Assembly: GCA_951799405.1 (NCBI GenBank) | Contig: OX637343.1 | Span: 5,952,001-6,016,000, forward strand | From: Agapetus fuscipes | Lineage: Eukaryota > Arthropoda > Insecta > Trichoptera > Glossosomatidae | Direction: 5' to 3' | DNA: 64,000 bases | Shown here: in pieces, positions 1 to 64,000 of the stretch | Layout: every line of letters begins with the position of its first letter | How positions within the stretch are numbered: position 1 is the first letter of the stretch | Program-made: the position numbers and the translations under genes | The notes under the pieces: model-generated | Seen by the model: the letters and a program-made list of their open reading frames with translations, nothing else | Told to the model about the DNA's origin: nothing | Databases searched by the model: none

Positions 1-1034
1 ACCAAAGGCAGTAAAGAGTCCGGACTTATAGCGCTGCGCTGCGTTGTGTTGTACTGAACATGTCTACACCTGTCAAACAGAGTAAACATGCTACCAGCGC
101 GCGACGCTTTCTTGCTACATCCCAACGTCGCATTGTATAGTATTACAATTTTTTTTTGACACCTGTACCCGTAGTACAAGTTTTTTATAATACTCTAACA
201 GGGCTATTCTGAGACATTTTAGTCGTCGGTTGAGCCCACACTTTGACAAACTAATGACGCCTATGTCTATGGTTCTATAAGTCTCACATTTAAAATATGC
301 AAAATTGATTTGCAAAAATAAATGTTTTTTTTTTGTATCAAAAGATTGATTGCTCACATTTACAAAAATACATTTTTTGTACAACTTTTAACTGTCTCTC
401 TATTTTTCTCTTAAAAAAAACTAAATTGAAAATTAAGCCCCGTGCACATGAAGGAACTGAGAATAATCTGGTCCCCTACTGAAATCACTTGCGAGTAGCT
501 TTGTTAATCTTTATTCTATTTCTATTGGCACTATTATCGTCTCGATTAAACTGACTTTTGGATTTAAATAATCCAGCAAGAAACCGGGAATTATTCCTTA
601 AAAAAGCTTGGCAAGGGTTCTTGAAGTGCGATTCACACCAAAACAAGGCTACAGTATCGATTAATAAGAACTAGATGGACTAAGAAAGCAATCCTTAGGG
701 ACGTATGAATGAGCTAACGCGCTCATAGGAAAAGAATCTAAATTCAGTCTATCTGTAACGATCCAACTGTCGACAGGTGTGTTTCCTAATAGGGAAAAAA
801 TGCCATGCCGTGAAAACGCAAACAATTCAAGAAATCGTAACAACAAAATCGGAGTATCACTCCACTCGTAAATACCATTTTTTGTTAATGTTAAAGTAAA
901 TTAAAATATTTTTTATCTGCACAAAGCAATAGCCACAAAACAATAGTTCCGCTAGCAAACTGACGGCCATTTTCTGTTGTAGACATGTTCTGATGATAGA
1001 ATATTGTATCTGATACCGTGACGTATGAACGGAA
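1..1034. other. Non-coding, repeat remnants
   Basis: The first 120 bases repeat at 8430-8520 ('tatagcgctgcg', 'aaacagagtaaac'). 163-200 resembles the end of the palindrome at 3886 ('tgtacccgtagtac'). 210-275 resembles the inverted-repeat element at 32355. No gene seen; presumably Cadps intron or upstream region. Confidence 0.5.
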
Positions 1035-1125
1035 CATTTGCTCCACTCTCCACATGCGACCCCTTCGTGGAAAACGCAGAAAGAAGTTACACTGTATGTG
1101 TAGCTTAGTAGTGTTAGTAGCATAG
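1035..1125 (+). repeat. SINE-1 3' fragment
   Basis: Carries the SINE-1 end: 'cacatgcgaccccttcg', then 'gtgtagcttagta'. The tRNA-like head is missing. Confidence 0.7.
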
Positions 1126-1146
1126 CGTCTATATCTTAAACTCGCC

Positions 1147-2600
1147 AATAGGGTAATTGCAGTGGTAGGGAAAACAGTTGAAAATAATATGGTTGTGTAG
1201 AGTACATTTCAAGGATCACAACCATATATTTTTTAAGTAGTAAAAATAAAGATATCATTGATTGAGACGACATTGAGAGCATAGTCGAGAAATGGAGCCT
1301 AACTACACATGCATATGCAGATGACTGGCAGATTTACTCTCAGTGTCGACCACACATGGCAGGAGCTCTCAGTAACAGGGTGGCAGCTTGCATTGCGGAG
1401 ATCGGTGAATGGATGACAAACAATGGCCTGATCCTTAACATGGGTAAGACGGAAATTATGTGGGCGGCTACGTCCAGGCGTGATCATCTCCTGACAACAC
1501 GCGCACCACTCTCCATTGGGGGACAGCTGATTCAGCCGTCGGATTCAGTGAGACTTCTAGGAGTACCTCTGGATCGGAACCTCACAATGGGAGAGCAGTT
1601 GAATAACACGGTATCCTCCTCATTTTTTGAACTTCACCAGATAAAGGCAATCAGGAGATGTTTACCATCAGGGGCGGTCAAAACCCTGGTTAACGCTTTT
1701 GTGATGTCTCGGGTTGACTATTGCTCAACGCTGTATATAGGTCAGCCGAAAAAACAGTTCAGCCGGCTTCAATCTGTGCTGAACTCTGCAGCAAGACTCA
1801 TATTCGGGATGTCTAAATTTAACCAGATTACTCCATTGTTGAAAAAACTGCATTGGCTTCGTTTTCCGGAGAGGGTGGTCTACCGTGTTTGTCTGATGGT
1901 TTACAAAGCTGTCAATGGTATGGCTCCTTCATACTTGTCTGACATGTTCTCACGTGTTGAGATAGATTTGAGACGCCAAACTCTCAGATCTGCGGAGTGT
2001 GGGGTGGTTGACTTAGTCCAGCCGTCACGTCAGACACGCACTAATTTTGGGGACCGTGCTTTCCGGTTTGCGGGCCCAATGGAGTGGAACAGACTACCAC
2101 CTAATGTGAGGAAGGCAGAAACTGTTGGTGTCTTTAAAGGAGCACTAAAGACGCATCTTTACAAAAAGTCTTATCCGTGATTTGAGAGGGCCCTTGAGGT
2201 GTGACACACACAAAAACGGCGCTCTTTTATTATGTGTACCTTATAAATAAATTATCCTTGTATATATATATATTGATAATTTTGAAAAATAAAATGCGGA
2301 GAATTTGAATCCCGCCAAAAACGCAGCGCGACCGGCTTAGAGACGTTTGACGTCCTTTTGACGACTGACGCTGTCAAACTGATTACATGCACTACGAAGA
2401 TCCGAAGCTCCATCGCATCATATCCGCCTAAATAAAAAAATGAGATGTTTTGCCGGAAATTGAAAATACGCAAATTTTAAAGAGCTATAATTTAAAAACT
2501 AAGCTAGATATAAGTATATTTTTTAAAAACGCAGATGCATTTTTAAAAATGTTGTCTATCATTTTATGGAATATTTTTTTTTTTGTGAAATTACCCTATT
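1147..2600. mobile_element. MITE-T copy split by a LINE
   Basis: Left part 1147-1260 and right part about 2277-2600 match the uninterrupted copy at 59109-59530. Ends are TAGGGTAATT and AATTACCCTA, suggesting a TA target duplication of Tc1/mariner type. The inside is non-coding. Confidence 0.82.
1266..2265 (+). mobile_element. 5'-truncated CR1-like LINE, reverse transcriptase end
   Basis: Open frame from 1266 to the TGA at 2180. It contains the catalytic YADD at 1314-1325, then thumb/C-terminal blocks typical of CR1/Rex-type LINEs: VRLLGVPLDRNLTM, SRVDYCSTLY, LQSVLNSAARLIFG, ITPLLKKLHWL, YKAVNGMAPSYLSD, FGDRAFRFAGPMEWNRLPP, LKTHLYKKS. The 3' UTR (2181-2265) has a GGGCCCTTGAGGTGTGA...GGCGCT stem and 'aaataaattatcctt'. 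Duplicated ATTGA marks the target. Endonuclease and the first half of RT are missing. Not functional. Confidence 0.9.
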
Positions 2601-2734
2601 CCGAAGCTTCTTATAAGTGATCTTCATCGCCAACCAGTTTATCACCAGTTTCTTTATGTGGTCTATATATCTTGTATGTGATGTTGATGTGCCAGACTTT
2701 TCCTTCTCTCTCTTGAGTTGATGTTTGTTGATAT

Positions 2735-2736
2735 GA

Positions 2737-2776
<40 letters not shown>
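2735..2776. repeat. (TC)n(TA)n microsatellite
   Basis: About 20 bases of TC followed by about 20 of TA. Confidence 0.95.
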
Positions 2777-2777
<1 letters not shown>

Positions 2778-2934
2778 TAATATTTGTGTTAAGAGTTGTC
2801 TATAACTATATATTACTGTCGTCTCTATATATAAATGTTGTGTTAATGGCCTCACACTGTTATGAAGAATGGATGCCTCCTTACTGAACGCATGGCCCAC
2901 CCTTATAATGTAAACTACCAACCATCGAGTTGTA

Positions 2935-3085
2935 ATATCGATGGAGAAGAAACTATCTTAGGCCATTGATACATACCACAGTGAGGAACGGTTTAAAAAG
3001 CAATTGAAAACATTTTTGTTTGTACAATCCTACAAAGCGCCTTTGAAGTGACGTTAGTTACGAAATGGCGCTATAAAAGTGTGGA
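2935..3085 (+). repeat. CR1-like LINE 3' fragment
   Basis: A short frame reads EERFKKQLKTFLFVQSYKAP before a stop, matching the LKTHLFVQSY end of the minus-strand LINE at 38645. A 3' UTR stem 'gcgcctttgaag...ggcgct' follows. Confidence 0.65.
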
Positions 3086-3390
3086 ACATTATTATGCTAT
3101 GTCGACCAGGCTTGTCTGCGAATCTGCAGAATATTTTGATGAGTATACAATTTTGCTTGGTTAAATAAGGATTTTAATAATGAATCAAATGACTGATTTC
3201 AGTTTGACGTAAATCCGAGTCAAGATTGGAGTATATTTCAATATGCAAGAGATTCAGCTTTCAAAGAGATTTCTCAAAGTAATTTCATAATATTTTTTTT
3301 ATTAAAAATATGAAATTGTTAGTTCCATCTTTGACCTACGAGTATCAAACAGATGCTGTAAGCTAGCAAAATTTGCCTGATAATCAGGAA

Positions 3391-3645
3391 ATTCCTTGAC
3401 TTATAGGTGGTATGAGGCTGACCACTCATACTGTAAAAAAATGGTTCACTTTGCGAATGTCCCTGTTAAAGAGAAGGTTGGCAAAGTTGCAGGGCTTAGT
3501 TCATTTGAGATTTGGATTTATGTTGTCAGTCCACATGCGGCGTGTGTAAGTGCGAACTTATACGTGTCTGCTTATGGGAATGCGTTTAAATATGAATCTT
3601 AAGTGTAATATACATATCTTTGCATCTTGGATTATAGATTATAGT
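3391..3645 (+). repeat. REP-D copy
   Basis: Starts 'ttccttgacttataggt' and runs through 'ctgtaaaaaaatggttcac' to 'gattatagattatag'. Class unknown. Confidence 0.8.
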
Positions 3646-3764
3646 ATTGCTTGTAAGGCTGGGCCATGCGTGAACAATGCACAATGCTACTCTCCCTGTG
3701 ATTGGTTGTCTGTCTGCTATCTCTGTCTGTCCGTGTTGCTCTGTCTCCTTTTCTCCTTTTGCAG

Positions 3765-3803
3765 GTGTATAGTACTAAGGTGGATTCGTCGGGTCAGCCA
3801 AAC
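3765..3803 (+). CDS. Candidate 39-bp Cadps micro-exon
   Basis: A long pyrimidine tract (about 3707-3760) ends in 'ttttgcag' and is followed by 39 bases reading VYSTKVDSSGQPN, then 'gtaatt'. The length is a multiple of three, so it would fit in phase 0 directly before the phase-0 exon at 9997. It lies just after a REP-D copy. I cannot place the peptide in CAPS with certainty, so this may be a chance acceptor. Confidence 0.4.
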
Positions 3804-3885
3804 GTAATTAAATATATAATTGTATATCATCTCTCTTACATCCATTTACATCCACTCATACAAGTGAAATCTTATGGGAGCATCT

Positions 3886-4080
3886 GTACCCGTAGTATGA
3901 GTTTTTTCACAATACTCGAAGTATTGAGTATTCGAGAAAAATATATGTGAACTTGTAAAGCACCTCTGGCGAAACAAGTTTCGAAACGTTTTTTTGCCAG
4001 AGATGCCTTACAAGTTCGTATACATTTTTCTCGAATTCTTAATACTTCGAGTATTGTGAAAAAACTCGTACTACGGGTAC
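3886..4080. mobile_element. 195-bp near-perfect palindromic MITE
   Basis: GTACCCGTAGTATGAG at the left pairs with CTCGTACTACGGGTAC at the right. Arms of about 80 bp close on a short loop near 3975-3995. A partial relative lies at 163-200. Confidence 0.88.
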
Positions 4081-4144
4081 TGTCATTGTTTGATGTTAAA
4101 TCCAAGATGGTGATACATTCAAATCCAGGGGTACCTGCAGATGT

Positions 4145-4310
4145 AATAATATTAATAATATAATTAGGATAATTTATTTGCTTAGCGTTGCTTTTGTGTG
4201 AATCACACCTCAAGAGCCTCACCAAGCTCAAAGAGGGCTCTTGAGGTGCGATTCACACAAAAACAGCGCTCACCAAATAAATTATCCTAATGCTATTATT
4301 ATTATTATTA
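4145..4310. repeat. Head-to-head pair of SINE-2/LINE 3' tails
   Basis: A minus-strand tail (4145-4222) faces a plus-strand tail (about 4230-4305). Both have 'ttgaggtg...cacacaaaaacagcgctc' and 'aataaattatcctaat', and the outer ends run into ATT repeats. Confidence 0.75.
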
Positions 4311-5016
4311 TTAACAACAGATAATTTCTTAGGATTTCACCCACATACATGTCATACAATGTATAGTAAGGTTTCCTACACATATGTATATGTAGTTATA
4401 TATTCTGATTCACTGTAAAGTATTCATATTGAGAAAAAAATACACATTTAGGTACTTATTTCACATGTTACCATTCATCCACAACATGGTAGAAGTGAAT
4501 TGAGTCAATTGACATTTCAAGCCTATTGAAAAAACATTTCTCGAGACTAATTTTCTCGAAGAGTGTTTTTAAAATTTTAATTAATGTCATTTGGACTGTT
4601 TCATTATTATTCAGTTAGGTTTAAGCTGGAATTACCTGTCATTTGACATATTAACAATTATAGTAACTACAGAGTTAGGTAATTAAACTTTTCTGATATT
4701 AGACGAACCGTTTTGAGAGAGATTTACATCATTTTTGACATTTCGTTGGTGATGTAGCCGACGTCTTCAGGAGACACTCTGCAGGACGACTGAGGATGAA
4801 CTGATTTTCTAATAACAAAAATTGTCACAAATCTCTGCGTATCCTGGGCCGGAGATAAAAATTATGATTTGGTATGTCGCAATAATCTTAACTAATGTTT
4901 GTTTCAAAGACAGAGTTTGACATAATCAACGCTGTATGTATGGGTAAACATTGTGCCACATTGGGACATGGATTCAAAATTAAATTGATGGTTATTGTGA
5001 CATACGTATGAAGCAT

Positions 5017-5290
5017 CTATGAAGCTCCCAGACTCCCTGTGAATGCTGCTAAATTAAACAGGCTAAGATGGGCCGGACATGTGCAACGAATGCCATCTTC
5101 ACGGGTACCAAAAATGATCCTTGAGGGATATCCGGGGGGTAAAAGAAGGTTTGGCACACCTAGGTTGAGATGGGAGGATGAGGTGAGGAAGGACGCAAAC
5201 CAACTACTGCAGGCGACAGACTGGAAAGCCGCAGCAGTAGACAGGAGGAGTTGGAGGCGAAGGCTGATGGAAGCCAAGGCTTGATATGAG
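5017..5290 (+). repeat. LINE C-terminal fragment
   Basis: Reads KLNRLRWAGHVQRMPSSRVP, then RRFGTPRLRWEDEV and DRRSWRRRLMEAKA stop, the characteristic C-terminus of AP-endonuclease LINE polyproteins. The same subfamily ends at 58003-58228. Confidence 0.8.
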
Positions 5291-5384
5291 CTGTAGGGCC
5301 ATCGAAGAATAAGATTGTGACCAAATCATCTCCGTTCCAGGGTACGCGGTGATTGTGTCAATTTTTGTTATTAACAAATCAGCA

Positions 5385-5660
5385 AGTCCGGTCAATAGCT
5401 TGCATTCCATGCCGAGAGCACAGGTTCTATGCACACCGAGGGTGTCAGAAATGATTTCCCTCAAAATGAAATACCGGCCAGGTTTACTCAGCCTTCACAA
5501 GAAATGAGTACCAGCCCCCTTGAAAGCTGGATGACTCCCACTTCGCGTAAGGCCGGTCCCCTTACCTATAAAAATAAAAAGGTTCCACTCGCCACATGCG
5601 AAACCCTTTTGGGGAGAATGCGGCAAAAAGTTACACTATTTGTGTAAATTAGTTGCGTTA
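5385..5660 (+). repeat. SINE-1 copy, degenerate head
   Basis: Head 'gtccggtcaatagctt' lacks part of the A box. The body has 'gtgtcagaaatgatttcc' and 'cagccttcacaagaaatg', and the end is 'gtgtaaattagttgcgtt'. Confidence 0.8.
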
Positions 5661-5850
5661 AGTTTGTCCTCAGTGGTCGTGCAGAGAGGGTGTCTCCTGG
5701 AGACGTTGACTATGTCTTTACTAACAAAAAATCGAGAATGATGTGAATGCTCTCATAACGGTTTGTCTGATATCCGAAAAGGTTAATTACCTAACTGTGC
5801 GGTTGTTATAGTTGTAATTATTAGTTTTCTTGTAGAATTTGATAAAAGCT

Positions 5851-6590
5851 AGCGTTACCTAGACAAGTTGCTCACTTTATGCGCAAATTATTTTATCTTT
5901 GAAGTACACATTCTTTGGTAGAAACACTTGAAAAAATAATCATACATACTCACAACATATCGTTTTGTTTCTTAAAAAAAAAACAAATTTCTACAATATA
6001 AAATTATAATTCATGTTGTTATTCACGCTCGGAAATTCATAGATCAGCTTTGGATCAAACGTGTTGTGAATAAACCTGTTAAGAGTGTAAAAGCTGATTA
6101 GGTTTTTCCCATAAACAATATTTTAATAAATAGCTCAAAATATCACTTGTTTCAATTCATGTTTACACCATTAAGGATTTTTTTACTTATCAAAACGCTT
6201 CTGTGACTTGGTGCTTTTTAAATCTTCGCTATTTATTCTCTTAGGATTTTTTTGGGAAAATAAACCAGATAAACAGTCATCTTCTGAACTGCAAATATAT
6301 ATTTTACAGATAACCATTTATTTGGGCATTGTAAAGTTGCCAGTGTTGCAACTTGAAAGCTACACCTTGCCTGTTGTTTCAGATCATGCTATATTTTTAT
6401 ATTTCTAAAATAATGATTTTCTTCTAACCAAATTTAAGCATATTGAAGAAATCTTAAAAAAACTTAGTACATATCTAGATTTTCGGCAGTAACTTTGTGA
6501 AAGTTCATTTTAATAGATTAGAATAAGAGTACCTAACTAAGTACGTTTTAATTCACATGAGTTTTATTTTGTATAAAATGCTAGTTTCTA
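5851..6590. other. AT-rich, no gene seen
   Basis: Low-complexity AT-rich sequence with poly-A runs. The short open frames lack codon bias or recognisable motifs. Confidence 0.5.
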
Positions 6591-6676
6591 TTTACACCTG
6601 AAGATGGAAGGTACTGCCTCTCCCAAACTGGTAGTGTTTTTAAAAATAAAGCTTATGAGAATTGAAACGAAGTTAC

Positions 6677-6785
6677 TCTTGATGATGATAAGGATGCAGA
6701 ATCCATCTTTCCGGGTTTGTAGACCATGGTCCAATATTCTACAAGCCCGGAAAGATGGATTCTGCATCCTTATCATCATCATCTG
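6677..6785. mobile_element. Palindromic MITE
   Basis: Arms 'ggatgcagaatccatctttc' and its complement meet at 'accatggtccaatatt'. The same family is at 52470-52690, including the flanking 'ggccatgaaagcctaaaaac'. Confidence 0.85.
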
Positions 6786-7063
6786 AAGCTGGCCATGAAA
6801 GCCTAAAAACACTTTAGTTTACTCTTATTTTGGTTTACCAAACCTAGTACTTTGTTACAAAATATTGAAAATATAGTTTTGTAGTTGTAATACTCTGGAT
6901 TTGAGTTATTTATTTTGTAAGTATATATTAGTAAACCTTCATCACCTCCTGATTGATTGGCTTTAAATGTTTGTGTTTGCAAAATGGTAGTGTGCACATT
7001 CTCACCTTGTAGAATAGTTGAATAATGCAACTTTAATTAAACCACATGTGCGTAGGTAAGTAG

Positions 7064-7878
7064 CAGACCCGGATTAAGGCCGCTGGGGTCCCTAGTGCAG
7101 GAAAAATCAGGGGGCCAACCAAAACGACCACTGCCTGCGGTGTTGAAGTTTATTTTTAGGAATCCTATTCGGGAGACTACCCAAATTTCAAAAATCTGTG
7201 AACATAGTGTAAAATAAATAAAAACACTTTGTAAAAATACTTCTTGTATTTTTTGTGGCCCCAAAAAAAAAATTGAATATTGTTTTTTAACTGATTTCTT
7301 AAAAGTCTTTGGGTCCCCCCATGGATGTAAATGCATGAACCTGGGGCCTCAAACAAATTTATGTTTACAAAAAATAAAAACATGAAAAAGACCACTGGTT
7401 TAATTCTACTTATTTTTTATTCATTGAAAAAACAAATAGTGAGTTTGACCGCTTGCAACCTTTTGACTATATATCTATAATCTATAATCTAAGTTGCAAG
7501 GATATATTCATTTAAAGCTCTCAGATGTATGCCCACAAACCAACAAGTGTAGTTCGCGCTTACAAATGCTGAATGTGTACTTACAAATAAAATCCAAACC
7601 TCAAATGAACATAAGCCCCACAACTTTTGCCGACCTTCCCTGAAACAGGGGTGACATTGGCAAAGTGAACCATTTTTTACAGTATGGGTGGTCAGCCTCA
7701 TACCAACCTATAAGTCAAGGAATTAATGACCATCTACAGATAATCAGATAAACTGGCAATCTTCAAATTTCAGTTATTTTTTTTTTGAAGTATGTATTTT
7801 TATGCATGTCGGGGGGCCCTTAGGGTGCGGGGCCCCTAGTTTGGTCGCATTCCTCGAACCGCCCTTAATCCGGGCCTG
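7064..7878. mobile_element. hAT-type element (Zaphod/Tip100-like ends)
   Basis: Ends CAGACCCGGATTAAGG and CCTTAATCCGGGCCTG with 8-bp flanks gtaagtag/gtaagtga (6 of 8 match). G-rich subterminal segments with 'ggggcccctag'. Non-coding, contains a REP-D copy. Confidence 0.8.
7475..7725 (-). repeat. REP-D copy inside the hAT element
   Basis: Reverse copy from 'ctaagttgcaag' to 'ataagtcaaggaatt', nearly full length. Confidence 0.8.
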
Positions 7879-8090
7879 GTAAGTGAAAACAAGAACATCA
7901 ATATTTTTTGTGTTTAAAACAATAACATTGTGTAATATACAAAATTCTTAAGATAGAATTTAAAACAGCTTTGTTTTTTAATTGAATATCCACGACCGAT
8001 TTATCCATCACCTGACGATGCAAATGGTATGTTGAAATTCAAAACCGGTCCTGGACATTCAGTAATTATAATCAAATGAAAACAAAAATT

Positions 8091-8220
8091 AAAATTGTTT
8101 CATAGTTGATGCCTCAACGATCAATAAATTAAAATTGTTTTATAGTTGATGCCTGAACGATCAATAAATTAAAATTGTTTTATAGTTGATGCCTCAACGA
8201 TCAATAAATGAAAATTGTTT
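8091..8220. repeat. 40-bp minisatellite, about 3.25 units
   Basis: Unit begins 'aaaattgttttatagttgat' and contains 'caacgatcaataaatt'. Unit starts fall at 8091, 8131, 8171 and 8211. Confidence 0.93.
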
Positions 8221-8381
8221 TCTCATAATAAAGGTACCTATAATTATCGAGTATATTGAATAAGTTCTTTTTATTTATTTGCATCATGGATAGATGAAGA
8301 ATGTATTTAATTTTTTATATCTTCATTGGAAAAGTTCAAACGTCTATTATTTTAGAAAATATATTATTTTAGCTTGGTTAA

Positions 8382-9170
8382 GGCTTTATCAAACAGGAAG
8401 TGTTTTTTAAAGCACTTCAAGGCATTTACACGTCCCAGTTTATAGCGCTGCGTTGTGTTATACTGAACATGTGTACACATATCAAACAGAGTAAACTTGC
8501 TACCAGTACTCGACAATCCGTCGCTGAGCCGGTCGGTCGTTGTATTTTGATACAAAATTGCTTTTGTTATGTCAAAATTAAAAATTGATTGAATGCGTTT
8601 AAAAAAAAACAGTGCTTGTATACAAGAAACAGTGCTTATAAAAATTTTTCCACAAAGACAAGATTTTGCTAGATAATGCGTAAAGCAGCAACAACTTGGA
8701 CCGGTCCGTAGTCCAGTGGTACCACTTCGTACTTGTAAATGGAAGGTTGTGGATTCGGATCCCGGTGGAGCACAAAAATATACTATTTATATTTCCAAAT
8801 ATGCTCTTTGCTGGATTGAAAAAAACCATGAATCCGTTACCAAAGACCGGTCAATATAAGGTCCATCTAGCCTTACAGCAACTGGGTCTTGCTTGAGTAT
8901 TGGCGCTTTGTAGCTACGACGAAGCTCGTACACCTATGCGGCACTACAACAAGTGTCATAGACCCCTAGAGTCTCTAGAATCTAGGGAGTCTCCCGCACA
9001 GGATTTCTTAAAAAAAAAAAACTCATCTTCATCTGAGTCGCTGGACATTGTGACGAGTGACGACGACTGAATAACGACGAAGCCCTTCAAACACAATGTA
9101 CGCAACGTTACAGCTTTTAAATGCTGACGTCTTGGCGTGTATTAAAAACGCTTCCTGTTTGATGAAGCGA
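8382..9170. mobile_element. Inverted-repeat element split by SINE-2
   Basis: Ends 'tttatcaaacaggaagtg' and 'cttcctgtttgatgaa' are inverted. The inside resembles the start of the window. A SINE-2 occupies about 8697-9012. Confidence 0.6.
8697..9012 (+). repeat. SINE-2, variant with tail B
   Basis: tRNA-like head with A box 'tagtccagtgg' and B box 'ggattcggatccc', then 'ggtccatctagccttacagc' and 'cttgcttgagtattggcgct'. It ends in 'gtgtcatagacccctagagt', not in the LINE-like tail. Confidence 0.85.
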
Positions 9171-9654
9171 AACAAAGTAAATGCAGAGGACCGTTAGATA
9201 TTAGTTAAGTACTTACATTTTTCATTTGCTCATTTTTATTTTGCGCATGTAAGTACCTACATACTTATTTACCATTTTGTTGAGCTTAAATTTTTTTTGG
9301 TTTTTAAATTAAGAAGTTTAATTAAAGTTAGTCTGTATTTAAATGAACACATATCCACGCAAATTCATTGTATCTTTGAAGACACAATTGCGGAGTTTTG
9401 TATACCAATAAATACAAGTATAATACTATGTATTAGATCCTGTCCGGAATGTGGATACTCCATTATTTGTGAGATAAGACATCTCCTTTTCCCCAGAATG
9501 ATCTAAATTGTTTTTCATTTGTTTTAAGTATTAGAAAAATATGTTACATCCAAAACGCCACATTAAATTAAATTTTGCAACTCCTGCGAGGCATAGACAA
9601 AAGTGAACCCAGTTTTTACAGCAAGCGGGGTTAGCCTCATACCATCCTAGATCT

Positions 9655-9865
9655 ATAGTTTATCTTCAATCTAAGTTAAGGTATATTAACATATTAAATG
9701 TATGCCCATGAACAGACATGTGTAAGTTTGCGCTTACAAATGCTGCTTGTGTACCTACTTACAAAATAAAATAAAAACCTCAAATGAGCATAAACCCTGC
9801 AACTTTTGCCGACGTTCCCTGAAACAGGGGTGACATAGGAAAAGTGAACCATTTTCTACAGCAGA
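9655..9865 (-). repeat. REP-D copy, diverged
   Basis: 'caatctaagttaaggtat' to 'aaagtgaaccattttctac', reverse orientation, just before Cadps exon a. Confidence 0.7.
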
Positions 9866-9996
9866 TCATTCTGAAAACAAAAAAGTATTTCCTCACAAGA
9901 AATGGAAGGGATTCGGGCACGACCTAATGCATAATCACCGTTCCTCGATTATTCTCCGTGACAAATTGCTGATGTTGTTGTTGTATCCTTGCGCAG

Positions 9997-10153
9997 GCCT
10001 TTGCGTGGTTCTCCGACCTGCTGGTGGAGCACGCCGAGATCTTCTGGGCGCTGTTTGGGGTGGACATGGACCGGGTGTTGGCCGAGCAGCCCCCCGACAC
10101 CTGGGACTCCTTCCCCCTCTTCCAGATCCTCAACGATTACCTCAGATCAGAGG
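9997..10153 (+). CDS. Cadps: Cadps exon a
   Basis: Encodes [20 protein letters not shown] and on to LRSE, ending in phase 1. The acceptor is 'ccttgcgcag' and the donor is G|gtacag. The block VEHAEIFW...[11 protein letters not shown] is diagnostic of CAPS. It starts in phase 0, so the preceding exon must end on a whole codon. Confidence 0.95.
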
Positions 10154-13100
10154 GTACAGCATAAACAACACCTCTTCTCAATTTTACATATTGTCTTCTC
10201 AGAGCTTGTCTGTCGTTCTCATAACAGGGGTAATTTCACATGAGCAACGTTTGCTTGTGTACTGGTGTGACTTATAATAATAATAATAATAAATCTTTCT
10301 TCCAGCTTGGTCACGCGGAGGGTGCAATACGTGACCAGCCATAAAAATAAAAAAACATTGATCGAAAAATACATATTGGAAAATAGAAACACAGAAAGAA
10401 AATAAAAACAATGAAAGAAAAATAGAAGCGAGAAGGAAAATATAATCTAGAGAAAGAAAAAAGAAACAAGGATAGATCATTGAAATAGAGAAATAAAATA
10501 GAAATAAGGAAAGAAAATAAATACAAAATAAAAAGAGAGCAACAGGGATGGAATCAAAGCGATGGCTATGTAAACCTTAGACTCTTTGCCCAATGCCGCC
10601 ATATCCGGCCTTACGTCAACCACTTCAGTTGAAGTGGGGGCTTCCCGGCTCTTGAGGAGGCTGGCACTCATTTATTGTGAAGGCTGAGTAAACCTTGCCG
10701 GTATTTTATTTTGGGTTTTGAAATAAACACCTGAACAGGAAATCATTTCTGACAGCCTTGGTGGGATTCGAACTTGCATGAAATGCAGCAACTCTTCCAA
10801 CTGAGCTATCGACCGGACTGTCTTATAAGTACTAGAAATTAATTTTGAAAATACTAAAAGCAACTCTCACATTTTTGTGTTTTACATTTTATTCTTAGCT
10901 CAGATTGTGTAGAATGTGATTCTTAAGACCATTTCATTTGAAGGTCATCTTTGAATCAAATGATAGATACCTAATCCAAACAAGCACTAGGGGGACAATA
11001 TATACCCCCGTATTCACTAATTCTACTAACACTTTCCTTAGGCCTATCCAGCCCATAGTATGGTTTTGATTTACGCAGTATACACACAAATAAAAACTAA
11101 TCTAGGCGCTAGTGAAACCTAAGGGAAGTGTTTGTAGAATTGGTGAGTGCGGAAGTTATTCTATTAAAACTAACGTACTTACAATATTTTATGCACATTT
11201 TCAGGTTAAACAATGTTCTTTGTCTAATAAATAATAGGCAAAATTTGACATGTTTTGACACTTAGTGATGTATGGACATATGACATTAAAGTCATGAGGT
11301 TTTTGACGTAGTCGACATGCCATTAATAATAATAATACATCTTTATTCCAGCCTAGCCACGCAGATGGTGCAATACGTGACCAGCTATATTAAATTTTAA
11401 AGTTATTACAGAGGAAATACAGGATTAAATGATTAAATGACCCAATTTGTGATTTTATGACTCTTAGTGATATTTCATGTCGAATGGTGACTTATTGGGA
11501 TTTTAAATGACATGATTTGACATTCCATTGTACCTACATTGTGATATTGATAAAATGACATGATTTGACATTCCATTGTACCTACATTGTGATGTTGATA
11601 AAATGACATGATTTGACATTCCATTGTACCTACATTGTGATGTTGATAAAATGACATGATTTGACATTCCATCGCACATTGTAATGTTAATTTAAATGAC
11701 ATTCCATTGTAAATTGTGATATAAAGTACCTATAGATTGTGATGTAAAATTAAGGCGTGTTATAAAGCTAAATCTGCCATTTTTGTTTCTTACACTTTAT
11801 GGTCTTAGCAAAATAGTTACAGTAATGAAAAAAATCAAGCATGTTTATTAATTTTTTATCATAATTATAAAGCTTGAACAAAATATATAACTTAAGAATT
11901 GCCACCACAAAAAAATACTTAAAAAAACGCGTTTTTTTTACATTTTTAGCTTTTTTTCGTGTGTGCTGTATTTTGGATTTTTTTTTTTGCTTTTTAATTA
12001 CAGAACTATACATTGTTTACGTTCCGTACTTAACATTTTTTTTATAATGTCAATGATTTTTGAGTAAATATGGAAAAACTGTGTTCTTTGATTTAATTAA
12101 AATTTAATTCATTAAGTAGTTTCAGTTTTTCCATATTTACTCAAAAACTATTGACATTATAAAAAAAATGTTAAGTACGGAACGTAAACAATGTATAGTT
12201 CTGTAATTAAAAAGCAAAAAAAAAATCCAAAATACAGCACATACGAAAAAAAAGCTACAAATGAAAAAAAAACGCGTTTTTTTAAATATTTTTTTGTGGT
12301 GGCAATTCTTAAGTTATATAGGTATTTTGTTCAAGCTTTATAATTAAGATAAAAAAATAATAAACATTCTTGATTTTTTTCATTACTGTAACTATTTTGC
12401 TAAGACCATAAAGTGTAAGAAACAAAAACGGCAGATTTAGCTTTATAACACGCCTTAATGAGAGTAACACATTATGACATTTCATAATACATTTTGATAT
12501 ACAAGACACATTGTGATGTGAACTGACCCTCACACATTATGACATTATTAAGTACATACACATTATGACATATTAGGATAAAATACATATTATGGTGTGC
12601 CTTTGTACGTCTTTTTTGTAACATTTTATGACTTATTGTTAATATGTGATGGTTATATAATGTGACGAGGTATGTTTTGTCCTTTTGTAACCAGCCGGCT
12701 CGCACGGGATGGCCGGCCAACAGCGGCAGGCGGCAGCTGGTAACAGTTTGTTTGCTTTGCCTTCTAAGATACCCCCTATATCTGTCTCTGTCCACATCTC
12801 TCTATCTATGTCTGTCTGGCTCTTGTCTCAGCCTCTTAGTAGGTACACGCACCCACACCGCGGACACAAACCCAACTTAGCCAAGAACTGAACCACTACG
12901 GTAATATTGTTGCATGCATGTGAACATAAAATGGACTATCTTGAACAATAAAGAAAAATATAAATAAAATAATTCATTTACTTAAATGCGGTACAGATTG
13001 TTTGTAATTTAACGTAACATATATAGTGTAACTTCTTTCCTGTGTAATCTCCGAAGGGGTTGCATTCGGCGATTCGGGACCTATTTATTTTTACGGGTAA

Positions 13101-16100
13101 GAGGGCCGGCATCACGCCAACCACTTCAGTTGAAGTAAGGGTTTTTCAGTTCCCGAGGGGGATGGTTCATTTTCTTGTGAAGGTTGAGTGAACTTTGCCT
13201 GTATTTTACTTTTGGGTTTGAAATAAAAACTGAAACGGGAAATCATTTCTAACACCCTTGGTGGGGTTCGAACAGTTGCTCTCGGTATGAAGTGCAAGCA
13301 TTCTACCAACTTAGCCATCGACCGGACTTTTTACGAGTTTGGTCGTCGCTACAAAGCGCCAATTCTAATAAATTCATAGAAAGTCCATTTCACATTTTGT
13401 GTATTTGATGTAAGTCTAAAATAAAGTGTATATATTTGTACTGAAATAAATATCTCCACATGTGTGTGTTATAATTTTGAAAATGCATGCTTTGTTGAGA
13501 AAAAAAAAATTGAATGAACATTAATTACTAAACAAAAGACACATTAATAATAAATAATAATAATAAACCAATTAGGTATATAAAGCACCATGCATGACAT
13601 ATATCACCACCTTGAAGGTTAAACTGAATAAGTGCTGATTCACTGATTTGAGAAATCGTGGATAAAACATTACTTCTTATGTTTTATTCCGAATACATTA
13701 TGGCATCTACATTATCGTGTGTTTTTCAGTTTGGTTGTTGCCGTACAAAGCTCAAATTCTCAAGTAAGACTCAGTTGCTGTAAGGCCGAATGGACCTATG
13801 GTGACTGTTCTTTGGTAAAGGTCGATTAATATTTCATACGCAGCGAAGAGCATATTTCAAAAATGAAATATTTTTGTGTGCGAGCCCACTACCTTCCAAT
13901 CACGAGTCCAAAGTGAAGTGAAACTAGACTACCAACCAGTCGTAGTCTAGTAGTTAACGCTACGGACCTGTAATTGTAAAATTGTGGGCTCAATTCCCGG
14001 TGGAGAAAAACAAAATAATCTTTTGTAATTTTTCAAAATATTCTCTTTGCTATGTTGAAAAATTGATGTGCATTACTAAAGATTGGCCACCAAAGGTCGA
14101 TCCAGCCTTACCTCAACTGGGTCTTGCTTCAGAATTGGCGCTTTCTATAGTGCCGTTCAAGCTAGAAGAGGGCTCTTGGGGTATGATTCACACAAAAACA
14201 GCACTCATCAAATAAATCATCTTAATATTTATTTGTTATTCTTTTACTAATGATAATTCCTTTGCAAGTTTGTCTACAATAATTTTGTTCTCATTTATTG
14301 TTTTCAGTACAATTTAATGTTGTGACTCTATATTGTATAATTCAGAGGTTCCCAATCTTTTCCGCTTTGCGGCTCCCTAAATAATTGCCATTTTTCCTTT
14401 ATTTCTAAATTAATTTAAATCGTCGACTGGGGGGTAGAAACACCTTTCCAGAAAACATCTTGTCTCTCAAAGAAAATTCCAAAATATTGTTGGATTTTGT
14501 CTCAGAAAATCTGTAGACGGAGAAGGGGAAGACACAGCGTTCAGTTTTTCTATCGTCCCCCAATCACCCCAAATTATGTCAGCATGCACGATTCTTGATG
14601 TAAAAATTCGAGAGTTGGAAACAATTGCCTTAACTATTTGTTTGAAATATTTTGGGGTGATCTTATGACGCCACCACGGCGCCGCAGGGAGAGGCCACGT
14701 ACAGATTGGGAATCACTGGTATAGTTAATATGAAAATTTCTTTGTTTTTTGATGTACCATATCTATTTTCATTTTTTGATCTCTGCAGTTAAACAATTTA
14801 CAAAAAAAAAAATTGCTTACACTTTTACTCATTTCAAATCTGACAATTGAAATCTATTAGACCCCCATTTCTAAAACTTCATTCCTATTTTCTCTCCGTT
14901 TCAAATGATTTTCCTAATCCACAAGTAAAAAAAATGCGGTTATGAAATAATTCAATTGATATTTGGAAATAACTGTTGATTTGTTTTTTAATTTTTTGGG
15001 AGTTAATCACAAACGCCAATGCAAATAAGCTAAACATACAGTGCAGATTCTTGCTGCGTTGTCCTCAAAAGTTTTGTACGTGGCAAGCTGAACCTTTTAC
15101 TTCCACAGATAAGGGGTCGGCCTTACGCCAACCACTTCAATTAAGGGTTGCCCTGTTCCTGAGTTCCTGAGGGTGACAGGTTCTCATTTCTTGCGAAGGC
15201 TGAGTAAGCCTTGCCAGTGGGGGTATTTTGTTTTTGCGTTTGAAATAAACACTGAAACAGGAAATCATTTCTGACACTTTTCTCTGACATTGAAGGCAAG
15301 CGCTCAGAGCCCACGAGTTCTAGCGGTAAAAAGCTACCATGTATGCGCAGTTTAGTTGCGTTGCAGCCAGAAAAAAATGTGACTTCCATAAATAAGTTAA
15401 GCTCACAAGTGCAGCATGTCAGTGGACCTTAAATAATATACAGACAAGGCTTACTCAGCCTTCACAAGAAATGAGAACCAGCCCCATCGGGAGCTGGGAA
15501 GCCCCCGCTTCAACTGAAGTGGTTGGTGTGAGACCGGTCACCTTACCGGTAAAAATAAATAGGTCCCGAATCGTCACATGCGATCCGTTCGGAGATAACG
15601 CAGACAAGAAGTAACACTATATGTGTAGCTTAGTTGTGTTGCAGACAAAATACAGCTTGACTCATAATGTTTTTTTTTGCATTTCTATCCTATAATCAAC
15701 ACACTACAGCACTGAATGTTTTGCTCGTCTGTCTGCATTAAAATGAAACTAATATGTTGCTATGTGTGTGTAGATAACTTGAAGAACGGCCGCTTCCACG
15801 AGCATCTGCGGGAGACGTTCGCCCCGCTGGTGGTCAGATATGTGGACCTGATGGAGTCCTCGATAGCGCAGAGCCTGCACAAGGGATTTGAGAAGGAACG
15901 CTGGGAGATCAAGGGGTAAGGAACTGTAGATAACCCACTGACTCATGATGTCCGTGGACTAGAAATTATTTTAACAAAAACAGACATTATATATCTATTT
16001 CAACTATGTTAATTACAATAACATAGTCTTCACAAAGATCATCTTCATCATCATACTTCATGCTGAAGAAGCCCATCGTAGACATGGGCGAAACGTCTAG

Positions 16101-19100
16101 AAGCTCCAGCTCCCATAGACCACGGCAACAGATCTCGGAAAACATCACTCCAGCAATACTAACTGAACTGTCGACCCGACAGCGCCGATGCCTTTTCCTC
16201 TCGACCGTTCCCTGGAATAAAAGTTTACTAAGTTGACAACTGGCGTGTGATCCGATGTGAGTTGTGTGTTGCTTCAGGAACGGATGCGGCACATCGGAGG
16301 AGCTGTTCTGGAAGCTGGACGCCCTGCAGTGCTTTATCAGGGACCTGCACTGGCCGGACGCAGAGTTCCGCACGCATCTGGAGCAGCGACTCAAGCTCAT
16401 GGCCACCGACATGATGGAAAGCTGCGTGCAGAGGACTGAAGCCGCCTTCCAGGTTATACATGTCCCAGGATGACCAATTTACAATATTTTATATCCACCA
16501 CCAGACTGGTCTGTAGTCCAGTGAAAACGCTTCGGACTCGTAAATGGAAGGTTGACTACAGACCAGTTATGTTAATAACAGATAAATAATATTAGGATGA
16601 TTTATTAGGTCAGCGCAGTTTTTGCGTGTCACACCTCAAGAGCCCACTGCGAGCTTGGTTGTCGCTGTAGAAAGTGCCAATTCTCAAGCACAGCCCAGTT
16701 GCTGTAAGGCTGGATGGACCTTTAGTGACTGGTCTTTGGTAAGAGTATATGGGTAAAGCCACCAATTTTGCCACATTTGCCCTACTCAAAAGTTTCCAGT
16801 AAAGTTTCTCAAAAATATGAACTCGTACTGTTTTTGAAGTACTTGAATTGAAATAAGTAGTTCATCGTCTTAAATGGCATATAGAAATGTTTTAGAATAC
16901 ATTTCTATTTACAGAAATATTCTAATGCTTTCCCTAAAAAGCGGGTAAAATTCGGGTAAAAATTCGGTGAATTTTGGGAGGTGCTGACTTTGACCAACAT
17001 TTTCGTAAAGTTTTAGGTATTTTATACGTTAAATATTGAATATTTTGGCATAAACATATAACTAGCTAGCCTTTCTAAGTACATTGCATAAGGATACAAG
17101 CACTGTAACCTATTTTTTTCTGTGCTCGAATAATTTTACGTGTTTTACTTCTTTTTCGACACCTCATTAACGCGACCATTTCCATCGTCAATTTGTACGT
17201 GAATCGTATTGATGTGTGTTTTATCCGACTGGCTACACTTAATGATTTATAAAACACATACACACACAAAACAATAACGTCAATTGGCGTCAGTAATTTG
17301 TCAGCTTCGTCGTGAGGAAGAATGGTCAGTTCCTCGGGACACACGTTTTGGTGAAATTTACAAAAGTACGTTAGGATTTTATCCAAGATCTGTAGTGCTC
17401 TAGGTTCCAAAAACATTGGTTATTGAATTTCATTGATCACTATGACTTAAATACACTGTGTTTGCGAGCAATCTTTATTTACACTAACGCGACCGGCTAT
17501 TTTTCGCTACTTTTTTGACACTTCATCGACACCGGTGGCGTGATTGTCTTCATCACTTCTTTTTCGTCACCTTGTAAAGGCCAGCTTAAACATGAATATT
17601 TGTTTACTTTTCATACAAATTTTTCATTAAAACTTTTCATACAAATTAAGGGAACACTGTCCTTATTTTAAAATATATTTTTATATAGTTTTAGTCACCC
17701 TCACGCTACGGTAGCGCTAAAGTTTTCGTCACTTTCACGTCATCGTCGCGAAAAATTATTCAACACTTTTTAGCGACTTGTGGCAAAATTGGTGGCTTTA
17801 CCCATATACATTCACACGTAGGTACGATCCAAGTTCATAACAATATGTTTCTGTTCCAGTCCACTCTAAAGAAGAATGTGACGTTCATATCCACGGACTA
17901 CATCCTGCCTTCCGAAGTGTGCGCCATGGTCAATGTGCTGCTGGACGCCAAGAACCAGGCCTTCAAGCTGTGCACGGTGGACGGAGTGGATGTGGTGAGA
18001 CACTCTCCTCAATTCATTGAGCATCCTTGTATGAAGAAGGTTATGACAGCTCTGGATGAAATGAAAGAAGTATGTAAGGACAGAAAGAAATAGCGGTTGA
18101 TCTGTAATATTGGCGGCTAGGACTAGGGTTATTTAAATTGTATTCTGTTTGAGTTTTGATATCCATACATATTTTTATTTATTGATTTTTAAAATTTAAT
18201 TTATATGCACACATGCAGAATGTGTAGGTGCGAACCTACATGTGCCTATGTCTGTGGGTATGCATTTAATATGCGCCTTAAATGTTAACATATCTTTGCA
18301 GCTTAGATTATAGATTATGGTTGTATCTTGGATTACAACTTTTCATGTATTTGATGGATGTTTTTATCTTTACAGCACCAGTACCACAGTCGCATGGACA
18401 CATTAATAGACACGTGTATAACTGGCATGACCACGGCCCTCAGCGGCAAGTTCATGTCGGTGCTGAACGCAGTCATGGACAAGCTGGCGCGCTTTGATGA
18501 GGGCAGTCTGATAGGGTCCATACTCACCATTGCGGTAAGTCTTCTTCTTCTTCCTCAGCCTTTCTCAGTCCACTCCTGGACGTAGGACTCCTCCAATCCT
18601 CTCCATTCTTGTATATTGGCTGCTGTGTTCAGCCATCCCCTGCCTGCAGTTCTCTTAATAACGTCCAGCCCCCTTAGTTGGGGTCTCCCGCTCCTCACTT
18701 GGGCATTCTGGATTGCCACTAGACAATCCTTTTTGGCCATCTGTCATGGTCCTGCCTTGCGACGTGATTTGCCCAGCACCACTTTAAGCAGGCCACTTGC
18801 TGTATGACATCAGTGACACCAGTGTGTCTATGGATCTCCTGGTTTAGAATCCTGTCTTGGAGACTGATGTCTGCGGATGATTGTGATAAGTACTGTACTG
18901 TATCCTGCCGCCTTTCCTCTAGGTGTGGCTGGCTTTTTTCTCTCCTTGCATCATCTCTTTCATCTCTTCAACATTCATCGCATTCCTCATTCATACGCTA
19001 CAGAGAGTTTTGGTCTTTATTTTATAGTAAGAACAAGATCATTCTCATTGAGAATCATTACATGCGAGACTTTACTAGAACATCCTACGAAGCACTCAAG

Positions 19101-20967
19101 CAATCTCGAACAATACAAATCAATACAAATTATATAAGTACCTAGAATCTATTTATTTCTAGAGAGACCTCAAAGACTTTATTATTAACTCACGCAGACA
19201 AACACAACACACAACTACATATTCGTCACAATAAGAGAGGAATTTAATCTTAAATATTTGTGTTCTAGAATGTTTCGGGATCAGGCAAGGACATGGGAAC
19301 AGCGTACGTCACCTTTATGAGAAATTGTATGGACCAAATTAGATCTAAGGTATGTATGTGACTTTGCATTTATTTTGCATTATGATCTGTAATAATGTAT
19401 AATGTACGGTGTTAACCTATATTTTTATAAGTAGGTTATAAGGATTGAGTTTCATTCACACTCTGTTTACTCCAAGATGTGACTTGAGCCTGATGATTTG
19501 TACAGGTGACTGATGAGCTGTGGATCCTGACCCTGTTTGAGCAGTGGTACGCGGCCCAGCTGGAGATGGTGGCCAAGTGGCTCAAGGACAGGCCTGCCTT
19601 ACATCCTCAGCAGTGCGCCTGCCTCTCCATCATCCTCAAGGTATTTCCTCTGCTCTCCCGTTGGTCTGAATTTAGCCTGACAGTTAGTAAAACTAGAAAG
19701 AAAGCTCTAATAGATATAAAAATAATTAAAAAAAGATGTTTCTGTGTCTTCTGTTATTTTTGTATGTAAGATCTCTCTTAGTTGTACCGACCTCCGAACA
19801 AGAAAGTTAGGTTGTAGCGTGTGTAAATTTTCACCAATATATGGCGTGTTAAAAACAGCGACTTTGATTTCTAGTCGAGTAGTATTCCTTTCCAGTGTTC
19901 CTCCTTTATCCTGATTCCCAATCCCCGTCCGGATTCCTACCATGCATCTCTATTATCTCTCCGATGCTGTTCACACACGCTGCGGCCCACCGGAGAGTTC
20001 CATCTTCACAGGCGGCTGAAGTACTTGCACATACGTATAGGTACACCATACGGTGTCACTCAAATGAATCAATTATTGGTCTTGCCATGATCACCTGCTC
20101 AGGTAGACTTGATAGACGTAGCGTGAGTGGCTAACATTAGAAGAACCAATCGCTCTGGTTCTATAAATCAGTTCATGTGTCTTGTGTTGTTTCCAGAAAA
20201 TGTACGGTGACTTTGAGCTGCAGGGTGTCATTGATGACAAGCTGCACAACAAGGCGTATGATGAGATCACGCAGAGGATGCAGGCGGAGGAGGCCACGTG
20301 CTCCCTCATCATGACACAGCACGACTCAGGGTGAGCATTGCAGTATACTCGTATATGTGCATGAATACTCTTGTGTCATGGAATTGCATTTTTAAATTTA
20401 AATGAAAAGTAAAATTGAAGCTATTTTTAATGAATGTGTTTGTTGTTTACAGTGGGGGTGAGGATGGAGATGACGGCCCTAAGGGAGGCAAGTCCAGACT
20501 GGAGGCGCTGACTGAAGAGGGGAAACTCACCAATGTGACGGCCGTGGTAGGGAAGGTTAGTTCAAAAACATTTTTATGTTTATTACGCAGGCTCTTTTTA
20601 ACTCCCCTACCTTCAGGTTAATTTCCGAGAAATAAGCAAAAAATAATCAGGTTTCAAAACCACAATGTACGTACCCCTGGCTTTTGAAGAGTATTTATAT
20701 TTTTACAGAATGTGTGGTCAGCCGCATACCAACCTATAAGTCAGGGAATGCAAATATACTGTTGTAAAATAATGCCTTTTTCTTAACGAATTGTCAATTT
20801 TATTGACCAAAGCACATTTAAACGTTTATAATTAATTATTTTGGTTTAATTTTTTTTTGAAAAACATTTGAAGATGTCATATTTGTGTTTTTCAGGTTGG
20901 CAACATGTTTGGCAGAGGCATCGGCGAGCTGTCAACAAAGCTGGGTGGCGCCTCAAGCTGGTTCTAG
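9997..20967 (+). CDS. Cadps: Cadps/Caps, calcium-dependent secretion activator, C-terminal part (10 exons)
   Basis: The protein primes dense-core and synaptic vesicles for calcium-triggered exocytosis at the plasma membrane. Ten exons (9997-10153, 15774-15915, 16278-16452, 17860-17994, 18376-18534, 19269-19349, 19506-19640, 20197-20330, 20453-20555, 20896-20967) join in frame to 430 residues and a stop. Every junction has AG/GT borders and matching phases. Residue blocks recalled as CAPS-specific are present: [81 protein letters not shown]. This is the MUN-type region and extreme C-terminus; the PH and C2 domains lie upstream of the window. Introns run from about 120 bp to 5.6 kb and are filled with repeats. 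Exons are GC-richer than the introns. Identity rests on recognised sequence, not on a search. Confidence 0.95.
10210..10990. mobile_element. MITE-E copy split by a LINE tail, purine tract and SINE-1
   Basis: 10210-10260 and 10830-10990 together match the uninterrupted MITE-E at 63593-63838. The insert holds a (TAA)n LINE tail on the minus strand (10266-10330), a 200-bp A/G-rich tract (10340-10545) and a minus SINE-1. Confidence 0.65.
10600..10818 (-). repeat. SINE-1 copy
   Basis: Body 'ggccttacgtcaaccacttc' through 'aaatcatttctgaca' to the head complement 'gagctatcgaccggac'. The 3' end is missing. Confidence 0.85.
11321..11395 (-). repeat. LINE-type 3' tail with (TAA)n
   Basis: 'aataataatacatctttatt' followed by 'ggtgcaatacgtgaccagc', the same sequence as 10266-10330, apparently the 3' end of one LINE or SINE family. 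Confidence 0.55.
11507..11698. repeat. 48-bp minisatellite, 4 units
   Basis: Unit 'atgacatgatttgacattcc', then 'attgtacctacattgtgatg', with starts at 11507, 11555, 11603 and 11651. A 16-residue repeat on the minus strand is only a by-product. Confidence 0.95.
11750..12458. mobile_element. 709-bp palindromic foldback element
   Basis: TTAAGGCGTGTTATAAAGCT at the left is mirrored by its complement ending CGCCTTAA at the right. Arms of about 325 bp are nearly identical throughout, with a centre near 12080-12110. TTAA at both ends may be the target duplication. It interrupts a 'cattatgacat'-rich minisatellite region. Confidence 0.9.
13011..13375 (-). repeat. SINE-2/SINE-1 dimer, SINE-1 part nearly complete
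   Basis: A minus-strand SINE-1 (13011-13327) is joined to the end of a SINE-2 ('tttttacgagtttggtcgtc', 'tacaaagcgccaattct'). The junction equals those near 23946 and 63149. Confidence 0.8.
13585..13680. mobile_element. MITE-G fragment
   Basis: 'atatcaccaccttgaaggtt' followed by 'aaactgaataagtgctgatt', the inverted terminal sequence of the family seen complete at 41812-42075. Confidence 0.65.
13733..14225. repeat. Head-to-head SINE-2 pair
   Basis: A minus copy (13733-13938) meets a plus copy (13940-14225) at their tRNA-like heads ('accaaccagtcgtagtc'). The plus copy has the LINE-like tail A, 'cacacaaaaacagcactcat' and 'aaataaatcatcttaat'. Confidence 0.8.
14343..14718. mobile_element. hAT-type MITE
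   Basis: Ends CAGAGGTTCCCAATCT and AGATTGGGAATCACTG with 8-bp flanks gtataatt (14335-14342) and gtatagtt (14719-14726), 7 of 8 matching. Non-coding. Confidence 0.9.
15018..15290 (-). repeat. SINE-1 copy
   Basis: 'aataagctaaacatacagtg' through 'ggccttacgccaaccacttc' to 'tcatttctgacac'. The head is missing. Confidence 0.78.
15440..15648 (+). repeat. SINE-1 copy, 5' truncated
   Basis: 'ggcttactcagccttcac' to 'gtgtagcttagttgtgtt'. Together with 15018-15290 it forms an inverted pair just before Cadps exon b. Confidence 0.82.
15774..15915 (+). CDS. Cadps: Cadps exon b
   Basis: Acceptor 'gtgtgtgtag', donor GG|gtaagg. Reads [20 protein letters not shown] and continues through [20 protein letters not shown] to EIKG. 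It joins exon c directly, so no variable spliced insert of the kind I recall from vertebrate CADPS is seen between GFEKERWE and the GTSEELFWK block. Confidence 0.95.
16017..16165 (+). mobile_element. Small repeat with hammerhead-ribozyme-like core
   Basis: Contains CTGAAGA, a 7-bp stem pair AGCCCAT/ATGGGC with loop, then GAAAC (about 16072-16095). That is the conserved arrangement of a hammerhead core. It matches the minus-strand copy at 49361-49506 end to end. It lies in Cadps intron b. Confidence 0.65.
16278..16452 (+). CDS. Cadps: Cadps exon c
   Basis: Enters in phase 2 and leaves in phase 0. Reads [20 protein letters not shown] and continues to the QRTEAAFQ end. Acceptor 'ttgcttcag', donor CAG|gttata. 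This is the most conserved block in the window. Confidence 0.95.
16503..16744. repeat. SINE-2 fragments, opposed
   Basis: A plus head piece (16503-16550, 'tggtctgtagtccagtg') is followed by a minus copy beginning at the tail A complement (16590-16650, 'cacacctcaagagccc') and ending near 'ggtctttggtaa'. Confidence 0.7.
16745..17809. mobile_element. 1.07-kb terminal inverted repeat DNA element
   Basis: Ends GTATATGGGTAAAGCCACCA and TGGTGGCTTTACCCATATAC, with at least 30 bp inverted identity. Cytosine/GTCAC-rich subterminal blocks lie inside ('gtcactttcacgtcatcgtc'). A 113-residue minus frame (17075-17416) has no recognised motif. It fills most of the intron before Cadps exon d. Confidence 0.85.
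17860..17994 (+). CDS. Cadps: Cadps exon d
   Basis: 45 whole codons: [20 protein letters not shown], then [20 protein letters not shown] and DGVDV. Acceptor 'tctgttccag', donor GTG|gtgaga. If the donor were skipped, the frame stays open for 33 more codons into LINE-derived sequence. Confidence 0.93.
18030..18110 (+). repeat. LINE C-terminal sliver
   Basis: Reads [20 protein letters not shown] stop, close to KKVMDMKELKEVCQDRKKW at the end of the minus-strand LINE at 55410. Directly downstream of Cadps exon d. Confidence 0.5.
18376..18534 (+). CDS. Cadps: Cadps exon e
   Basis: 53 codons beginning [14 protein letters not shown] and ending [11 protein letters not shown], with donor GCG|gtaagt. 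It matches the CAPS segment that starts HQYHS after the KLC block. The acceptor is 'ctttacag'. Confidence 0.95.
18555..18750 (-). repeat. LINE C-terminal fragment
   Basis: Minus frame [20 protein letters not shown] then [13 protein letters not shown], a common end of LINE polyproteins (GRP..RW.D.IK...W.....YVQEW). A similar piece is at about 51880-51960. Confidence 0.65.
19269..19349 (+). CDS. Cadps: Cadps exon f
   Basis: 27 codons, [20 protein letters not shown] and MDQIRSK. Acceptor 'tgttctag', donor AAG|gtatgt. AYVTF is a CAPS landmark. Confidence 0.93.
19506..19640 (+). CDS. Cadps: Cadps exon g
   Basis: 45 codons, [20 protein letters not shown] through [16 protein letters not shown] to LSIILK. 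Acceptor 'ttgtacag', donor AAG|gtattt. Corresponds to the LFDQWY...W block near the CAPS C-terminus. Confidence 0.95.
20197..20330 (+). CDS. Cadps: Cadps exon h
   Basis: Reads [20 protein letters not shown] and on to [12 protein letters not shown], leaving in phase 2 with donor GG|gtgagc. FxLQGV and EEAT are the family landmarks. Confidence 0.95.
20453..20555 (+). CDS. Cadps: Cadps exon i
   Basis: Acidic, glycine-rich start ([20 protein letters not shown]) followed by [15 protein letters not shown]. Acceptor 'tgtttacag', donor AAG|gttagt. It replaces the acidic tail seen at this place in vertebrate CAPS. Confidence 0.93.
20896..20967 (+). CDS. Cadps: Cadps last coding exon and stop
   Basis: Reads [20 protein letters not shown] followed by SWF and TAG. 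The short Gly-rich end in SWF resembles what I recall of insect Caps C-termini. Acceptor 'gtgtttttcag'. No strong AATAAA lies within 300 bp downstream; the first clear one is near 21798, so the 3' end of the transcript is unknown. Confidence 0.92.
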   Translation, partial: VGNMFGRGIGELSTKLGGASSWF

Positions 20968-21128
20968 ACTGTACTTACATATATCATTATTACTTATTAT
21001 TATTATTATTACCTGTATTGTAGACAACATATTCAGGCTAGGCATATAAACAATAATATTGTTCATTTATGTGTACAGATTTAACGTGATATGCTGAAAC
21101 ATAAAAATGTTACTCTGAATCCTGCCAT
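20968..21128. other. Cadps 3' UTR candidate
   Basis: Starts right after the TAG. It includes a (TTA)n run at 20985-21010 and no AATAAA of good context. Confidence 0.4.
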
Positions 21129-21290
21129 ATTGTTACGATTGTTACTCGGGTTCTTTTTTATTAAAACTGCGGTGATTTCTTTTACACAATTTATTTCATA
21201 TTCGGTTCGGACACAGAGTCACTTTACACTTGCACAGTTGACAGTACAGTGGTAGAATGATTTCTGAAGCTCCAGAGCATATTGGTCCCT
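21129..21290. repeat. LTR fragment related to the SAP-DEK element LTR
   Basis: 'tgttacgattgttactcggg' then 'ttcttttttattaaaact' resembles the LTR start 'tgttacg...gggttcttttaattaaaac'. It diverges after about 60 bp. No partner LTR seen nearby. Confidence 0.4.
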
Positions 21291-21334
21291 ATTTAATATT
21301 AAAGATAAAGATCATTCTCAAAACATGGAGAATC

Positions 21335-21550
21335 TTTCCTTTATCAAAGACCGGTCCTTGTTCTCAAGCAAGACCCAAAGACTGGGTCTTGCTTGAGAAT
21401 TGGCGCCTTTTATAGTGACAAGCAAGCTTGCGTCATCCACGCAAAAACAGTGCTCACCAAATGAATCATCCCATTATTATTAACTAAGCTACACATATAG
21501 TGTAACTTCTAACCTGCTATATCCATGAAGTGGTCGCATACGACGATTTT
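21335..21550. repeat. SINE-2 3' part (+) followed by SINE-1 end (-)
   Basis: 'tttatcaaagaccggtcc', 'cttgcttgagaattggcgcc' and tail A to 21480. Then 'actaagctacacatatagtg' in reverse (21485-21550). Confidence 0.75.
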
Positions 21551-21904
21551 AGACCCAAGAACTGTACTTTAAGGATCATTTATTATTTAATTGTTTTATT
21601 TTAATGATTTAAAAATAACACACATTTTTATTTGATTCAAATATTGTGCCTTCGTGATTCAAGTTTTTGCCTCATTTCCCTTCACTGAAAACTATTGTTT
21701 TTCTTTGTAATATTTCAGCATAACATGTTCAAATCAAATGTGCATTTTATTATTTGTATTGTGTTTTCATGTGAGTGACAAAATATTTGTTTAAAATAAA
21801 AATAAATACATAATATCCATTAAAGATAACTTTATAAACCTACTGTAGGTAAAAGATAACACCAAATCTCAAATTGTAAATTCTATCGTTTCAAATTCAA
21901 TCCT

Positions 21905-22205
21905 CATTATCAACGTTTCCATGACAAGATGTCTAATGACACAATGTCCACAGACAAAATATCGACCGACAAAATGTCCACGCCACAAAATGTCCATGTA
22001 ACAAAATGTCCGTCTGTGTAATATTCTGTTTATGGATATTTTGTCAGACATTATGTTGCGTGGATATTTTGTCGGATGGACATTTTGTCTCGTGGACATT
22101 TTGTTTTTGGGCATTATGTCGGTGGATATTTTGTCGTGTGGGCATTCCGTCCCGTGGAATTTTGTCAATGGACATTATGAAGGTGGACATTTTGTCGTGA
22201 CACGT
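21905..22205. repeat. Foldback array of a 'ggacattttgtc' motif
   Basis: The left half holds 'gacaaaatgtcc'-type units about every 20-25 bp. After about 22020 the complement 'ggacattttgtc' repeats 8 or more times. The whole can fold into one long hairpin. Confidence 0.85.
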
Positions 22206-22529
22206 TTATCAACAACTTATTTGATATCAAATAATATTCTTTTGTTTATTTCAACATTTTTAATGGAGTTCCCTTAACCGCACTTATTCCTCGTGCATTA
22301 CCAATCACAATAGCGTACAACAATGTTGAATAAAATCGGTACAATGAATAAAAAAACAATAATTTTAAATTGTAGCTTCTTGCCTCTGATATTACTTTCA
22401 TAAGACAGGGTCAAAAAAAAAGTAAAATAATTCTGTACATTGATTCTTATGACATTATTTGTAATTTGCATTTCGTTTTGTAAAATCTGCCATTTTGTAT
22501 AAAAAATTATGAAACCTATTCATCCACAT

Positions 22530-22945
22530 AATCTATAATCCAAGTCGCAAAGATTTATCAACATTTAAAATTCATATTAAATGCATGCCCACAAACATAC
22601 ATGTGCAAGTTTGCACTTACAAATGCTGCATGTGTACTAACAAATTAAAATCCAAACCTCAAATTAACTTAAACCTGCTATATTTAAAAAATTGATTATT
22701 TTTCAATAAAACATTAAAAAATAAAAGAAATTAAAAATTAAAAATTAAAAAAAGAAATTAAAAACTTTGTTTTATTCCACTTTTATTGTTTTTGAGTATG
22801 TTACAAACGTTTTCGGAATACCTTCCATCATCGGGTAACAACAATTACTAACAACAACACCAATTAACACACCAAAGTAACAACAATTACTAAATAACAA
22901 TTACTAATTACTTGCTATATTTGCCGAACTTCCCTGAAACCCGTC
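22530..22945 (-). repeat. REP-D copy with a repeat-rich insert
   Basis: REP-D (22540-22690 and 22915-22945) is split by A-rich sequence and a hammerhead-like motif ('gttttcggaataccttccat' on the plus strand). Confidence 0.6.
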
Positions 22946-22954
22946 GTTAGATGT

Positions 22955-23095
22955 TACCGTATCTATTTGAAGATAGGGCAAAATAAAACATGGCGGCGTA
23001 TCAACAGCTGATCCATTTTATATGAAACAATGACCAGCTGTTCAGGCATTGCCATGTTTTATTCCGCACTATCTTCAAATAGGTACGGTAAGATA
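22955..23095. mobile_element. Palindromic MITE
   Basis: 'ttaccgtatctatttgaaga' at the left pairs with 'tcttcaaataggtacggtaa' at the right. Arms of about 60 bp include 'aaaacatgg' and 'caacagctg'. Confidence 0.83.
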
Positions 23096-23545
23096 TACCA
23101 ATGGCCGTCGATCGTTCCACCCTAGCCTGAAAAAATAGTTTTATATTTGTTATACAAAATGGCAGGGCGTCCTCACATGAACATTATATAATTTTATTAA
23201 TTTATTTCAATAAAGTTATAGCAATTTTGAATGGCAAATTGATTTAGAATCTATTGCCTTGGCTCACCAAATTAGCATTTGGGTCGATGGGGTTATGGCT
23301 CATTTTTGGAAGCCGATTGTAAATCAGTTTGCCGGCCCGTTTCCAATCACCGTGAATTGTCAGTGATATTGTAAATGATTAGGTATAACTATTTGTCATA
23401 ATATAAACATGAATATATGAGTAAATATAATATGGTATTGTTGTCGATACATGATACAAGTATTATTTGATTTTCATTCTCCCAGACCCTGTACAAGAAA
23501 AGCGAGTGAAAAACAAAATATATATTATTACTATTATCTATTATT

Positions 23546-23800
23546 GTCCGGTCGATTGCTCAGTTGGTAGGCATGCATTCCATGTGGGGTTCAAATCTCA
23601 CTGAGGGTGTCAGAAATGAATACCGCCAAGGTTTAGTCAGCCTTCACAAGAAATGAGTACCAGCCTCCTCGGGAGTTGGGAAACCCCCACTTCAATTGAA
23701 GTGGTTAGCGTTGGAAGCCGGCCCCCTTACCTGTAAATATAAATACCACCTGCCACATGCGACCACTTTGGTTCCACGGCAAAAGGTTACACTATTTAGT
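23546..23800 (+). repeat. SINE-1 copy
   Basis: Head 'gtccggtcgattgctcagtt', B box 'ggttcaaatctc'. It ends near 'gttacactatttagtcac'. Confidence 0.82.
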
Positions 23801-23869
23801 CACATTTTTTTTATTACTAGAGTAATAAAAAAAAAAGTAATAAAAATACAGTAATGATAACTTGCATCA

Positions 23870-24272
23870 AAGGTCCATCCAGCCTTACAGCAACTGGGTC
23901 TTGCTTGAGAATTGGCGCTTTGTAGCGACGACCAAGCTCGTAAAATGGCCGGTCGATAGCTCAGCTGGTAGAATGCTTACATTCCATGCCGAGAGCAAGG
24001 GTTCGATCCCCACCGAGGGTGTCAGAAATGATTTCCCATTTCCGTGTCTATTTCAAACCCAAAAAAAATACCGGCAGGGTGTACTGAGCCTTCACAAGAA
24101 ACGAGAACCTGCCCCCCCGGGAGCTGGAAAACCCCCACTTCAACTGAAAGTGGTTGGTGTGAGGTAGGCCCCTTTACCCTTACAAATAAATAGGTCCCGA
24201 ATCGCCATATGCGACCCCTTCGGGGATAACTCAGGCAAGAAGTTACACTATATGTGTAGCTTAGTTGTACTG
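23870..24272 (+). repeat. SINE-2/SINE-1 dimer
   Basis: SINE-2 3' half (from 'ggtccatccagccttacagc') passes at 'gaccaagctcgtaaaatggc' into a full SINE-1 with A box 'tagctcagctgg' and B box 'ggttcgatccc', ending 'gtgtagcttagttg'. Confidence 0.85.
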
Positions 24273-24779
24273 ATGCATGATAAAGTTGATTATATTATTT
24301 TTTTAAAAAATTATACAACATACACATGTTTTCTTGTAGAAAATCTTTTGATACAAAAATCAATTTCATTATTTCACTCGTTTTCTTGCACAGCCTTTCG
24401 GGGGTTGAAAATAAAATAACCCTCTTGTGTGTGCTAGTCTAGGCATGATGTGTGCGCTTCTCTCTGACAAAATTGGTGATTTAGAATTAAAAGTAAACAA
24501 AGAGGACGACAGCAGCAGCAAACGTAAAAGCTTGGTGTATAAAAATAAAAGAGCGCGCGCGGTGGTTATGGGTTAGGGTGTTTTTTTGTTTTTTAAATAA
24601 AAAGAAAACTATGTAGGATTTCGAAGGGTTTTCTCTTTGATGGTGCGCCAGTGTTCAACAGTTGTCTATAGTGATTATGAGAAAATATTGTATGCATACT
24701 TGTAGTGTATAAATATGTTAAAATGCGGAGCCGTCAAATTGACATTTTGTATATTTTCTGTGATTAGGACAGGGATGCC

Positions 24780-25260
24780 TATTTATGTTTTCTCAAAAAA
24801 TATTGAACTTTATCAACCTTTTTAACTGTTACGCATTCTCAAGGCGAGTTTTCATTGTCTTTGCAGTTGCTTGCTGTTCGTTAACTGACCTCAAAGACAA
24901 AGGAAACCACCACGTCGCTTTGATAACTCGCCTTGAGAATGTCGCCAGATGAAAAATCTGCAATAGAACATGTCTAAAACTGAAAAATACAAAAACAATT
25001 TGTTATAATATAACTCTGCCCATGTTAATTAAAGTGAAAGTTTAAAACTTTATTTAACCCCTCGAGCGCCCGAACGTGGATCTACGCTCATAGTACTAAA
25101 TGCGATTTTTTTAATTTTTCTTTAATTGTTACACAGCAATAAGATCAAAAATCGCATGAAATACTGCTATGCCAGAAAATCACTGGCACTCCAGGGGTTA
25201 ATTAACTATCTTTTGTATTACTGTAAAGGTAATAAAGTTTCTAAGGCTTTTGTATAGATG
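24780..25260. mobile_element. MITE-F copy hosting the piggyBac MITE
   Basis: 'cgcattctcaaggcgagtt' (24833) is inverted at 'aactcgccttgagaatgtcg' (24925-24945). The right flank 'aaagtgaaagtttaaaactt' matches the MITE-F at 41500-41810. Confidence 0.6.
25054..25201. mobile_element. piggyBac-type MITE with TTAA target duplication
   Basis: TTAA at both borders (25054-25057, 25198-25201) around a 140-bp element with ends CCCCTCGAG and CCAGGGG and an internal palindrome. It sits in a MITE-F copy. Confidence 0.82.
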
Positions 25261-25734
25261 GCAGTAGGTAATATTTTTACTATTTCATCAAAGATAATGT
25301 ACAAAATGTCAAATGCTTGAGCTATAAAATGTATAAAAACAATGCTAATACCAAGTTAATAATTTAGTTAGAGATGTGTAACCACAACACGGAGCAAGAT
25401 ATTAAAAATGTAGGATAAAAAAGTGCACTGGGAAGAGTTAAATGATATAAAATACTTATATACTTACATAGCTACTTTATAAATAAACTGTTATCTACCA
25501 AAGTGTACCTAAATCTCTAATATTAACGCATGTTTTAACCAATCAGTGGCCACAATTTCCATTTTGTCATTATTACCAGTCAAAAAAACATTTCAAAGCT
25601 ATGGAGATTCTTCTGTTAACAAATAAGTAATCATATTTACGTTTTTGAAAACATTTTTTGCTGCATGATTTGCCAATGAAACACCAAATGTTTATTTTTA
25701 TCAAAAAAACTTGCATGGCCGGCAAGGGCGACAA

Positions 25735-25930
25735 ATTCTTTGGTCATTGCTTTGCGTCAAAGGCAAAGATCCAAGCCGTCAAACCTCTTCGCTGCTCCTG
25801 GCTGGCTTCGTGGAGGTCTTTCAGGCCAGCAGGGTGTCTCCTGATGGGGCACTCCTCCACTATGTGCCGGACAGTCTGGTTCTCCGCCCCACAGTCACAT
25901 CCTACAGATGGAGCTAATCCCCATCTATAG
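25735..25930 (-). repeat. LINE C-terminal fragment with zinc-knuckle-like motif
   Basis: Minus frame WGLAPSVGCDCGAENQTVRH then IVEECPIRRHPAG, the CDCG..Q...HIV..CP signature of Jockey-like LINE C-termini. Confidence 0.8.
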
Positions 25931-26224
25931 AGCGAGTTAATTACTTAATGAGATGTTACCATTCCACCAAAGATTCATTAAGTGAAACAATATTAGATTT
26001 TTTAATCCTGGCATACGGGTCACTGATTGGTTCCAATAATGTCATTAAGAATGGTTTGACCTTGCTTTATCAATCTCAATTTTTTCAATTCTAACATTTC
26101 TTCTTGATGAAACTAAATACTGAACATATTCTTTCAGAAATCATGTTATACAATTGCCATTTTATAAAAAAAAAAAATAAATGATGCCATCATTCTGCAA
26201 GACTCAATTGATTATTTTTTCATC

Positions 26225-26440
26225 CACTTTTGTATATTCTAAAATCTAAGTTCCACAAATATATTGACACTAAGTGCTCATATTTATACACGCCAACAAG
26301 CAGACGTGTCCATGTTCGCGCTTACACATGCTGCATGAATTCTTACAAAATAAACCAAACCTCACATGAACGTAAATCCTGCAACTCCTGCTGCCTTTCT
26401 CTGAAACCGGAATAGAATTGGCAAAAGGGAACTATTGCCC
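26225..26440 (-). repeat. REP-D copy, diverged
   Basis: 'ctaaaatctaagttccacaa' to 'gaaaccggaatagaattgg', reverse orientation. Confidence 0.7.
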
Positions 26441-27589
26441 AAAGTATCAAACATTGTGTACATCTCATGTCGATTGCGTAAGTCACACCTCGATTGCGTT
26501 AATCAAAAATGTAAGAAATATACGACGGCACTCCTAGAGAGTGATTAAGTTTGTATACATTTTTTCAGTTTACGCGATAGAGGAGAGTGTACACAATATT
26601 TTTATACTAGGGACACAGGTTTTTACAGCATGGGGGAGTCAGCCGCTTACCGACCTATTGGTCAAGAAAGAACTTTTCAATTTAAGGAAATAAAATAGAA
26701 AAAACTGATGACAAAAAACCTTGAAGTTATTGTTGTATCATATTATTAGTATTTTATATGCCATAGGTGCACACTGAAGTTTGAGTTTTTATTTGCAATT
26801 CCTTTGGAAATAGTGCCATCTATAAAACAAGTCTGCTAACAGTATATTCACGACATATTATGGTGATACGTCTGATGGTTTTTGGCAACAATTTGGTCTT
26901 GCAGAAATAACATCATTTTTACTTTCTTGTGCCCCCGCAGTTGCGAAAAAAAGGATCGTTGTGGCGTGACTTTTTTTTTGTGATGTTGTTAAACATTAAT
27001 CAAATAATAAATGATATCAAGAAAATTAAATAAAATTATAGAAGAAACTATATTTATAAGATATTTTTGCTATGCTTCAGTAGTATATACAAACATTTGC
27101 CAGTTTTCTCTTCTATTCTTTTTCAATTAATTAAAAAAAAACTATAATATACCTTATATTATCAAAGATGTTATGTGGAGGAAGGCTCAAGTAATTTTTT
27201 ACATTTATGTAACCTTCAAAAATATATATTGACTTTAACACAAATATTTAAACCAACCTAAATTGGAATCTATCTTTGTATTAAAATCTAAGGTCTTTAC
27301 AGACGCTTGTAAAAAATCATTAGATTTTACTTCAGAATTTGATTCCATATTTGATTTTTTCTTTTAATAATACTTGGGTCTTGTTCAATTTTCATACAGT
27401 TTTATTTTTATTTTTAAAATGTATTTTAATTTTTCAGTAGAAAAAAAATTGTATGTGTTACAGCGGTACAAGGATCGTAATGAATGTGGTTGAAAAGAAA
27501 ACTACAGTAACCATATTGTGAATCATCGCTTTTGGCAGTTTAATGTCAAGTTAGCTGGGTTGTTTTGCTTGTGGTACTTACATTTTTTT

Positions 27590-27885
27590 TATTACGAAGT
27601 CCGAGCACTTAAAATATCCCTCTGCTATGTGACATCACCCATAGTTAATTTAAAAAATGGATTCCCAGTAATCAGGGATTCTTTCTAGTTTACAGCATTA
27701 AGCCACTTTTCAAGGTCAAAGAAAACACTCACAATACTTTATTTAAAGTCTGAACAGTTAAAATATCCATGGGATATGTGACGCCATAAATTAAAAAATG
27801 GATTCCCAATGATCAGGGATTATTTCTAGTTCACAGCATTAAGCCACCTTTCTAGATCAAAGAAAACACTTAACAAAACATTATT
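27590..27885. repeat. Two-unit tandem duplication, about 150 bp each
   Basis: Both units contain 'aaaaaatggattccca', 'atcagggatt', 'acagcattaagccac' and 'caaagaaaacact'. They differ by roughly one base in eight. Confidence 0.85.
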
Positions 27886-28222
27886 TTCTGTAAAATATTT
27901 ATAAATACCTACACACAAGTATTTTTTCATTTCGATCCTTATACCACTTCTGATTTTAAAAATGATATATTGTATTTGAAATTGTAGAGATGAACATTTC
28001 CAAATGACATTTTTGCATGCTACAAAAAAGCTTTTTTTAGAGATGTCACTTGGATTGATTCATCTTTATGCCGTGCAACAAAAATGTATTTTCTTTAACC
28101 TTCGATTGCATGACCTATGCTTACATATATATAAAAAAACCTAGAAATATCTAATATCTTTCTTCTTATATATATTTAAAAATACTTACATAAAAAAATA
28201 ATGCCTATACATTAATGGTACC

Positions 28223-28573
28223 TTAAACTTCTCCGTAGATACTCTCAAAAAATATATTTTTTATGTATTTAATATTTTCTTCTTTTTTATATACATACAA
28301 ATCAGCTGTTTTTTGTATTTTCTTCAATTCTTGACTTTTATTTATGGTCAATCTTTTCAAAATATACCTTTTAAAAATCTTAGGGCATGTTTTTTCAAAT
28401 AAATCATAGTTAATTAGTAAACCAAAATATGGTTTCTGTTGAATTTTAAAACTATTAAATTGACCTGTTTTATTTATTTGAATTCTTGCATCAAAGAAAA
28501 TTAGTCCATCAAACTTTAAATAAATTATTAAAAAAAAATGTCCAAACAATAAATAAGTTATACCTACAATCAA
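28223..28573 (-). CDS. Unrecognised 116-residue open frame
   Basis: The frame starts with hydrophobic residues (YLLFGHFFLIIYL), then a Lys/Asn/Ile-rich part with KIFKRYILKRL and YVYKKEENIKYI. An open frame this long is unusual at this AT content. No family recognised, no splice context, could be chance. Confidence 0.2.
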   Translation of the reverse strand: MIVGITYLLFGHFFLIIYLKFDGLIFFDARIQINKTGQFNSFKIQQKPYFGLLINYDLFEKTCPKIFKRYILKRLTINKSQELKKIQKTADLYVYKKEENIKYIKNIFFESIYGEV

Positions 28574-28944
28574 AATATTTTTAATTTTGTATTCAAAAAT
28601 ATTATTGTTTGTATTAAATTCATTTTTATGCTATAAATATAAAGAAAAAAAACATTGTTAAAAAAATATTCAAGGAATAGATGATGTTGAAAATGATATA
28701 AAATCGCAAGGGACAAAAATGGATATTTTTAATATTAAAAAAAAACTCCTTAAATTGAACAATTTATAAAGTATGTTTAAAAAATATATCTTTCCCATAT
28801 TTTAGTAAAAACTTTAGAATTTAACTTGTTGCTCCACATTGTAAAAGACAAAAAAAAAACTTAAATAATTCCTAGAAAATATTGTATTTAAATTAATTAT
28901 TATACATACTTACTTGAATCATTCCCAACGTAAACTCACATACA

Positions 28945-29005
28945 CACACAGGCACACACACACACACGTACACACACAAACACACACACACATACTACAC
29001 ATATT
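28945..29005. repeat. (CA)n microsatellite
   Basis: About 25 interrupted CA units. Confidence 0.95.
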
Positions 29006-29084
29006 TTAACTGACCATTTTTTCAAACCCTTTAAAGGTTATTTTTTTCTAGAGCTAAATAATACCTATGTATTATTTTTGGCAA

Positions 29085-29310
29085 CTAAAATCTTCTCTTC
29101 TTTTCCTTTGCCTTATCCCATCATTTGGGGTCGGCCCTCCTTGTTCGAAGACGCCAAACTTTTCTATCCTGGCTCATCTCCTCTGTCAGGTTTCCCTTTT
29201 GCATTTCTTTTTCAATATTGGCCCGCCATGTTGCCATTGGGCGGCCTCTGCCTCTTGGTCCTGTGGGAATGCTGAGGGCTTTTTGGACAATATGTTCATT
29301 ATCTGCCAAC
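29085..29310 (-). repeat. LINE C-terminal fragment
   Basis: Minus frame VQKALSIPTGPRGRGRPMAT, then WRANIEKEMQ, QDRKVWRLRTRRADPK stop. GRP..W...(I/V)E.D and ending RTADPK are typical of LINE polyprotein ends. Confidence 0.75.
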
Positions 29311-29369
29311 TAAAATATAAATCAAAATATGAATGAAGCTTAACTTCCAAAATATGTAACGCAGCTAAG

Positions 29370-29600
29370 CTTGCAAAAACGCAACTAAGCTACAAATACA
29401 GTGTAACTTCTTACTTGCGTTATTCCCAAAAGTTGTGGGCTTGAATCCTGGCAGAGCACAAAAAATATGCCATTCATATTTTCAAATATGCTCATCGCTG
29501 GGCTGAAAAATTCATATACCTTTACAAAAGAGCGGTCTCCAAAGATCCATCCAGCCTTACAGCAACTGGGTCTTGCTAAATAAATCATCATAATAATATT
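29370..29600. repeat. SINE-1 end (-) abutting SINE-2 (+)
   Basis: 'cgcaactaagctacaaatac' to about 29425, then SINE-2 from the B box 'ggcttgaatcctgg' through 'ggtctccaaagatccatcca' to 'aaataaatcatcataat'. Confidence 0.75.
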
Positions 29601-29640
29601 ATTATTTTTTTGTTATTTTGAGACATATTTTGCTCTAGGG

Positions 29641-29938
29641 CAGGGGTCCACAATCTTCTGAGTCAGAAGAGTCAGAAATAACAATTTACAAAAGTTCAAA
29701 GTTTGTAAAGAGCCACAATATTCACGGACTGACGACAGTGTCGACGGGGTGGGAAGTTAAAAGCGAGTACGAGTGGCTGCGAGATAGAATCGGTGCCTAA
29801 TCCTGGTTAATCGATTCATAATGATTTTAAATGTTTGTTGTGGCAAAATAAATAATATTTGCATATGGAACTAAGGAGCCGTAGCCTCATATCCAAAGAG
29901 CCGCATGTAGCTTGCGAGCCGCAGGTTGCCGACTGCTG
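29641..29938. mobile_element. hAT-type MITE
   Basis: Ends CAGGGGTCCACAATC and GGTTGCCGACTGCTG with 8-bp flanks ctctaggg/ctctagag (7 of 8). Subterminal 'agagccgcatg' units are typical of this group. Confidence 0.9.
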
Positions 29939-29949
29939 CTCTAGAGAAA

Positions 29950-31360
29950 GGATTTAGTATTATTTTAGTCTGAGGTTATAAAGAATTCCTAATTTCCTAG
30001 GAGTGTTCAAAATACAGGAACTATGTTTTTCTTGCTTTTTTCTAAATACTAAATACTTCATTGAAAATACTGACTTTCCCATAATGATGGAATACTATTT
30101 ACATATTTATTACTACTGTTTATTAATTAATTTATTTTCAAAATGTATGCATATGGATATTTTATATTATTCCTAAAATCTATTTTCTTTTCTTTTTAAT
30201 ACAAATATCATAATACCAATGAAATATTATAAGGTAAAAATATTTTTAAAGTTTTAAAATAGGAGCCACTCTTGACCCTAAATTCGCTTCCAATCTAGTA
30301 TTGATTTAGAAAAAGAAAAGTGACGTCCAGTAGATATAGAATATGTAAAATGGAAGGGACATATGGGAAAACCTTTCAATCAATCTATTAAAATTAATTG
30401 ATGCCACATTTGTCTAAACCAAAAGTTTCAGCTGTCAGAAATTCACTTTTCTGAGCTCATGTAATACTTTCTGCATTGCCTTTTTAAATCTTATATCGTT
30501 CATCAAAAAATTTGAAAGGTGATATTTAGCTCCTGTCATCAATTTTATATTGCTTATCAAATTGGGGCTGATGAATAAAAATAAATCAATGTCCCCCCCT
30601 GACTTTTTAAGTCAAAGGCAAATTAAGAAATCACGCAGATTGTTGTCTACACATGTCTGATTTTGGAATCAATTCCATAACATATATTTACATTTAAATA
30701 TCCTAGATTGAAAGGATGTGAGTATTCCTAAGATGCAAGTATTTGTCATCTGAATATCCCATAGAAAGAAATATTATACATCGCAATGTCCTAGATTGAA
30801 ATCAATCGTTTGCCATAAGTATGTACGTATTCTAGATTGAAGGTAATAAAGGGTAATGAGTGTGCTTCTTCATAATGAGTGTGCTCCTACATTTCTATTT
30901 ACTTTTATTATATTATTTAATAATTGGTCACAAATAATTATTGTTTTTATTTATTTAAAAATTCACACTTGCATATAAAGTTTGTAAATCATTACCTATC
31001 ATAAAAAAATGTTCTAATCTTCTGCTGTAATCTACACTTAGAAAAAAATCTACTACTTACCTTATATTAACAATATATTTATATATAAAAAGATGCCTTT
31101 TTGAAAGAGATTTGTTCGCTAAATAAAAAAAAAACATTGTATGCATGGGTTAAAGCTTGGTGTAAACATATGTATAAAAATATATTTAAAAAGTCATCTC
31201 GTGTTGTCATAGATATCACTAATAAATGATAAAGTATTTGCAACATACTGCATCAACTTTTATTTTAAATTTTGTTTTCCAGACAAGAAAGATTCTTCGT
31301 GAACGGTGGTTCCAATATTCATCTTTTTCTAACGACATTTGGATGTAGGCCTCTTCCAGC
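29950..31360. other. AT-rich intergenic, no gene seen
   Basis: No reading frame above background. A loose repeat 'cctagattgaa' recurs at 30702, 30790 and 30830. Confidence 0.5.
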
Positions 31361-31363
31361 TTT

Positions 31364-31652
31364 GGGGCTGTCCATAAATTACGTCATCGATTTTGGCTGA
31401 TTTTCGACCCGCCCCCCCCCTTACAATCATCCCAAAGTCATTATCTAATGACCCCCCCTCTCTTTCTGTAATAATGGATGAGCTTAATAATTAATAATGT
31501 TATATTACTTTCATAATATTTTGTATATTTTGTAGAAATTGGTATTTACAAGAACGACGTCACTTTTGGTACTCGTACATCATTTGCCATCATCCGCAGA
31601 CCAGACTCCCCCCCCCCCCTTAATGCGAATGACGTAATATATGGACAGCCCC
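31364..31652. mobile_element. MITE with 'ggggctgtccat' ends
   Basis: GGGGCTGTCCATAAATTACG and the inverted 'gacgtaatatatggacagcc' plus 'cc'. C-runs lie inside each end. It sits in an older, possibly LINE-derived, segment (31340-31760). Confidence 0.85.
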
Positions 31653-32354
31653 TTTCTGCAAGAGTCTATTGGATGCCTCATTCAGCAACCTCTTCCTGTC
31701 AGTTTGATGAACATCATGTGGCCTTCTCAGCTGTGGTCTCCCTGCTCCCCTCTTGGATATTCTGGGTCGAACTGAACGATCCTTGGTGGCCACATTTTAA
31801 TTGTTGTTTATTTCATTTAGGTATGCTGTTAAGTTTAAATTATCACGTACTTCAGGATGCTATCAGTCTCTAAGGCCGTGAGATTCTTTTCTATGATGTC
31901 GCTGATCTTATCTTGAGAAGGGTGACATATTAAAACAAAATTTAGGGAAACAAAACAGGGGTGTATTCAACAATGATTGGAAAGAGAAACGGAAAAAAAT
32001 AAAATTGCCAGACCTGCATTTAACACTAAACGACATTCCCACAAATCACTGTTTTGCAGGCTGGAGTCTTGAGACGGCGAGGTAAGCTGAACCAAAGTTT
32101 ACGGGGCTTCAAGAGGGTAACGCTTCTGCAGGTATAGAGCCCCAGGGTGGAAGCTTCTTTGCACCAGGCCCTGTTCTACAAGGTCTTTGATGGCAGGAAA
32201 TCCAAGGAGAGGTGGAACCTGCATTGCTATTTTACATGTAAGCTTTGTCTACGGCAAATATGGCCAGCCGGCAGTGGGGTCGCTGCGTCACTGTTACATC
32301 TGTCTTCCTCTAGATCTCGCCCAGGTCTCGCGTCTGAAAGCTGTAGCAGCCTTC

Positions 32355-32615
32355 TGGACTATTACAGTGCTATTCTTAGACATTTTGGTCGTCCGTTGAG
32401 CCCACGCTTTGACAAACTAATGATGCCTGAGCTGGAAGTCTCATCACCACCGTCATTCTTGCCTACCAAATTTTGGTAATATTTGTATGAAGACTAATCA
32501 GCTGTTCACTTGCTGCCATCTTGGATTGACAGGTCTTCATACAAATACATCATTAGTCTGTCAAAGCGTGGGCTCAACGGACGAATAAAATGTCTAAGAA
32601 TAGCACTGTTAGAGC
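32355..32615. repeat. Inverted repeat, arms about 65 bp
   Basis: 'gctattcttagacattttgg' through 'gcccacgctttgacaaacta' is repeated inverted at 32548-32612. A related single arm is at 205-270. Confidence 0.8.
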
Positions 32616-33072
32616 TACGGGAAAACTCTGTTGTATCTGAAACCCTTTGTCTCGCAGGCAAACACACAATGCACTACACTATGTTATATTCTACAATGCA
32701 ATGCCTTCGAAAAAAGAGTCTGGATAATGCTGGATAATCGGACTAAGGTTGGATTTGTATACAGTGAACTATTTGTAACAGAAAACAAGGTCAGTTTAAT
32801 CATTAATTGGGTGTATTTAAAAGGAAGAACACCGTGTCTATACAAAGGCTGGTAACAGAGAGAGCAAAAAATAAAATACTTTCGAAAATATAAATTCTCC
32901 TTCATTTTTACAGGGCTACAAGCAAAATCTATTATTGTGATGAGCACCACAGTCCTTGCGGTTGGCGTCTTCGCTAATTAATAACAAGATTACCTCCACA
33001 CTTGAAAATTGCTACTCCCTAATTTTGACCAAATGGATACTGACAAAGCAGGACAAAAACTTTAAATGAAGC

Positions 33073-35459
33073 CAGACCAGGATTAAGCTCTCTGGAGGCC
33101 CTGGTGCGGAGAAAACTTCGGGCCCCATATTTTTTTTCACAAAGCAAATGATAGACTTTAAGAAAATATTAATTGAATGGTTGAATAAATAAATTGTACA
33201 GTGGACTGCACATGACTTTATAGCACAAAATACGGTCATGTTTAGGTCATAGCCAATTTTCATAACAAAACATTTAGTTGTGTGTAAGTAATGAAGCTAA
33301 TCTTTTTAAGCAATCGTCTTTTTGCAGTATTATCATTGATCCCGTTTGTATCAAAACTAACACTTTGTTTGGTGGGTACCTATACTTTTCATTGATATTT
33401 TGGAAAGTTATGATTGATTATTATATGGGTACAACTTACTAGATTTTAAGACTCGTTGCCTAGTATTTTATATTAGGCGTTTTAGTACCAAGAATACTAC
33501 AATTATTTTTGTATTAAAATTTGTCACTTTGTATGGTGGCTACACCTATTAATATTTATTTGAAAAAAGTAATGATTAATGTATGTAGGAATATATAAGA
33601 GCTTTTCAATTGTATATCATTATTTTTTAGTTAACCCGTTCTCTGCCGGGAAGATTTAAAATATTGTTTTCTCTTGTATGGCAACCCCCAAAACAAAGAG
33701 TATTAAGAGGCAATGCTTATTGTTGTGGTATAGCAATTGATTGAGCGAATTGTTATATGTAGGTTTATTTATGGGTATTAGACGTTTTGCTACCAAAAAT
33801 ATTACAATAATTTTTTGTATGAAAATTTGTCACTTTGTATGGTGGCTATACTTTATAATTTTTTTTTGAAAAAAGTAATGATTCATGTATGTAGGTATAT
33901 ATAAAAGCTTTTCAATTGTTGAACATTATTTTTCAGTTAACCCTTTCTCTGCCGAGATATTTTAAATTATTTTTTTCTCTTGTATGGCAACCCCCAAAAC
34001 AAAGAAAATTATGAGGCTATGGTTATTGTTGTTACATAGCAATATTATAATGACGAATATGCAGAAAATATAACCAAAATCGTAGGAGCCGTTTTGAGAA
34101 AATCTCATTTGAAACTTTCAGCTGTTCGGAAGCCATCTTGAATTTTCTAAAATTTGAAAAATGTTTCATAAAAGTTTTTTGCGTTCTGATGGGTTTTTGT
34201 AGCCTTTTAATTTCAATTTTTGATATAATGTAAACGGCACTTTATGTTTTTATTTTCAAAAATTTTATTTAAGTTTTATATAGAATTTGATGTTACGTAT
34301 ATAATTGTAGAACCTATCTTTTTTGTCAACGCTTTAACTTCTGAGAAAATCACAATTGTTTATTTTTTTCATATGGCAACTCATAGACGCAGATTAGCAA
34401 AAATGTTGCCATAACTAAATTTGATAAGAATGTATAAAACAACTACTTAACTGAAAATAAAAAAAAAATCGTTCGAGCCGTTTTTGAGAAAATCACATTT
34501 GAAGTTTTCTCCTCTTTGGAAGCCATCTTGAATTCTCAAAATAGTGAAAAACAAATTATATTGCAAAGAAGTTTATAAATTTTTCTTTCTTGTGAACCTA
34601 AAAAAAGTTTTACAAAATTGCGTTTTTATGGGTCTTTTTGATATTTTCGATGAAAATTTTGAGATCGTGTAAACGGTACTTTAAGTAAAAAAAATTTTAA
34701 AGTATTCTTGAAATTTTTGTAGAAATTAATATTACGCGTAAAATTGTTGAACATTTTTTTTTTGTCAACCCAGCCATTTCTGAGATAATCACAATCGTTT
34801 TTTTCTTTCATATGGCAGCCCATAGACGCAGGTTGGCAAGAGTGTTGCGATACCAAATTTTCTTAGAAAAAACTTAAGCAACGACCACACTGAAATTTTA
34901 AAGAAAACCGTTAGGGCCGTTTTTGAGAAAAGTGCAATTTTATGTTTTTTTTGTATGGCAGCCATCTTGAATTTTCAGGGTGGCGCCATGCCGGTCGGCT
35001 CATCAAAATCTGTGGTTATCAATTCTCTAAATCCAAAAATTGGTGTCTCTGTGATCAGTAGTTTCGGCTGGGACATACACTCATACGGACGGACAGGTTC
35101 GACAAATTAGGTTTTTTTGCATGTCCTGGTGCAGGACAACTCATTTCCGTTGAAACCTCATTTTTTTTTTTCGGACGAATACAATACTTTATAACAGTCC
35201 TTCGGACTGCTATAAAGTAAAAAAGATGCTAAATTGTTACATTTAAGCCTTTTGGGGTACGTTAAAGGTACCCTGAAAGGAAACCTTGAAACGGTGTCTT
35301 TATTTGTATGAAACGCGGCTTTTTGAGTCAAAAGTGATACAAATTAGTCCATAAGATCATTTTCAGTGTATTTACATACTCTTTGGAGGCCCCCTAGGCG
35401 CAGGCCTTGGTTCGGTCCCACCCACTCCCACCACTTGAACCGACATTAATCCGGGCCAG
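33073..35459. mobile_element. 2.4-kb hAT-type element with internal repeats
   Basis: Ends CAGACCAGGATTAAGC and the inverted ATTAATCCGGGCCAG, 8-bp flanks aatgaagc/aatgagac (6 of 8). Inside, 'gtcactttgtatggtggcta' occurs at about 33522 and 33826, and 'ttttgagaaaatc' plus 'gccatcttgaatt' occurs three times (about 34090, 34480, 34920). No transposase frame. Confidence 0.75.
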
Positions 35460-35847
35460 AATGAGACATCTTTAAATGGAAAAAAATAAACAGTGGAGTG
35501 ATGTGAAAGAATTTGGATATCCCAAAGATCAGTCTAGCAGCCGCATTATTAAGACAAAATTAAATCTGTTCAGTAGTTGCTTGCTCGACTGGCCAAAGTA
35601 TTATATAGGGAAAGCTTCCCGAAGTGGCTTGATTGACAGCTTAGATGGCTGCGGGAAACAGGAGTTCATTATTTATGAGGAAAAAACAAGAACATAAAAT
35701 AAAGATGAAGATGAGATTATTATCATTCACAGCTTGGGTATGAAAAAGAGGTTCACAAAGGAGTGTATAACTTTTACATTGAAGCCAGCCATAAAAATGC
35801 CGGTAGGGAAGGTCAAATAAGTTTAAAAAAAATATATTATCAAGTTC

Positions 35848-36255
35848 CTTGACTTATAGGTTGGTATGAGGCTGATCACCCATACTGTAAAAAATGGTTC
35901 ACTTTGCCAATGTCACCCCTGTTTCAGGGAATGTCGGCAAGAGTTGCAGGGCTTATTTTCATTTGAGGTTTGGATTTTATTTGTCACAATCAGCATTTGT
36001 AAGCGCGAACTACACGTGTTTGTTTGTGGGCATACATCTGAGAGCTTTGAATGAATATATCCTTGCAACTTAGATTATTATTATTTATTATTATTATTAG
36101 ATTATTATTATCTTACTTATGTCAACCCTGTTCAGGGAAGGTCGGAAAAAGTTGCTGGGCTTGTGTTCATTTGAGGTTTGGATTTTAATTTATGAGTATA
36201 TTATACACATGCAGGATTTGTAAGTGTAAACTTGCGCGTGCCTGTTTCTTCGAGG
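35848..36255 (+). repeat. Two REP-D copies in tandem
   Basis: First (35848-36078) is full length from 'ttccttgacttataggttgg'. The second (36113-36255) starts at 'tgtcaaccctgttcaggg'. Confidence 0.8.
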
Positions 36256-36507
36256 ATTCGCATTTGGCGAGTGAACCTTTTTTTTACAGATAAGGGGGCT
36301 GGCCTTACGCCAATGTGGTTGTTTCCCAGCTCCCGAGGGGCTGGTACCTATTTATTGTGAAGGCTGAGTAAGCCTTGCTGATATTTTATTTGGGGTTTGA
36401 AATAAGCACCGAAACGGGACACAATTTCTGACACACTCGGTGGGATTCGAACCCGTGCTCTCAGCTTTGAATACAAGCAGTCTACCAACTGATTTATCGA
36501 CCGGACG
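36245..36507 (-). repeat. SINE-1 copy
   Basis: From 'ttcgcatttggcgagtgaac' to the head complement 'gatttatcgaccggac'. Confidence 0.85.
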
Positions 36508-36971
36508 CAACTATGATATTATATAGGTACAGATTGTATACTAAAATTTATATTGTTTAGAATGATCCACCCTTGTATCACAATACTTGGAATCGGAGTT
36601 TCAGAGATAAGGAGCATCTGTAACGCGAGTTTAAAACTTTAAACTTAATCATAGCATTTCACTAAAACGTGTCGGAATTAAAAACAGCGCCACTAACGAG
36701 CGTTTCAGTATTCATACATTTTTGATAAAACGCTACGATATGCATGTGACAGTGATGTAAAACAAATGTACAGATTTTTATTTACAAAACCTCAGTTTGT
36801 TCAGTGACTTGCTCTGCTACGCATCTCCGTAATATTTCACAAAACAATAAATAATTCTTAAACAGAAGCAGAAAATATAAATTCATATTTACTATGTGAT
36901 AAGTAATTTTAGGAGTCTATTTAATAATATAATATTTTTATATAATTTTTTGGAGTCAATAGTGAACGAAA

Positions 36972-37059
36972 ATGAAGTCGAAATTCTTGAATTTTTTGGT
37001 TTTGTTGTTTATTTCTGGATTTGTGATAAATGCAGTTGTTTGCGAGGAAACGGAAGAGG
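36972..37059 (+). CDS. Fbln1: Fbln1 exon 1: start codon and signal peptide
   Basis: The ATG opens MKSKFLNFLVLLFISGFVIN followed by AVVCEETEE, a basic n-region, hydrophobic core and likely cleavage near AVVC-EE. The sequence before the ATG is 'aacgaaa'. The donor G|gtatgt leaves phase 1, which fits exon 2 exactly. No TATA box was identified upstream. Confidence 0.8.
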
Positions 37060-40000
37060 GTATGTTTTTCTTACGCTTGAATGTATTGTCTATGTTCTTT
37101 AATCTAAGTTGCAAAGATATCTTACATTTCAGCTTCATATTACAAACATTCCCACACGTATGAGTTTGCGCTTACTCACAAAATAAAAACCCAAATCTTA
37201 AACACCTTTACGACTTTCATCGTCTTTCCCTGAAACAGGGGTGACATTAGGAGAGTGAACTCATTTTTACAATAAGGGTGGTACCTACCTCACACCAAAA
37301 AAGTCAAGTAAAATAATTTGAATATTTAAAGTGAACAATTTTTTGTACAGTGTGGATAGTCAGCCTCATACCAACCAATAAGTCAATGAATTGTACTTTA
37401 TTATTTTTGTAAGTACAATTCCTTGACTTATAGGTTGGTATGAGGCTGACTACCCATACTGTAAAAGATGGTTCACTTTACCAATGTCGCCCCTGTTTCA
37501 GGGAAGTCTGAAAGACTTTCAGGGCTTGATATGATCATTTGAGATTTATGTATTTATGTTGCAAGTTCACATGCGCCATGTGTGAGTGCGAGCTTACCCG
37601 TGTCTGTTTATGGGAATACATTAACCATGAATGTTAAATGTTAATATATCTCTGCAACTTAGAGTAAAGAGATCTATGCGATTGATTGACCTCTAGAGGT
37701 ATTTAAATCAGAAGTATTTTGTTTAGTAAATAAACTTGATTTATAAACATAGTTAGGTATTTATTTTATTAATCTTGTTTAGAATTTTCTAGGAATTGAT
37801 TGTTAACGCTACTAAGCTGCATATATTGTGTAAATTCTTGCCGCTTGGACTCGCATGTGGCGAATGGAACCTATTTATTCTTCAATTTTCCTTGACTTAT
37901 AGGTTGGTATGAGGCTAACCACCCATACGGTAAAGCTTGGCCAATGTCATCCTTTTTTCAGGGAAGGTCGGCAAGAGTTGCAGGACTTGTGTTCATTTGA
38001 GATTGGGTTTTTATATTGTAGGTCCACATGCGGCATGTGTTAGCGCGAACTTATACGTGTCTGCTTGTGGGAATGCATTTTTAATATGAATCTCAAATGA
38101 TATAGGGTATATCTTTGCAACTTAGATTTAGATTTAGAGATAGATTTAGATTTAGAGATGGGTCGGCCTTACGCCTACTAATTCAGCCGACGTTGGGGTT
38201 TCCCAGCACCCGACCCCTCGGGTGCTCATTTCTTGTGAAGGTTTTAAGTAAACCTTGTCGGAATTTTATTGGGTTTAAAAAAATTGGTTGAATAAAGTAT
38301 GGAAACTGCTCCCTTACCGATGAAAATAAACAGTTTCCACTGCCAAATGTGAAAATTTCGCATGTGGCGTGCTGAACCTATTTATTTTCACAGGTAAGAG
38401 GGCCGGCCTCACGCCGACCGCTTCATTTGAAATGAAGGTTTTCCATCTTCCGAAATGGCTTGTTCTCATTTCTTAGAAAAGCCGAGTAAGCCTTGCCGGT
38501 GCTATAATAGTCGGTGTGAAATAAATACCAAATCGGAAAATAATTTATAACGCCGTTGGTGGGGATCGAACCCTAGTCCTATGGCATGCACGCCATGACA
38601 AATCGGTTAAAGTTAACTAGTCCACAGACAGCTCGTCCATTGACAAATCGGTCACACGACCGTTCTATTATTTATTTATACAAAATTTAGATAGCGCCTT
38701 GTCACTGCAAAGGCGCTTGTCCATAGACCATATGATTGGACGAAGAGGTGAGTCTTGAGACGTCTTTTAAACAGTCTCTCCAAATCCAGTTCCCTCAGTG
38801 AGGCGGGAATAGCATTCCAAGTCATTGGAGCGGCCGCCTTGAATGCCCTGTCTCCAAAAACAGTGCGGGGCCTTCTTGCAGAGATGTCCAAGCAGCTGTT
38901 TCTTGATGCAGCTGACCTCAGTGTTTGTCCGCTGGAGACACCAGCTCCATCAGGTACCCCGGAGCACTCCCACGCAGTGCTCTAAAGCTCATCCTCTCTC
39001 TCTACCAAAAAAATGCAGAAAAAGGAAAGGAGATGTATAATAAAATATTTACTAAGCTCATGAGGTCCGCTCCGTAATTCAGTGCGAACACTTCGGACTC
39101 TGAATGGAAGGTTGTGGGTTTGAATCCCGGCGGAGCACCAAAAATATACCATTTATATTTTCAATTATGCTCTTCGCTGGGTTGAAAATTTCATATACCT
39201 ACATTTACCAAAGAACGGTCACCAAAGGTCCATCCAGCCTCACAGCAACTTGGCCTTGCTTGAGAATCAACGCTTTCTATAGCGATGACTAAGCTATTTC
39301 AGTGTGATTCACACTGAAACAGCGCTCACCAAATAAATCATCCTAAGATTATTATAATTATTATTACTACTAAAGATTGACTATTATTAATTAAATTCTG
39401 CTTATAATTATAATCACCTATTCTCAGATAATTTGATAGCAAACATAAATAGTTTATCTTGTAATAATGAAAACATAAACTCCAAAATACCTACGTGTTA
39501 TTTATGTCATAAAACATTGGCCTACTTTTGCCAATGCCACCCCAGCATCAACAAAAGTTGCAGTTTAAATACTCGCAGAGCTATTCACAAAACCTTTGGT
39601 TCACAGCTGATCTACAGATCATCGATTTTTTACTGAAAATTCACTGCCAGCTGCGGATGAGCCATGGCTTTGCTGTTTGAGAATAACACCGATAAAATGT
39701 TATTTGTTGAAGCCATAGAACAAACCCGAGTGTGTGACGCCGAAATATGAGACTCTCCCCCGAGTGCTTGTTTGGCTTATCTACCATTGGATTCAAGATG
39801 ACCTTTAAATGAAATCGTCTTATAAACCTTGACTTATAGGTTGGTATGCGGCTGACCACCCATGCTGTAAAAATGGTTCACTTTGCCAATGTAACCCCTG
39901 TTTCAGGGAAGGACGTCAAGAGTTGCAGGGTGTATGCCCATTTGAGATTTGGGTTTTTACGTTGTTGGTTCACGTGCGGCATGTGCTAGCGCGAACTTGT

Positions 40001-43000
40001 AGTACGTGTCTGCTTGTGAGAATGCATATAATGTGAATCCCCAATGTAGCATATCTTTGCAACTTAGAGTAGATTAAATTAGAACCACATTTTACACAAT
40101 CTGAGCTAAGAGAAAACGTTTCAGTATTCATAAGACACATTGGTCCAGTACACATATGTACTCACATTGCTCATATGGAATTACCTATATTGGAAATAAG
40201 ACAAACAAGCACTTTAAGGTGGCGGGGTGTTACGAGGAAATTGTTATAACTGTAACGCCGTCGTCGTTCCACTAGGGGTGGCCCGAACCTGTCTCATCTA
40301 CTTATCCTGACATATACTTCTCTCAGTTCATTCATATCCACCACTTCTTTCAAACATTTCCTCCTTCCATACTTCTTTCATTTCCACACATTAAAGGTAT
40401 AACTGAATAAGTGACATATTAAGCTAACACGGATTTCTCAAATAAATGCACATTTTTTCTATTTTCTACGAGAGAAAACACTAAAGTGGTGTGAAAATCC
40501 TGTAGTTTTTCATGAGCACTTCTTTATAATTTGTTCATTTACTATGAGAAGTTACACCCGATAAAATATTTTGTCCATGATTTCTCAAGTCAGTGAATCA
40601 GCACTTTTTTACGTTTAAAAGGTGGCGATATGCAGAATAAAATAATGAATTATTAATTCTTAATTATGTTAATACCTGTTTCTGGCCAGGCAAAAAGGGG
40701 GGTGAGTTTCATTACTTTTCCCACATTTATTTAAAAAAAAGAAGAAGATGTTTTTTCATTGACTTATGATATCTGTGGACTAGAAATTATTTTAACGAAA
40801 ATAGACAATGTTCCAACCTGCTTACGATAATGGTCATTAGCAAGAAAGAGAACAGAGAACTTCACAGTTGAATTTCAATGCGTACAAAAAAACTCCGGCG
40901 AATGTAAAAATGTTTCTAGAAAGGTGGCAGCATTGCCTCGTGCGTATAAGGAGCTGTCCGAACATAGACGCATGCGGTATAAATCTTGTGATCGATAAAA
41001 TTGAGGAATTTTAAAGGAAAAAGGCCTTATTTTAAGACATTATGGCATTTGTATTAATTGTGTGTCAAAACACAAAATAGAGAATACAAGACACGTAAAA
41101 ACATGTTTGGTATGGCTACACAACTGTAACGTTTGACAGGACTGCGACAAAAGTGGTAGATAGTGTGTATCAATGCAGTAAGTTAGTTTCCGCTCCTCTA
41201 TGTTATTACTCAATGTATTTTTTTCTACACATGGTTGGCGATGACTGATTCTCGGTACGGGCAGGTTACCTAATAGTTCAATTGTTGTCCCTGTCCAGTA
41301 ATAGTAAATCAATTCCCGGCAGTTAGAGATGGGCCGCCAGTACACGTAATTCCTCCCATTTGACTAGTGTTGGGTCAAGGCGACTCTAATTGCCGGCAGT
41401 TGACCTGGCGAGTTGACCCAACCCTAGCTCTCTCTATGGCTCAATTATTATCCTCGGAAAAATACATACACAAATAGGTACTTTATTAAAAATATTCCAT
41501 TACCGATTTGCATCTGTAAATGGAGGAATTCCTATAATAAGCAAATCGTTTTTTTGTTCTTTCGGGTTTGACCATGTTCTATTTGCACCTCCTACATCTG
41601 CCGACGTTTCGTTTTCACGAGCAGAAAGCATCTTCAAGGGCGCTTTGATAACTCGCCTTGAAGATGCTGGATGCTCGTGAAAGCGAAACGTCGGCAGATG
41701 TAGGAGCTGCAAATAGAACATGGTCAAACCCGAAAGAACACAAAAATGATTTGTTTATTATAAACACCAGCCATGAAAGTGAAAGTTGTAAACTTTATTT
41801 AATATACCTATGGATACCTTAAAGGTAAAACTGAATAAGTGACGTATTAAGCCAATATGGGTTTCTCAGATAAATGAACCTTTTTCCTATTTTCTACGAG
41901 ATAAAACACTAGAAAACGTGTGAAAAACCTGTAGTTTAGAAGTTATTCATGAGCACTTCCTTATAATTTGTTCACTTACTATGAGAAGTTACTCGCAATA
42001 AAATGTTTAATATAAGATTTCTCAAATCAGACAATCTACTTTTATTTAGTTTTACCTTTAAGGTGGCGATATATTAATGGCTTAATCTGTAAGCCAGCCA
42101 ACTCCGTTTTGGATAATTGTACAAGAAAGCAAATAGACTTAGTGTTATTGTTAATATATGAATTTCTCAATAAAAAGTTTGGAAATATTTTATTACTTTA
42201 TTAAATTTTGAATAATCCTTGTATTTTGAAATTAATAACTTTTTTATTTTTAGAAGGATACAATGTGTTTTGCAAATTAAGCCATAGTTATGTATTTTTA
42301 TAACAAACAACTCAGGTGATGACAGGTGTAATAACTTTGCTATCTCAATTTTCAGCAGTAACTTCTGAAATTTATATATATTAAATAATAAATTTTAATA
42401 AAAAAAAAAAATTGAGTTTATTTTGTACCGGCACCAGCAGTACCTCCCATCTTCAGGTATAAAATGGAACTAACACGTCACAAACAATACAAAAATAAAA
42501 GAAATAGGTTCCACTCGCCACATGCAACCTCTTCTGGGATAACGCGGGCAAGAAGGTACACTAAATGTGTAGCTTAAAAGCATTAAAAGCAATCAACATC
42601 CCTCCTAACAGCCACCCCTGCCCATCGCGAGTAACCGTCATTACGTAAAAGAAGAAGAATTATTCAAATACATATTTCAGATATCAATGTCCCAAACGGA
42701 AAGAGAACTTTATTTTGAGTACAGAATCTAATCTTATCTAAGTTGCAAAGATATGTTACATTGGAGATTCACATTACATGCATTCTCACAACCAGACATG
42801 TAAAAGTTCGCGCTTGCACATGCCTCATGTGAGCCCACAACATAAAAACCAAATTCTCAAATGGACATACACCCTGCAACTTTTGCCGCCCTTCCCTGTA
42901 ACAGGGGTGACATTCGCAAAGTGAACCATTATTACAGCATGGGTGGTCAGCCTCATACCAACCTATAAGCCAAGGAACAACAGAACATTTACATAAACTC

Positions 43001-46000
43001 CCCTAAATCTAAATCTAAGTTGCAAAGATATATATCATTGGAGATTCATATTAAATGCATTCCCACAAGCAGACACGTATAAGTTCGCGCTAACACATAT
43101 CGTATGTGGACCTACAATATAAAAACCCAATCTCAAATGAACAAAGCCCTGCAACTCTTGCCGACCTTTCCTGAAACAGAGGTGACATTGGCAAAGTGAA
43201 CCATATTTTTATAGTATGGGTGGTCAGCCTCATACCAACCTATAAGTCAAGGAATCCGTAATCGATCGCGTAAATTCAAAAACACTCTTGAACAAATGTG
43301 TGTCGACAAATTCTTGAAGTATATTTTTCTTACCTAAGCGCCTGGTTCGGTCGCACTACTTCAAGCGTGCCTGCTTGTAAGAGAATATGATGATGGTTAT
43401 CACAATGTTTGATTTGTTTTGCAGAAGACCTTTCGACAGAGGAGCCCGAGGACTGCTGTTCTGAGGGAGAGGAGTGGGTGGACCAAGGATGCTCAGCTCC
43501 TGAGGATCCTGACAGGAGCGAGGCCTGCCTCAGCAGCGCGGTGGACTGCTGCAGGAAGGTCATCAAGTAAGATATGCGAGGAATCAACAAAGATATTGTT
43601 ACGTTTTCCCTTAGGGTTCTTTTAATTAAAACACAAGTTTAACACAAGTTAGCCATACAGTTTATTTACACAGACTTTCTTACAATAGATTTATTTTAAC
43701 AGACTTATTCTAACAGATTTATTTTAACACACTTATTTATTTCGTACAGATTACATTTATTTTACACCATATTGGTCGCCCTAGTAACTAGATACTCCTC
43801 TGTGTGAGTGCTTCGAAGACTGACTCGCTTCAGCCGATTGTCGCCCTTCTTATAGCGGAACCTAGGGGCCATTCCGGCCTGCCCTAGAAAGTTCCACTAC
43901 CACAGTTGTATAGACGATTCTGGACATATTTATTTCATGAAGAGTCCATTTCCTACCTACATACACACCTTACAATTACAATCGTCTGGGCTAGAACATT
44001 CTCTCAAAACACACGTACACCAATAAGCATCTACCAGTGTATTTCGTTACATTATCCCCCCCTTAGGCTGTTCCGCCCCGGAACAGTCTTTTCTTTAAGA
44101 AGGTACGGGCAGTTTGACCCACAGTTGCATCCAGTGGTCAGGAAAAATGACGTTCCACGGAATTTTCCCCTTAGGGTTTTGCCCGTCATTGCTGGCTGGT
44201 GTGGGGGGGGGTGCTTTCCTCTTGGCGGCCGGCATGGGCGCCTTTCCTTGGTTGGGGGCGCCGCCTTGCGTCCCCGGTTAGCCACCGCTCCTCGGCTCCG
44301 CTTGCTCGCCGGCTCCTGCGTCAAAGGATCAGAATCCTTGGTTGTCGGAGCCGCTCTCCTGCTCGGAAGCGGAGCTCTCACTCTTGCTCTCGTCCTCTGA
44401 CTCGCTGAGTGGCTTCCTGCCGCGCCATGCTTGGGTCGTCCCTTCTGCTTGCTCTGCTTGGCTGAGCCCCTGCGGGCGGGGGCGCGGCGCCTGCGGGAGG
44501 GAGCGCTCCCCTCCCCCACTGACGGGTCAAAGTCAGAGTCCGCCTCCTGTCCGGAGCCACTCGGGTTGTACGAGCCATCTGAATCCCCTAATTCATCCCT
44601 GCTGACCTTGGGTCCCCGCACTTTGGTTTCCGGATCTGTTTCATACTCCTCGTTAGAGTAACCTCTCTTGACAATAGCAGCAGCGGACCTTCTGGGCCTG
44701 CCTCCCGTGGCCTCGCCGCGGTCAGTCACCGGCCTCTCCTTCATCAGCCCCCTGGCGTGCGAGGAGACCTGCTTTGGCAGCAGCAGGAAGCCCACCACCC
44801 TGCTGACCAGCTCCGTGGGCGCGCCCCTCTTGTCCAAGCCCAGCTTCTTGCACAGCGTCCGCAGCTGCTTGGGCTCCAGCTTCTGCACCTCCTCCACCTT
44901 GGCCTTGTGCTCAGGCGTGTCCTTCTCAAACTCGTAGCCCTTGAACTTCTTTTTGTTGCGCTTGATGAGGTTCGTGCGGCACAATTGATTGTACAGGAAC
45001 TTGAGGTCCTCCATCTTGAACCTGGAGATGGCCACCTCCACGTCGGGGATGTGGTCGATGGGGATGCCCCGGCCCGCGGGCACGGGCACCGGCGGCTCCA
45101 CGGCCTTCTTCTTCTTGGGCGCCTCCTCCACGGCCTCCTCCGCCTTCTTCTTGGGCGCGGGCTTCTTTTTCACACTGTTGGCCTTCTTGGCCTTGCCCTT
45201 CTTGTCCTTGGCGTCCTCATCCTCCTCCTTGGCGTCCGTCTCCTCCTTCGCATCCTTGTCAGCCTTTACCTCAGCCGAGTCACTCTTGCCGTTTTCAGCC
45301 GACTTGACATCGTCTTTGACATCTTTGCTGTCAGCTGCGTCCTCAGCCTTGAGCTGGCCGTTGTTTTGGCCTTCAGGTCTCCCTTCCCCAACTCCTGAGA
45401 CGACTCATCCTCAGTTGACATATCGGCCTTTTTGTCATCCTGATTATCACTTAATTTTACACTATCAGTGTCCACCGACATTTTTAAGGCTAGGTTTTTA
45501 GCCCTCTCCTCCTTCCAACCAGCTAGGTCTTCCCTCAAGCTCTTGAAGTTGGCAGCCATCTTTGTTTTAAACTCTTCCACGGCTCGCTCGCGGTCCCCTC
45601 CAGACGCCATGACAAAATATGCCGGGTCTTCGCCTGACTGTTCCAAGGCCTCCATGAGGCGTGCTTGTAAGGCCGCCTTCCCTCCTGAGGTCTCCAGGTC
45701 CCTCTCCAGAAGCTCATTCTTAAGCTCATAGGCTTTGAGGTCCTTGATGTTCACCATAGCCATTTTTTATTTTAACAAAAATTTAAATTTACTTCAAAAT
45801 AATTTACTTCAAAACAAATTATTTTACAAAAAAAATATTTTTAAATTTCAAATAATGATATTAGATAATGATTATTTACTTTGCTTCGTCAGATCGGCTA
45901 ATGAGTATTTACTAACACTACCACAATATTATTAACACGTTATCTATGTACACTTCAATCAAATTTTTAGCGGGTAACCACACAATCGTTTTTAATTCAA

Positions 46001-49000
46001 GTTTAACCCCTGGAGTGCCAGTGATTTTCTGGCATAGCAGTATTGCATGCGATTTTTGATCTTATTGCTGTGTAACAATTAAAGAAAAATGAAAAAAATC
46101 GCATTTAGTACTATGAGCGTAGATCCACGTTCGGGCGCTCGAGGGGTTTCAGTTTTATTTAAAACTTTTTTTTTTTTATTCATTAGTTTTTATTATGTTG
46201 TCCAGAAATATTTTTCAATAGTCTTAAGCACAGATTTTTTGGTACTTGGTTTTAAATCTCACACCGACACCATTGTTACGTTTTTCCTTAGGGTTCTTTT
46301 AATTAAAACACAAGTTTAACCCAAGTTAGCCATACAGTTTATTTACACAGACTTTCTTACAATAGATTTATTTTAACAGACTTATTCTAACAGATTTATT
46401 TTAACACACTTATTTATTTCGTACAGATTACATTTATTTTACACCATATTGGTCGCCCTAGTAACTAGATACTCCTCTGTGTGAGTGCTTCGAAGACTGA
46501 CTCGCTTCAGCCGATTGTCGCCCTTCTTATAGCGGAACCTAGGGGCCATTCCGGCCTGCCCTAGAAAGTTCCACTACCACAGTTGTATAGACGATTCTGG
46601 ACATATTTATTTCATGAAGAGTCCATTTCCTACCTACATACACACCTTACAATTACAATCGTCTGGGCTAGAACATTCTCTCAAAACACACGTACACCAA
46701 TAAGCATCTACCAGTGTATTTCGTTACAATATTCACGCTGCAGAAGATAAATTTCCAATGATTGGCCTCATCGGTACAACAATAAAGAGATCTATGAAAT
46801 CTACAGAGAGCTCGATGTGATCAGTTTCATCAAAGTAGGGAGCCTGCAGTGGGCTGGCCACATAATTAGAATGAATGATGCCAACACCATTAAGCAACTA
46901 TAGAGCACTCTCTTTTTTCTTAATTGAAAAAAAAAAGATTTGTTAAGAAGAATACAATATTTAGCCTGGCCAGAAACAGGAATTAACATTTTCAATTAAT
47001 AAGTCTTTACTTAATATTTTAGTAAATTTCAAATTAGTAACTACCCAAAGACAACTCGCACGCTTAATAATAAAGAGCAATAACTCAAAAATTGGGAAAA
47101 TTGAGATTTTGTAATAAAACGCAAGAACAATGCGAGAAGAATAGGTAGAATGAGACAGCCGTTCAATTTGGACGAATATGACCGAGATAAAACATCGGTC
47201 GCCTTTTTCATCCCATACAAGTTGTACTGGTTGTTTGAACTTCAAACGTGATTTCCCTGAACTGTTGAACCAGAATCGAAGTTATTGTCGATAGGACAAT
47301 AGGGCTCGAACAGTCGAGGTTCAAACCTGCGCTTGTATCAATAAACCTGTGTCAGGGCAGGTCAGCAAGAGTTGCAGGGCGTGTGTTCATTTGAGATTTG
47401 GGTTTTTATGTTGTAAGTTCACATACGGCATGTGCAACTTATACGTGTCTGCTTGTGAGAATGCACATAAGGTGAATCCCAAATGTTACATATCTTTGCA
47501 ACTTAGATTGGAGTGTCGACACCTTATCATTCTGCTCATGGCTTGATGGCTCTTGGTTTACTTCCAGGGACAGAGTTGACTGCGCCAAAGGTATAGAAGT
47601 CGCTAAGGAAGGAAACCAATGCGACGCAGAGGAAGGCGAAGTCAAGGTAAATTAATTATGTGTCATTTTTGGAATTTTCTTTTGGGTCTGTTGTGCTCCT
47701 GGACCATTATTTTTCATTTTATCCAGAGTTGTGCAAATTTTGTGATCCAAATTTCTTTCTCTATGGTTTGGAGCTTAAAACCGTGGACGAATATTGGCGA
47801 ATTCCAGCTTCATCTATTTGTGTTCCTTTACTAATAGGTTGGTATGAAGCTGACCCCTAATGCTGTAAAAACTTGGTCCACTTTAGCCAATGCCACCACA
47901 CAGTTTCAGGGAAAAGTGGGAGGAGTCACAAAGTCAATGTTTATGTGACGTTTGGTTAATTTTGTGTGTACACATGCATCATGTATAAAGGGCAAACTTA
48001 CATAATATGCCTGCTTGTGAGCCTATGAGCCTTAAATGTCAATACATCTTTACAGCTTAGATTACAGATTATAGACACTCTTCTTTAACTTTTTATGGCC
48101 GAACTGCCTCAACATCTTTTCCAACTGTTTCACCATTTTGCCTCAAACTTTCAGACTTTTCCACATCGATACCTTGAAGGTAAAACTGAATAAGTGACAT
48201 ATTAAGCTAACATTAGTTTCTCAGATAAATGCTCCTTTTTTCCTATTTTCTGTGAGAGAAAACACCAACACAGTGTGAAGATCCTATAGTTTACAAGTTC
48301 TATATGATCGCTTACTTATAATAGTTCACTTACTGTTAGAAGTTACACGCAATAAAACGTTTTTCACAATTTCTCAAATCAGTGAATCAGCACTTATTCA
48401 GTTTTACCTTTGAGGTGGCGATATATTTTCAGACTTTGTCTTAAAATAGTAATTTATGTTAGAATACTGCCGTGCACTCTCATTATCTGGAGGCAAATAT
48501 TGGCAGAATACTCGGGAGATAGCACAATATGTACTTGAAAATAACTGACTGGGTAACTGTAGTGAAGTGCCACAGTGTCCCTCCAATGCTTGTTTGGTTT
48601 ATCTATCATTTGATTCGAAGATGGTCTTTTAATGAAATTGTCTGAAGAATCACTTTTTAATTGACCGGTCCTTAGTCCAGTGGCAACACTTTGAACTCGT
48701 AAGTGAAAGGTTTTGGGTTTGAATCTCGGCGGAGCACAATAAATATACCATTTATAATTTCAAATATGCTCTTCGCTGGGCTGAAAAATTCATAAAACCT
48801 TTATCCGGTCGATAGCTCAGTTGGTAGAGTGCTTGCATTCTACCCCGTGAGCTCGGGTTCGAATCCCACCGAGGAGGGTGTCAGAAATGATTTCCCATTT
48901 CGGTGTTTATTTCAAACCCCATAATAAAAATACCGGCAAGGTTTACTCAGCCTTCACAAGAAATGAGTACCAGCCCCCTTAGAAGCTGCGAAACTCCTAC

Positions 49001-52000
49001 TTCAAATCAAGTGGTTGGCGTAAGGCCAGCCCCTTACCTGTAAAAATAAATAGGTTTTACTCGCCACATGCGACCCCTGCGGGGATAACGCGGCAAGAAG
49101 TTACACTATATGTGTAGCTTAGTTTATCAAAGACCGGTCACTAACAGGTCCATCCAGCCTTACATCAACTGGGTCTTGCTTGAGTATTGCGCTTTGTAGC
49201 GATGACTAAGCTCGTAAACACCTCTACGGCACCACAACAAGTGTCATAGACCCCTAGAGTCTCTGAAATCTAGAGAGTCTCCTGCGCAGGATTTCTTTAA
49301 AAAAAAAACTACACAATCTGAGCTAAGAAAGAAACATAAAACACGATAATGTGAGAGCTGGAGAGATGTTTTCCGGGATCTGTTGCTATGGTCTATGGGA
49401 GCTGGCGCTTCCGGACGTTTCGCCCATGTCTACGATGGGCTTCTTCAGCGTAAAGTATGATGATGAAGATGATCTTGATGAAAACTGTGAGGTCAACTCT
49501 TATTCAATGTGAGAGCTGTTTTAAATATTTGTAAAATCAATTTTCCAGTTTTCATAAGACACATTGGCCCAGTACACATACAAGCATTGCTCATGTGAAA
49601 TTACCTCTGGTGGAGATAAGACAAACAAGCACTTTGGGGACGCCAGAACAAACACTCTACTTACTCAAAAAAAAAATCTATTGATTATCTTGGAGAATAT
49701 AAAATGAATGTATGTCAACCCTTAACTGAATACCACTTTAAGTTCACTGATCTCTATGTTATAATCTAAGTTGTAAAGATATATTAATATTTAAATTTAT
49801 ATTAAATGGAAGCCCACAAGCAGACATGTGTAAGTTCACGTTTACAGATGCCACATCTACTACATATAACTCCCATCTCAAATGAGCAAAAACCCTGCAT
49901 CTCTTGGTGACCTTCCCTGAAACAGGGGTGGCATTGGCAAAGTGAACTATTTTTTACAAAAAATTGGTTCACTCGGCCAATGTCATTTCCAATGCCTTGG
50001 GCTTATGTTCATTTGAGATTGTTTTTAAAAAAATAGATTTGTGAAGAGGAATGCAATTCACCAACGTATTGTGACTGGCCAGAAACAGGTATTCATATCA
50101 ACAATTAATAATTCATTATTATATTTTAATAAATAATTACCCAATGACATCTGTTAAACCAAGATCAAAGTTAAGGTCAAATAATATTCCAAATGCGCTA
50201 GAAAGATCAGGCACTTGACTCCCTCGGCCATAACACCTATTATGTTTTATGTTACAAGTCCACATGCGGCTTGGAATGCATGTGATATGAATCTTAAATT
50301 TTAATATTTTTTTAAATAGATTTGTGGAAAGGAATGCAATCCACCAACCTATTTTACCTGGCCAGTTGTCTTCATGCGAAAGCAGAAGCTTGTGTGCATG
50401 CAACGGCATCTGTTGAACCAGGGTCGAAGCTATCGTCGCGGGATTCGAACCAGCGTTATCCGGTTCCAAATAACCTGTCTCGATTCCCGCGGCTATAACA
50501 CCGACATATCTAATATATCTTTGTAACGTAGATTATAGATTAAAGAGCACAATAAATACAGGTTTACTTTGTTTCTCCCAAATTTTACCTTATTGCAAAG
50601 TAATGGGAAATGTTACAGAGATCAATGCAGCATCCGCTGGGCTCTTTTACTTTCACCGATACCAGTACACCCATGTGTACAGGTACACTAGCATTCACTT
50701 GAAGATTCCAGACCCTCACACACTTTGCTTGACTTTAATCATCACTAATATTACAACTTCCATGGCCATTTTTATAACCATAATATATTATTATCATTAC
50801 TATTGTTAATTTTCAGAATTGCTGTCACTCCTGCAGGTTGGCCATCACTATTGGCGCCTCCAGCAGCTCCTGTGGTGTCCCTAGCAACAGGACTGACTAT
50901 ATTTGCTGTGAGGTAAGTCTTTATCTAAGTTGCACATTTTAGGCCGGTCGACCTCAGTTAGTAGAGTAACGCAAAACGCAAAACGCAACTAAGCTACACA
51001 TATAGTGTAACTTCTTGCCGCGTTATCCCCGAAGGGGTCGCATGTGGCGAGTTGAACCTATTTATTTTTACAGGTAAGGGGGCCGGCCTTACGCCAACCA
51101 CTTCAGTTGAAGTGGAGGTTTCCCAGCTCCCGAGAGTGCTGGTACTCATTTCTTGTGAAGGCTGAGTAAACCTTGCCGGTATTTTATTTTAGGGTTTGAA
51201 ATAAACACCGAAACGGGAAATCATTTCTGACACCCTCGGTGGGATTCGAACCCGAGCTTTCGGCATGGAATGCAAGCACTCTACCACCTGAGCTATCGAC
51301 CGGACGAGTGCTTGCATTCTATGCCAACGGCTCAAGTTCGAATCCCGTCGAGGATGTCAGAAATGATTTCCTATTTCTGTGTTTATTTCCAACCGAACTA
51401 AAAATACCCATAAAGTATACTCAGCCTTCATAAGAAATGAGTACCAGCCTCCTCGGGAGCTGGGAAACCTCCACCTCAACTGAAGAGGTTGGTATAAGGC
51501 CGACTCCCATACCTGTAAAAATAAAAAGATTCACTTGCCGCATTCGACTCCTTCGGGGAAAACATGGAAGTTACACTATATGCAAAGCTCATTTGCATTT
51601 TACGTTGTGTTACGTGCAGCATGTGTAAGCGTGAATCTCAACATGTCTGCTTGTGGGTATACATTAAATATTGACCTTAAATGCAAATCATTTTAGAGAT
51701 AGACCAGAGACTCTACAGCCCGTTATGATTATCTATTTTGTACTCTTATCTATTTTTTTCCCTTTTAGTTTGAGCGAGAGAGACAGAAAGAAGAAACAAC
51801 GACTGAAGAAGTTGAAGAAACGACGACGCCTTCTTCTTCTCCAAAAAAGGCAAACAGTAAGTCCTTATACTTCTTCTTCCTAGCTTTCCTTTCTCCACTC
51901 CTGGATGCAGATCCTTCAATCTTTTCCATTCTTCTTTATTTCCATCAGCATTGGATTGATTTCCCAGCTGTAAGTTTATGTACGGCGCTACACAGATATT

Positions 52001-55000
52001 AGTGAATTTAGATGACAGCTGAAGGAGGGCGCTGTTATGATACGCTGTTTTTTTTAAATAAATTTGTGAAGACGATTGCAATTCACCAACCTAATTTGCC
52101 TGGCCAGAAACAGGTATTAACATCATCAATTAATAGTTCATTGTTACAAAGGAGGGCGCTGTTATGATACACTGTTTAAAAAAAATAAAAAAATTGTGAA
52201 GATGAATGCAATTCACTAACCTAATTTGCCTGGCCAGAAATAGGTATTAACATCATCAACTAATAATTAATTCACTGTTTAATATTTCAATAAATTATTA
52301 GTTAACTATTAGCCAATGACATCTATTGAACCAGGGTCAAAGTTATTGTCGATAGGACACGGCGTAGACGTGGTTCGAACTTGCGATTGTTTCAATAACG
52401 CAAATTCAAGTGCCGGCGCCTTATCCCCTTGATCAGCGACATGGGTATTTAAGTATAAATAAATCATCCTAAGTTTGATGATGATAATGATGTAGAATCC
52501 ATCGTTCCGGGCTTGTAGACCATGTTCAATAATTGAAGGCTGCTTCATTCTTTTTTCTTTTTGAATAAAGAAAGAATAAAGCAGCCTACAATTGTTGAAC
52601 ATGGTCTACAAGCCCGGAAAGATGGATTCTACATCATTATCATCATCATCTGAAGCCGGCCATGAAAGCCTAAAAACACTTATCATCCTAAGTTTATTTA
52701 ATTTTTTAAAATAATAACAGATACAGTATTTCTGGCTTTGATTATTTATTATTTTATCAAATTCCTTACTGTGTCTTGTGTTATGTATTCTGCAATTTAT
52801 GTTTTCAACCTAAATATTTAATGTCTGGACCAAGAAAAATAAATTATGCAATAGACAGGACTGCAAGGTCAGTTTTTAAATTCCGTGCTTCTTCTATTTT
52901 TATTGCAATAAATAAGTTTTTTGCAGAAAACATAATTTACGAGGGGGCTTCCAGTGAACAAACAATTTTGTTTAACCAACGTCCTTTTCACACAGCACAA
53001 ATTCTGTCTGGTTTATTTATGGTTTCAGATAGGATCGCCGGGTAAACTGTGTGAAACTTTCATCCATCCCTATACACTATTAGACTTCTGATCCGGCACT
53101 GGATAAAACACCATAGACAAACCGGACAGGATTCATTCTGTGTGAAAGGGTTTAGGAGCTCTACGCGGCTTTTATCCCCTTATGTCCGTCTGTAGCTCAG
53201 TTAGTAGAGTGCTTGCATTCCATGCCGAGAGCTCGGGTTTGAATCCCACCGAGGAAACGATTTCCCGTTTTGGTGTTTATTTCAAAACCAAAAAAGGTTT
53301 CATACGGTGGGCTCTTGGACTACCCCGTGGAGAACTGGGAAACCACACTTCAACTGAAGTGGTTGGCGTTAGGCTGGCCCCCTTACCTGTAAAAATAAAT
53401 AGGTTCCCCACATGCGAAACCCTTAACGGGATAACGGGGCAAGAAGTTGCACTATATGTGTAGCTTAGCTGCGTTTATGTGGGGCTTGTGACTATAAAAT
53501 TGTAACAAGAATAAATCTAACAAAATTTCAACTAAATATTGACAGGGTCATTTACAACACGTTTGACGCATAGGCGATCCATGGAACATTGATTTTTTGT
53601 ATGAAAAATTCACTATATTTTTTTCATGCGCCGCGGAGAATCAAACTTACGGCTTTTGGATTACGAGTCTGCATCATTAACCGTTAGACTACAGACTGAT
53701 CTCTGTTGACCGTACCTACCATTGTAAGACAAGTCTGTTGATGATATATTTAATTTTTTTATTCCAGCTCCTTCCACCATTAACGCATGTGAAGACATTG
53801 GCTTTGAGTTGTGTGCTCACTTGTGTATTGTAAATGGCGACAGCTACACCTGTCAGTGCAGGACAGGCTTCAAACTGCGAGCTGACAAACACTCTTGTCA
53901 GAAAATCACTGAAAATAACCGGTAAGTCTTGACTAACCTAACCTCAAAACACAATTCATTCTTTTTTTCTAATTTTTATAACCAACAAAGTATTTTCAAT
54001 TGACTTCATTATTTGAAAAAGGAACACAGGATGTAGAAAAACAAACAGGAAGTGAGTTGCGGTTGGTTGGAATAGGTACCATAGACAATGAAAAATTTAA
54101 TACCAGTTGAAAAAAATATTTTTGACATTTATTAGTGTTTTGACAGGTAGGTATAATTTTATTTTTTGAGAAATGTTTTAGTTTTATTAAATAGCAGACT
54201 ATTAAATTGGAAAATATTTTCCAAAAAAAGTATTTTTGTTAATGCATTATAACATTTGAAAGTCAAGACACACAAAACGTTTAACTTATTGGATTTGAGC
54301 AAAATACATCTTCTCTACTATTTAAAGAAAAATCTCAAATAAGATGTTAATGATTATTTTTAAATGCTTTGCTTTATAATTTGATAATGCTAAATAATTA
54401 TAATAAATAATAATAATAAATAATAAATAATAATAAATATTAAAAAAATTATTTCATTATACCTAACAATAATGCATTTTTGAATCTTACATTTGTGTTT
54501 AAAAATTTTTTTATCTATGAATTTTGTTTTTGTTTTGGAAAAAAAATTGTTTTGAAAATTATTTTATAAAATATATTTGTAACTATTCTGCTCCCGAAGA
54601 TGCCTCATTAGGCGAAAATATTCGAGCAAAAAAGAAATAAATAAGTGAATTAAAACTTTGTTTCCATTTAAATTTTTTAAATAACTAAATAATTGGTTTG
54701 TGTTTTGTGGTGAATGATTGTAGATGCCAGAAGAAGAATCCATGTGAGCAGAAGTGCCAGGATACCGGAGAAGCGCTGATCTGCTCGTGCAGACGAGGAT
54801 ATGAACTGCTCAAGGACAATGTCTCCTGCATAGGTATACTTTAATATTTATTCGGAGTGAGGTAGGTATTAATGAAAACACTCCTGTTGATTATGGACAC
54901 ATTAGTAAGCTGCACTTGCCAACATTGTTATGCCCGCTTTCCACTGCGAGCGGGAAATAGCTGAGCGGGAGCGGGAAATAGCTGAGCGGAGCGTAGTGAA

Positions 55001-58000
55001 ATAGTTTTGGCCTTCCATTGCGAAAGAGTTTTAAAAAATAATGGTATTTGCCTTCCACAGCCAACGAGCTCGACGGAGTGAGCTAGGCGGGAAATGAGAT
55101 GAGTCAGATGAAAGAGTTGTTTGCCTTCCATCTACAGCGGGCTTAGCGGAGCCCACAGAGTAGCCAACTAGGCGACATGACAGTGTGTGACGGCTCATTG
55201 CAGCCTACGCCCAGATCAAACGTTTTAATTATTAATAAAAAAGTTTTTTTTGTTTCGAGAAATAAAAAGTAATGTATTATTTTGCTTTAATACATAAAAA
55301 GTAGATGTTTTAAATAAAACATACATTTTAATATTTTCAAATTTATAAAATAATGTATGATGTGTTTTTGTAAATCATGTATGATGTGTTTTATCGCGGG
55401 GTACTTTCACTGTAACTGTAACTGTAACTCTGTCGCCATTCCGCTAGGGGTGGCCAGAGCCTCTGCAGAGCTGCCTCCATTTTTTCCTATCCTGACATAC
55501 CTCTTTCAATTCCTTCATATCCATCACCTTTTTCATGCATTTTCTTCTTTTACGCTCACTTTGTATATCCCATTCTTTCACAATCTCCTCAATCTGATCA
55601 CTCCATACTTTTCTCGGTCGTCCCTTCCCTCTTTTTCCTTTCACACTTTCTTTGTATACATACTTTGTCAGTCTATCATCTTTCATTCTTTCCACATGCC
55701 CAAACCATCTCATCACATTCTTTTGTACTTTAACTTTCACATCCTCTTTCAAATTACATTCTTTTTTTACCCATTCATTCCTAACTCTATCCCTCAAAGT
55801 TTTTCCTGTCATACTTCTCAAATGCTTCATTTCCACCGTACATACTTTACTCATTTCGCTATCATTCACTGTCCATGCTTCACTTCCATACATCAAAGTC
55901 GGTAACAATATGCCATTGTGTACCGCCATTCTCAGATCCATCGTCAATCGCTTGTTCTTTGCTATTCTTCCTATTGCACCGACCACTTGCTTTCCCTTGC
56001 ACACCCTATTCTCAAGTTCTCTTGTCATCTTTCCATTCTTTTCAAACATACTTCCCAAGTATCTAAATTCATCCACAATTTCAACTTTCGTACCATTCAA
56101 CATAAACGTGCATTCTTCAGTTTCATCCCTTCTGTCAAAAATCAGTACTTTCGTCTTACTTGCATTAATTTTCAACTTGCTTGCACACAGAACATGGTTC
56201 AAACTAGAGAGCATTGTCTGGAGTTCCGCTGCTGAATCAGCAATTAATACTGCGTCATCAGCATAAAGCAGAACTCCGACTTTTCTCTCTCCAATTTGTA
56301 TGCCATGTCCTTCCAGATTCGCTTGTTTAACACAATGATCCATGATTATATTGAATAACCATGGGCTCATTATGCAACCCTGTCTCACACCTTTGTACAC
56401 ATTAAAATACTCGCTGTATTCTCCATCCACCCTGACACACGCCCTGCTATTTACATAGATGGCGCGTATCGCATTCAAAAGTGCTTTGTTTACACCATAC
56501 TTCTCTAGCACACACCACATCATACTTCTATCCACCGAGTCGAAGGCTTTCTCAAGATCTACGAAAGCCGCGTAGACCTTTTTATTAACGGCCAGCTGTT
56601 TTTCGACTATCTGTCGAAGCGCGAATATCTGGTCTACGCAACCTCTTTCTGGCATAAAGCCAGATTGTATATCTGAGACCTTCTCCTGGGTGGATAATCT
56701 TACCCTATGGATAAGAATCTTGCATAGCACTTTACCTGGCACACTAAGAAGGCTGATCGGTCTGTAGTTACGGCAGTCTTTTTTGTCGCCTTTACCTTTG
56801 TAAATTGGCACAATGACCGCCTCTCTCCAGTCCGATGGAACCTCCTTGACACTAACACACAATTCGCAAAGCTCTTTCATCCATTCGATCACACATTCTC
56901 CTCCCGCTTTCAACATCTCAGGTCTCACACCATCCACACTTGCAGCTTTCCCATTCTTTAATTCCTTTATAACCTTTCTTACTTCTTCTTTCGATATTTT
57001 CAAAACATTACCCTCATCATATTCTCCTTTCACAGTTAAATCACATTCATCTTCACCAAAAACCTCATTAAAATATTCTTTCCATCTCTTTTTTACATCT
57101 TCTTTATTCCACAGAATGTCTCCGCTGACATTTTTGATTCCCGGAGTTGTGGACTTACAACTTTCGTCGTTTTGTCTCACCCAGCTCCAAAACATCTTTT
57201 TATTGTCAGAGAAGTCATTCTGTGCTCTTTCACTTAATTTCTCTTCCATACTTCTCTTCACATTTCTTGTAATAGCAACTGTCATGCAACTGCGCGGGTT
57301 GGTGCGGGGGGCACGGGGGAGCGGAGTCCGTTGAAAACTAGCGGCCGAGACCATGACACAGCGGACTCATTTATACTCGCTCAGTCCGCTCCGCTCACTC
57401 CGCTGTCGGTGGAAGCACTTCTATGAAATTTACTGTTGCTAGTCAAGCGGAGTCCGTACGGAGTCCGCTGGAAACTCGCTCAACTCTGCGACCACTTTTG
57501 TAACTCTTTGTACTCGCTCAGTCCGCTCCGCTCACTCACTGTCGGTGGAAGCACTTCTATGAAATTTACTGTTGCTAGTCGAGCGGAGTCCGTACGGAGT
57601 CCGCTCCGCTCGCAGTGGAAAGCGGGCATTAAGGTGGCAGCATGTCAGATCACAAAACCCGTTGTCATTCCTTTTTGTGATTTATTTCAATTAAATATAT
57701 TACACTTAACATGCAAAGCCTATTAATACATATAAAAATCAAAAACTCAATTAAATGAATAAAAGACAACACAACACTATGCAGCTAACAGCCCTGCTAC
57801 AAAGAATCAAGGCTTCAACCGCCACAATTCAACACCTCTGAGTGTCATAAACCCCTAGAGACTCTTAAATCTAGGGAGTATCCCGCACAGGTTACCTTTA
57901 AAAAATTACACACAAAAAACCTATGTTAATAGTTTGAAATAAACGAACAGTCTTCTTAGTGATTATTTTTCAAAGTATACGAGCTTAAGACATCTAGTTA

Positions 58001-61000
58001 TATTTATGAACCACCAGCATGCGCGGAAAGCATTGCGTGCTGCTTCAATTCCTGATGGGACCTATGGACCTTTGTCTCCTTCAATGGTCCTACAGGTACA
58101 GCCCCATTCGAGCCTTGGCCTCTTTCAACCTCTGCCTCCAACTCCGCCTGTCCTCCGACGCCGCTGTCCAGTACGCAACTTGTAGAAGAAGTCATATCCC
58201 TCCATTTCAGTCTGCCATCCATTAAGTAATAACATAGAGGAGCAGAAACTAACTTACCTACTGCATTGAAATATACTATCTACGACTTTTGTCTCAGTCC
58301 TGTCAAACTTTGCATTTGTGTAGTCATACAATTTTTTTTATGTTTTCTTACTTTCTCCATTTTGTGTTTCGACACCTAATTACAAATCATGCCACAATGT
58401 CTTAAAATAATGTGTTTTCTCTTTCAAATTCGTCAATTACTTATATAGATCACAAGCATGCGTCTATGTTCGGACTGCTCCGGGCATAGTACGCACGCGG
58501 AAATGCTGCCACCTTTCTGGAAACATTTTTACATTCGCCCGAGTTTTTTGTACGTATGGAAATGCAACTGTGAATTTCTTTGTTCTCTTTCTTACTAATG
58601 ACCATTTTCGTAAGTAGATTGAAACAGAACTAATACACGAGTATTGTCTATTTTCATTAAAATAATTTCTATTCAACATATATCATAAGTCAATGCTGCC
58701 AACACTGTTTTGAGATGTACCTCTTCTTGCAGATATTGACGAGTGTGACTTGGAGATCCACAAATGTCGGGCTAACACCAAGTGTGTGAACACCCTGGGC
58801 TCCTACAAGTGCGTGCCGGAGACTCCTCCCAAGGCTGCTCAGCCATCCAGGGGCGAGGAGGAAGGAGCTCCCGGGGCTGGCAGAGGGAACTGTCCCAATG
58901 GATTCAAGTTCGATAAAAAGAACCATGTGTGCGATGGTAATATAACAATCATTAATGAAACTATTGATTGATGAGGCATTTGCTTTGTAACTCTTCTTTT
59001 TTTAATTAAGTGAAAAAAGATTTAAACATATTATTTTGGGGGCATCAAAAAATATTTCATCCTACATCACTTTGAGGGACCTTTCATATTTAACAGGATT
59101 CTTTGGAATAGGGTAATTGCAGTGGTAGGGAAAATGGTTGAAAATAATATGGTTGTGTAGGTTGTGTACATTTCAAGGATCACAATCATATATTTTTTAA
59201 GTAGTAAAAGTAAAGATATCATTGAAAATTTTGAAAAATAAAATGCGGAGAATTTGAATCCCGCCAAATATGGAGTGTGAATGGCTAGGGACGTGTGTCG
59301 TCATTTTGACGACAAACGTCGCTAGCAAACTGACTACCTGGGCCATTTGACACCTAAACTCTGAAGATCTGATGTCATATCCGCCCGAATAAAAAAATGA
59401 CCTGTTTTAGCGGAAATGAGCTATAATTTAAAAACTAAGCCACATATAATTTTTTTAAAAACACAAATGCATTTTAAAAATCATAGACTACCATTTTATG
59501 AAATAAAATAAAAAAGTGAAATTACCCTAAGTATTTCTCAGAAACATTCGCTACCGATTGATCCAAATTTTTGAAACACTGTGGAAAGCCATGTTATTAA
59601 AGGTGTTATTATTTAAAAAAAATTAAAAAACAATAACATCTTTAGATTGCTCCAAGGCATATACATATATTGCTACTCGACAATTAAAGCGCCACACTTA
59701 TAAAGTTGTAAGGTTTTGTTTTGGTTCATAATAATTTAAAAATTATGGAGTCCTAGCCCTCCCACCAATACCTCATTGTAGCTTTCTCAGTACAGGCCTG
59801 CTTAAAACTCATTTGTTAGAAGAGCATATTTAAGCTTACTTTGGTCACCACATACCCAAATTGTCATCATCATCATCAAGAGCACAACTGCCCAAACAGG
59901 TGTTGGCGTACTCCATCAGCCGCTGCTGCTATTTGGACCATATTTCCGTGAAGCATGCTTGTTTTATCCAATTATGTTTGTATGAATAAAATCCTGAACT
60001 AAAATATCAGTACATCATTAAAGCTGTGAACTGAGTTTTGCTGTATTTCATTTTCAGAGTTGTAATCTTCATCTATTTACAAATTAAAATTGATTTCAAT
60101 GTTAATTGCACTTTTTTGATATAAGACAAACAGTTATGCGAGAATTTAAATTGTTTTAAAACATTTTTGGTGGATGTAGCCAAAGTCTTCGGAGACACCC
60201 TCTTTACTTGACGATTGAGGATGAACTAAACTGATGGTTATTTGTGTTTTGACAAGTAGGTATAAATTTTATTATTTAAATTTTATAGCAGACTACCTAA
60301 CTCATTATATTGTTGGAAAATATTTTACAACAATTTTTATTGTTGTAAATTCATTGCAACATTCAAAAGTCACACACATTTTTTTGAGGAAACTGTTTAC
60401 TTGTTAATTTTGAGCAAAGTACATTTTTTCTAAGATTTTTCATTAGGAAGGAGATAAGAGACGTTGAGAATAATGTAAGTTCTCCCATAACTCATGTTGG
60501 AAAAGGATAAGTTCCGTTAAAATTAATTATAATTTGTAAATATGTCAAAGACACCATAACTCTAGCTTTACCTTAACCGTTATCACAATCGCTACATTTT
60601 CCAGACATTGATGAATGCGAGCAGTCAGCCTGCCCGTCTGGCCTGGTCTGCGTCAACAGCATTGGTTCCTTCAACTGCGCGCATGGTGGAGCAGAAAGCG
60701 GGGCGATTCCTGACGCTGGACCGCCAAGACGAGGATCCCCAAGGAGGGAACCAAGTGAAGAGGAGCCCCCTCATGAAGAGAGCTGTCCACCTGGCTTCAA
60801 GTATGACATGGACCTGGCAGATTGCTTTGGTGAGATTGATTTCACAAACCTTTTGGAATAGAATCTTTATTCTATTATTGCACTAGGAATTCCAATCTCT
60901 TTCAATAATAAAAATACACTTCTGTGTCATTCCAACGGACTCTGCTCAATTCCATGGACAAAGCTAAAAAAAACACTCTAATAATAATGATAATATTATT

Positions 61001-63549
61001 TGGATGATCTATTTGGTGAGCGCTGTTTTAGTGTGAATCACACCTCAAGAGCCCTCTACGAGCTTGGTCATCACTATGGAAAGCGCCAATTCTCAAGCAA
61101 GACCCAGTTTCTGTAAGGCTGGATGGACCTTTGGTGGTCTTTGTTAAAGGTTTATGATTTTTTCAACCCAGCGAAGGGCATATTTGAAATTTTAATTGTA
61201 TATTTTTTGTGCTCCGCCAGGATCTGAACCCACAACTTTACATTTACAAGTCTGAAGCTTTACCACTAGACTACGAACCAGTCCATGCTCTAAAGGTTCT
61301 CATTTTGGTGAAGCCTTGGATAACATCGCCAGTACTATGGGTTACCATTGGAAATTGTTTCAGACATTGATGAGTGTGTCCAGAAGACAGATGACTGCAA
61401 CCGCCTGAGCCAGTATTGCTTGAACACTCATGGAGCCTTCACGTGCCAAGACAAAGCTTCCAAGACCTCCTGTCCTCCAGGATTCAAAATGCAGCCAGAA
61501 GGATGTAAAGGTATGTGTAAAATAATAGTAATTTAACGGGAAACATTGGTTTGTAGAACAAAAATATGTACAGAGTTTTGCAATGTGTTGTTACAAATAT
61601 GCAGTTCTGTGTTGTAGATTGTCTGTGTGAGTTAATAATAAAGTCTTTGAAGTCTCTCTATAAATAAAAAGATGTGAGGTACTTATGTAATTTGTATTTT
61701 ATGTTGATTTCTATTGTTCGAGATTTCGTGAGTGTTTGATCGTATGTTCTACATAGTAAAGTTTTGCGTGTAACGATTCTCAAAGATTCAAGAATGATCT
61801 TATTCTTACTGTAAAATACGGGCCAAAGCTCTGCTAGCTTAGAAGTCAACCGACCGTTGGATTGTGCAAGTATCAAGTGACTCTGTATCTGAAATAAATA
61901 ATGTAAAATAAATCATCGCTGTCTCAGCTTGTGCTGGTGATGAGAAGATCTTGAAGGCAGTGAAGTCTGTCGCTGTGGGGAGTAGATCAATCTGCTGCAG
62001 TCTTCTTCTTTCCCACGGTCCAGCTTTGTCTTCTTGCTGAGTGTAGAAATTGAACTACACCCATCGATATAAATAAAAGATTTATATTGATGACTGCACC
62101 TCACTTTATTCATATGGATTCGAGACCAGCGCCTCTGGTGATCAGATTTGTAACTAACCTGTACTAAACTTAAGTAGGAATTATGACCAATGACATAATT
62201 TTATTATTTAGGTACTATTATAATAACTACACAGATAAAATTCAGTTCATCCTCGGTCATCAGGCAGAGAGGGTGTCTGCTGAAGACATTGGCTACGTCG
62301 CCAACAAAGCATCGAGAATAAAGTTCTCTTATAGTGGTTCGTCTAATATCTGAATAAAATTTTAACTGTGTACGTAAGTACAAATATTACCGATATTCGG
62401 TAGGTCAGAATTACCGTGGGGATGAGACTTCCAGCCCTGGCAAGATGACGTCATTCTATTCTCTGACTTTTAAAATATTCAAATTCTATTGTTGTTTGTC
62501 ACCAGACATAGACGAGTGCTCAGAGAGTTCCACCCTGTGCTCACCGGGAAGCTTCTGCGTGAATGAGCCGGGAGGATACGACTGCAAGTCCAAGCCAGCC
62601 AGGGCACCTCCTGCTGCAGCCAGGAATAAGGAGGAAACTCCTGCGCCACCTCCTCCTCCGATCCGACCACCACCAGCAAGAAATACCACAGGGTAACATA
62701 TTCATGTCATTTTTTTTTTTTTTTTTTTTTTATTAGACAAACAAACAGTTATACATGTAATATATGGGATAAACAACATAGTTATACAATTTCAAAAACC
62801 AGCAAAGTAGGTATTTATCCTTCATATACCATTTCTGGATAAACACACAGGTACTGTAACTTCTTGCCTGCATTATTCTGAAGGGGTCGTGTGAGGCAAT
62901 TAGGGACCTATTTATTTTTACCGGCAAGGGAGCCTCGCGCCAACCACTTCAGTTGAAGTGTGGGGTTCTCAGTTCCTGAGTGGGCTGGGTCTCGTTTCTC
63001 ATCAAGGCTGAGTAAACCTTGCCGGTATTTATTTTGGCTTTGAAATAAACACAGAAACAGGAAATCATTTCTGACACCCTCGGTGGGGATTGAACCCTTG
63101 TTCTCAGCATGTAATGCAAGCATTCTACCATCTGAGCCATCGACCGGACTTTTTACGAGCTTGGTCGTCGCTACAAAGCGCCAATTCTCAGGCAAGACCC
63201 AGCTGCTGTAAGGCTGGATGTTCTTTGTTTGTGCTCCGCCAAGATTTAAACCCATGACCTTCCATTTACGATTCCAAAGCCACCACCACTAGACTACGGA
63301 CCGGTCTTTGATAAAACATGAAAATTAGATAGGTCGCTAATTGGTCAAATTTTGAATAGTGGTATCTCAGAAACTATGTATATGAAAAATATTTCAAATT
63401 ATTGCTACATAGGAAATAATACCAGTCTACTTGTAAGTGGATGAATTTTAATAATTTCATTATATTCTGCCTTGTATTTGATTGTTGCAGTTATTCACCA
63501 AGAACAACTTGTCCTAAAGGTTACAGAAGAATATCAGGGGGCTGTGCAG
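36972..63549 (+). CDS. Fbln1: Fibulin-1-like extracellular matrix protein, 5' part (12 exons, continues beyond the window)
   Basis: Predicted secreted calcium-binding glycoprotein of extracellular matrix and basement membrane. Twelve exons (36972-37059, 43425-43566, 47568-47646, 50817-50912, 51769-51856, 53768-53921, 54724-54833, 58733-58936, 60605-60829, 61364-61510, 62506-62692, 63491-63549) join in phase to about 526 residues. In order these give a signal peptide, three exons with CC pairs (anaphylatoxin-like), an acidic Thr-rich spacer, two EGF-like domains, then four calcium-binding EGF domains opening with DIDEC, one per exon with phase-1 starts. The architecture matches fibulin-1. The remaining cbEGF domains and the fibulin C-terminal module must lie to the right. 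Oddities are long Pro/Glu/Ala-rich inserts in the last cbEGF domains and a recent LTR element in intron 2. Fibrillin or another EGF-matrix protein is less likely because of the N-terminal CC domains. Confidence 0.9.
37095..38135. repeat. Cluster of REP-D copies in fibulin intron 1
   Basis: Minus 37095-37320, a short piece 37340-37400, plus 37418-37668 and plus 37889-38135. The pair around 37400 is divergent, sharing 'ccttgacttatagg' ends. Confidence 0.78.
38155..38605 (-). repeat. Two SINE-1 fragments
   Basis: 38155-38275 ('ggtcggccttacgcctacta') and 38340-38605 ('gcatgtggcgtgctgaacct' to 'ggtggggatcgaaccct'). Confidence 0.75.
38645..39010 (-). mobile_element. CR1-like LINE 3' end
   Basis: Minus frame ends RRPRTVFGDRAFKAAAPMTW, NAIPASLREL, RRLKTHLFVQSYGL. 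A 3' UTR with a 'ggcgcctttgcagtgac...aaggcgct' stem follows. Same group as 1266-2265, different subfamily. Confidence 0.85.
39063..39350 (+). repeat. SINE-2, complete with tail A
   Basis: Head 'ggtccgctccgtaattcagt', B box 'gggtttgaatcccgg', body 'ggtccatccagcctcacagc', tail 'cacactgaaacagcgctcac' and 'aaataaatcatcctaa', ending in ATT repeats. Confidence 0.88.
39755..40215. mobile_element. MITE-E with REP-D inserted
   Basis: Ends 'cgagtgcttgtttggctta' and 'ataagacaaacaagcacttt' are inverted. REP-D occupies 39827-40075 between 'gaaatcgtcttataa' and 'gaaccacattttacac'. Confidence 0.78.
40245..40390 (-). repeat. 3' fragment of the LINE family at 55410
   Basis: 'gttccactaggggtggccc' and 'tatcctgacatatacttctc' match the 3' end of the LINE at 55440-55520 at most positions, with the same 'actgtaac' tail. 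Confidence 0.8.
40388..40635. mobile_element. MITE-G copy
   Basis: 'aaaggtataactgaataagt' at the left, inverted 'gaatcagcac...aaaaggtggcgatat' at the right. The middle contains 'agttacacccgataaaatat'. Confidence 0.75.
40750..41215 (+). repeat. ~470-bp repeat, partner at 58229-58700
   Basis: 'aaattattttaacgaaaata', 'aggtggcagcattgcctcgt', 'ctgtccgaacatagacgcat' and 'cctctatgttatta' recur in reverse order and strand at 58229-58700. Confidence 0.78.
41500..41810. mobile_element. MITE-F copy, palindromic
   Basis: 'gaccatgttctatttgcacc' at 41570 pairs with 'gctgcaaatagaacatggtc' at 41725. Each arm has a CGTTTCG/CGAAACG segment. Confidence 0.82.
41812..42075. mobile_element. MITE-G copy, complete
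   Basis: 'ccttaaaggtaaaactgaat' and the inverted 'agttttacctttaaggtggc' flank about 260 bp. Confidence 0.85.
42505..42577 (+). repeat. SINE-1 3' fragment
   Basis: 'aataggttccactcgccaca' to 'gtgtagctta'. Confidence 0.75.
42735..43252 (-). repeat. Two REP-D copies in tandem
   Basis: 42735-42977 and 43010-43252, both reverse and nearly full length, 170 bp before fibulin exon 2. Confidence 0.82.
43425..43566 (+). CDS. Fbln1: Fbln1 exon 2: first anaphylatoxin-like domain
   Basis: Reads EDLSTEEPEDCCSEGEEWVD, then a run containing GCSAP and AVDCCRKVIK. Two CC pairs with intervening single cysteines are typical of the anaphylatoxin-like repeats of fibulin-1. The donor AA|gtaaga sits only 30 bp before the left LTR. 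Confidence 0.88.
43597..44051 (-). repeat. 3' LTR of the SAP-DEK element
   Basis: 455 bp, begins TGTTACG and ends CGTTACA on the plus strand. By eye it differs from its partner at about two positions, both near the left end. On the minus strand it has a TATAAGA box followed downstream by several AATAAA signals, consistent with minus-strand transcription. Confidence 0.93.
44332..45763 (-). pseudogene. SAP domain-DEK-like fusion reading frame captured between LTRs
   Basis: Residues 1-55 from the ATG at 45763 form a SAP-type DNA-binding helix pair (LKAYELKNELLERDLETSGG, then KAALQARLMEALE). A charged linker with a second Met (45421) follows. After a one-base frameshift near 45370 come an acidic/Lys-rich stretch and a DEK-like core: GRGIPIDHIPDV, FLYNQLCRTN, KKKFKGYEFEKD, LRTLCKKLGLDKRG and VVGFLLLPK. 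The tail is Arg/Ser- and acid-rich. A second shift near 44440 leads to a frame ending LSESEDESKSESSASEQESG and SDNQGF stop at 44332. DEK proteins bind chromatin and supercoiled DNA. The region has no introns and is GC-richer than its surroundings. The SAP part may come from a retrotransposon gag. It is likely inactive as it stands unless the shifts are assembly errors. Confidence 0.75.
46007..46146. mobile_element. piggyBac-type MITE inside the LTR element leader
   Basis: 140 bp, begins CCCCTGGAGTGCC and ends GGCGCTCGAGGGG, with TTAA at 46003-46006 on the left and a decayed TTTC on the right. It is a reverse-oriented copy of the element at 25058-25197. Internal arms AAATCGCAT/ATGCGATTT can pair. 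Confidence 0.8.
46274..46728 (-). repeat. 5' LTR of the SAP-DEK element
   Basis: 455-bp direct repeat of the 43597 copy. The minus-strand TATA-like box lies in 'cgctataagaagggcg'. It is followed by the primer-binding site and then the coding leader. Confidence 0.93.
46755..46905 (+). repeat. LINE fragment
   Basis: Frame reads RYNNKEIYEIYRELDVISFI, then KVGSLQWAGHIIRMND and a stop, matching the (L)RWAGH(V)xRM block of LINE C-termini. It directly follows the right border of the LTR element. Confidence 0.7.
46930..47335 (-). repeat. SINE-3 copy
   Basis: Shares 'cctggccagaaacagg', 'gttgaaccag..tcgaagtt' and 'attgtcgataggacaa' with 50030-50510 and 52040-52420. On the minus strand a B-box-like GGTTTGAACC occurs near its start. 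Confidence 0.55.
47350..48075 (+). repeat. REP-D copies on both sides of fibulin exon 3
   Basis: 47350-47512 and 47836-48075. The exon at 47568-47646 lies between them. Confidence 0.72.
47568..47646 (+). CDS. Fbln1: Fbln1 exon 3
   Basis: Completes the split Lys codon and reads KDRVDCAKGIEVAKEGNQCD then AEEGEVK. Acceptor 'tacttccag', donor AAG|gtaaat, phase 0. Continues the anaphylatoxin-like cysteine pattern. Confidence 0.87.
48168..48425. mobile_element. MITE-G copy
   Basis: 'ccttgaaggtaaaactgaat' and inverted 'cagttttacctttgaggtgg'. Confidence 0.82.
48663..49300 (+). repeat. SINE-2 (tail B) split by SINE-1
   Basis: Head 'ccggtccttagtccagtggc' to 'ccttta', then SINE-1, then 'tttatcaaagaccggtcact' to 'gtgtcatagacccctagagt'. 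Confidence 0.87.
48803..49122 (+). repeat. SINE-1, full length, inside SINE-2
   Basis: Head with intact A box 'tagctcagttgg' and B box 'ggttcgaatcc', end 'gtgtagcttagt'. 'tttatc' is repeated at both borders. Confidence 0.9.
49361..49506 (-). mobile_element. Small retroposon with hammerhead-like core and 13-bp target duplication
   Basis: Flanked by 'aatgtgagagctg' at 49348-49360 and 49507-49519. On the minus strand it carries CTGAAGA, stem AGCCCAT/ATGGGC, GAAAC. About 146 bp, same as 16017-16165. Confidence 0.75.
49760..49955 (-). repeat. REP-D copy
   Basis: 'ctaagttgtaaagatatatt' to 'ggcattggcaaagtgaac'. Confidence 0.75.
50028..50510 (-). repeat. SINE-3 copies
   Basis: 50028-50170 (3' part) and 50310-50510 with the tRNA-like start on the minus strand: 'cggataacgctggttcgaat', then 'cccgcgacgatagc'. 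Confidence 0.6.
50817..50912 (+). CDS. Fbln1: Fbln1 exon 4: last anaphylatoxin-like domain
   Basis: 32 codons, NCCHSCRLAITIGASSSSCG then VPSNRTDYICCE. The NCCHSC opening and closing CC correspond to the third anaphylatoxin-like repeat of fibulin-1. It contains an N-R-T glycosylation sequon. Acceptor 'ttttcag', donor GAG|gtaagt. Confidence 0.9.
50942..51575. repeat. SINE-1 inserted into SINE-1
   Basis: A plus-strand SINE-1 is split after 27 bases (50942-50968) by a full minus-strand SINE-1 (about 50970-51305) and resumes at 'gagtgcttgcattctatgc'. 'gagt' is duplicated. Confidence 0.82.
51600..51700 (+). repeat. REP-D fragment
   Basis: 'agcatgtgtaagcgtgaatc' to 'gaccttaaatg', ending 70 bp before fibulin exon 5. 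Confidence 0.55.
51769..51856 (+). CDS. Fbln1: Fbln1 exon 5: acidic Thr-rich spacer
   Basis: Reads FERERQKEETTTEEVEETTT then PSSSPKKAN, leaving in phase 1. It has no cysteines and matches the acidic linker between the anaphylatoxin-like and EGF parts of fibulin-1. Acceptor 'cccttttag', donor A|gtaagt. Confidence 0.82.
52022..52420 (-). repeat. SINE-3 copies with flanking duplication
   Basis: A truncated copy (52048-52141) lies between two copies of 'aggagggcgctgttatgata'. A longer copy follows to 52420, with a B-box-like GTTCGAACC on the minus strand. Confidence 0.6.
52470..52690. mobile_element. Palindromic MITE
   Basis: 'tagaatccatcgttccgggc' pairs with 'gcccggaaagatggattcta'. Same family as 6677-6785 but with a longer arm ('gcagcct'). 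Confidence 0.85.
52982..53150. mobile_element. Inverted-repeat MITE
   Basis: 'ccttttcacacagcacaaat' and inverted 'ggattcattctgtgtgaaag', arms of about 60 bp with mismatches. Confidence 0.75.
53184..53478 (+). repeat. SINE-1 copy
   Basis: A box 'tagctcagttag', B box 'gggtttgaatcc', internal deletion before 'tttcatacgg', end 'gtgtagcttagctgcgtt'. Confidence 0.85.
53768..53921 (+). CDS. Fbln1: Fbln1 exon 6: EGF-like domain
   Basis: Opens TPSTINACEDIGFELCAHLC, then GDSYTCQCRTGFKL and SCQK. This is a six-cysteine EGF fold without the DIDEC calcium motif. Acceptor 'ttattccag', donor CG|gtaagt. Confidence 0.92.
54724..54833 (+). CDS. Fbln1: Fbln1 exon 7: EGF-like domain
   Basis: Reads RCQKKNPCEQKCQDTGEALI, then CSCRRGYELLKDNVSCI. 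This corresponds to the CKQQC...CSC.GY.L domain that precedes the calcium-binding EGF array in fibulin-1. It leaves in phase 1 to meet a DIDEC exon. Confidence 0.93.
54931..57628. mobile_element. Harbinger-like MITE interrupted by a LINE
   Basis: TGCCCGCTTTCCACTGCGAG at the left and its complement at the right end, with 3-bp duplication TTA (54928-54930, 57629-57631), as in PIF/Harbinger. The right side holds a 136-bp tandem duplication (about 57376-57600). No transposase. Confidence 0.87.
55410..57300 (-). mobile_element. 5'-truncated LINE with intact reverse transcriptase frame
   Basis: The minus frame (57354-55444, 636 residues) has RT motifs: NYRPISLLS (~196-204), VDLEKAFDSVD (~265-275), RQGCIMSP (~324-331), catalytic YADD (364-367) and FRYLGS. 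The C-terminal block VMRWFGHVERM...KGRGRPRKVW follows. The first ~30 residues come from the surrounding MITE. The AP endonuclease is missing. The 3' end carries GTTACA repeats (55410-55431). RTE-like by texture; clade unresolved. Uninterrupted frame suggests a fairly young insertion. Confidence 0.9.
57830..57895 (+). repeat. SINE-2 tail B fragment
   Basis: 'gtgtcataaacccctagaga' and 'ctagggagtatcccgcacag'. Confidence 0.6.
58003..58228 (-). repeat. LINE C-terminal fragment
   Basis: On the minus strand reads LLLQVAYWTAASEDRRSWRQ then RLKEAKARMGLYL stop, the same ending as the LINE at 5017-5290. Confidence 0.75.
58229..58700 (-). repeat. ~470-bp repeat, partner at 40750-41215
   Basis: Reverse copy ending 30 bp before fibulin exon 8. 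Confidence 0.75.
58733..58936 (+). CDS. Fbln1: Fbln1 exon 8: calcium-binding EGF domain with insert
   Basis: Opens DIDECDLEIHKCRANTKCVN, then TLGSYKC. A Pro/Glu/Gly-rich stretch of about 28 residues follows before NCPNGFKFDKKNHVC. The calcium ligand signature (DIDE, N-TLGSY) is intact. The insert between the fourth and fifth cysteines is longer than usual. Confidence 0.95.
59109..59530. mobile_element. MITE-T, uninterrupted copy
   Basis: TAGGGTAATTGCAGTGGTAG at the left, GAAATTACCCTA at the right. Serves as empty-site reference for 1147-2600. Confidence 0.85.
60605..60829 (+). CDS. Fbln1: Fbln1 exon 9: calcium-binding EGF domain with insert
   Basis: Opens DIDECEQSACPSGLVCVNSI, then GSFNC. 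An insert of about 35 residues rich in Gly, Pro, Arg and Glu follows, ending SCPPGFKYDMDLADC. Acceptor 'tttccag', donor G|gtgaga. Confidence 0.94.
61000..61290 (-). repeat. SINE-2, complete with tail A
   Basis: Reverse copy from the tail complement 'ggtgagcgctgttttagtgt' to the head complement 'ctagactacgaaccagtcc', in fibulin intron 9. Confidence 0.87.
61364..61510 (+). CDS. Fbln1: Fbln1 exon 10: calcium-binding EGF domain
   Basis: Opens DIDECVQKTDDCNRLSQYCL, then NTHGAFTC, a short linker and SCPPGFKMQPEGC. Calcium ligands are intact. This is the most compact cbEGF of the series. Confidence 0.95.
62200..62375. repeat. Arm of the 4650-5850 element family
   Basis: 'gagagggtgtctgctgaaga', 'catcgagaataaagttctc' and 'gttcgtctaatatctgaa' match the right arm at 5690-5790. 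Confidence 0.6.
62506..62692 (+). CDS. Fbln1: Fbln1 exon 11: calcium-binding EGF start and proline-rich insert
   Basis: Opens DIDECSESSTLCSPGSFCVN, then EPGGYDC. It runs into a Pro/Ala-rich segment (APAPPPPPIRPPP type) and NTTG, leaving in phase 2. The last cysteines of the domain are on the next exon. Confidence 0.93.
62850..63312 (-). repeat. SINE-2/SINE-1 dimer
   Basis: Minus SINE-1 (62850-63149) joined through 'gaccggactttttacgagct' to an internally deleted SINE-2 ending 'ctacggaccggtc'. A 28-base poly-T run lies just before (62706-62733). Confidence 0.83.
63491..63549 (+). CDS. Fbln1: Fbln1 exon 12: end of the split EGF domain
   Basis: 59 bases completing GYSPRTTCPKGYRRISGGCA, phase 2 in and phase 1 out. 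This fits another DIDEC exon beyond the window. CPKGYRR corresponds to the CP.G.. half of the domain. Acceptor 'attgttgcag', donor G|gtgaag. Confidence 0.88.
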
Positions 63550-63592
63550 GTGAAGACAACAAACAATATCAAAATATTTGACATAACACTGC

Positions 63593-63838
63593 CTTAGTTC
63601 TTGTTTACCGTAAACGTCATCGAGAAAATTTTACATGAGCAATGTTTGCATGTGTACTGGACCAATGTGTCTTATGAAAACAAGAAATTTATTTAAAAAA
63701 TATTTAAAACAACTCTCACATTATCGAGTTTTACGGGATTTCTTAGCTCAGATTGTGTAGAATTTGATTCATAAGACAACTGCATGAAAAAGTCATATTT
63801 GACAAGATTGGCGTATACGGTAAACAAGAACTGGGGGA
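63593..63838. mobile_element. MITE-E, uninterrupted copy
   Basis: 'cttagttcttgtttaccgta' and inverted 'tacggtaaacaagaactggg'. It starts 43 bp after fibulin exon 12. Reference for the split copies at 10210, 39755 and 48575. Confidence 0.78.
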
Positions 63839-64000
63839 GCGAAGACAAATGAGGAATGCTTTTCATTCTAGATTTGATAATGTGTGATATTGTATGTATG
63901 CCCATGTTTGGAGAACACGCTTCAAGCACTGTGAGCGCTCACACACAGTTCGGGGAGCCCGCACTGTGAGCAAATATTATGGGTGATGACGTCATGCAAG

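What the first reader, a model, noticed from the sequence alone, without database searches (positions are those of the whole stretch)
43593..46732. LTR retrotransposon carrying a SAP-DEK gene in place of gag-pol
Seen: two 455-bp direct repeats with TG/CA ends, 4-bp duplication 'atat', a TGG-starting primer-binding site resembling the 3' end of tRNA-Leu, and a G-rich polypurine tract. All are consistent with minus-strand transcription. The 2.2-kb interior has no protease, RT or integrase, only an intronless SAP-DEK reading frame. Known: LTR elements can transduce host mRNA by template switching. Inference: a non-autonomous, recently mobile element has captured a chromatin-protein cDNA. The protein could tie element RNA or DNA to chromatin, or it could be passenger sequence.
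Basis: partly seen in the sequence, partly recalled or inferred. Interest (0 to 1): 0.9.

Follow-up and report, generated by a model that had tools for sequence, protein, structure and literature searches.

The report
Jumping element carrying stolen DEK gene
This is one of several hundred recent copies of an insect genome parasite that has fused part of its own Gag protein to a spliced copy of the host chromatin gene DEK and seems to keep that fused gene readable, a rare case of a jumping element carrying a host gene as its main cargo.

Summary
The reported element is real (window 43597-46728): two 455-bp LTRs (99.56% identical), ATAT target duplication, PBS, polypurine tract. It is not unique: a 37-mer across its internal junction has 293 genome sites (control 0). 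Its protein is a Gag-DEK fusion: about 92 residues of a SAP-domain Ty3/gypsy Gag, then spliced DEK (intron-bearing parent gene on the same contig), then the zinc-finger end of Pol, with the stop codon beside the LTR. Capsid, protease, RT and integrase are gone. The window copy has lost its frame; most copies read have not. Of 31 uninterrupted copies in hand that were found by their PBS, 29 are open over 338-439 codons; coding indels keep frame in 12 of 14 cases against 11 of 36 in the leader (P 0.001). A related autonomous family with the same PBS, one copy with identical LTRs and open gag and pol frames, is present; its LTR holds 40 bp of DEK coding sequence, so the two have recombined. A sister family made a second spliced capture (myosin tail, 221 sites). 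Most likely a trans-mobilised, host-gene-transducing element whose Gag-DEK protein still serves it; chromatin tethering is inferred. New variant of a known kind.

The parts
43593..43596 (.). target-site duplication, ATAT (left)
43597..44051 (-). 3' LTR in the sense of transcription
44052..44189 (-). tail codons (degenerate CCCH zinc finger, remnant of the Pol C-terminus) ending in TAA next to the LTR
   Evidence: window frame 44052-45014
44055..44066 (-). polypurine tract, 3' of a hairpin-forming stretch
44190..45487 (-). DEK-derived coding sequence (spliced; frame lost near 45367 in this copy); boundaries good to some tens of bases at the 3' end
45488..45763 (-). gag-derived N-terminus with SAP domain
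45764..46257 (-). 5' leader; includes a 142-base stretch at 46007-46148 that L013 lacks
46258..46272 (-). primer-binding site TGGTGTCGGTGTGAG
46274..46728 (-). 5' LTR in the sense of transcription
46729..46732 (.). target-site duplication, ATAT (right)

Best explanation
The element is one (now frame-broken) copy of a large, recent, non-autonomous Ty3/gypsy-derived family. SHOWN: its gene joins the SAP/coiled-coil start of Gag to a spliced host DEK sequence (from just 5' of the DEK start codon) and then to the last codons of Pol, which run into the polypurine tract. SHOWN: related autonomous elements with open gag and pol frames, the same PBS motif and partly shared LTRs are in the same genome, and sequence exchange between the two has taken place. 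INFERRED: it arose when reverse transcriptase switched template from gag RNA to co-packaged DEK mRNA and back to the 3' end of the element, and it moves with enzymes supplied in trans. INFERRED, likely: the Gag-DEK protein is under selection in the element's own cycle. INFERRED, moderate: it joins Gag through the shared N-terminus and uses the DEK core to hold the complex or the new DNA on chromatin. My confidence by step: anatomy and origin 0.95; trans-mobilisation 0.85; protein selected for the element 0.65; chromatin tether rather than another use 0.4.
For: 293 junction sites, reversed-pattern control 0. LTR pairs 100% identical in 9 of 13, TSDs matching in 11 of 12 copies with both flanks in hand. 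DEK identity: PDB phmmer E 1.9e-12 to Protein DEK. Parent gene C11:946574-960416, nine segments collapsed. Junction: gag AAAAACCTAGCC, then TTAAAAATGTCGGTGG of DEK. Gag origin: 91.9-94.0% DNA identity of the gag start to ten of ten SAP-gag loci compared; L073 LTR part 95.9% over 218 bp, leader 95.8% over 429 bp to the L042 type. Autonomous B copy: 281-bp repeats identical, stop-free frames of 440 (gag) and 1424 (pol) codons. DEK fragment in the LTR of L073 and L075, 92.5% over 40 bp, E 2e-12. Frame: 29 of 31 uninterrupted PBS-bearing loci in hand are open over the covered part; coding indels 12 of 14 in threes versus 11 of 36 in the leader, Fisher P 0.001. Omega 0.15 for gag 1-57 and 0.27 for the DEK core, P 0.016 (n=16); host versus L013 0.26.
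Against: Three PBS-bearing copies are known to be broken: the window, L024 and C20:6993694 with a 298-codon frame. Among the 19 distinct copies nearest the window or chosen for long frames, pN/pS is 0.78 overall, close to neutral. DEK 346-425 shows no constraint. With all 35 copies the DEK 96-425 test is not significant at 5% (omega 0.68, P 0.064) and the core is marginal (0.44, P 0.049). The captured DEK lacks DEK_C, reads one exon stretch in another frame and lacks four residues of the moth DEKs in the core. The AlphaFold model of the core is poor (pLDDT 52). No expression data. No autonomous copy with a full-length match to the DEK-element LTR was found: L073 matches over 218 bp, L075 over 198 bp at 80%.
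Confidence: 0.6

Rival explanations
1. Passenger: the DEK cDNA was caught by accident, the element moves only because of its LTRs, PBS and leader, and the frames are open because the copies are young.
For: Identical LTRs in 9 of 13; pN/pS 0.78 among 19 near copies; DEK 346-425 unconstrained; at least three PBS-bearing copies with broken frames.
Against: 12 of 14 coding indels are multiples of three while only 11 of 36 in the leader of the same copies are; 29 of 31 frames open; omega 0.27 in the DEK core, n=16.
Confidence: 0.18
2. RNA-level selection: an open frame up to the LTR keeps the RNA translated and safe from nonsense decay, so the frame is kept but the amino acids do not matter.
For: Fits frame-keeping indels, the stop codon at the LTR border and the DEK stretch that is read out of the host frame yet open.
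Against: Lower omega in gag 1-57 and the DEK core than in DEK 346-425.
Confidence: 0.17
3. Anti-silencing: Gag-DEK without DEK_C interferes with host DEK in heterochromatin and so eases silencing of the element.
For: DEK is described as essential for heterochromatin integrity with Su(var)-like activity (PMC10753498, passages); no DEK_C in the fusion.
Against: No functional data; it also needs the fusion to be selected, and other copies would profit equally.
Confidence: 0.12
4. DEK is an old, regular part of gag in this retrotransposon lineage.
For: SAP frame shared with autonomous copies.
Against: The autonomous copies read have gag with capsid and CCHC followed by pol and no DEK; five of the nine DEK segments are 86-94% identical in protein to the host's own exons.
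Confidence: 0.02

Closest known systems
Bs1 of maize and other gene-transducing LTR retrotransposons of plants
   Same: LTR element with transduced host-gene sequence in the sense of gag and pol (PMC7264820, passage read; captured-gene survey PMC3726574, abstract read).
   Different: Here in an insect genome, an in-frame Gag-DEK-Pol-tail fusion with 293 junction sites and a kept frame. The Bs1 paper itself was not held; its detailed anatomy is recalled.
Acutely transforming retroviruses (delta-gag-onc fusions; recalled)
   Same: Host cDNA replaces viral genes and is fused to the start of gag; a helper supplies the rest.
   Different: No env in the copies read; amplified within a genome; cargo is a chromatin protein; no cell transformation implied.
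Ty3/gypsy elements with SAP-gag and a macro-CCCH Pol tail, families A and B of this genome
   Same: Gag start (A 92-94%, B copy L073 95%), leader (A about 78%, L073 96%, against the L042 type), polypurine hairpin; with B also the PBS motif, LTR parts and an ATAT duplication.
   Different: The DEK element lacks capsid, protease, RT, integrase and macro domain; the PBS of A differs (TGGTGTCAGG or TGGCGTCAGG).
TRIM and LARD non-autonomous LTR elements
   Same: Depend on enzymes in trans (PMC10886601 abstract for TRIMs).
   Different: The DEK element codes for a protein of about 570 or 668 residues; that TRIMs and LARDs lack coding capacity is recalled.

Membership tests
LTR retrotransposon | two LTRs with TG..CA ends, PBS, polypurine tract, TSD | tested here: met
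Ty3/gypsy lineage (by descent) | sequence descent from a gag-PR-RT-RH-IN element of that order | tested here: met
   gag start, leader and LTR parts shared with L073/L075; Pfam order of family A copy L065. No RT tree was built.
Autonomous LTR retrotransposon | own protease, RT, RNase H, integrase | tested here: not met
Gene-transducing LTR element | spliced host cDNA inside the LTRs, with an intron-bearing parent gene | tested here: met
Gene-transducing LTR element | cargo transcribed and translated | not testable with these tools
   no RNA or protein data
DEK protein family | DEK core with SAP-like domain | tested here: met
   PDB phmmer 170-348 to 8kcy E 1.9e-12; second SAP stretch
DEK protein family | DEK_C domain | tested here: not met
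   no PF08766 hit in the element protein; present in the host gene
TRIM or LARD | no coding capacity (criterion recalled) | tested here: not met

The most novel reading that the evidence does not exclude
This insect Ty3/gypsy lineage (SAP-Gag, Pol with a TARG1-like macro domain and CCCH finger) is a serial gene thief: it has twice built high-copy Gag-host fusions, with DEK and with a myosin tail, and Gag-DEK is a working retrotransposon chromatin effector that tethers the particle or weakens silencing in cis, an insect counterpart of gag-onc retroviruses.
Probability: 0.3. Interest if true: 0.9.

Novelty: new variant of a known kind. Interest (0 to 1): 0.76.

Why it matters
Here a captured chromatin gene sits in some 290 recent copies, in frame with Gag, with signs that the frame is kept by selection, beside its intron-bearing parent and a recent autonomous relative, and with exchange between the two written into an LTR. 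That makes the questions of how captures form, why they spread and whether a non-autonomous element can profit from its cargo directly testable in one genome.

Tried and rejected
Single captured pseudogene: rejected. DEK as a standard gag feature: rejected. Looking for the partner by exact LTR-end+PBS sites gave only DEK copies and two loci interrupted by other sequence (L039, L051); the partner was found through a metagenome SAP-Gag (P0003) and through the leader of L042. Family A looked like the partner first, but its LTR is only weakly alike (local scores 55.5-59 against shuffle maxima of 36.5-43.5, 100 shuffles each); family B fits better. Pfam did not show the macro domain at E 0.01; the PDB search did. 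AlphaFold of the DEK core was poor and no fold search was run on it. Copies in other species: the protein database gave only host DEKs of two moths for the whole protein, with a capped candidate list, and one Gag for its start; I did not scan viral contigs or genome contigs, which hold no insect genomes.

Frame test: my first version used 20 loci taken from PBS sites outside the best-hit lists: 18 of 18 uninterrupted ones open, 11 of 11 coding indels in threes against 10 of 27 in the leader, P 3e-4 (indels on 13 of the 20). That choice left out the window copy and other best hits, some of them broken. One search repeats it on all 33 of the 44 PBS sites that I have in hand: 29 open, 2 broken (window, L024), 2 interrupted; 12 of 14 against 11 of 36, P 0.001 (seven loci left out of the indel part: two interrupted, five with another leader or deletions). 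Of the 11 sites not in hand, eight have a row: seven with frames of 531 codons or more, one of 298; three are unknown. The mended numbers did not change my odds.

Rows dropped: L043 and L044, because internal deletions misalign them; with them in, DEK 96-430 gave N 120, S 66, ratio 0.51. L012 as identical to L011. The script stopped with an error after printing its table. An earlier count said 9 of 12 LTR pairs are identical; the right figure is 9 of 13. Not in print: searches listed no paper that I could recognise as describing a DEK-carrying LTR element; I saw their listings only, apart from the papers named.
Full report
OBSERVATION. Window 43597-46728 is a complete LTR element read on the minus strand: LTRs of 455 bp with two mismatches, TG..CA ends, ATAT target duplication, PBS TGGTGTCGGTGTGAG and a G-rich polypurine tract preceded by a hairpin-forming stretch. 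No protease, RT or integrase was seen in its frames. In this copy the protein frame is broken: frames of 165 and 320 codons, with one base fewer near 45367 than copy L013, and 142 extra bases in the leader.

COPY NUMBER AND AGE. The window lies in a 618-Mb genome. A 37-mer spanning the internal gag-DEK junction occurs at 293 sites with up to three mismatches (147+146), its reversed control at none. At the 39 other places scored for the interior, the longest piece is 95-99% identical to the window. Of the 150 rows listed for the N-terminal protein, 11 have a frame under 500 codons by my count; these are the best hits and so biased to recent copies. Of 24 loci read across the frame (best hits, or chosen for long frames), 20 have an intact frame of 569-668 codons, 19 of them distinct; four are shorter or end differently. 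LTR pairs are 100% identical in 9 of 13 and 99.6-99.8% in the rest; TSDs match in 11 of 12 with both flanks. A subfamily of 665-668 residues (L067-L071) carries an in-frame internal duplication with an offset of 97 codons.

WHAT THE PROTEIN IS. Pfam finds the SAP domain twice, and the PDB search matches residues 170-348 to human DEK at 1.9e-12. The host DEK gene was found through its DEK_C exon and read from C11:945000-964800. Element residues 93-521 correspond to nine segments of this gene separated by eight gaps of about 150 bases to 4 kb that the element lacks; protein identity is 86-94% in five of the nine and 57-79% in the others; one stretch (444-476) is read in a frame other than the host's, and the DEK_C exon is not captured. 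Residues 1-92 are not in the host DEK gene. They match the start of Gag proteins: a metagenome Gag (P0003, E 4.9e-6; capsid-like continuation by eye) and ten of ten SAP-gag loci of this genome compared, at 91.9-94.0% DNA identity. The tail matches the CCCH-zinc-finger end of Pol of family A (74% over about 131 bp), and the stop codon stands next to the LTR.

THE JUNCTION. At the DNA level the element follows gag up to AAAAACCTAGCC and continues with TTAAAAATGTCGGTGG. Host DEK has AGCTCTTAAAAATGTCGGTGG just after a likely splice acceptor, so the switch lies in an AGC microhomology a few bases before the DEK start codon. Two DEK subfamilies (L042 type and L013 type) share this junction but carry different Gag coiled-coil stretches, each close to a different B-family copy (L073 and L075). 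I read this as later exchange of the 5' part by recombination (inference).

THE PARTNERS. Family A (L065, L066, L074) has SAP-Gag with coiled coil, capsid and CCHC, then protease, RT, RNase H, integrase, a macro domain and a CCCH finger (Pfam and PDB run on L065; frames; L074 has a stop in pol and its last part was not shown). Family B (L073, a copy with part of pol missing; L075 with L076) has a like plan by its frames. In the copy at C1:632392-638858 the 281-bp repeats are identical, TSD ATAT, with stop-free frames of 440 (gag) and 1424 (pol) codons. B shares with the DEK element the PBS motif, the hairpin-polypurine region (91% over 45 bp, L073), 218 bp of LTR at 95.9% and the L042-type leader at 95.8% over 429 bp (L073). 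The LTRs of L073 and L075 contain 40 bp that are 92.5% identical to the DEK core coding sequence of the element (92.5 and 90% to the host gene): exchange between DEK-bearing and B-family sequence. Pattern counts with up to three mismatches, controls 0: B gag 29, A gag 474 (this includes gag-myosin elements, which keep the capsid), against 293 DEK junctions.

IS THE PROTEIN KEPT? To avoid choosing by open frames I took loci by the exact LTR-end+PBS 23-mer (44 sites). For 33 of these the sequence is in hand. Two are interrupted by other sequence; of the other 31, 29 have the frame open over the whole covered part (338-439 codons) and two, the window and L024, are broken. Of the 11 not in hand, seven have frames of 531 codons or more, one has 298, and three are unknown. 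In the loci comparable with L013, 12 of 14 distinct coding indels are multiples of three, against 11 of 36 in the leader (Fisher 0.001). Substitutions (16 loci outside the best-hit lists): gag 1-57 N 6, S 14, omega 0.15, P 5e-5; DEK core 231-345 N 6, S 8, omega 0.27, P 0.016; DEK acidic part 96-230 omega 0.49, P 0.055; DEK 346-425 N 5, S 1, no constraint. With all 35 copies: DEK core 0.44, P 0.049; DEK 96-425 0.68, P 0.064. Among 19 near copies the overall ratio is 0.78. Host against L013: dN 0.042, dS 0.162, ratio 0.26 over the in-frame segments used, which mixes both branches. So frame-keeping is well supported; amino-acid selection is clear for the Gag start, probable for the DEK core and absent for the linker. 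The P values treat variants as independent and ignore the tree.

HOW IT LIKELY WORKS. Shown: anatomy, capture of a spliced sequence, recent spread, exchange with related autonomous elements. Inferred: trans-mobilisation by family B or a close relative; template switching as the origin; action of the fusion protein for its own RNA. Frame conservation across many copies of an element that needs enzymes from elsewhere suggests that the product, or its translation, helps in cis. DEK is described as a chromatin factor essential for heterochromatin integrity with Su(var)-like activity (PMC10753498, passages), which fits a tether or an anti-silencing role; neither is tested. The AlphaFold model of the core is too weak to add support.

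SECOND CAPTURE. Locus L054/L064 has LTRs of the A type and a frame of Gag, a myosin-tail-like coiled coil (Pfam E 2.4e-8, below the curated cut-off; PDB Myosin-10 only E 0.013), the macro region and a CCCH finger in place of pol. Its coiled coil matches a gene with myosin-tail exons on C13 in two pieces that are adjacent in the element and 673 bases apart in the gene (query 104-122, E 0.007, and 123-222, 82% DNA identity, E 1e-24). The gag-myosin junction has 221 sites.

KNOWN OR NEW. Host-gene capture by LTR elements is known (Bs1 and plant surveys: PMC7264820 passages; PMC3726574 abstract), and macro-domain frames are mentioned for fish endogenous retroviruses (PMC4977317, passage). The macro-CCCH Pol occurs in beetles too (Molorchus, Callosobruchus among 11 listed proteins; six aligned). 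I recognised no report of a DEK-carrying element in searches (listings seen). I rate it a new variant of a known kind.

Noticed in passing
L065:1395-7046, L075/L076: Pol of family A ends in a macro domain like TARG1/OARD1 (PDB phmmer 8e-11) and a CCCH finger; family B looks alike by its frame; beetle relatives exist. At the place of the catalytic Asp of TARG1 (residue recalled, alignment by eye) the genome's own sequences have Ala, the six relatives have Asp.
   Followed up: partly
L054, L064: Second host-gene capture: Gag-myosin tail-macro-CCCH element, 221 junction sites, apparently spliced from a myosin gene on C13.
   Followed up: partly
L073:4972-5011 and L075:411-450: 40 bp of DEK coding sequence inside the LTR of autonomous family B.
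   Followed up: yes
window 46007-46148: 142-base stretch in the leader of the window copy that L013 and the copies with both flanking pieces lack; its ends look like imperfect inverted repeats (by eye), perhaps a small nested transposon.
   Followed up: no
window 43425-43566: A likely host exon (AG before, GT after; by eye); the element sits about 27 bases into the following intron.
   Followed up: no
window 55444-57354 (-): Open frame of 636 codons with an RVT_1 reverse transcriptase (6.8e-39), probably a non-LTR retrotransposon.
   Followed up: no
G000:C25:1509013, 1512323, 1515633: Three DEK-element protein matches exactly 3310 bases apart: a tandem array, perhaps sharing LTRs.
   Followed up: no
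L067-L071: Subfamily with an in-frame duplication (offset 97 codons) in the 3' part of the DEK-derived frame.
   Followed up: partly
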